A model generated the notes under the pieces. The model was not told the origin of the DNA and searched no databases. It saw only the letters and a program-made list of their open reading frames with translations. From NCBI GenBank assembly GCA_011523945.1, contig WTFU01000192.1, positions 1 through 33,052 of the forward strand: 33,052 nt of DNA. The letters are read 5' to 3'. How positions within the stretch are numbered: position 1 is the first letter of the stretch; each line of letters begins with the position of its first letter. Source of the stretch: Mariniblastus sp. GTDB taxonomy: Bacteria > Planctomycetota > Planctomycetia > Pirellulales > Pirellulaceae. Shown piece after piece: positions 1-33,052 of this stretch. A program made the position numbers and the translations under genes.

Positions 1-37
1 GTATTGATGAATCTTTTGTCTAAACAGGATCGGATTG

Positions 38-1573
38 ATGCTAGCAAGGATAACTTTCTTCTCATTCGTTTTAGCAAGCTTTTTTTGCAACTCACTATCA
101 GGGCAGACCGTTCCCGCGCAGCAAACGGCTGCCTCAGGACTCACCTCTTCTAGCGTTGCCTACCGTTTCGTTAATCAAGAAGAAGACGAAGCTAAGAAGA
201 AGATTGCAATGCTTGAAGCTCGTCTGAAAGAGCTTGAAATCGATGTTGCTAACAAATTAAAGGCCGAACCTTCAGAATCGGTTGATCAAATTGACGTAGG
301 GAAACGTCTTTCTCTCTTTGAAGAGGAGCTAACTGGTCAACGAGAATCGATCGAAGATTTAGAAGCTGCCGCTCCGGGGTATGTCATCCATGGCCACAAG
401 AGCCCAAAATTAAAGCTCTTTGGCCGAATCCATACTGACTATTGGGCATTCCCCAATGTCGACGAAACGATATTCCCACTTGAAGCAGGTGGCAATCCAC
501 AGGATCGATTCAATTTCCGACGGATGCGGCTTGGTGTCTCGGGCGATCTTAATGACAACACTCTCTACAAATTCGAGTGGGAATTTGCAGGCGGTGAAGC
601 AACCTCGTATCGCGATTGCTTCCTTGGTTTTAAAGACCTCCCTCTTCTTCGGACTGTCCTCATTGGAAATCAAAAGCGTCCGTACGGTTTAGACCATTTA
701 AATAGTAGTCGATACAACATTTTTATCGAACGTCCCTTCATCATCGAAGCGATCAACCAAGATGCTCGTCGAATGGGAATCTCAAGCAACGGCTATTCGG
801 ATGATCTCGGATGGAACTGGCGTTTCGGTGTTTGGAATCAAGAACTTACGCAAACGAAATCCGGTTACAAAGGGGATCACTACCAAGGAGAATTTGCAAG
901 TAGACTTGCCAGAACCGCCTGGTACGACGAAGCCTCGGGAGGACGAGGATATATTCACTTTGCCCTCAGTAGCTCCTTCGGCGTTCCAGATGGCAACTCA
1001 CCTACGAACAACCAAGCTCGATATCGCACACGCCCTGAAGCACGTACTGACAGCCGATGGCTAGATACGGGAAGAATTGCTGGAGCCGATAGAAACTCTG
1101 TCTTCGGATTCGAATCTGTCGTCAACGTGGGTGCCTTCAGCTGGCATTCAGAATACCTGCAAACGAAAGTCGAACGCCAACCGGCATTTGGTCCTAACGT
1201 GACCTTTAAAGGGCTTTACACTCAGTTTGCTTATGTCCTAACCGGAGAACACCATCCTTGGGATCGTAAAACCGGTACACTCGGTCGACTGAAGCCGTTT
1301 GAGAACTTCTTTATGGTTCGAGACTGTGATGGCTGCCGTCAAAAGGGCATGGGAGCCTGGGAAGTCGCATTTCGATACTCACATGCGGATCTTAATGACG
1401 ACAACATTCTCGGAGGAGACGCAGATTCGTACACCTTTGGTATGAACTGGTACTGGAACTCTCACGCCCGAATGCAGTTCAACTACATCCTCGGTGACCT
1501 TCACTCAGGTGCTGGGGCGGCCGGTCAAGGAAACTACCAGATTGCCGGTGTTCGAATGATGGTCGACTTTTAA
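38..1573 (+). CDS. OprO/OprP-like phosphate-selective porin, outer membrane
   Basis: This is an outer-membrane beta-barrel porin of the OprO/OprP family, which carries anions such as phosphate across the outer membrane. The protein begins with a hydrophobic signal peptide (about residues 1-23, ending near SGQ). A short charged coiled-coil-like segment follows at about 45-75, as in other porins with a periplasmic trimerisation helix. From about residue 125 it shows the barrel-type alternating pattern, with the family landmarks KLFGRIHTDYW, FRRMRLGVSGDL and GNQKRPYGL, and it ends in MMVDF with the terminal Phe expected of a barrel protein. ATG at 38 is preferred over TTG at 35 because AGGAT lies 8 bases upstream (26-30). 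The next gene starts 59 bases downstream on the same strand, so the two may be cotranscribed. An internal CDGC pair is unusual for a barrel loop. Substrate specificity is not visible. Confidence 0.88.
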   Translation: MLARITFFSFVLASFFCNSLSGQTVPAQQTAASGLTSSSVAYRFVNQEEDEAKKKIAMLEARLKELEIDVANKLKAEPSESVDQIDVGKRLSLFEEELTGQRESIEDLEAAAPGYVIHGHKSPKLKLFGRIHTDYWAFPNVDETIFPLEAGGNPQDRFNFRRMRLGVSGDLNDNTLYKFEWEFAGGEATSYRDCFLGFKDLPLLRTVLIGNQKRPYGLDHLNSSRYNIFIERPFIIEAINQDARRMGISSNGYSDDLGWNWRFGVWNQELTQTKSGYKGDHYQGEFASRLARTAWYDEASGGRGYIHFALSSSFGVPDGNSPTNNQARYRTRPEARTDSRWLDTGRIAGADRNSVFGFESVVNVGAFSWHSEYLQTKVERQPAFGPNVTFKGLYTQFAYVLTGEHHPWDRKTGTLGRLKPFENFFMVRDCDGCRQKGMGAWEVAFRYSHADLNDDNILGGDADSYTFGMNWYWNSHARMQFNYILGDLHSGAGAAGQGNYQIAGVRMMVDF

Positions 1574-1632
1574 TCGACGACTGTGTGTACCCGACCCAAC
1601 CGTTTAACCCCAACAATACGCAAGTGATTAAA

Positions 1633-2181
1633 ATGAAATACGGAATCAAAATTCTCGCTGCTTTGACAATAACCGTCTCTGTAATTCTTAGCACAAACCT
1701 CTGCAGTGCCCAGGAAATTGCCCCAACGGTGACCGAATGTGGGTGCGACAACGCAAACTGCGGACTCAAAAAAATCGGGCTTCGAAAATCTTCGCGCGAT
1801 GCATGTTCTGATTGCGACTGCGAGGTCTGTTTGCTGGAGACCAAGGCAATTAAAGAAAAGAAAACTTGCTTCAAAGTCGAAGAAAAGGTCATTTGCGTTC
1901 CAGCGGTCCGCATGCCTTGGCATAAGTGCAACCCACCAACAACGTCCAAGACAAAAACGATCAAAGTCTTGAAAAAGGAAAGCTACGAAAGCCCGGCCTG
2001 TTCTTACAAGTGGTCCATCGCGAAAGCCGGTGAATCCGAGTCGACCGCCACGAAAACTGCAACCGACAACCAAACGACGGTTGCCAGCACCGCTTCCAAG
2101 CCTATGCCACCCATTGTCAGGGCTTCCAATCTAAAGCTGAGGTTAAGAAAAGGTACAGATTTTACTGCACCCGCTAAGTAG
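1633..2181 (+). CDS. Secreted cysteine-rich protein, planctomycete type, function unknown
   Basis: I do not recognise a named function. From ATG 1633 the 182-residue product has a clean signal peptide (MKYGIKILAALTITVSVILS, cleaved near CSAQ). About 11 cysteines follow in the mature part: a CGCxxxxC block, a CSDCDCEVC block, then the sequence around CFKVEEKVICVP and PWHKC. Planctomycete genomes carry many small secreted proteins with similar Cys and PW-K-C patterns (recollection, not searched). The C-terminal third is Thr/Ser/Lys rich and looks disordered. The frame is open upstream to GTG 1585, but that would place charged and polar residues in front of the signal peptide, so 1633 is favoured. 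No good Shine-Dalgarno is seen. It sits 59 bases after the porin and is followed by a strong terminator, suggesting a two-gene unit. Metal binding or disulfide-rich envelope structure are both possible. Confidence 0.75.
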   Translation: MKYGIKILAALTITVSVILSTNLCSAQEIAPTVTECGCDNANCGLKKIGLRKSSRDACSDCDCEVCLLETKAIKEKKTCFKVEEKVICVPAVRMPWHKCNPPTTSKTKTIKVLKKESYESPACSYKWSIAKAGESESTATKTATDNQTTVASTASKPMPPIVRASNLKLRLRKGTDFTAPAK

Positions 2182-2204
2182 TATTGGCTACCTCACAACC
2201 GATC

Positions 2205-2233
2205 AAGCCTCCCGTGTTCTGGGAGGCTTTTTT
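2205..2233 (+). terminator. Intrinsic terminator after the porin / Cys-rich unit
   Basis: A perfect 9-bp stem AAGCCTCCC / GGGAGGCTT (2205-2213 and 2221-2229) with a 7-base loop is followed by a run of six T (2228-2233), 23 bases after the stop codon. The reverse direction lacks a T-tract, so it mainly serves the rightward unit. Confidence 0.9.
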
Positions 2234-2252
2234 GTTTTAACAATACGATATT

Positions 2253-3641
2253 TTAGAATAAACGATTTAAACCATTGAGAGCTGCAACTCGATACGCTTC
2301 GGCCATGGTCGGGTAATTGAACGTTGTTTCGGTAAAATATTTAATCGTATTCGCTCCGTCGTTCTGATTCATAATTGCCTGACCAATATGAATAATTTCC
2401 GAAGCACTCGCCCCAAAACAGTGAATTCCTAGAATCTCGAGAGTGTCCCGATGGAACAAGAGCTTTAGCATTCCAACTCGCTGATTCAAAATCTGAGCTC
2501 GCGCTAAACTCTTAAAATTAGCGACCCCAATTTCGTAGGGGACTTTTTCCTCAGTCAGCTCTTTTTCTGTTTTCCCAATGCAGCTGATTTCGGGACTCGT
2601 GTAAATCCCGGACGGAATTTCGCTTGCCAGCCTACACTGAGCCTCGTCCATACCAAGAATTCTCATTCCAGCAGCCCGGCCCTGTGTATAAGCCGCACTT
2701 GCAAGAGACGGGAACCCAATCACATCGCCAACGGCGAATACATTTTTACAATCCGTCTGAAAACAACTATCTACTTCGAGATAACCCCGACTGTCAGCCA
2801 CCAAGCCGACGTTTTCCAATCCCAAATCCTGCGTATTACCGGTCCGACCTGTAGCCCACAAAAGAATATCTGTCTTGAAGTGCTTTCCACTTTTCATATG
2901 AGCGATCACACCATCGTCCAACGCTTCAATTTTTTCGAAACTCTCGTTATGACGAATCACCACGCCATGCTCACGCATGTGATAACTCAGCGCATCACTA
3001 ATTTCGTCATCTAAAAAATCAAGCAACTCACTTCGACTGTTGACCAGATTGATTTTGATTGACAAATTTCGAAACATCGACGCATATTCACAACCGATTA
3101 CACCGGCGCCCAAAACCGTGATTGAATGCGGTTTATGATCCAGCTTTAGAATGGTATCACTATCAAAAATGCGTGGATGCGAAAAATCAATCCCTTCGGG
3201 TCGATAAGGGCGAGAACCAACCGCAATCACAACACTCTCGGTTTTAACTCGTTCTTCTGAGTTTATCGAAATCGTGTTTGCATCTTCAAATCGAGCATGA
3301 CCAAATACTACCTCCACGTCATTGCGTGTGTAGAAATTACGGCGCATCGTTTCCTGACTTGAAATCACTTCTTTCGCTGCTCGCGTTAACTCCGCCACGC
3401 TCGGCTTAACATTCACTCCACATTCCTGAAACAGTGGATTATTGAGTGCTTCGGTCAAACGGTTAATGGAATACCGCAATGCCTTACTCGGTATGGTCCC
3501 CCAGTGCGTACATCCTCCACCAATCCGGTCATATCGCTCGATCAGCAAAACACTCTTCCCAGCTTTGGCCAACTGCATTGCAGCCCCCTCGCCACCCGGG
3601 CCTGAACCAATCACGACGACATCGACATTCCGATCCTTCAA
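2253..3641 (-). CDS. sthA: Soluble pyridine nucleotide transhydrogenase (Si-specific)
   Basis: This cytosolic FAD enzyme moves hydride between NADPH and NAD+ and helps balance the two cofactor pools. The 462-residue product has the usual family length (E. coli SthA 466). It is nearly collinear with it: the FAD site [10 protein letters not shown] at 12-21, [13 protein letters not shown] at 41-53, the second nucleotide site [11 protein letters not shown], the FAD-contacting [13 protein letters not shown], and the C-terminal [21 protein letters not shown]-type dimer segment. In the active-site loop one Cys of the disulfide pair of lipoamide dehydrogenases is replaced by Thr49, which is how SthA differs from those disulfide oxidoreductases. 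The start is TTG 3641. No ATG is available upstream before an in-frame stop, and later starts would cut the first beta strand. It lies 160 bases after the amine oxidase gene, enough for its own promoter; a palindrome in that gap (3726-3742) may be an operator. Confidence 0.95.
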
Positions 3642-3725
3642 AACAAAAACCCCAATCCTGAATTAAGTTAATTCATTTGAATCGCCAACCCGAATTCAAA
3701 CTCCGGGAACACAATTTTAAAATAA

Positions 3726-3742
3726 TAAATGATAATCGTTTA
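3726..3742. promoter_or_regulatory. Candidate Fur/Zur-family operator upstream of sthA
   Basis: TAAATGATAATCGTTTA is an imperfect 17-bp palindrome centred on 3734: 7 of 8 base pairs are symmetric. It contains TGATAATC, the core half-site of Fur/Zur-type boxes, and lies about 85 bases upstream of the sthA start in an AT-rich stretch. Agreement with the classical 19-base Fur box is only about 13/19 by eye, so this is a lead, not a call. Confidence 0.3.
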
Positions 3743-3801
3743 CAGCGCTGTGCCTTTGGCATGATACTACTCGCGGTCATCCATTCGGAAAATCCCAAAA
3801 C

Positions 3802-4971
3802 CTAGTCACTTGGTTTTGCACGGCCTCCAATTTTCAGAAAATCAAACTCTGACGCCTGATTCCCTTCTAGTAGATCAACGAGATAACTCCCCAACACCGG
3901 GGCAAACTTAAATCCGTGGCCGGACAATCCGGCTGCAAACACTACGTTGGCAAATCCGGGATACCGATCAACAAAAAAATGACCATCAGGAGACATTGTG
4001 TAAACGCACGCACTGTGGTGCACCAGGCGGCTCTTGCCATAATTGCAATACTCTCTCATAAACTGGCGAGTTCGCATTAATTGTGTCTCATCCAGTCCGC
4101 GATCGATATTAGCTGGAGAGCTTACCGGCACACCACCGGAATGCTCGCAGACCTTCATCCCCAGATAGTCGATTTCGGGAAAACCGTAAAAGCAATCGCC
4201 ATTATCTTCCTCCATTAAAAAACAGGGGAATTGGCTCTCCAATTTCTGATCAACCCGATCCAACTGAAACCACTGCTGTTGTTTATGGAGAAGCTGAAGC
4301 CCTAAATTTAAATTACCAAGTAATGGCTCACTCCAACCTCCCGCCGCAATCACAAGCCGCCGAGCTCGATACCCCCCGCGATCAGTTTCCACGGTTACGC
4401 AACCCTGCTGGTCTACATTCCAGCTTTGGACGAAATGATTTGATTTCAGCTCTGCTCCATGTTTGACGGCCTGTTGAATCATTGCCGCAACACAAAGCTC
4501 CACTCTTAGAAAACCTGCGTTCGGCTCAAAAACACCGACAAAGTGGTCGGGAATCTTAAACAAAGGCAATCGCTGACGGATCTCATCGGGCGTAAAATGC
4601 TCAATCGTTAGACCGTGGGTCCTAGCACTTGCAACGACGCCTTGAATAACATCGCTATCCTCCCGCCCCATCTGGAGTAAGCCGGTCTGCGTCAGCAATT
4701 CCTTTTTATCAAGTGACGTTCGATGGCGTTTATTCAGATCTCCCCACATCTCAAACGCCCGGTTTGCCAAAGGCACATAACTCGGATGTTCAAAGTAAGC
4801 CCGGCGGATAATACGGGTTTGGCCGTGAGAACTACCACGATCATGTGCTGGACCAAACCGGTCTATTCCAAGAACACTCCACCCTTTCTGGGCAGCCGCC
4901 ATCAGCGACGCACTCCCCACTCCGCCATAGCCGACTACGATGCAGTCATAAACCGTCGATTGATCCGACAA
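3802..4971 (-). CDS. FAD-dependent amine oxidase, sarcosine / N-methyltryptophan oxidase (SolA/MSOX) family
   Basis: The family oxidises N-methyl amino acids or similar secondary amines with O2, giving formaldehyde, the amine and H2O2. The N-terminal Rossmann motif is GYGGVGSAS, followed by the FAD-binding GSSHGQTRIIRRAY typical of monomeric sarcosine oxidase. Near the C-terminus HHSACVYTMSPDGHFFVDR carries the Cys (324 when counted from TTG 4977, 322 from the preferred start) that holds FAD covalently in this family, and AAGLSGHGFKFAPVLG completes the flavin site. Length, about 389 residues, is normal. TTG 4971 is preferred over TTG 4977 because AAGGAG at 4978-4983 sits 6 bases before the former and abuts the latter. 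It follows the PQQ-propeller gene by about 40 bases, so they are probably cotranscribed. The substrate cannot be told from sequence; no membrane segment or signal is seen, so it is cytosolic. Confidence 0.88.
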   Translation of the reverse strand: MSDQSTVYDCIVVGYGGVGSASLMAAAQKGWSVLGIDRFGPAHDRGSSHGQTRIIRRAYFEHPSYVPLANRAFEMWGDLNKRHRTSLDKKELLTQTGLLQMGREDSDVIQGVVASARTHGLTIEHFTPDEIRQRLPLFKIPDHFVGVFEPNAGFLRVELCVAAMIQQAVKHGAELKSNHFVQSWNVDQQGCVTVETDRGGYRARRLVIAAGGWSEPLLGNLNLGLQLLHKQQQWFQLDRVDQKLESQFPCFLMEEDNGDCFYGFPEIDYLGMKVCEHSGGVPVSSPANIDRGLDETQLMRTRQFMREYCNYGKSRLVHHSACVYTMSPDGHFFVDRYPGFANVVFAAGLSGHGFKFAPVLGSYLVDLLEGNQASEFDFLKIGGRAKPSD

Positions 4972-4977
4972 ACCCAA

Positions 4978-4983
4978 CTCCTT
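4978..4983 (-). promoter_or_regulatory. Shine-Dalgarno that decides the amine oxidase start
   Basis: AAGGAG on the minus strand lies 6 bases before TTG 4971 and directly against TTG 4977, so translation most likely begins at the third codon of the longest frame. Confidence 0.6.
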
Positions 4984-5013
4984 AATAAATATCCTATTGG
5001 CAATCGCATGTCG

Positions 5014-6366
5014 CTACTTTTTTTGAGCAGCCAGATCAATGCAAATCAACTCACGGTCGTTGCGGAGAAAAACGCATCGATTTGCAAATGCTGGATGAGA
5101 CCAACACACCCCGCCTTTCCGGTTGGGCGTTCTCATTTGGTCTGGTGTAAGAATGGTTTCACGCGAAGTGACTTCGAGGCCATCGCGAGTAAGCCTCCCA
5201 ATCATTAGCTCGCCCTGTTCGTTGAGCATCCACGTGTTATTGCCATTGGCAACAAAATGTATCGTGGCCCAACGCTGACGCTCGACGGCACTTAGGTCTT
5301 CCCAAACCCGCTTCCCATCGCTGGCGCGAAGACAACGAAGCTCACCATAACTATCCACACCATAGATGTAATCACCAATCCAAATCGGGGTACTTATTAT
5401 CGAATGCAACGCTGTCGTTTTTTTCTCGTTAGGCCCAATCAAATGCCAAAGTTGGCTGACTTCCATCGATGTCTCTGACATCTCCAGCATCATGGATCCA
5501 TCATAAAAAGAGGTCAGGAAAATTCTGTTTCCGTTAACAACGGGGGTCGCCACTCCAATCGGCATTCGCGTCGGCCTGAACGGATGTTGCCAATACGGGA
5601 TTCCTGTGGTCGGATTTAATCCGGCAACCCCATCTCCCGTCCAGCAAACCAAAACATCCTTCCCATTTTGTTTGACGAGCACCGGTGAGGAGTACTGCCC
5701 GCGATCCTTCAATGACCTCCAAACCTCAGCCCCTGTGTCTTGGTCAAAAGCGACCACCGAGGCCTCCTTGGCTCCGAGTTGAATGATCAAATTGCCACCC
5801 ACAGCAATAGGGCTCGAAGCGATTCCCCAGATTGGCATCCGACGATCTGCAGAAACCCGATAGATTTCGTCCAGATCTTTCTCCCACAGAACCGCTCCGT
5901 CTTTGAGATTGAGACAATGCAATCGACCCATCGCGCCGAGACAAAATGCTCGATCGCCTACAATCGTTACGGCCGCCCGTGGTCCCGCCGTGTAACTGAT
6001 CCTGTATTCAGAATGATAGGTATGGCTCCAAAGTTCGTCGCCCGTTTTTACATCAAAACATTTGACTGACTCGTCTTGCTTGGCTTCATCGAAATCCATC
6101 AACAAAACCTTTCCGCTGGCAACCGTTGGACTGGAATACCCAGTACCGATGGGTGTCCGCCAGCGAGGCTCCAAGTCGGATTCCTCAAAAGCGGTCATCA
6201 CACCCGTTTCATGCCAAACTCCATCACGGTTGTTCCCTCGCCATTGAGTCCAGTCATCAGCAGGTAAAGATCCTGCCAACAACATCAAACAAACAAAGCC
6301 AAAAACAATCTGCGCTTTAGCCCCCATGACTCCTGCAGGCCGGACTCGATCCCACTTCTTCAACAT
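5014..6366 (-). CDS. Secreted PQQ-like (BamB-type) beta-propeller protein
   Basis: The product is an exported repeat propeller. After a basic start comes a hydrophobic signal segment (about residues 16-36, ending LPADD). Then comes WTQWRGNNRDGV, the opening of the large planctomycete group of PQQ-binding-like proteins, and repeated blades with the motif A/D-x-x-TG-x-x-W (for example FDVKTGDELW, FDQDTGAEVW, LNPTTGIPYW, LRASDGKRVW). These repeats are shared by PQQ alcohol dehydrogenases and by BamB, but I see no heme motif and no recognisable dehydrogenase catalytic signature, so an enzymatic role is not supported. It is more likely a scaffold or ligand-binding protein in the periplasm. ATG 6366 is supported by GAGG 7 bases upstream. 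It is 67 bases downstream of the UDP-glucuronate decarboxylase gene and about 40 bases upstream of the amine oxidase gene. Confidence 0.82.
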   Translation of the reverse strand: MLKKWDRVRPAGVMGAKAQIVFGFVCLMLLAGSLPADDWTQWRGNNRDGVWHETGVMTAFEESDLEPRWRTPIGTGYSSPTVASGKVLLMDFDEAKQDESVKCFDVKTGDELWSHTYHSEYRISYTAGPRAAVTIVGDRAFCLGAMGRLHCLNLKDGAVLWEKDLDEIYRVSADRRMPIWGIASSPIAVGGNLIIQLGAKEASVVAFDQDTGAEVWRSLKDRGQYSSPVLVKQNGKDVLVCWTGDGVAGLNPTTGIPYWQHPFRPTRMPIGVATPVVNGNRIFLTSFYDGSMMLEMSETSMEVSQLWHLIGPNEKKTTALHSIISTPIWIGDYIYGVDSYGELRCLRASDGKRVWEDLSAVERQRWATIHFVANGNNTWMLNEQGELMIGRLTRDGLEVTSRETILTPDQMRTPNRKGGVCWSHPAFANRCVFLRNDRELICIDLAAQKK

Positions 6367-6433
6367 CGTCGATCCTCTAATTATTATTTTTCGAAAATGA
6401 AATCAGGCGTCTACCTTACTGAGTCCATCAAAA

Positions 6434-7402
6434 TCAAAAGTTCGGGGTTGGCGGTCGATAATCATCCGCATTAATTGTCTTAAACCACTCAATGGTTTTG
6501 GACAGACCATCTCGAAGTGAAACGGTAGGCTCCCAATCAAGATATTTGCGAGCCAGCGTAATATCAGGCTGCCGCCGAGTTGGATCGTCCGGTGGCAGGG
6601 GTTCATAGATAATCTTATTGTCGTTGCCGACCATTTCAATCGTGAGCTCAGCAAGCTGTTTGATGGTGTATTCACCTGGATTACCAAGGTTAACAGGACC
6701 TACCACCTCATTAGGTGCCTCCATTAGACGAATAAAACCCTCAACCAAATCGTCCCGATAACAAAACGATCGAGTTTGAGTCCCATCTCCAAAAATCGTA
6801 ATATCCTGTCCGCTTAAAGCCTGTCTAATAAAGTTACTCACTACACGGCCATCAAAGGGGTGCATTCGTGGTCCATAGGTGTTGAAGATCCTGGCAACGC
6901 GAATATTCGTTTTGTTCATCCGATGATAATCAAAGAAAAGCGTCTCCGCCGCTCGCTTCCCCTCATCATAACAAGCTCGCAAGCCAATTGGATTGACACA
7001 ACCACGATAAGATTCTGGTTGCGGATGAACTTCTGGGTCACCGTAAACCTCGCTCGTCGAAGCTTGAAAAATTTTTGCATTGCAACGTTTTGCCATGCCG
7101 AGCAGATTGATCGATCCAAGAATAGAGATCTTCATTGTCTTGATGGGATTGTATTGATAGTGCCCTGGCGCGGCGGGGCAAGCAAGATTATAAATCTCGT
7201 CCACTTCCAACAGAATTGGATCCACCACGTCGTGACGAATCAACTCAAAATTAGCCCGATTCAATAAATGAGCAACATTGGATTTTTGGCTAGTAAAAAA
7301 ATTATCGAGGCAGATTACATCGTGCCCATCCTCGACGAGTCGTTCACAGAGATGAGATCCTAAAAAACCTGCGCCACCAGCAATTAAAATCCGCTTGATC
7401 AT
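6434..7402 (-). CDS. uxs: UDP-glucuronate decarboxylase (UDP-xylose synthase)
   Basis: This extended short-chain dehydrogenase/reductase oxidises and decarboxylates UDP-glucuronate to UDP-xylose with tightly bound NAD+, supplying a nucleotide sugar for envelope polysaccharides. Visible motifs are the NAD site [14 protein letters not shown] (9-22), STSEVYGDP (115-123), the catalytic YDEGK (Tyr145, Lys149) and [22 protein letters not shown]. The last is the stretch that, with the short HDVVDP and NLACPAAP segments, points to UXS rather than to a generic epimerase. At 322 residues it matches the soluble bacterial enzymes. ATG 7402 has AAGG 9 bases upstream. It is the first gene of the leftward run. 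A 260-base gap separates it from the divergent RimB-like gene and should hold promoters for both; I see no convincing -35/-10 pair there. Confidence 0.9.
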
Positions 7403-7662
7403 TCTTACTTGCCTTGAACTAAATCTGACAATACCATCCCATGGCCTGAAAAAAAGTCATGAAATCGGCAGACCACCCTTCGATTAGCAGTTTACCATTC
7501 TGAGGCGTTATCAATCAGACCCCTCATTTCATTAATAAACTAGAAAATCACTGTAAATCTGACGAGATAGGCAGATTGAATTTCCCATAGTGACTCGATA
7601 AAAACCGAAAAAAGACTAATATCTAATCAGCTTTTTAACGCCTTTAGAGAAACTGAACCACC

Positions 7663-8136
7663 GTGAACCATCAAACTAATCTACCGATTATTGGCTGGCG
7701 TGAATGGGTTGGCCTTCCCGATCTGGGAATCAAACGCATTAAAGCAAAAGTCGATACCGGAGCCCGCTCCTCATCACTGCACGCTACTGATGTCGAAGAG
7801 TTCGAACTCGACGGACTTCCTTTCGCACGATTTAAAATACATCCCTACCATCGATTCCCCGAACGGTTTGTTTCCGTGCAGGCAAAAATTGAGGAATTCC
7901 GATTGGTAAAAAGCTCATCTGGAAAAACAACCAATCGTCCGGTGATCTCAAGTACGGTCTGCTTACTTGGCCAAGTTTGGCCCGTTGAGTTGACACTCGC
8001 AAATCGCTCAGAAATGGGATTCCGGATGTTGCTCGGTCGCGAGGCATTTCGCGGAAAATTTATCGTCGATGCCGGTCGATCATTTTATGGTGGCAAGCCC
8101 AAACTAAAAAAGAAATCGAAAAAGAGCAAACAATGA
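7663..8136 (+). CDS. RimB-type retropepsin-like protein ('ATP-dependent zinc protease' family)
   Basis: The 157-residue product belongs to the family annotated as putative ATP-dependent zinc protease, RimB, that accompanies RimK in many genomes. RimB has been described as a protease acting on the glutamate tails that RimK adds to ribosomal protein S6. The opening IIGWREWVGLPDLGI, the retropepsin-like VDTGARSSSLHA with the candidate catalytic Asp31, and the later MLLGREAF are diagnostic. The C-terminus is very basic (KPKLKKKSKKSKQ). The start is GTG 7663; no ATG exists in the frame and no clear Shine-Dalgarno is visible. Its stop overlaps the ATG of the RimK-like gene by 4 bases (ATGA at 8133-8136), so the two proteins are translationally coupled, which supports a joint role in adding and removing glutamate. 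Confidence 0.85.
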   Translation: MNHQTNLPIIGWREWVGLPDLGIKRIKAKVDTGARSSSLHATDVEEFELDGLPFARFKIHPYHRFPERFVSVQAKIEEFRLVKSSSGKTTNRPVISSTVCLLGQVWPVELTLANRSEMGFRMLLGREAFRGKFIVDAGRSFYGGKPKLKKKSKKSKQ

Positions 8137-9338
8137 AATTAGGCGTCCTCTCCACCAGCCCCAATTGTTATTCCACCCGCCGGCTAGTTGAAGCTGCGGT
8201 CAACCGCGGGCATACATGCAAAGTGCTCAACACACTTAAGTTTTCAATTGACGTCGCAGCAGGTAACCCGGCACTGTTTTATCGCCAGAAACCACTCTCA
8301 GAATATGATGCAGTTCTTCCAAGAATTGGCTCTTCGATCACATACTTCGGTACAGCCGTCCTGCGTCAGTTTGAGCAAATGGACATATTCTGCACCAACA
8401 CGGCCGCAGGAGTGACAAATTCACGAGACAAACTGAGATGCCTCCAAATTCTTAGCCGGCATCAAATCGGTATCCCAGAGACAACTTTCGTGCGGGATAA
8501 AAAAGATGTCCTTCCAGCAATAGAAAGGGTAGGCGGAGCACCCGTCATCATCAAACTGCTCGAGGGCACACAAGGGATCGGAGTTCTTCTGGCAGAAACC
8601 CAACAGTCAGCCGAGGGGATCATTGAATTATTGCAAAGTCAAAAGCAAAGCGTTCTCATTCAAAAGTTCGTCTCCGAAAGTAAGGGCAGGGATATTCGTG
8701 CTTTTGTGGTAGGCGATCAAGTGATCGGAGCGATGCGACGCGTCGCTCAGGGGCAAGAATTTAGAAGCAACGTTCACCGTGGTGCCAAAACTGAACGGGT
8801 AATCCTTGATGAGAATTATTGCGAAACGGCTGTCCGGGCTACCCAAATCCTTGGCCTCCGTGTCGCAGGAGTCGATATGCTCGAAGGGGCCGATGGGCCG
8901 CAAATAATGGAGATCAACTCATCTCCCGGTCTCGAAGGTATCGAGAATTGCCTCCAACTCGACATCGCCGGCGCCATCATTGACTACATCGCCGCTCAAG
9001 TTGACTTCCCCGAAATCGACCTGAGACAACGACTGACCGTCAGTCGTGGCTACGGAGTGACCGAAATCCACATTCCCGACGGTTCTAAATTTATCGGCCA
9101 ACAAATAAATGCCTCCGGATTTGAGGACCGTGATATCAACGCGCTAACGCTATACCGACACGGAAAGGTCATCCCCAACCCAAGATCGGATCGCACTCTA
9201 GAACCTGAAGATCGGCTCCTTTGTTTTGGAAAACTTGAATCCATGCGTGAACTCGTTCCCAAGAAAACACGACGAAATCGCCGGCCAGTCCTCAAAAAAC
9301 TTCCGCCTGATTCCCAAACTGATTCACCATCACCATAA
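8133..9338 (+). CDS. rimK: RimK-type ATP-grasp alpha-L-glutamate ligase with C-terminal RCK_C (TrkA-C) domain
   Basis: Residues 1-290 form an ATP-grasp ligase of the RimK family, which joins glutamate to the C-terminus of a protein (ribosomal S6 in E. coli) or a small acceptor. Visible elements are IIKLLEGTQGIGVLL (139-153, ATP-binding loop), VLIQKFV, GRDIRAFVVGDQVIGAMRR, GVDML (Asp248) and the Mg-binding MEINSSPGLEGIE (Glu260, Asn262). E. coli RimK stops at about 300 residues. Here a further domain at about 307-375 (VTEIHIPDGSKFIGQ, then NALTLYRHGKVIPNP and LEPEDRLLCFG) has the pattern of RCK_C/TrkA-C, a ligand-binding regulatory domain of potassium transporters. The end is a basic, disordered tail. 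ATG 8133 overlaps the RimB-like stop. The extra domain suggests nucleotide or ion control of the ligase, which is inference. Whether S6 is the substrate is unknown. Confidence 0.88.
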   Translation: MKLGVLSTSPNCYSTRRLVEAAVNRGHTCKVLNTLKFSIDVAAGNPALFYRQKPLSEYDAVLPRIGSSITYFGTAVLRQFEQMDIFCTNTAAGVTNSRDKLRCLQILSRHQIGIPETTFVRDKKDVLPAIERVGGAPVIIKLLEGTQGIGVLLAETQQSAEGIIELLQSQKQSVLIQKFVSESKGRDIRAFVVGDQVIGAMRRVAQGQEFRSNVHRGAKTERVILDENYCETAVRATQILGLRVAGVDMLEGADGPQIMEINSSPGLEGIENCLQLDIAGAIIDYIAAQVDFPEIDLRQRLTVSRGYGVTEIHIPDGSKFIGQQINASGFEDRDINALTLYRHGKVIPNPRSDRTLEPEDRLLCFGKLESMRELVPKKTRRNRRPVLKKLPPDSQTDSPSP

Positions 9339-9364
9339 CTTTCTCCCGAGCCTCCGACTAAACC

Positions 9365-10240
9365 ATGCACAACGAATTAAAATCAGCAGATTGCTTCATC
9401 TCACCTGTCGCCTCGCGATTAGAATCAAAACAAGCAGTCAGCTCCGACGAATCGAACTTCATCCGCCATTCGGTTTGCCAATGGTGCTACGACTCCCTGC
9501 CGCTCGAAGAACTCTGCCGCGAGGGAAAACAATTTGGCCTTCAATCGGTTGAATTACTGACGCCTCAACAGATCACCACCCTTCATCAGTTTGACATGCA
9601 ATGTGCAATGGTGACCTTCCCAACGGCCGTGGCGGCTGACGGCAAAGAGGTCGGCGGCATTCCTCTCGCGTGGAATCGACCACAATATCACGATGTCCTT
9701 GAGGCTGCGTATCGAGAACAAATCACAGACGCGTTTCACGCCGGTGCAAAAAACGTAATTTGTTTTTCTGGCAATCGAGATGGGATGAGTGACGAAGAAG
9801 GTCTTCAACACTGCGCCGAAGGATTGAGGCGTATCTTACCGCTCTGTGAAAAACTGGGCATCACGTTAACCATGGAACTCTTAAACAGCAAGATCGACCA
9901 CGAAGACTATATGTGTGATCGCAGTGAATGGGGCTTCGCGTTATGCGACCTCATTGAAAGCGACAACTTCAAACTGCTTTATGACATCTATCATATGCAG
10001 GTAATGGAAGGTGATGTGATTGACACCATTAAAAGATCGCACCGTTACATTAGCCATTACCACACTGGCGGCGTGCCCGGCCGCAATGAAATCGACGAAT
10101 CGCAGGAACTCTATTACCCGGCGATTATGCGGGCGATCCGGGATACGGGTTACACCGGTTTTGTTGGACAGGAATTTATCCCCTCTCGAGATAATCCGTT
10201 AGAATCGCTGAAACAGGGGATTACCATTTGCACGGTTTGA
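9365..10240 (+). CDS. Hydroxypyruvate isomerase-like sugar isomerase/epimerase (AP endonuclease 2 TIM barrel)
   Basis: The product is a TIM-barrel isomerase of the family that includes hydroxypyruvate isomerase Hyi and D-tagatose 3-epimerase; Hyi interconverts hydroxypyruvate and tartronate semialdehyde. The expected metal and catalytic residues are in place: Glu171 in TLTMELLNSK, Asp207 in LLYDIYHMQ, the HYH pair 231-233 before GGVPGRNEIDESQELYY, and Glu270 in FVGQEFIP. The stretch PGRNEID is the closest to Hyi. The first 30 residues are not conserved in any pattern I know and do not look like a signal peptide. ATG 9365 has no good Shine-Dalgarno; the next Met is residue 78, inside the fold, so this start stands. 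It is 26 bases after rimK. No glyoxylate carboligase or tartronate semialdehyde reductase is adjacent, so the substrate is open. Confidence 0.82.
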   Translation: MHNELKSADCFISPVASRLESKQAVSSDESNFIRHSVCQWCYDSLPLEELCREGKQFGLQSVELLTPQQITTLHQFDMQCAMVTFPTAVAADGKEVGGIPLAWNRPQYHDVLEAAYREQITDAFHAGAKNVICFSGNRDGMSDEEGLQHCAEGLRRILPLCEKLGITLTMELLNSKIDHEDYMCDRSEWGFALCDLIESDNFKLLYDIYHMQVMEGDVIDTIKRSHRYISHYHTGGVPGRNEIDESQELYYPAIMRAIRDTGYTGFVGQEFIPSRDNPLESLKQGITICTV

Positions 10241-10333
10241 CAGGCAGTTGTTTACCGCCATCGATTCCGCTCCAACGCCCCCGCTAACGCGCGACAACTC
10301 GATTTCCCCTTCAGTCAATGCCTCGGCAAGTCC

Positions 10334-10705
10334 ATGCAAAAGTTACTAATTGTCGGCCAATGTGATTTCGATTATCAGCGGATAAGTTCCGTAATCTCAA
10401 AAATTTTTGACATAGAGATTGATCGTGCGGACTCGTTCGATGATGCCATTCAAAGTGCGCTCGAACAATCCTACGCTCTGATCCTTATCAATCGACTCAT
10501 GGACGTGGATCGTTCGCAGGGAATCGCCATTCTACATGAGTTTAAATCTATGCCGCAGACCGAAAATATACCTGTGATGATCATTTCTGATTATCAGGAA
10601 ACTCAAGAAGCCGCTATCGCCGCGGGGGCTAGTCCGGGGTTTGGGAAGGCGGCGTTGGACACACCACAAACTTTTAGACTTTTATCCAATTTTCTCGCTT
10701 CCTAG
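10334..10705 (+). CDS. Degenerate response-regulator receiver domain, phospho-acceptor Asp missing
   Basis: A stand-alone 123-residue CheY-like fold. The first strand KLLIVGQCDFD, the third strand ALILINRL, the fourth strand IPVMIISDY (Ser85 at the conserved Ser/Thr site), the AAGAS turn and Lys105 in PGFGKAAL follow the receiver pattern. The residue expected to be the phosphorylated Asp at the end of strand 3 is Asn53, and only Asp11 of the usual acidic pair is obvious. It is therefore probably not phosphorylated in the normal way, or acts as a constitutive or protein-binding pseudo-receiver. No output domain is present and no histidine kinase is nearby. It lies 93 bases after the Hyi-like gene and 71 before the esterase fusion. 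ATG 10334 is the only sensible start. Confidence 0.72.
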   Translation: MQKLLIVGQCDFDYQRISSVISKIFDIEIDRADSFDDAIQSALEQSYALILINRLMDVDRSQGIAILHEFKSMPQTENIPVMIISDYQETQEAAIAAGASPGFGKAALDTPQTFRLLSNFLAS

Positions 10706-10776
10706 AACATCTCACCACAGACTGTGGATCGTCTAAAATCTGCTCCGTCAAACGCACCCTTCAACAAGAAACGAAA

Positions 10777-13416
10777 ATGATTACCAATCCATTGAACAGA
10801 CATAAAAAAATAAGTATCGGCGATGTTGTTGGCATTGTAATCTTACTGGGCTGCGCCGTCATTCCGCTAACCTCATCCGCTGCCGTTGTTTTACCCAATG
10901 TGTTTAGTGACGGAATGGTCTTGCAGCGAGAGTTACCGGTTCCCGTTTGGGGTACTGCCGAACCCGGCGAAGCGGTGACCGTTCAATTTGCCGGCCAACA
11001 ACATTCGACAATCGCAGACGAAAACGGCAAATGGATGATCAAATTGAATCCACTCTCCACCTCTTCCAAGGGCAGCAAACTGACGGTCAAAGGCTCCAAC
11101 GAATTGGTCTTAAACGACGTCTTGGTTGGAGAAGTCTGGCTCTGCAGCGGGCAGTCAAACATGGCAGACTCGTTCAATCCAAATAAAAACCGCTTCATTC
11201 CTGCTGAAATCCTCAACTCTGACCTTTCCGGATTTCGTGTTTCAACACCGCGAGGCTGGGAGGGCATCAATGACAAATCACAACGATCAATCTCTCGTGT
11301 TGGATTCTATTTTGGATACGAACTTTACCGAAAACTAGACATCCCAATCGGCTTGGTTCTTCGCTACAACTCTGGCACACCGATTCAGGCGTGGATCCCT
11401 AAAATTCAATCGGAAGTAATTCGAAAGCGACTCAACATTCCTGCTGACTGGAACGACGACCAAGAAAACCGAAACCCCGGCGTTCAATTTGAGGACAAAA
11501 TCAATCCAATTATCCCTTTCTCATTCCGTGGCGTTGTTTGGTATCAAGGCGAGCGAAATGCAAAGGCATTTACTGGATGGGAGTACAAGGACCTGCTTCC
11601 CTTTTTAATTCAAACGTGGAGAGAAGTTTGGGCGAAGTCTGCGAAAACAAAGGCCCGAAATTTCCCTTTCTATTATGTGCAGGTTCCAACTCAAGCTAAC
11701 TCAACCAACAATCGATCAGGGCAAACCAGTAATGAATGGCCGTGGCTGCGGGACGGCATGCGGCGGGCACTGGAGCAAAGTCCCAATACGGGGATGGCGG
11801 TCTTTTATGACCATGGCCCCAGTCTGCACCCCGAGGAAAAACGCTATGCCGGAGAGCGACTGTCTCTTTGGGCCCTCGCCAAAGACTATGGAAAAACTGA
11901 TATCGTTTTCTCCGGCCCCCTTTTAAAGGACGTCTCCATCAACAACCAAAAAGCAACGCTGACTTTTGACCACATCGGAAGTGGTCTAGCAAATGCGGAA
12001 GAAGGAGAGCAGCTCAACTATTTTGAAATTTCAGGGGACGATGGAAAGTATTTCGATGCCAACGCCAAGATTATCGGTGATTCGGTTGTGGTCTCCTCGC
12101 CCTCTGTACCCAATCCCGTTCACGTACGGTATTTGTTTAGAAAACCAACCCCTGATCCAAAAATCAGCCTCATTAACAAGGAAGGACTCCCTGCTTCGCC
12201 ATTCATAACAGACGAACGACGTCCAAGTCGTGAAATTCCAGATGAAGCCCCTCTAGGAGAAAAAAAAACGAAGCCCCCAACAACGTCAAATGAAAAAATA
12301 AACCACGACGGGATACCGAGGCTTTCCAAACAGTTCCCCGCTGAAAAACAAACCTTTAAAGAGCAAAAAAGGCTTCCGGATCTAGAAAAAGCCTATATCA
12401 GCATCGCTCCACTGAATCTCAAGGATGGACTTGAGGTTGGCAAACTCAGTCATCCCCTTACCAGTTCAGCAGTTCAATCTTTGATCGACGCCGATCAAGC
12501 CGGAAACTACCAATCCCTCGACAGCATACTAATTTGGAAAGATGGCAAATTAGTATTCGAAATGTATAACCGGCACGGCCGTGTTGACGCGCCGCACTAC
12601 GCAATGTCTGTGACAAAGACATTGACCTCGCTAACATTTGCCAGAGCAATTCAACTAGGTCTCTTTAAAATGACAGACCTGGACAAACCGATCATCGACT
12701 TCATGCCGGAAATTAACCGCACAAAGATCCAACCGGGCGTCGAATCTATTACTCTCCGCGACGCACTCATGATGAAGTCAGGGCTGCGATTCAAAGATCC
12801 CAAAGTAATCAATTCTCTAGGAAACGAATTCAAAAAACAGGCCTACTTTCAAAAACTATTTGAAATCACTTCCCCCGTCACTGAGGCGAGCAAAAAATAT
12901 AAATACAGTGGTGTCGACCCTTCGATGATCATGATGTTGATCGATATTAAAACCGATTCCGACGTACAACAATTCATCAAAAAGGAAATCGCCGATAAAC
13001 TTAAACTCAGTTACGTCTGGGAAAATCAAAGCTGCGGTATTCCCAAATGCGGAGCAGGAAGCAGTTTCACATCACGAAGCCTAGTCAAACTCGGCGTTGC
13101 CGTCCTGAACGGTGGATCATACGACGGCAAACAATTATTTTCCCGTGATTATATCGCTCAGGTCATGGACCCCGGCAAGGGAGCTGGCTATTTCTACTTT
13201 TTCCATAACCGCAGCATTGGAATTTCAAAGCCGGAGATCAATTTTTTCAGTGGAATCGGCGCCGGTGGACAGTACATGTCGATTTTTCCAGAGCTTAACT
13301 TGGTGGCGGTCGCCACGGCTCACAATAAAAAATCAATTAATCTTCCACTCAAGGCAATTGTTGATCATTTGCTCCCACTGTTTTCAACGGACGCTACCAA
13401 CACCCCATCCGACTAA
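10777..13416 (+). CDS. Fusion of SASA/9-O-acetylesterase and serine beta-lactamase-like domains, exported
   Basis: An 879-residue two-enzyme protein. A membrane or signal segment spans about 13-35 (ending LTSSAAVV). Residues about 38-455 form a sialate O-acetylesterase-like SGNH hydrolase: VFSDGMVLQRELPVPVWG, the nucleophile motif LCSGQSNM (Ser127), GVVWYQGERNA, and YDHGPSLHP with His351 before RLSLWALA. A charged, Pro/Lys-rich linker (about 475-545) leads to a class C beta-lactamase-type serine hydrolase. That domain has SVTK (Ser611, Lys614) as the SxxK motif, TLRDALMMKSGL, YSG at 710-712 in place of the usual Y-x-N, and SGIGAGGQYM where the third motif is expected. Beta-lactamase-fold proteins of this sort are often esterases or peptidases, not antibiotic resistance enzymes. 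The pairing suggests removal of acetyl or other ester groups from sugars in the periplasm or outside the cell (inference). ATG 10777 has only a weak purine-rich site upstream. Confidence 0.85.
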   Translation: MITNPLNRHKKISIGDVVGIVILLGCAVIPLTSSAAVVLPNVFSDGMVLQRELPVPVWGTAEPGEAVTVQFAGQQHSTIADENGKWMIKLNPLSTSSKGSKLTVKGSNELVLNDVLVGEVWLCSGQSNMADSFNPNKNRFIPAEILNSDLSGFRVSTPRGWEGINDKSQRSISRVGFYFGYELYRKLDIPIGLVLRYNSGTPIQAWIPKIQSEVIRKRLNIPADWNDDQENRNPGVQFEDKINPIIPFSFRGVVWYQGERNAKAFTGWEYKDLLPFLIQTWREVWAKSAKTKARNFPFYYVQVPTQANSTNNRSGQTSNEWPWLRDGMRRALEQSPNTGMAVFYDHGPSLHPEEKRYAGERLSLWALAKDYGKTDIVFSGPLLKDVSINNQKATLTFDHIGSGLANAEEGEQLNYFEISGDDGKYFDANAKIIGDSVVVSSPSVPNPVHVRYLFRKPTPDPKISLINKEGLPASPFITDERRPSREIPDEAPLGEKKTKPPTTSNEKINHDGIPRLSKQFPAEKQTFKEQKRLPDLEKAYISIAPLNLKDGLEVGKLSHPLTSSAVQSLIDADQAGNYQSLDSILIWKDGKLVFEMYNRHGRVDAPHYAMSVTKTLTSLTFARAIQLGLFKMTDLDKPIIDFMPEINRTKIQPGVESITLRDALMMKSGLRFKDPKVINSLGNEFKKQAYFQKLFEITSPVTEASKKYKYSGVDPSMIMMLIDIKTDSDVQQFIKKEIADKLKLSYVWENQSCGIPKCGAGSSFTSRSLVKLGVAVLNGGSYDGKQLFSRDYIAQVMDPGKGAGYFYFFHNRSIGISKPEINFFSGIGAGGQYMSIFPELNLVAVATAHNKKSINLPLKAIVDHLLPLFSTDATNTPSD

Positions 13417-13523
13417 CTCACAGAAAAACGCATCCGTGGGAAGCGTTCATCTATTCTCAAGAATGCCTCGCCGGAAGTGCTATTCACGAACCAAAGCTCG
13501 TAACGCGCGATGCTACTGGCGAG

Positions 13524-13549
13524 GAAACCGTGGCCAATACCACGGTTTC
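13524..13549. other. Perfect hairpin between convergent genes
   Basis: GAAACCGTGG (13524-13533) and CCACGGTTTC (13540-13549) form a perfect 10-bp stem with a 6-base loop in the 166-base gap between the esterase fusion and the convergent cytochrome gene. There is no T-tract on either side, so it is not a classical terminator, but its position fits a 3'-end structure for one or both mRNAs. Confidence 0.5.
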
Positions 13550-13582
13550 AAACGCAATGAACGCTGCCCAAAGGAGCGGTGA

Positions 13583-16500
13583 TTACTGCTTCCTGAGTTC
13601 AATGACGTACTTCATCAAGTCGTTGAATTCCTCGCGGCTTTTCAACGCTTTCACCAGATTAGCCGGCATCAACGATGTTTTCGCTTCGACGACATCATCA
13701 ATATCATCTTGCTTAATTACAATCGGTTTCGGCTGAGCCAAACTCCGCAGCACGAACTCATCGTCTGTTTCTGAGACACGAATACCTGTGTACAAGACAC
13801 CGTCAAGCGTCAACACCTTGACCTGAGCAAATTCTTTATCAATTCGCTTTGAAGGATAGAGAATCGACTCGACTAACTCTCCATGAGTTAAAGAGGTCGT
13901 AAGTGCTTTCAAATCGGGTCCAGCCTGCGGTGCTCCGTTTCCGGGATCATGACAAGCGAAACATGCGGCAGCCGACTGATAAAAGAGGGCTTTGCCTCGA
14001 TTGGCATTTCCCTCTGAAATTGCGATTTGTGCAAGCTCAGTAGGATCAGCAGCGAGTAGTTCTTGCTCCAGTTGATCATTTGTGAATTCATCAACCTCTG
14101 TGCCTGCCTTATCCATGGCTAGTTCAGCTTCCCCAAAAGGGTGCGCCGCTAGTAGTTCGTCCGGGGTCCAGAACGTCGTACGCTTCTCCGTGGATTCGCG
14201 AATCCGCTTCACGTCTTCCGGCTTAATCCTCGATCCTTTGTTGCCCCAGGTATTCCTGACAAACGTCAGCACGGCAGCCAGTTCTTCATCTTTAAGAATT
14301 GAACGGAAGGCAGTCATGGGCGGTACGCCACGGGCTGGATCGTAGGTCTTCCCGTTAACCTTCATTTTCCCCCACAAACCATGCAATGTCATTTTGATTA
14401 GCCGATCCTCGTTTCCGAGCACCCATGGGCTACCGACGAGAGGCGGATAAACATTTGCGTTACCTTTTCCATCGGTTAAATGGCAAGTTGCACAATGTGA
14501 CTCACGCTGGTAGATCTCAGAGCCCAGCTTATAGACTTTCTTATCGGCAGCGTTGAGGTGTTTGGGAGCGGTGTACTTCACTACATGCGACGCAGCAGGA
14601 GCAGCAAACTTGGTTGCCCCTTTGACATCAACATTGTCCCAGAAATGCTTGACAGTCTTTGCTGCCATAGCCGCATGCCCAATTTTCGAACTCAACAAAG
14701 ACTGTAAAAGCCGGTCATCTCGCACATGATGCTGCTGGTGCAACCAGAGGGCTTCTAAAAGATGGTGAGATTCAACTTCATCATTCGGATCAAAATCTCG
14801 CATCCATTTTTGAGTCGCGGAGATAACCGCATCACCGTCGCGAGCACTTAACTCGACTCGCGTCCGCTGACGCACCCCGTCGACTTTGTGCTTTAGATTC
14901 TCCAAGAGCGCCTCAATGGGCTGCCCATGTATTTTGACGGGCTTCTGCAAAGGGCGGTCTTTCACAGTCAATCGGAAAATCCGGCCATGCAAATGGTCAC
15001 GATTTGGATCGCGGATATTATGCTGCATATGGCCGATGATTGCGTTTTGCCAATCCGACACGTATAGCGCTCCGTCCGCCCCGACAATGGCGTCCGTGGG
15101 ACGGAAATTTCGATCTTCGCTGTTGAGCAGCTCAAGACCGGGAGTCCCCCAAACGTCACCGAACTTTCGATTTCGCCCGTTGCCTTCGCGATCAAGTACA
15201 TATTGCTTGACTCCAAGAAAACCAATGCAATTACAAATTAGAAAATCATTCTGCATCTCGTCGGGAAAATGCTCGGAAGACAAAATTTCATCCGCAGCCA
15301 CAGGCCGGAACTCCTTAACCAACAGTGGATGCATCTTAAATCCATTACCTTCAGGACGGACTTGATACGAACGCCCACCAGTTCCATCATTGGCGTAACA
15401 GTATCCCCAATAATCAAAACTGGTACCGTGTGGGTTAGGCGAGTTCGCGGCGTGAGGAGTAATGGAGAACGTTCGCGGATCGAAGCGGTACATTCCCGAG
15501 CCGCCGGTGGTCAAATTTCGTTTCCACGGGGTTTCATGATTGTGAACCAGGAAAATTCCGCTTTGCCAATAAATACCACCATCCGGCCCCATGATCAGGT
15601 TATTCGCAGCATGATGCGTGTCTGATGTTCCAAGACCTTGAAGAATTGGAAACCGAACATCCGCTTTGTCATCGCCATCGGTATCTTTCAGGAACAACAA
15701 ATCGGGACCAGAAGTGACCAACACTCCACCTCCCCAAAACTCGAAACCCAGTGGATTGTGGACGTGAGCAAAGATCTTTCTTTTATCCGCAACACCGTCG
15801 TTATCCGTGTCCTCAAGAATCATGAGGCTGTCATTCATCTCTTTGAGCGGCTCCCATTTGGGATAAGTATTCCAACTTGCCACCCACAGTCGCCCCTTGG
15901 TATCGACCTGCATTTGCACAGGGTTAGCCAAGTCGGGGAACATCTCTTCCGAAGCAAAGACATTTAATTGAAAGCCCTCAGGTACTTTAATTTTGGCCAA
16001 GCTTTCCTCCGGACTCAGGTAAGCGAGACTTCCTTCTTTTTCAGCGCTCGAGCTTTTACTTCCGCCTCCCACATTCGAAATAACTTTCACCGGCGGTGGA
16101 ACATTACTATCATCAGCGACGATTTTTTTACCGTTTGCCGCCGCCCAAATCACCTTATCTCGGTTGGCAGTCATCACATCAAGCATCACCAACTCGTGCT
16201 TCAAAACGTCTGCGTTACTCTGCCCATCCACGAACGTTAGTGTCGAACGACCACCCCAGACATCATTTCCGTCGGTTGCTCGGTAGCGATTGTGCCAGTG
16301 CCAGTTTTTGTCTTTGATAGTTGCGTAAAGGCTCTCCAGAGATTCCTCAGAAGGCATGGCCTTCCCTAACAATGCCTCCGAAATGAAGCCTGCCAGCTGT
16401 TTGTAACCTAACGCATTCAGATGGATTCCATTGATCGTGTATCGCTTAACGCTCGTTTGAAATAGGCGTTTGGTAGGGGTGAACAGATCTACAAATGTCA

Positions 16501-17083
16501 CGTCCGTTTCTTTAGCCGCTTCCTCCGTGGCTGCGGTGTAAGCCGCCAAGTTTTTATTTAACGCTACACCATCCGAGAGGAGAGGATCTCCGGTGTTTTG
16601 AGCAGCAATCGGACTGAATAAAACAAACCGTACGCTCTTGCCCACTGACTTCCGGAGTTTTTTATATCGATTGACAAACTTAACCAGTTCATTCTTATAA
16701 GCATCAGCACCATCCGGCCCCGCAAACGACTCGTTGTAGCCGTAAAACACAAACACAACGTCAGGTCCGACGAGCTGCAAATATTCCTCGTCGTTGGTAA
16801 ATCCCTTACTACGAGGTTTTTGATTTACCATATCTCCCGAAAAACTCATATTTCGGAAGCTTACATTTTTTCCTTTCAACTGACTTTGAAGTGCCGTCTC
16901 AACCCACGGATCGTGTTGCATTCGATCCGCCAAGCCGTTTCCGTAAATCGCGACAATATCATTTTTCTTAAATTCAAACTTTTCGTCACAGTGCGCAGTT
17001 CCTATTGCAAGCACCGACGAAAAAATGAAAACAAGAAAACACAGCAGGCGGGTTCTCAGTATTGATTTCGAAGAATAAGTCAT
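13583..17083 (-). CDS. Secreted multidomain protein: SGNH-like + PVC-type heme-binding domain + two cytochrome c motifs
   Basis: A 1166-residue exported protein of a type common in planctomycetes. Numbering here is from TTG 17095. A signal peptide covers about 11-36. Residues 45-245 resemble an SGNH/GDSL hydrolase: [10 protein letters not shown] at 50-59, YGYNES at 118-123 and the Asp/His block [11 protein letters not shown] at 221-231, but the block I nucleophile Ser is absent (GNG). Residues about 365-710 are the PVC-type heme-binding/glucose-sorbosone dehydrogenase-like propeller, with [26 protein letters not shown] and [16 protein letters not shown]. Two c-type heme motifs follow, CATCH (868-872, possible ligand Met927) and CFACH (1045-1049). 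The last 120 residues match the short C-terminal heme-domain extension seen in these proteins. ATG 17083 (residue 5) is preferred because AGGA lies just upstream, though closely spaced. It probably oxidises a sugar or alcohol in the periplasm and passes electrons through its hemes; the substrate is unknown. Confidence 0.87.
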
Positions 17084-17640
17084 AATTCCTGGCAAACGTT
17101 GAGATATAATTTTTGAATTAACTGGTAATCACACAATGACCAGAGGACAACTCTGGTGCGAACGCGTTATTGCACTTCAGTTCCACAGAGGAAACAACCA
17201 AGTGGCAAGCTAAAATGACAACAACTGGAAGCGCAGTCAGCAATCCGTAGCAAACGATTACCAACTTCTCTGAGCAGTTTACTTTAACAACTCTTTACGC
17301 CCCACGCCATTTTTTTATACGACGAGCAAACTACGTAAACTAAACGACAGAATTTTGAATGTTTTGACTCCGCACCTTGTTGACTCAGCACCTCAAGTTC
17401 AAACAAATTACTTGATGCACGTCCTCACGATATGTTTACGTAGATAGCGAACAGCGAACGCAGAGATTGTTAAAAAAAACACTCAACAAGGGCCCCAGGG
17501 ATCTGCCGACGCATCCAGCAGTCATTTGCACGAATACTACTTGGGTTTATGAGAAATTCCCCAATCAAAGAATGACCAATGCCTAAGCAGCAAAACGGAA
17601 GAGGCCGTTTCAACACGACCATGCATGGAGTAAGAAAAAG
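17084..17640. other. Gene-free stretch between the cytochrome gene and tRNA-Ser
   Basis: About 550 bases without a convincing gene on either strand. It should contain the promoter of the leftward cytochrome gene, but I see no strong -35/-10 pair. Minor structures are a 6-bp inverted repeat CCAGAG/CTCTGG near 17139-17155 and a short direct repeat AGCGAAC. No att site or repeat suggesting integration at the tRNA is visible. Confidence 0.5.
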
Positions 17641-17729
17641 CGGACGGAGAGGGATTCGAACCCCCGGACGCGTTACCACGTCGCCGGTTTTCAAAACCGG
17701 TGCCTTCGACCAGACTCAGCCATCCGTCC
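17641..17729 (-). tRNA. tRNA-Ser (anticodon UGA)
   Basis: The minus strand folds as an 89-nt class II tRNA. The acceptor stem is GGACGGA paired with TCCGTCC, the D arm follows GGCTGAG, and the anticodon stem-loop is CCGGT-TTTGAAA-ACCGG with anticodon TGA. A long variable arm (CGACGTGGTAACGCGTC) and a T arm with GGTTCGAATC complete it. The discriminator base is G, as expected for serine, and CCA is not encoded. The anticodon region is nearly the same as E. coli tRNA-Ser(UGA). A T-rich run CTTTTTCTT directly downstream may terminate it. Confidence 0.96.
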
Positions 17730-17888
17730 GAATTTCTTATATCGCTGGAATCTGCAATCTAAATATGCCGAATACCTTACTTGCGAACCCTAATATTAGC
17801 AATTTAAGCCTATCTATGAAAGGGCATCATTACCCCGCAATTATTTACGGGAACCTTTAATTCGCGTCACAATCTACAGGCGAACGCG

Positions 17889-18914
17889 TTAGAATTCGCC
17901 TACAATCTCGCCGCCACTGACGGTTCCAAGACTCCGCCACACCTCTAATTCAATTCTGTCTGTCACGGTTCGCGTCGCACCGTCCATCAGGCCAACATTG
18001 ACCAATCCGCCCGAATGGTAGCTCCGTGAGGTGATCGCTGCATAAGTAGCTTGATCACTCCGCTTTCCCTCCTGCACTGAATTAAAATCAATGTCGTAGG
18101 CTCTTCCTTCATGCTGATAAAGCACTTTGGTATTTGGAGTAAAAACAGTTGTAAATCCAGAATGATGCACCCTGCCATCGCACCATTCCGTGTGCCCGGT
18201 ATTTTTCTGTAAGCCGGGGCCAAGTTTCAATTGCCCGGTGAATCCTAAAAACGCATCCGAAGATGTCGGGGGTTCAGAACCGGGATCTTGTGTGTTTCGA
18301 ATATAAGAGGTGTACGCTTTCACTTCCGCGAGGCAAAGAGTTTGGCTCGCACCGTCTGTCACTCCACCGAAACGGGTTTTACTATTAACGAAAAACACAC
18401 CATCACCTCGCCGCCCATTAACGGGGTCATAAACCAACCAAGTTCCGAAATTAAATCCATAATTCTGTGGATATACTTTCGGGTTGCCCGAGGAATCATT
18501 CCTTACACGGTCGTTGACTTCACTCGCACACTGATACATCGGAATTCTCAGCATCGGGACGCCGGTATCAAGCTGGGCGTCCCAAGCAACATTAAGATCA
18601 ACCGCCTTATAGGAATTACTTTGTTCGCAAAAAGGAAGCAATCTTCCATGAACAGACCACGATCCGTTATTACCCGACAAAACACTTCCGGACTCAATCT
18701 CAAAGCTTGGTGGAAAATGCTGGAAAGCAGATTCATAGTTGTGCGCTGCAAGAACTACTTGGCGAACATTGTTAAGACATGCGGTTCGACGAGCAGCTTC
18801 TCGAACCATTTGAACGGCGGGGAGTAGCATCCCGATCAAAATTCCGATGATCGCGATCACAACTAACAATTCAACGAGAGTGAATCCCCGCTTGGGACGA
18901 GCTAAAAATTGCAT
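17889..18914 (-). CDS. DUF1559 protein with prepilin-type leader
   Basis: A planctomycete DUF1559 (SBP_bac_10) family protein, the pilin/pseudopilin-like group present in tens to hundreds of copies per genome, with no firm function. From ATG 18914 it begins MQFLARPKRGFTLVELL: a short basic leader, the prepilin peptidase site G-F-T-L-V-E and a long hydrophobic helix, then AAHNYESAFQHFPPS typical of the family. Near the C-terminus the H-x9-DG signature appears with one extra residue (HSGGLVNVGLMDG, His300 to Asp311). The frame is open up to TTG 18950, but this would put a second hydrophobic stretch before the leader, so ATG 18914 is chosen; no strong Shine-Dalgarno. The leader DNA is identical over 65 bases to that of the divergent paralogue at 19552. 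A weak terminator just upstream (19002-19030) separates it from the small membrane protein gene. Confidence 0.9.
   Translation of the reverse strand: MQFLARPKRGFTLVELLVVIAIIGILIGMLLPAVQMVREAARRTACLNNVRQVVLAAHNYESAFQHFPPSFEIESGSVLSGNNGSWSVHGRLLPFCEQSNSYKAVDLNVAWDAQLDTGVPMLRIPMYQCASEVNDRVRNDSSGNPKVYPQNYGFNFGTWLVYDPVNGRRGDGVFFVNSKTRFGGVTDGASQTLCLAEVKAYTSYIRNTQDPGSEPPTSSDAFLGFTGQLKLGPGLQKNTGHTEWCDGRVHHSGFTTVFTPNTKVLYQHEGRAYDIDFNSVQEGKRSDQATYAAITSRSYHSGGLVNVGLMDGATRTVTDRIELEVWRSLGTVSGGEIVGEF
18814..18878 (-). repeat. Left arm of a perfect 65-bp inverted repeat in DUF1559 leaders
   Basis: Read on the minus strand, from CTCGTTGAATTG to CCCGCCGT, this stretch is identical base for base to 19579-19643 on the plus strand. 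It encodes the prepilin helix LVELLVVIAIIGILIGMLLPAV. The flanking codons diverge at once on both sides. Confidence 0.95.
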
Positions 18915-19001
18915 AGAACGAAATAATCCGCCAAAAATTAGAGCAAACAAGAGGGCTGCGCTAACAAATCCAGCCTTCTCTTCTATTATGACACTCCGAT
19001 T

Positions 19002-19030
19002 AAAAAAACAAACCCTGTTCTACTGTTTGT
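19002..19030 (-). terminator. Possible weak intrinsic terminator after the small membrane protein gene
   Basis: On the minus strand a 6-bp stem ACAAAC/GTTTGT with an 11-base loop is followed by seven T. It begins 9 bases after the stop codon at 19039. The stem is AT-rich, so termination may be partial. Confidence 0.45.
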
Positions 19031-19038
19031 AAACCTAC

Positions 19039-19389
19039 CTACATTCTTTCAGTCCGTTGACGTTTTTTGCCGAAAGCAGGCACCGATTCAGGCATGCCAA
19101 CAACGAGCTCAACGCCAATTAGCTTTCCTTCAAACATCAATGCAAGATTTCCCTCAACGCGCACGAATTTTTTGATCTCAAGTCGCCAGTTCGATAATTC
19201 GCTCAACACACCCCGGAAACACTCTCTCGATCGCTCCCCCTCATTGAGTGGTATTTCTGTTTTAAGATCCCCCCGAAAAGAACCTAATTCACACAAAACA
19301 AGATTGGCCACCGCTAAAACGGCCAGAACCACAACAAGGGAGACCATATCCACACTAAAAGATTCCAAAGTGGATTTTGAGATCGTCAT
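19039..19389 (-). CDS. Small single-pass membrane protein, function unknown
   Basis: A 116-residue hypothetical protein that I do not recognise. One strongly hydrophobic segment (about residues 14-34, VDMVSLVVVLAVLAVANLVL) is followed by a charged domain with a plausible alternation of strands (WRLEIKKFVRVEGNLALMFEGKLIGVELVVG). The layout resembles minor pilin-like or anchored envelope proteins found beside DUF1559 genes, but there is no prepilin leader. ATG 19389 has no clear Shine-Dalgarno. The opposite strand holds an equally long frame, which is low-complexity and Ser/Thr/Arg-rich and lacks any domain look; the hydrophobic helix makes the minus-strand reading the better one. The gene points the same way as the DUF1559 gene downstream and shares a 162-base divergent region with the other DUF1559 gene. 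Confidence 0.5.
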   Translation of the reverse strand: MTISKSTLESFSVDMVSLVVVLAVLAVANLVLCELGSFRGDLKTEIPLNEGERSRECFRGVLSELSNWRLEIKKFVRVEGNLALMFEGKLIGVELVVGMPESVPAFGKKRQRTERM

Positions 19390-19538
19390 TGCGGAAATCC
19401 GATAGTCGCAGCTTGAATTTTAGTTAAATTCCTAGCGATCAATTTTGTTTTCGAATGTGATGATCCCTTCATTATTTTTACTTCCATCCCTCGTTGCCAT
19501 CAAAAGCATGCCTGGCAGCATAATGCTTGACTTTAGAA

Positions 19539-19544
19539 AAGGAG
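19539..19544 (+). promoter_or_regulatory. Strong Shine-Dalgarno fixing the GTG start of the second DUF1559 gene
   Basis: AAGGAG lies 7 bases before GTG 19552, which places the start exactly at the short basic leader MKKTKRGF. Confidence 0.75.
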
Positions 19545-19551
19545 AAGCAAG

Positions 19552-20583
19552 GTGAAAAAGACCAAAAGAGGTTTCACCCTCGTTGAATTGTTAGTTGTGA
19601 TCGCGATCATCGGAATTTTGATCGGGATGCTACTCCCCGCCGTCCAACAAGTCCGAGAGGCCGCGCGTCGCATTTCCTGCGCGAACAACCTTAAGAACGT
19701 TATGCTTGCGATGCACAACTACGAAAGTGCATACAAGTACTTTCCAATGGGTGCCGAAGCTGAATTTGGAACAATGCTTCCAAACACGAATCTTTACATG
19801 AGTGCCTTTGCTTCCACACTCCCATTCATTGAGCAAGAAAACCTGCAGAACCTAATTGATTTCACACGACCGTGGGAGCAACAAACCGCGCAGGTCGCAA
19901 GCACCCCGGTCAACTCATTTTTCTGTCCTTCCAACGTTGGCGACAGCCCCATCAAGGACCCTGAGTTCGGATTTCTAGCCCAGGCACTCGGACTGCCGAT
20001 TGGCGACACCTATGGTGTAACAACCTATGTTCTTTCGCGCGGATCAGGCTACAAGTGGTGCAACCAACCCTATTCGCTTCAAGGCAAAGGAATGTTTGAT
20101 ATCGGCATGAAAGTTCGATTCAGCGATATTACCGACGGCTCAAGTAATACGATCGGTATTGGCGAAGGAGCAACAGGAAAAGATTGGAAAGTTTCTGTTG
20201 GTCAAGGTAGCGAAGGTCCGCCGGCAACGGATGCGTTCGGCGGCGAAGTTGCTGCAAATCAAGTCTGGCTTGTTCCTCAACCGAACAGTACCGTTTTCCA
20301 GTCTCAAGGATTATCGCCTCGAACCAGCATTTTCGCATCCACTGCAGATTACCTGAACAAAAATCCGGTTACCGAATCGCTGATTGACGACTCGGGATTC
20401 GCAGGTACAGCCGGTGGAACCGCTAACGATAATGATTCGACAAGTAACTTCCGGAGCAACCATCCTGGAGGATCAAATTTTGCTTTTGGTGACGGTTCGG
20501 TTCAGTTTATCGCTAATCCTTCTATTGATGTCTATCAGGCCATTTCTACTATTCAGGGCCGAGAAGTATTTGAGTTGGACTAA
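19552..20583 (+). CDS. DUF1559 protein with prepilin-type leader
   Basis: The second DUF1559 pilin-like protein, 343 residues, a standard length. It begins with GTG and a short leader MKKTKRG, cut before FTLVELL, then a hydrophobic helix to about residue 31 and AMHNYESAYKYFPMG. The middle has the family pattern FSDITDGSSNTIGIGEG, and the C-terminus carries the exact H-x9-DG signature (His304, Asp314-Gly315, NHPGGSNFAFGDGSVQFI). Type II/IV-like secretion and prepilin peptidase processing are implied by the leader; assembly into fibres is not demonstrated for this family. Gene-specific parts are unlike the neighbouring paralogue, which makes the 65 bases of identical leader DNA notable. A large hairpin about 60 bases after the stop (20641-20682) probably ends or protects the mRNA. 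Confidence 0.93.
   Translation: MKKTKRGFTLVELLVVIAIIGILIGMLLPAVQQVREAARRISCANNLKNVMLAMHNYESAYKYFPMGAEAEFGTMLPNTNLYMSAFASTLPFIEQENLQNLIDFTRPWEQQTAQVASTPVNSFFCPSNVGDSPIKDPEFGFLAQALGLPIGDTYGVTTYVLSRGSGYKWCNQPYSLQGKGMFDIGMKVRFSDITDGSSNTIGIGEGATGKDWKVSVGQGSEGPPATDAFGGEVAANQVWLVPQPNSTVFQSQGLSPRTSIFASTADYLNKNPVTESLIDDSGFAGTAGGTANDNDSTSNFRSNHPGGSNFAFGDGSVQFIANPSIDVYQAISTIQGREVFELD
19579..19643 (+). repeat. Right arm of a perfect 65-bp inverted repeat in DUF1559 leaders
   Basis: Identical to the reverse complement of 18814-18878, about 700 bases away. All 21 codons are the same including their third positions, while the coding sequence on either side is only loosely similar. Confidence 0.95.
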
Positions 20584-20639
20584 CTATTCACAATGGCAGT
20601 ATCAGCTAAACGAAATCCAACCACCTTGTTATTTAAATC

Positions 20640-20683
20640 TACACAGGTTGGCCGTTAAGTGTTTTTTGACGGCCGACCGTGTA
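20640..20683 (+). terminator. Large stem-loop after the second DUF1559 gene
   Basis: GGTTGGCCGT (20646-20655) pairs with ACGGCCGACC (20669-20678) over 10 bp with one G-T pair. TACAC/GTGTA extends it by 5 bp around one bulged A (20645). The 13-base loop contains a T6 run, but no T-tract follows the stem. It lies between the DUF1559 gene and the aldehyde dehydrogenase gene and is best read as a 3'-end or transcript-separating structure. Confidence 0.55.
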
Positions 20684-20774
20684 CATTTAATCCCAAAAGT
20701 TCCTCCGAACCTTTGTCAGTTCTCAACATTGCGAACGGCTGCCGAATGGCCTTCCATAACACAGGACGATCGAA

Positions 20775-22460
20775 TTGAACGCGGCTGCATCGTCGGAAAG
20801 TCAAGCGGAATTAGATTCCGCCATTCTTAAGCTGAAACAGGGCGCACAGTCACTTAAGACGATGTCCTTAAAGCAGCGCTACCAGCTAATTGATTCTTGC
20901 GCGGCCAACATTCCTACTTTCGCCCAACAATGGGTCGAAGTCGCCTGCAATGCGAAACAAGTTTCACTCACGCAAACCGCAGCAGCCGAGGAAATTCTCG
21001 CAGGTCCCGCGACGTTACTTAGATACCTGCGACTGCTATCCCGTTTATTTCAAGATGTCGAACAGGTCGGCGCCCCGCAACTTCCCAACGCACCCCACTG
21101 CAATCAAATAGGTCGAACTTGTATTCCCATTTTGCCGGTGAGAAGTTTATTTGATTCCTTGATTTTCCGCGGATTGACCGCGGAAGTCTGGATGACCCCT
21201 GAGCACGACGGTCAAGATCTTTTTGCCGAACTACCTTCCAACAAGAACTCTTTGGGCAATGGGAAAATTGCCGGTATTCTGGGAGCTGGGAATGTCAGCG
21301 CTATTCCGGCAACCGATATGCTTTACAAGATCTTTCACGATGGTGAGGTCGTTTTACTGAAACTCAATCCCGTCAATGAATACCTCTATTCCACGTTTAG
21401 CTCGGTCTTTGCCCCATTAATTGAAAGCCAACTGCTCCACATTATACGTGGTGGAAATGAAGTTGGAAAAGCGATCGTCCAACATCCAGAAATTGACTCA
21501 CTCCACGTAACCGGATCGCACCATACCCATAATGCCATTGTTTGGGGGGCGAATGCCGAAGAACGAGCCGACCGCATTGCGAACAACGCTCCTCTGGTAA
21601 ACAAACCAATTACGAGTGAGCTTGGAAATGTCACTCCTTGGATTGTCGTACCGGGCAATTACACAAACCGCCAACTCCAATCCCAAGCCGAACATATCGC
21701 CGCGTCTATCGTCAACAATGCATCCTTCAATTGTGTTGCCACCAAAATGATTGTGACGAGTAGCGACTGGCCTCAACGTTCTGATTTTCTCGCTCGGATT
21801 GAAACGCTGTTAAAGAAAATTCCTCCACGATACGCTTACTATCCAGGAGCCGGGGAAAGATTTGAGCGCGCTAATGCCGGCGGCGTCATGCCCAACTCAT
21901 CCAATCAACTCCCGTGGACCTTGATTCAAAACGCAACCCCGGAATCTGCAGAGCACCTTTTCCAGGAAGAATCATTCGTATGCGTATGTGCAGAAACGAT
22001 GCTACCCGGTCGCGATCCGGTCGAGTTCTTAAATTCAGCTGTTGAGTTCGCCAATGAAAAACTCTTCGGAACCCTCTGTGCAACAATCACTGTGCCAAAG
22101 GCATTCGAGCAACAAGAGAAGTTTGCCCTGGAAAAATCAGTTGCTAAATTGCGTTACGGTTCGGTGTGTGTCAATCAATGGGCAGGGGTCGTCTATGGAT
22201 TAATGACGCCCCCATGGGGAGGCCATCCAAGTTCTAATCTCGAATCACCGCAAAGTGGCATCGGACACGTCCACAATACTTTTTGCATAAAAAACTTTGA
22301 GAAAACGGTACTCCGCGGGCCGCTCTGCAGCCATCCCAAGCCGGTTTGGTTCCATTCTCACAAAACAGCGAACCAGGTTGGCTGGTCGCTGTTGAAACTT
22401 TACGATAAACCCTCCATCACACGCTTGCCGCTACTGTTCTTTCACGCTCTGCGTGGTTAA
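20775..22460 (+). CDS. Aldehyde dehydrogenase family protein
   Basis: A 561-residue member of the NAD(P)-dependent aldehyde dehydrogenase superfamily, longer than the usual 480-500. Visible are the Rossmann region IAGILGAGNVSAIPATDMLYK with Lys196 in VVLLKLNPVNEY, the segment DSLHVTGSHHTHNAIVWG where G-S-x-x-x-G normally sits, the general base Glu282 in TSELGNVTPW, and the nucleophile Cys320 in NNASFNCVATKMIV. The stretch EESFVCVCAETMLPGRD matches the E-x-F-G-P region only loosely, so this is a divergent branch and the substrate cannot be named. The C-terminal 60 residues (HSHKTANQVGWSLLKLYDKP onwards) are an extension. The start is TTG 20775, supported by AGGA 8 bases upstream (20763-20766). 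It is followed after 64 bases by the beta-helix lipoprotein and cytochrome genes, suggesting a shared oxidative pathway. Confidence 0.85.
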   Translation: MNAAASSESQAELDSAILKLKQGAQSLKTMSLKQRYQLIDSCAANIPTFAQQWVEVACNAKQVSLTQTAAAEEILAGPATLLRYLRLLSRLFQDVEQVGAPQLPNAPHCNQIGRTCIPILPVRSLFDSLIFRGLTAEVWMTPEHDGQDLFAELPSNKNSLGNGKIAGILGAGNVSAIPATDMLYKIFHDGEVVLLKLNPVNEYLYSTFSSVFAPLIESQLLHIIRGGNEVGKAIVQHPEIDSLHVTGSHHTHNAIVWGANAEERADRIANNAPLVNKPITSELGNVTPWIVVPGNYTNRQLQSQAEHIAASIVNNASFNCVATKMIVTSSDWPQRSDFLARIETLLKKIPPRYAYYPGAGERFERANAGGVMPNSSNQLPWTLIQNATPESAEHLFQEESFVCVCAETMLPGRDPVEFLNSAVEFANEKLFGTLCATITVPKAFEQQEKFALEKSVAKLRYGSVCVNQWAGVVYGLMTPPWGGHPSSNLESPQSGIGHVHNTFCIKNFEKTVLRGPLCSHPKPVWFHSHKTANQVGWSLLKLYDKPSITRLPLLFFHALRG

Positions 22461-22524
22461 CGCAGCCAGCGAAAAATCAATATTGCACAGCTTCTGATGC
22501 AAATAAATGATCAGGAACAAAAAA

Positions 22525-23814
22525 ATGAAAAAACTATCAATCGCGATTCTTCTGGCCCTTACTCTGATTGCCAGCGGTTGTGAAAAATCTCCATCACCTC
22601 CGGCCGCAAACTCCACAAACGAGACTGTCGCTACTGCAACGATCGTCATCACTCCCGGCGCCGATGCTCAAGCAGCGGCCGAACAAGCATTTATCCTTGC
22701 CGAACCGGGCGACATCATTGAATTTTCCGCGGGAAAATTTGAGTTTGACGGTACGCTTTCCTTGGACGGCGTCGAAGATGTAACCATTCGTGGAAAAGGA
22801 ATGGAACAAACCATTCTTAACTTTGCCAAATTCAAAGATGGAAAAGGGGGAGAAGGAGTTAAAGTAAAAGCCGATCGTTTTACCATTGAAGATCTAACCA
22901 TCGAAGACACCCCCGGCGACGCGATTAAACTTCAGGATTGTAACGGGCTTACGATGCGACGCGTTCGAACTTGGTGGACAAATGGACCGTCTTCTGAAAA
23001 CGGCGCTTACGGCTTATATCCAGTTCTCTCAAACAATGTGCTGATTGAAAACTGTGTTGCCCATTGCGCTTCGGACGCAGGCATCTACGTCGGACAATCC
23101 AAGCAGGTAATCGTTCGCAATTGCATTACCGAAAAAAATGTCGCGGGAATTGAAATCGAAAATTGCATTGGTGCCGATGTCTACGATAACGTCAGCAAAA
23201 ATAACACCGGTGGTATCCTCGTTTTCTCACTGCCGGGGCTGACAATTAAGAACGGTGCCGATTGCCGCGTTTTCAACAATACGATTACGGCCAACAACCA
23301 TGAAAACTTCGCCAAAGAAGGAGCAATGGTCGCCACGGTACCCTCAGGAACCGGCTTGATGATCATGGCAAATGACCGTGTCGAGGCATCTGGAAATACG
23401 TTTGATGGTAACGACGGAGCTGGCTGTTTAATCGTAAGCTTTCTGACCACACAGAGGCAGTTCGATGACGCTAAATACGATCCCTATCCTGAAGCTATTT
23501 CCATCAAAAACAACACATTTAAAAACGGAGGTTCGAATCCGCAGGGAAGTCAGTTCAAGCTGTTCACCGATGCGACGGGCCAAAATCTACCCGATATCGT
23601 TTACGACGGCATACTAAATCAAACGAGACTGGTAGAAGGGAAGCTACCGGCCGAACTCAGTGTTTCCATCATCGACAATGGCGAAGCAACTTTTGTTAAT
23701 CTTGACCTGGGAACCCTGTTTGCAGGCGGACAACCCAACATGACCACCGATATCACCGGCTTCTCACACCCCTTGCCCCCGGTCAAAACGGTCACGATTA
23801 AAGGCGTTAAATAG
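22525..23814 (+). CDS. Parallel beta-helix lipoprotein (TIGR03805-like)
   Basis: From ATG 22525 the 429-residue product starts with a lipoprotein signal MKKLSIAILLALTLIASGC (Cys19 is the likely lipidated residue). After ITPGADAQAAAEQAF and AEPGDIIEFSAGKFEF come repeated right-handed beta-helix turns: VTIRGKGMEQTIL, FTIEDLTIEDTPGDAIKLQDC, VLIENCVAHCASDAGIYVGQ, VIVRNCITEKNVAGIEIENC, ADVYDNVSKNNTGGILVF. This matches the family TIGR03805, which recurs beside the diheme cytochrome family TIGR03806, the next gene here; the function of the pair is unknown. The frame is open to ATG 22507, but AGGA at 22513-22516 lies 8 bases before 22525 and the signal then begins properly. The fold is typical of carbohydrate-binding or carbohydrate-cleaving proteins; no catalytic residues can be assigned. 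Confidence 0.88.
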   Translation: MKKLSIAILLALTLIASGCEKSPSPPAANSTNETVATATIVITPGADAQAAAEQAFILAEPGDIIEFSAGKFEFDGTLSLDGVEDVTIRGKGMEQTILNFAKFKDGKGGEGVKVKADRFTIEDLTIEDTPGDAIKLQDCNGLTMRRVRTWWTNGPSSENGAYGLYPVLSNNVLIENCVAHCASDAGIYVGQSKQVIVRNCITEKNVAGIEIENCIGADVYDNVSKNNTGGILVFSLPGLTIKNGADCRVFNNTITANNHENFAKEGAMVATVPSGTGLMIMANDRVEASGNTFDGNDGAGCLIVSFLTTQRQFDDAKYDPYPEAISIKNNTFKNGGSNPQGSQFKLFTDATGQNLPDIVYDGILNQTRLVEGKLPAELSVSIIDNGEATFVNLDLGTLFAGGQPNMTTDITGFSHPLPPVKTVTIKGVK

Positions 23815-23868
23815 GGAGTTTACAAGCTTGGCCTTGAATTCAACCGCAACCGACCGATAATTATAAGC

Positions 23869-25011
23869 GTGTTTAAACTCCACTTACAACGATTGAGTCT
23901 AACCTCGGAATCTTCCTGGATTTCGATTGCGCTGGTGACGTTAGTCATCGCGCTAGGATGCGAACAAAAGAGAGTCCATGTATCCCCCTCTTCCGGTGAT
24001 AGCATCCAGAATGCTGCCACGCAACTTTCAAAAAGCCGGCTCAGCAAATACCTTCCCAAACTATCGAACTACGGTATCTTTCAAATGCCAATGAAAGAAC
24101 TAAAGCCTGCCAATGAGGTGATCGAATACGATTTGAACACGCCTCTGTTTAGCGACTACTCTCAAAAACAAAGACTGATTAAATTGCCTCCGGGGACTCA
24201 GATCAACTACAAACCGAACGGTCCACTCGACTTTCCCGTTGGAACCGTGATTGCGAAAACATTCTATTACGCCCAAGACCTCAGCGCAGCGTCGTCGCCC
24301 CGACAACTCGTCGAAACGCGAATCATGGAACATCGACCAGAAGGATGGGTGGGTATTCCCTATGTCTGGAATTCAGAGCAAACTGATGCCGAACTTGCCG
24401 TGATCGGCGCGACGGTCGATATCTCCTGGGTTCACAGCGATGGCACCCCCCGCTCCAACGCCCATTTGGTACCGAATCTGAATGATTGCAAACGATGTCA
24501 CACAGATACAGAGATGCACCCGCTTGGTCCCAAGGCGGCCAATTTGAATCGCCATCTTGCAGTTAACGGCAATCAACAAAATCAATTAGAGCATTGGGGA
24601 GACATTGGAATCATTAACGAACTTCCTGAACTTTCAGAAATTCCAAAGCTTGCCGTATGGAATGACGAGTCGACAGGTTCGGTGGATCATCGCGCCCGTG
24701 CTTATCTCGAAGTCAATTGTGCTCATTGCCACAATCCGATTGGCCCCGCCAGAAACTCTGGACTCCACTTAAACATCGAAGAGACCAATCCCTATCACCT
24801 CGGAACGTATAAAATCCCAGTCGCCGCAGGCAAGGGAACTGGTGGACGGCTGTACGGGATCGTGCCCGGAAAACCGGACGAGTCCATTCTCGAATATCGA
24901 ATGCGAACGACAAAATCGGGTGAGATCATGCCCGAATTCGGAAAATCACTGGTGCATGATGAAGGACTCGCTTTAATTCGTACGTGGATCAAAGAGATGA
25001 AAGCAGACTGA
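23869..25011 (+). CDS. Diheme c-type cytochrome, SO2930 family (TIGR03806-like)
   Basis: A 380-residue exported cytochrome. The N-terminus has a hydrophobic segment and a possible lipobox (VIALGC, Cys31), so it is probably anchored on the periplasmic face. The central family block reads YDLNTPLFSDYSQKQRLIKLPPG, then DFPVGTVIAKTFYY, ETRIMEHRPEGWVGIPYVWN. These are followed by two c-heme sites, CKRCH (207-211) and CAHCH (284-288), with Met354 in EIMPEFG as a possible axial ligand. This layout is that of the SO2930/HNE_0200 family, the partner of the beta-helix family encoded by the preceding gene, 54 bases upstream. GTG 23869 is used; the ribosome site is weak and TTG 23893 is an alternative. 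The likely role is electron transfer from a periplasmic oxidation, which is inference. Confidence 0.88.
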   Translation: MFKLHLQRLSLTSESSWISIALVTLVIALGCEQKRVHVSPSSGDSIQNAATQLSKSRLSKYLPKLSNYGIFQMPMKELKPANEVIEYDLNTPLFSDYSQKQRLIKLPPGTQINYKPNGPLDFPVGTVIAKTFYYAQDLSAASSPRQLVETRIMEHRPEGWVGIPYVWNSEQTDAELAVIGATVDISWVHSDGTPRSNAHLVPNLNDCKRCHTDTEMHPLGPKAANLNRHLAVNGNQQNQLEHWGDIGIINELPELSEIPKLAVWNDESTGSVDHRARAYLEVNCAHCHNPIGPARNSGLHLNIEETNPYHLGTYKIPVAAGKGTGGRLYGIVPGKPDESILEYRMRTTKSGEIMPEFGKSLVHDEGLALIRTWIKEMKAD

Positions 25012-25044
25012 CTATTTCCCCAAGCCGTTGCCGCGGGAATCATC

Positions 25045-26016
25045 TCAGCCAATTTGACGCAAGGTCTCCGAAGGCAATTCACCAAATTGAGTCTTATACG
25101 ATTGTGAAAAATCGCCAAAGTGAAAAAATCCGAACTGGCACGCAACCGAAGTCACCGTAGTTTCCTCAGCACGACATTGCTTCAGCCTGTGCCGAACTTG
25201 ATGTAAACGGTGACGTTTTAAATAATTCATCGGCGAGATACCAAGACATTTTTTGAACGCATATTGCAGCGTCCGCTCACTGACTTGCGTTGCCTCACAC
25301 AAGTCAACCATCCGCAAGTGCTCCTCGGGCCGCTCTTTCGAATAATCTTCTGCGACGCGAACCAGAGCCCTTGATTTCGCCAACCCTTTTGATTTTTCTG
25401 AAATTTCAATTTCAGGATACTCCTCCACGATAGAACGATGGATGGAGTAAGCAACTAGCATCAATGCACGATCACGCAGCGCTTCCTGAATTTTTAACCG
25501 CTGCTCCGCCTCTAAACCGTGGGAATTAAACTGCCGAATAAAATCTGGCCAACTCGCTACCCAATAACTGGACTCTAAATCGACCATCGCGCTGTGCATT
25601 GTGGCACTTTGCTCAAGAGCATCTCCGAACAAAGTCTGGTAATAAGGCTCGAGTTGCTCGGGGGGGACAAATATCGAACTGGAGGAAAATGCACCGTCGT
25701 TAATACAGCTGTCAAAATCAAACGTCGGCGGCATGATAAACACACGACGGGCATCGATTCGCTCTCCGGCAAAATGCCCTCCGTGGGCCGTATCAAACAA
25801 GGTAGCTACGTACCGGCGAGCAGGCAGCCGCGACCGAACCACAATCGACTGATTAACAAATAAACTCAATAATTTGATTCCGTCTAATTCAATGACGGTT
25901 TGCGAGCTTCGAAATTCTGTCTCGGTTAGCTGCACCAACTCCAACGACGTCCCAAATAACGAACCGTCCCAATCGGATGGGTCGGTAATGATTTGTGTCA
26001 TCGTTTGGATTTTCAT
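25045..26016 (-). CDS. AraC-family transcriptional regulator (EutR-like)
   Basis: A 323-residue regulator. The C-terminal 95 residues hold the two helix-turn-helix units of AraC proteins: MVDLCEATQVSERTLQYAFKKCLGISPMNYLKRHRL and then VTSVACQFGFFHFGDFSQSYKTQFGELPSETL. The FGFFHFGDFS pattern is nearest to EutR, the ethanolamine-utilisation activator, among those I know. The N-terminal 220 residues are an effector domain without a recognisable cupin motif. No eut genes are near. ATG 26016 has GGTGA closely upstream. The gene ends 33 bases from the convergent diheme cytochrome gene and diverges from hom across 322 bases. The nearest plausible targets are the aldehyde dehydrogenase/beta-helix/cytochrome genes, but that is positional inference only. 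Confidence 0.87.
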   Translation of the reverse strand: MKIQTMTQIITDPSDWDGSLFGTSLELVQLTETEFRSSQTVIELDGIKLLSLFVNQSIVVRSRLPARRYVATLFDTAHGGHFAGERIDARRVFIMPPTFDFDSCINDGAFSSSSIFVPPEQLEPYYQTLFGDALEQSATMHSAMVDLESSYWVASWPDFIRQFNSHGLEAEQRLKIQEALRDRALMLVAYSIHRSIVEEYPEIEISEKSKGLAKSRALVRVAEDYSKERPEEHLRMVDLCEATQVSERTLQYAFKKCLGISPMNYLKRHRLHQVRHRLKQCRAEETTVTSVACQFGFFHFGDFSQSYKTQFGELPSETLRQIG

Positions 26017-26338
26017 GCTATCACCATCCAGTACGGCTTAGATCACGCCCGTTTCAAAGGATAACGGATTTGAATTGGTTTTTCCTGCTTTCCATGAAAA
26101 AAACACGACAAACTTTCAAAATACCAAAATAGCGCGACAACCAAGGGAAGCCATGCAGATTTGCCTTAATCTCCGCAGCCATCCAAAAACCTATTCAACT
26201 TCAACAAACAATCGATAACACCCAATATCCAAACTTCATTGCATTGAAGTCCGCCAATGTCGCTTGAGAAAAACATAGACTCACCCTACATTGGCAGTCA
26301 CTATTTTAATCTGCGAAGCCAAACAAACTGCTAAATAA
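26017..26338. other. Divergent intergenic region between the AraC-type gene and hom, with a palindrome
   Basis: These 322 bases hold no gene. They should contain the promoters of both neighbours; no clear -35/-10 pair, riboswitch, or Thr/Ile-rich leader peptide upstream of hom is visible. ACTTCA-TTGCAT-TGAAGT at 26233-26250 is a perfect 6+6 palindrome and a candidate regulator site, about 90 bases before the hom start. Confidence 0.45.
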
Positions 26339-27637
26339 ATGAATAAAACAGGCGTAGCGATTGTCGGATTGGGGACAGTCGGGCAGGGCGTAGCTCAATT
26401 ACTTCTTGACCATGGAGACCGCACCGCACGACACGCGGGACGAACACTTTGGCTCAGCCATGTAGTTGTTAAAGACATTCACAAACCGCGTGATGTTGAT
26501 CTGCCTGCAGGTATTCTTACAAATGACCTCAACAAGGTAATCGATGACGATTCGGTCAAAGTTGTCGCCCAGCTCGTTGGTGGAATTGAACCTGCACGCT
26601 CCATCATTTTGAAGCTACTCGAAAGTGGAAAAGACGTAGTCACGGCCAACAAGGCATTACTGGCGGAACACGGGCCAGAAATTTTCGATCGCGCTCGGCA
26701 ATTGGGACGCTCGGTTGCGTTTGAAGCATCCGCAGCAGGCGGAATTCCAATTATTACAAACATGAGCCAATGTCTTTCTGCCAACCAAATTGAATCACTT
26801 TACGCGATTCTTAATGGAACAAGTAATTTTATTCTCTCAAAAATGGACAGCGAAGGTGGTGACTACCAATCAGCTCTCTCGTTAGCCCAGCAGTTGGGTT
26901 TAGCGGAAGCAGATCCCGCCATGGACGTCGATGGTACGGACGCTGCCCAGAAACTTGCCATCCTTGCTCACCTTTGCTTTGGAGCCCGCGTTCACTGGTC
27001 TGATATTCCTCGGCGGGGAATCGACTCAATCGATGACCGCGATTTGAAATTTTCAAAACATCTTGGCTATCGAATCAAGTTAATTGCTTTCGCCAAATTA
27101 GCAGGATCGGGTATCCAATTGATGGTATCACCAATGCTGGTAAAAACGGGAAAGCCACTCGCCGAAGTGCAAGCCAACTTCAACGCGGTGAGTGTTGTTG
27201 GAGATGCGGTTGGCCCTGTCTTTTTTCATGGCCAGGGTGCTGGGCAAATGCCAACCGCCTCGGCAGTCGTAGCTGACATGATCGACACTGCTGTGGGACG
27301 TACAGCAATTACCTTTAAAACCCTTGAATTGTGGGCAGACGGCCACCAACGCGTCGATTTTGCCGAGCCCGGCGATCTTGAAGGCCGGTATTACATGAGG
27401 TTCGATGTCGTTGATCAACCAGGGGTCATGGGGCAAATCACAGGCCGTTTGGGGCAACATGGAATCTCAATTGCATCGGTATATCAACACGAAACTCAAA
27501 ATGAACATCAACAAACGGTCCCAATTGTAATTATGACGCATGCCGCCAAAGAATCAGCGGCTCGTGCAGCAATGAAACAAATTGCCGATATGCCTACCGT
27601 TGCTGAATCTCCGGAACGTTTTAGAATTCTGAGCTAA
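26339..27637 (+). CDS. hom: Homoserine dehydrogenase
   Basis: Reduces aspartate-4-semialdehyde to homoserine with NAD(P)H, the branch step to threonine and methionine. The 432-residue product has the three standard parts. First is an N-terminal nucleotide-binding domain with GLGTVGQGV (10-18) and VTANKALLAEHG (Lys105). The catalytic domain follows, with FEASAAGGIPII, LNGTSNFIL and AEADPAMDVDGTDAAQKLAIL (Lys205). A C-terminal ACT domain (about 352-430, YYMRFDVVDQPGVMGQITGRL) is expected to mediate threonine feedback. The second glycine of the dinucleotide motif and overall length are normal. ATG 26339 has no Shine-Dalgarno, so leader-dependent initiation is poor by eye. It heads a rightward three-gene amino-acid cluster with apgM-like and leuB genes, 95 bases before the next gene. 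Confidence 0.95.
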   Translation: MNKTGVAIVGLGTVGQGVAQLLLDHGDRTARHAGRTLWLSHVVVKDIHKPRDVDLPAGILTNDLNKVIDDDSVKVVAQLVGGIEPARSIILKLLESGKDVVTANKALLAEHGPEIFDRARQLGRSVAFEASAAGGIPIITNMSQCLSANQIESLYAILNGTSNFILSKMDSEGGDYQSALSLAQQLGLAEADPAMDVDGTDAAQKLAILAHLCFGARVHWSDIPRRGIDSIDDRDLKFSKHLGYRIKLIAFAKLAGSGIQLMVSPMLVKTGKPLAEVQANFNAVSVVGDAVGPVFFHGQGAGQMPTASAVVADMIDTAVGRTAITFKTLELWADGHQRVDFAEPGDLEGRYYMRFDVVDQPGVMGQITGRLGQHGISIASVYQHETQNEHQQTVPIVIMTHAAKESAARAAMKQIADMPTVAESPERFRILS

Positions 27638-27732
27638 GGCTTTCTTCTGAGTCTCATGTCGAATTAATTAGTAGTGGCCACGATGCTGATTCATCATGGC
27701 TTTACTCTCACATAAAGATCACATAATCAACT

Positions 27733-28938
27733 ATGAAATACGTCATCATTATTCCTGATGGATGCGCCGACGAATCTCAAGCGGAACTCGATGGCCAAAC
27801 ACCTCTCGCAGCAGCAGTAACGCCTGCCATGGACAAGATTGCTACAAACGGCATTGTCGGTTGTGCTAACCACACCCCCGCTCACCTGCCCGCCGGTAGC
27901 AGCGTCGCGAACATGAGCCTGCTCGGCTACGACCCAATCAAAAATTACACCGGTCGAGCACCACTCGAGGCGGCAGCACAGGGCATCGAACTGGGTGAGC
28001 ACGACTGGTGTATTCGTTGCAACCTTGTCACGGTCACCGACCAAACCATGACGAGCTTTACTGCAGGGCATATTTCATCGGAAGATGGCAAAGCACTTTT
28101 AAAAACCGCGCAAGAAAATTGCCCCCATTCCCAGTTAGAGTTTATTCCCGGCGTGAGCTACCGCAACCTGCTCATGTATCGAGGCACCCCCGATTCTCCC
28201 GCTCCGTTTTCTAACGAAACGAGAGCGACTCCTCCACATGATCTCTCCGACAAATCGGTCGCCGAAGATTTTCCGCGAGGGCCTGGCAGTAAGCTGCTGT
28301 GTGATTTGATGAATCAGAGTACCGATTGGTTTTCTGAGCACTCGGTAAATCAAGACCGCCAAAATAATGATCAACTCACCGCAACCAACATTTGGCTCTG
28401 GGGTTTGGGGCAACGGCCAAACTTAACGCCCTTTAGCCAGCTGCATGGGATCAACGGGGCAATGATAACCGCAGTTGATTTACTCCGTGGTTTGGCAGCG
28501 TTGATTGGATGGGATCGAATCGAAGTTCCTGGAGCGACCGGCTACACCGACACCGACTACGCCGCCAAAGGGAAATACGCAATCGATGCACTAGAGAAAT
28601 ACGATCTGGTCTGCGTACACATCGAAGCTCCTGATGAATCATCCCACGAGGGTGACCTCGCGAAAAAAATCACTTCACTCGAAGAAATTGATAACAAAAT
28701 CGTTGGCCCTATTCTCGCGCACCTCGAAGCGAGTGGCGAGGAATTCCGAATCCTTGTAACCCCTGACCACCCGACTTACCTTAGCACAAAAACTCACACG
28801 CACGGCAACGTTCCGTTTACCATATGCGGAGCTGGCATTTCAGCGGATCAATTCGAAAACTACAACGAATCAAACGCGGATTCCAGCGATTTAAAAATGC
28901 TTAACGGCTGGGAACTGATGCCATTTTTCTTAAAATAG
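27733..28938 (+). CDS. ApgM-family phosphoglycerate mutase homologue, possible homoserine kinase
   Basis: A 401-residue alkaline-phosphatase-superfamily protein of the archaeal-type cofactor-independent phosphoglycerate mutase group (COG3635). Motifs are IIIPDGCAD at the start (metal-binding Asp9), the phospho-acceptor region PAGSSVANMSLLGYDP (Ser56), APLEAAAQGIEL, CVHIEAPDESSHEGD and ILVTPDHPTYLSTKTHTHG with the second metal site. Bacterial members found beside hom and threonine genes are classed as proposed homoserine kinase (TIGR02535). Its position directly after hom argues for that reaction, homoserine to O-phosphohomoserine, and against glycolysis. The residue after Ser56 is Ser where I would expect Asp, from memory of the family. 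ATG 27733 is the natural start. It lies 56 bases before leuB. Confidence 0.88.
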   Translation: MKYVIIIPDGCADESQAELDGQTPLAAAVTPAMDKIATNGIVGCANHTPAHLPAGSSVANMSLLGYDPIKNYTGRAPLEAAAQGIELGEHDWCIRCNLVTVTDQTMTSFTAGHISSEDGKALLKTAQENCPHSQLEFIPGVSYRNLLMYRGTPDSPAPFSNETRATPPHDLSDKSVAEDFPRGPGSKLLCDLMNQSTDWFSEHSVNQDRQNNDQLTATNIWLWGLGQRPNLTPFSQLHGINGAMITAVDLLRGLAALIGWDRIEVPGATGYTDTDYAAKGKYAIDALEKYDLVCVHIEAPDESSHEGDLAKKITSLEEIDNKIVGPILAHLEASGEEFRILVTPDHPTYLSTKTHTHGNVPFTICGAGISADQFENYNESNADSSDLKMLNGWELMPFFLK

Positions 28939-28994
28939 GGCGACCGGAGAATCGTCTCAAATAACGGGAATTCCATTTTTAGGATCAGGTTAAG

Positions 28995-30077
28995 ATGAAG
29001 AAATCAGGTACCGTCGCAGTTCTTCCAGGAGACGGAATTGGTCACGAGGTCACGGCGCAGGCCATTCGCGTTATCGACAAACTCAATTCAGATTTCTCTA
29101 CTGGCCTGGAATGCACTACCGCGCCCGTCGGCGGAACCGCCTTTGACTTACATGGGCATCCCCTGCCACCAGAGACACTCGAACTTGCCCGCCAATCCGA
29201 TGCTGTTCTGCTGGGCGCCGTTGGTGGTCCTCAATGGGAAAAGATCGCTCGCGAGCACCGCCCTGAACGGGCTCTGCTATCCTTAAGGAGTGAGCTTGAA
29301 TTATTTTCCAACCTTCGCCCCGCGTTACTTTTCCCGGAATTGGCATCCGCATCCACGCTCAAGCCTGAAGTAGTCTCAGGTCTCGATATCATGATCGTTC
29401 GTGAATTGACGGGAGGTATCTACTTCGGCGAACCTCGAGCCATGACAACCGATGAAGACGGTAACCGGATTGGATACAACACCATGGTTTACCGTGAGTC
29501 GGAAATTCGCCGCATTGCTCACTCGGCCTTTCAAGTTGCTCAACAACGCGACCAACGTGTATGCAGTGTCGACAAGGCGAACGTGATGGAAGTCTCTGAA
29601 CTGTGGAGAGAGATCGTGACTGACGTGAGCGGTGACTACCCGGAAGTTGAACTCTCCCACATGTACATTGACAACGCCTGCATGCAATTAGTGCGCGCTC
29701 CAAAACAGTTCGACGTTATTGTGACGACCAATCTCTTTGGAGACATCCTTTCCGATGCCGCTTCCATGTTAACCGGTTCGATTGGAATGCTCCCCTCCGC
29801 TTCGCTCGACGCAGACAAGAAAGGCATGTACGAACCGGTGCATGGCTCCGCACCCGACATCGCCGGGCAAAACCTAGCCAACCCACTGGCAACCATTTTA
29901 TCGGTAGCCATGATGCTTAGAACAACGTTTGAAAACAGCATCGACGCCGAACGAATCGAGAACGCAGTCAAGAACGTCCTAGCCAACGGACTACGAACGG
30001 CAGACATTGCTCACGCGGGAGAGGACTACATCGGCACCTCAGAGATGGGGGATGCGGTGGTTGCTGAAATCAAATAG
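28995..30077 (+). CDS. leuB: 3-isopropylmalate dehydrogenase
   Basis: Oxidises and decarboxylates 3-isopropylmalate to 2-oxoisocaproate in leucine synthesis. At 360 residues it has the normal length. Motifs in order are [17 protein letters not shown] at the N-terminus, [11 protein letters not shown], the substrate Arg segment [39 protein letters not shown], and the family signature [27 protein letters not shown]. The NAD-specific [22 protein letters not shown] ends the series. The GGIYFG and LFSNLRP stretches separate it from isocitrate and tartrate dehydrogenases. ATG 28995 follows a short AGG-type site. It closes the hom cluster and faces the convergent large cytochrome gene with only 30 bases between the two stop codons. 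Confidence 0.96.
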
Positions 30078-30092
30078 GCAATGACAGACAAA

Positions 30093-30108
30093 ACCAATTC
30101 CCGTTGGT
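30093..30108 (-). terminator. Small hairpin between convergent leuB and the DUF1592 gene
   Basis: ACCAA/TTGGT with a 6-base loop, followed on the minus strand by TTTTG. It overlaps the last base of the DUF1592 stop codon. Stem and T-run are short, so it is only a possible terminator for the leftward gene. Confidence 0.3.
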
Positions 30109-33052
30109 CATTTGTTTAAGAAAATCTCACTCTGCACCACCAATTTAATCAAATCCCGGACCCCACCGTTCGCGTTGGCAAGCTCCCGCACAATTCGATC
30201 GACCTCCCCCCGGTCCAACGGTTCCATTAATCTACCACTGGAATAGCTCATCAACTTCTCAGTAAGGCAACGGGTGACCTCGTCCTCGCGCGTCAACAGC
30301 ATTTGCTTAAACTCAACAATATCTTCAAGCAATTCTCCATTCGCCATCGTCGCCGAGGTGTTGATTTGATCCTTGGACCTTGGATACTTATCTCGCCAAC
30401 GTCCAATTTGATCGAAGTTTTCAAACGCAAACCCCATTGGATCAATTTTTCGATGGCAACCATTGCACGCTTCATGCTTGCGATGCAACAGCAACTGCTC
30501 ACGAATCGTGGAGGCTTCCCGAGTATCTGTCGGGAGTGGCTCTACATCAGGCGGAGGAGGGGAGGGTGGCGAACCCAAAACGTTTTCCAATACCCATGCC
30601 CCACGCACAATCGGAGAAGTATCTACTCCATTCGCAGTCGCTGTCATGACACCCGGAAGGACAATAATCCCGCCCAGACGCGGATCGCTAATCTCAATTT
30701 TCCGCAGTGCACTTCCTCGAATGTCTTCGCGCCGGTAGATCCACTTCCCCAACACCTCATTCATGTAGACATATCGGGAATCAATCAACTGACTGACCGG
30801 AGCATTATTGGTTACCACATCTGAAAAATATCGAGAAACCTGTTCGATCATCAGTTGCTCGACATTCAAGTTTCGATAGAACTGCTCTGATGGTGGCATC
30901 TTCCCAAGCTTATCCAAACGCAACCACGCTGCTGTAAAGTTCTGGATAAATGATTCTGCCTTTTCATCAGCTAACATTCGGTCGACCTGCTGTGCCAAAA
31001 CTTGGGGGTTATCCAGTATCCCCTTCTTTGCCAGTTCAAAAAGAGCGTCATCCGGCATCGACGACCATAGAAAGTAGCTTAAACGCGAAGCAATTTCATA
31101 CGAATCCAGAGGCCCCGAATCTTCGCTGCGATATAAAAATTGAGGCGAACACAAAATAGCCAGATAGCCATCCTGCAAAGCACCAACCACTCCGTTCGCT
31201 CTCGACAGCGCACCGCCACCATCTCGCGAAGTCTGACCATTAAACGACAAGGAAGTTGGTGACACGCCAGGACCTGACCAACTCGCTCGAAAACGATTGG
31301 GAGAACCGAAGGCAAAATACTCAATACGGAGATCGTGCGTCCCTGTTTTTAATGACACACTCCCTTTTTTCGGTGTCGCTCCATGCAAACCATCATGCTC
31401 AACCACGATTTCGCTATTGATTAGAATCCTTGCGCCATCGTCCGACGCCATCTCAAATACATACTCGCCATTTTCGGGAACCTTTATTTTCCCTTCGCAA
31501 ACGAGTCCAAAATAATCCTTCGCTTGAAACACATTCAAATCGACCATTCCACCCGGAAAGACTCCTTCCGAAACTGGGGTAAGGGACTCGAATTCAGGCA
31601 ATTTGCTCCAGCGACCACGATATATTCGATATCGCAAATCCTCAGCCGTTCCACCTTGCTTCTTCTCAATAGCTTCTAAAACCAAACTGATATACGGTTC
31701 CATTTCCTCTTTTGAAACCGGACGCCGAAAAGCTCGCTCAGCAAATCGAAAAAGTAGTTTTCGAACCTCACCTTCCTCGCCCGAGCCATCTCCATAAAGC
31801 AATTGATGGCTCTTGGGAGGCCACGAATCGATCAACGGCTCCAAAGTCAAGCTATGAATCTTTACCCAAGGTCCCAGGTAATTCTGCAATAGTGCCGTTT
31901 CCATCTCCTTCGTTCTTTTGCGACGCACATTTTCGAATTCCGTTTTATCAGCAAACTGTGACTGCTTTGGAGGTTCAATAAATCTCTCCGGCAAATACTT
32001 TTTCACCAATCTCTCGGTCTGCAATTCCCGTGAAGTAGGACCATTTTGCCACGTTATCTGTGGCCCCCAGTCCCCATCAATCCACACTTCGCAAGAAAAC
32101 TCGCGAATCCTACCATCAGCCGGAATTTCCCAACTGGAAACAGGAATCTGATTTCGGCCTTTGACCAGCTCGAGACTCAATCGAAAAGGTTCATTCTGCG
32201 GGGTTGGAACCAGTTCCCCCCACGGGTGATGCTGATTACCCGCTGAAATCTCGATTACCACTCGATAATGAGCTGAAACGCCTACTCGATCCAATTCGTC
32301 AATTCTCAATGATGTACCACGGAAAAGTGAATCAAATTGGGGGTTATTCTCAGCAGCGATCCGCTCCAGTTCTCCAGCACCTCGTTTATTGAGTGGAGCA
32401 TTGATTCGCTTTTTTTGAACGTTTGGTTTTATTTCCAGATGGGTAGCCGCCGCAATCGATTCATCTGCGGCTCCATAAATTAAGTTCAGCAAAAAGTCCG
32501 ACATTACCAGCTTCTCGCCGATATTGGCGGAGCCATCCGCACCTTCATCCGCGGGAAAAAAGCGAACCGGATCGTCAGCCGTATGCTCGACTCGGCCGTT
32601 ACCGTTGTTATCGTAAAGCCGCGTATCCGCTATTCCCGGGCGGTACATCAGCCCATCGAGAAATAACAAATCACGAAACGTATTCCGTAATTCATGGCGG
32701 TTAAGCCTGCGTAAAACAGTTTGCCCCTGCGTGCTACGGCGGGCCGTATAGGCTGACTGAAGCTTCATCGTTAGCCGCTCGATAAATTGCGATGTCGCTT
32801 CGCGAGATGGCTGCGGGCTATCGGCCGGGGGCATTTCACCAAGGTTTAATTGATCCAGAATTTCCTGCCAGACAACGAGCGTTTCTAATTTCGAAAAATC
32901 ATTCCCGAGATCATCAAATCGTTGGTCATTTTCCTGACGCTGCGCACCATGACAGGCAAGACAATGCTTATTTAAAAACCCCTGTAATTCATCTGCCGTT
33001 GTGACGAATGAGCTGAAACCGCAAATTAAGATTGCAACTGGAACAATTAGAA
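30108..33052 (-). CDS. Planctomycete cytochrome protein DUF1587/1595/PA14/DUF1592/1588/1585, 5' end outside the window
   Basis: A large exported protein, partial here: the frame is open to the last base of the window, with about 980 residues visible. The first ATG in frame (32834) is internal, because upstream codons encode the end of a signal peptide (LIVPVAILICGFSSFVTTA) and a heme motif CLACH (32949-32963) leading to the PPAD motif. Then come DUF1587 (LRRLNRHELRNTFRDLL), DUF1595 (FAERAFRRPVSKEEMEPYI), a PA14-like insert (about 31250-31560, YVFEMASDDGARILINSE), DUF1592 (LSYFLWSSMPDDALFELA), DUF1588 with CNGCHRKIDPMGF (a second CxxCH, about 119 residues from the end) and DUF1585 at the C-terminus. 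Such proteins are usually encoded just before a DUF1552 gene, but here leuB follows on the other strand. A periplasmic redox role in carbohydrate breakdown has been suggested from their abundance; it is unproven. Confidence 0.92.
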   Translation of the reverse strand, partial: LIVPVAILICGFSSFVTTADELQGFLNKHCLACHGAQRQENDQRFDDLGNDFSKLETLVVWQEILDQLNLGEMPPADSPQPSREATSQFIERLTMKLQSAYTARRSTQGQTVLRRLNRHELRNTFRDLLFLDGLMYRPGIADTRLYDNNGNGRVEHTADDPVRFFPADEGADGSANIGEKLVMSDFLLNLIYGAADESIAAATHLEIKPNVQKKRINAPLNKRGAGELERIAAENNPQFDSLFRGTSLRIDELDRVGVSAHYRVVIEISAGNQHHPWGELVPTPQNEPFRLSLELVKGRNQIPVSSWEIPADGRIREFSCEVWIDGDWGPQITWQNGPTSRELQTERLVKKYLPERFIEPPKQSQFADKTEFENVRRKRTKEMETALLQNYLGPWVKIHSLTLEPLIDSWPPKSHQLLYGDGSGEEGEVRKLLFRFAERAFRRPVSKEEMEPYISLVLEAIEKKQGGTAEDLRYRIYRGRWSKLPEFESLTPVSEGVFPGGMVDLNVFQAKDYFGLVCEGKIKVPENGEYVFEMASDDGARILINSEIVVEHDGLHGATPKKGSVSLKTGTHDLRIEYFAFGSPNRFRASWSGPGVSPTSLSFNGQTSRDGGGALSRANGVVGALQDGYLAILCSPQFLYRSEDSGPLDSYEIASRLSYFLWSSMPDDALFELAKKGILDNPQVLAQQVDRMLADEKAESFIQNFTAAWLRLDKLGKMPPSEQFYRNLNVEQLMIEQVSRYFSDVVTNNAPVSQLIDSRYVYMNEVLGKWIYRREDIRGSALRKIEISDPRLGGIIVLPGVMTATANGVDTSPIVRGAWVLENVLGSPPSPPPPDVEPLPTDTREASTIREQLLLHRKHEACNGCHRKIDPMGFAFENFDQIGRWRDKYPRSKDQINTSATMANGELLEDIVEFKQMLLTREDEVTRCLTEKLMSYSSGRLMEPLDRGEVDRIVRELANANGGVRDLIKLVVQSEIFLNK

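Follow-up and report, generated by a model that had tools for sequence, protein, structure and literature searches.

The divergent aldehyde dehydrogenase (ALDH) encoded in the window (the whole 33,052-nucleotide stretch of DNA that was analyzed) is very probably functionally linked to the neighboring pair formed by a beta-helix protein (BHLX) and a diheme cytochrome (CYT), and the arrangement of this ALDH with the pair occurs far above chance. The reading that we prefer, with a probability of roughly 40%, is a three-gene membrane-anchored oxidation module in which the ALDH would complete the oxidation inside the cell. What is observed here is the set of genes and its conservation, the fusion of BHLX with CYT, the joint occurrence of the pair and the ALDH, and two CxxCH sites. 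The four genes reported at this locus by a first-pass annotation were real and as described according to their ORFs and profile scores, and the locus is organized as follows:

20640 to 20683, + strand: strong hairpin in the gap separating the ALDH gene from the prepilin-like gene upstream of it, detected by folding energy against shuffles
20775 to 22460, + strand: ORF with TTG start, ALDH, divergent aldehyde dehydrogenase, 561 aa, PF00171
22507 to 23814, + strand: ORF, BHLX, beta-helix protein with lipoprotein-type signal, 435 aa, TIGR03805
23869 to 25011, + strand: ORF with GTG start, CYT, predicted diheme c-type cytochrome, 380 aa, TIGR03806
25045 to 26016, - strand: ORF, AraC-family regulator facing the operon, 323 aa, a neighbor only and outside the conserved module

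The intergenic distances had been given as 64 and 54 bases; the latter, between BHLX and CYT, was reproduced, while 64 bases between ALDH and BHLX apply only when counted from the second ATG of BHLX, the distance from the first being 46.

Assignment of the beta-helix protein and the cytochrome to the TIGR03805/TIGR03806 pair (parallel beta-helix domain protein and SO2930 family diheme cytochrome), as proposed earlier, was borne out by HMM search. BHLX scored 378.2 bits against TIGR03805 (curated cut-off 141.5) and CYT 383.3 bits against TIGR03806 (curated cut-off 313.3), and the two genes are adjacent in the window. The pair is widespread: the titles of its loci name lineages of Bacteroidota and Planctomycetota as well as Neomarinimicrobiota, Acidobacteria, Gemmatimonadetes and Proteobacteria, and BHLX was detected beside CYT in 69 of 80 loci. 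The description of the two families allows for fusion of both proteins. Of 17 linked loci that allowed BHLX and CYT to be compared, 12 had a fusion, and frames of fused length were found in 28 of the 50 BHLX-bearing genomes of the class. Lipobox-like motifs, read according to the general lipobox rule, were present in both proteins, ASGC in BHLX and a less typical version in CYT, and the pair is probably located at the outer face of the cell membrane. Excerpts of the literature searched named no function for the pair. For 44 immediate same-strand neighbors, which were picked for closeness and length and included one from a planctomycete, the 25 of 75 matched families that were listed contained no neighbor common to the pair outside Planctomycetota and gave no hint of the substrate, which we counted against the module.

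The fold of BHLX was approached through an AF2 model of a fused relative (L066; pLDDT 90.7), in which coils repeat every 22-23 residues and which supports a right-handed parallel beta-helix with beta-helix enzymes as nearest folds. Conservation and coil register placed the invariant residues Lys141, Tyr171, Tyr194 and Glu216 in a line stacked on successive coils; a total of three Tyr residues are invariant. The first Foldseek rows obtained with the L066 model were a mannuronan C-5 epimerase and a polysaccharide lyase, but these matches were weak (TM by target length 0.51 and rmsd 6.4 for the top row, highest TM by target length 0.54 among the best 50 rows). The A-module of the mannuronan C-5 epimerase AlgE4 and the polysaccharide lyase RbmB share the right-handed beta-helix with BHLX, and AlgE4 presumably carries a conserved Lys and Tyr on neighboring coils that resemble the BHLX line. 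On the other hand, a sequence-profile search extended to E 10 contained neither protein, and comparison by fold and coil register yielded no counterparts for their remaining catalytic residues. No His, Met or Cys of BHLX was invariant over 32 rows (maximum 88% for Cys183 and 78% for His334), and no recognizable redox cofactor site was found. The copper chaperone-like beta-helix protein NosD (TIGR04247) was a weak match at 41.7 bits, far under the cut-off of 300, and NosD-like copper binding was ruled out because BHLX lacks an invariant His, Met or Cys.

CYT contains CxxCH motifs at residues 207 and 284, whose C, C and H residues had a conservation of 1.0 over 92 aligned rows, some of which represent the same record twice. 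Closer examination of more distant homologs revealed 19 cousins scoring 185-222 bits with the CYT model built here and falling under the TIGR03806 cut-off; all ten that were tested carried a GSDH domain (PF07995, PQQ glucose/sorbosone dehydrogenase) on the same chain. Such a GSDH fusion is a periplasmic dehydrogenase with a built-in electron sink, and one is encoded in the same genome (contig C189). Its C-terminal cytochrome domain is homologous to CYT. In contrast, no GSDH domain was matched in the BHLX or CYT of the window, where a beta-helix is found in place of the catalytic propeller. Since the high-scoring CYT cousins share a chain with a sugar dehydrogenase domain of PQQ type, the beta-helix occupies the usual place of the dehydrogenase.

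For the three-gene oxidation module we infer where the proteins reside, which class of substrate they act on, which way the electrons flow and that the product is handed over to the ALDH, as follows. BHLX and CYT would be membrane-anchored periplasmic proteins working as a single unit, as their fusion in many relatives suggests, and a sugar-, uronate- or alcohol-like substrate would be bound by BHLX along the Lys-Tyr-Tyr-Glu line. The diheme CYT would take up electrons and pass them to the respiratory chain, while the product, or an aldehyde-bearing derivative of it, would be imported into the cytosol and its aldehyde converted to the acid by the ALDH with NAD(P). The pathway suggested by the first-pass annotation, i.e. 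ligand binding by the beta-helix, electron uptake by the cytochrome and finishing of the aldehyde by the dehydrogenase, would be compatible with this anatomy. Besides the co-occurrence and the fusion, the homology of CYT to the cytochrome domain of the GSDH fusions and the first fold rows of BHLX speak for the module. That the pair travels with its own divergent ALDH in many planctomycetes points to an uncharacterized oxidation pathway, and the enzyme partner in one phylum, the domain swap with PQQ-type dehydrogenases and the line of invariant residues provide three handles on the pair.

A rather unlikely reading, and the one that survives best besides the oxidation module, is that the pair represents a polysaccharide-modifying lipoprotein with a lyase- or epimerase-like beta-helix, that the cytochrome acts separately, e.g. 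in redox sensing or by-product handling, and that the ALDH generally clears aldehydes from sugar breakdown. The fold neighbors of BHLX agree with such a role, as those among the matches listed were mostly polysaccharide-active beta-helix enzymes (epimerase, lyases, polygalacturonases and fructotransferases, in addition to phage tailspikes), and the Lys/Tyr/Glu line would suit acid-base sugar chemistry. Genes encoding sulfatases (at least three of the 44 neighbors), GH92 (at least one) and 3-keto-disaccharide hydrolases (at least two) next to the pair elsewhere point in the same direction, as does Bcam1339, labeled TIGR03805, which according to an excerpt of the source sits in a Burkholderia cenocepacia exopolysaccharide gene cluster (PMC3584217). 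However, the single-chain BHLX-CYT proteins of many genomes are hard to square with an unconnected cytochrome, and the high-scoring CYT cousins carry a dehydrogenase on the same chain.

The ALDH is a member of the aldehyde dehydrogenase superfamily (45.1 bits against Pfam Aldedh PF00171, gathering cut-off 23) and did not reach any curated NCBIfam ALDH equivalog cut-off, with a best score of 27.1 bits versus 800; its earlier description as divergent is appropriate. Alignment to a solved ALDH revealed that the catalytic residues Cys320 and Glu282 are retained. Both were invariant in 28 aligned ALDH rows, as were Asn173 and Lys196, while Glu399 was nearly invariant; we take the latter three residues to have the roles generally known for ALDHs. 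The structure model (pLDDT 92.8) had ALDHs as its closest folds among the matches listed. The protein therefore shares fold and catalytic Cys/Glu with known NAD(P)-dependent aldehyde dehydrogenases, but its identity to them did not exceed 17% in the best 50 fold alignments. It is probably cytosolic, since a signal sequence was not evident.

Among 297 genomes of the class, ALDH (E 1e-20 or better) was present in 54, BHLX (above the curated cut-off) in 50 and both in 41 (Fisher p 4e-30, uncorrected for kinship); counted by genus, the corresponding numbers were 28, 27 and 20 of 155 genera (p 2.5e-13). Of the 41 genomes having both, 24 carried the two genes as same-strand neighbors, corresponding to seven genera and consisting of 22 genomes of one family (13 of them of genus g7), the window and G509. 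In the remaining 17 they were not joined in the assembly, one case probably reflecting a contig break; these 17 include G443 and G504, where a single contig carries both genes at distances of 0.5 and 1.45 Mb, respectively. Most linked loci have the ALDH upstream of the pair. It lies downstream in five (L096, L103, L109, L126 and L184), and in three of these 0.55 to 2.4 kb separate it from the pair, which we counted against the module. Adjacency, changes in order and co-occurrence when unlinked all support the suggestion that the ALDH is a conserved partner of the pair in Planctomycetota. This dedicated ALDH accompanies the pair in part of that phylum. It was absent from all 24 searched pair-bearing genomes not titled Planctomycetota, so the pair can do without it; the Isosphaeraceae and Uabimicrobium genomes likewise lacked it.

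Improbable in light of this distribution is an ALDH that serves general detoxification and is connected to the pair by chance or inherited gene order alone. In favor of such an enzyme, 13 genomes of the class carry ALDH without BHLX (the reverse was observed in nine), no above-cut-off CYT adjoined the ALDH in 15 of 22 ALDH-bearing genomes of the phylum, and one family supplies most of the adjacency. Nevertheless, ALDH and pair co-occur unlinked (in up to 17 genomes) and change order, which inherited gene order alone would not lead one to expect. At ALDH loci without the pair, a member of the GMC alcohol oxidoreductase family was close by in 5 of the 35 loci read without adjoining BHLX, three of which were confirmed by Pfam, and this we count in favor of the oxidation module; the other neighbors tested were housekeeping or mixed genes. 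Placement of all 15 pair-linked ALDHs in one clade, obtained with a first tree of 30 rows including two long ones, was withdrawn because linked and unlinked ALDHs were mixed in a 48-row tree without the two long rows (four label changes, at least two of them forced by well-supported branches).

Two further readings, both doubtful, concern the chemistry of the pair itself. CYT might be peroxidase- or MauG-like and use peroxide or oxygen on the beta-helix or its bound substrate, with the ALDH handling the resulting aldehyde. Outside the CxxCH sites, CYT has one invariant Met (Met354) and no fully invariant His (best 87%), so that the second ligand of one heme is not obvious, and the invariant Tyr residues of BHLX would also fit this chemistry. 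In contrast, a profile search of solved structures with CYT yielded nothing usable, its 13 matches (best E 0.16) consisting largely of unrelated proteins and small c-type cytochromes, with no solved diheme peroxidase among them, and the domain swap with PQQ-type dehydrogenases suggests electron uptake. A point against the preferred oxidation module is that BHLX lacks a recognizable redox cofactor site, so that the module does not explain how electrons leave the substrate. In the second reading, BHLX-CYT could conceivably represent a new class of periplasmic oxidoreductases, in which the beta-helix replaces the PQQ propeller as the catalytic domain before the diheme cytochrome, Lys141-Tyr171-Tyr194-Glu216 would form the active site, possibly with a bound quinone or one derived from its own Lys and Tyr, and the product in Planctomycetota would pass to the dedicated ALDH. 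A catalytic beta-helix, if confirmed, would make the protein a periplasmic oxidase or dehydrogenase of a new kind.

The neighborhood survey across planctomycetes that retained the ALDH beside the pair did not retain the AraC gene. This gene was nearest to AndR (103.2 bits, cut-off 350), followed by EutR (87.3 bits, cut-off 319), and passed neither curated cut-off; the earlier label "EutR-like" is loose, since both scores are far below their cut-offs. A regulated module of four genes with AraC as one of its members, which the first-pass annotation had proposed, is highly unlikely: the gene does face the operon in the window, L089 and L090, but among the loci read its homolog was found beside the pair only in the near kin L089, L090 and L091, with about 163 N-terminal residues left in the last, and in no other locus scanned (L061-L168 and L176-L215, a set that takes in 8 of the 24 genomes of the class where ALDH and BHLX adjoin), while the facing slot holds a different family in five g7 genomes (the sole member tested being a GGDEF protein) and the next gene in G024 is ThiF on the strand of the cytochrome. 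Partnership of the AraC gene with the pair was accordingly rejected. The first-pass annotation had named absence from the neighborhood of the pair in related genomes as a refutation of its proposal, and by this measure the AraC gene is refuted as a partner whereas the ALDH is not.

Promoter and terminator scans detected nothing above chance level, and the hairpin upstream of the ALDH gene was absent from the list of the terminator scan. It is terminator-like without a clear T run behind it, and its folding energy of -28.3 kcal/mol (z -5.94) was equaled by none of 200 shuffles.

The four genes that the first-pass annotation had combined into a candidate periplasmic oxidation module were recovered in an ORF check of the window, at positions 20775-26016, and are listed here with their flanking features.

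17889-18950 (-), DUF1559 prepilin-like gene
19552-20583 (+), DUF1559 prepilin-like gene
20640-20683, hairpin of very high stability (z -5.94) in the interval from the prepilin-like gene to ALDH
20775-22460 (+), divergent aldehyde dehydrogenase (ALDH)
22507-23814 (+), beta-helix protein (BHLX)
23869-25011 (+), diheme cytochrome (CYT)
25045-26016 (-), AraC regulator gene

HMM searches placed BHLX in TIGR03805 (378.2 bits, cut-off 141.5) and CYT in TIGR03806 (383.3 bits, cut-off 313.3), confirming the proposed pair above both curated cut-offs. CYT carries CxxCH motifs at residues 207 and 284. Applying the lipobox rule to the sequences, we take the signal on BHLX to be of lipoprotein type and that on CYT to be less typical. 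ALDH is divergent, matching Pfam Aldedh with 45.1 bits and reaching none of the curated named families in the HMM search. Its Cys320 and Glu282 are invariant across 28 relatives and line up with a solved ALDH, and the predicted structure (pLDDT 92.8) folds as an ALDH, with all 50 listed fold matches being ALDHs. A homologue of the prepilin-like gene at 19552-20583 was observed directly upstream of ALDH in the five genomes of genus g7 that were read as well as in loci L090 and L091; in genome G569 (L190) this arrangement is kept though BHLX-CYT sits on another contig.

The association of ALDH with the pair was surveyed in a phylum sample of 294 genomes and a class sample of 297 genomes. TIGR03806 exceeded its cut-off in 12 and ALDH was present in 22 of the 294 phylum sample genomes. 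In this sample, ALDH and CYT were adjacent in all seven class genomes holding both, including the window's own; G065 carries both on two short contigs. CYT occurred without ALDH in G044, G071, G107 and G166; BHLX was looked for beside CYT in G166 and none was seen. Within the class sample, ALDH was found in 54, BHLX in 50 and both in 41 of 297 genomes (Fisher p 4e-30, uncorrected for kinship), leaving 13 genomes with ALDH alone and nine with BHLX alone. Counted per genus, the numbers were 28, 27 and 20 of 155 genera (p 2.5e-13). In 24 of the 41 genomes ALDH directly preceded BHLX on the same strand; 22 of these belong to family f3, 13 of them to genus g7, and the window and G509 complete the set, seven genera in total.

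In the remaining 17 genomes the genes were unjoined: 15 have them on separate contigs, and in two a single contig carries both, at distances of 0.5 and 1.45 Mb. ALDH regions were examined in 14 of the 17, and neither BHLX nor CYT was detected near ALDH within the fetched stretch except in G464, where a cut CYT adjoins ALDH and a cut BHLX-cytochrome ends another contig, so that this separation is probably a contig break. The three left out (G473, G536, G553) hold remote ALDH only (E 7e-78 to 1.3e-84). Adjacency and co-occurrence support ALDH as a conserved partner, and that the pair is functionally linked to this divergent ALDH within Planctomycetota is a firm result.

A search with the AraC protein of the window did not bear out the proposed AraC partner. 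Scanning of loci L061-L168 and L176-L215, which take in eight of the 24 class-sample genomes where ALDH and BHLX adjoin, detected an AraC homologue beside the pair solely in its three closest relatives, L089, L090 and L091. The L091 copy (11193-11681, -), from a Mariniblastus relative, is cut to about 163 N-terminal residues and the DNA-binding part is gone. In the five genomes of g7 that were read, the facing slot is filled by one other family, and the member of it that was tested is a GGDEF protein; in G024 ThiF is the next gene past CYT on the same strand. The AraC gene is therefore a local neighbour and is excluded from the module; the description "EutR-like" is loose, since it scored below the cut-offs of both AndR and EutR.

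Gene order was compared across 18 linked loci. ALDH lies upstream of BHLX by computed gap in 12 and likewise in L155, whose gap is outside these 12. It lies downstream of CYT in five, close by in L126 and L184 and at 0.55 kb in L096, 0.8 kb in L103 and 2.4 kb in L109, where the interval contains an opposite-strand frame. A BHLX-CYT fusion is present in 12 of the 17 loci permitting comparison of both, and in the class sample the BHLX frame reaches fusion length (at least 735 aa) in 28 of 50 genomes. In L066 both families were confirmed on one chain. Two tandem cytochromes, preceded by BHLX, were observed in G509, G358 and G443 (L195, L198, L203); those tested, both in L195 and the second in L198, passed the TIGR03806 cut-off.

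A genome-contig scan with CYT confirmed 584 loci, the best 80 forming a sample of the closest. BHLX stood beside CYT in 69 of these 80, and ALDH model matches among them were confined to loci titled Planctomycetota or its members. Whole-genome searches of 27 pair-bearing genomes found ALDH in Lacipirellula only. Among the 26 in which it was not found, those of Isosphaeraceae and Uabimicrobium are Planctomycetota; the titles of the other 24 do not name this phylum, and that of L144 reads simply "bacterium". Among 44 immediate same-strand neighbours of the pair, picked for closeness and length and including one from Uabimicrobium (Planctomycetota), the best 25 of 75 families contained nothing shared apart from a general sorting domain (7/44), with sulfatase next (3/44).

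High-scoring TIGR03806-like proteins below the cut-off were fusions with GSDH (PQQ glucose/sorbosone dehydrogenase) in all ten tested, drawn from 19 listed, which suggests that a CYT-type cytochrome is frequently joined, within one polypeptide, to the dehydrogenase that it serves. In the pair, by contrast, the beta-helix takes the dehydrogenase's place. One of the ten GSDH-cytochrome fusions is encoded by the window's genome itself (contig C189:22874-23773; L002, L072), where it is the second-best TIGR03806 match. Teredinibacter GSDH-cytochrome c proteins are reported to bear cellulose-binding domains, and the available part of that paper, which draws no tie to TIGR03806, cites structural work by which the domains of these proteins cannot donate electrons to LPMO (PMC12055684). 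A network paper lists Shewanella SO_2930 and SO_2931 among cytochromes of the outer membrane or the extracellular space (PMC4837345), and Bcam1339, labelled TIGR03805, lies within an exopolysaccharide cluster of Burkholderia cenocepacia (PMC3584217).

From this domain swap, the fold and the neighbours we infer an oxidation pathway, in which electrons would pass from a beta-helix without known redox cofactor to the cytochrome. That the beta-helix is a novel oxidoreductase domain acting with the cytochrome is possible though unlikely. The model of a fused relative (61 rows, pLDDT 90.7, pTM 0.88) gave weak fold matches to beta-helix enzymes, headed by the mannuronan C-5 epimerase AlgE4 and the lyase RbmB; polygalacturonases, fructotransferases and phage tailspikes followed. 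Numbered as in the window's BHLX, Lys141, Tyr171, Tyr194 and Glu216, all invariant in 32 sequences, occupy strand position 4 in four successive coils and, judging by this register, would stack on one another; Asp190, Gln197, Glu218 and Asn219 nearby are also invariant. In a 79-row set three of the four stand at 1.0 and Glu216 at 0.99. None of the His, Met or Cys residues of BHLX is invariant in the 32 sequences (at most Cys183 88%, His334 78%, Cys175 72% and Met287 69%), which argues against copper binding as well as heme ligation by BHLX.

In a tree of 48 ALDHs, class members and linked loci form one group (SH-aLRT 100) in which linked and unlinked sequences are mixed. Among 35 ALDH-family loci read without BHLX alongside, which include L184 (a probable contig break) and several in pair-bearing genomes, a GMC-type oxidoreductase family was present in five, confirmed by Pfam in L078, L177 and L187 and directly adjoining ALDH on the same strand in L078 and L187. 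This minority of loci fits a role of ALDH as finisher of aldehydes from alcohol-oxidising partners. In G504 the unlinked ALDH is immediately followed by a 3-keto-disaccharide hydrolase gene (L188, 8014-8772, +), and this hydrolase family also accounts for two of the 44 neighbours of the pair elsewhere.
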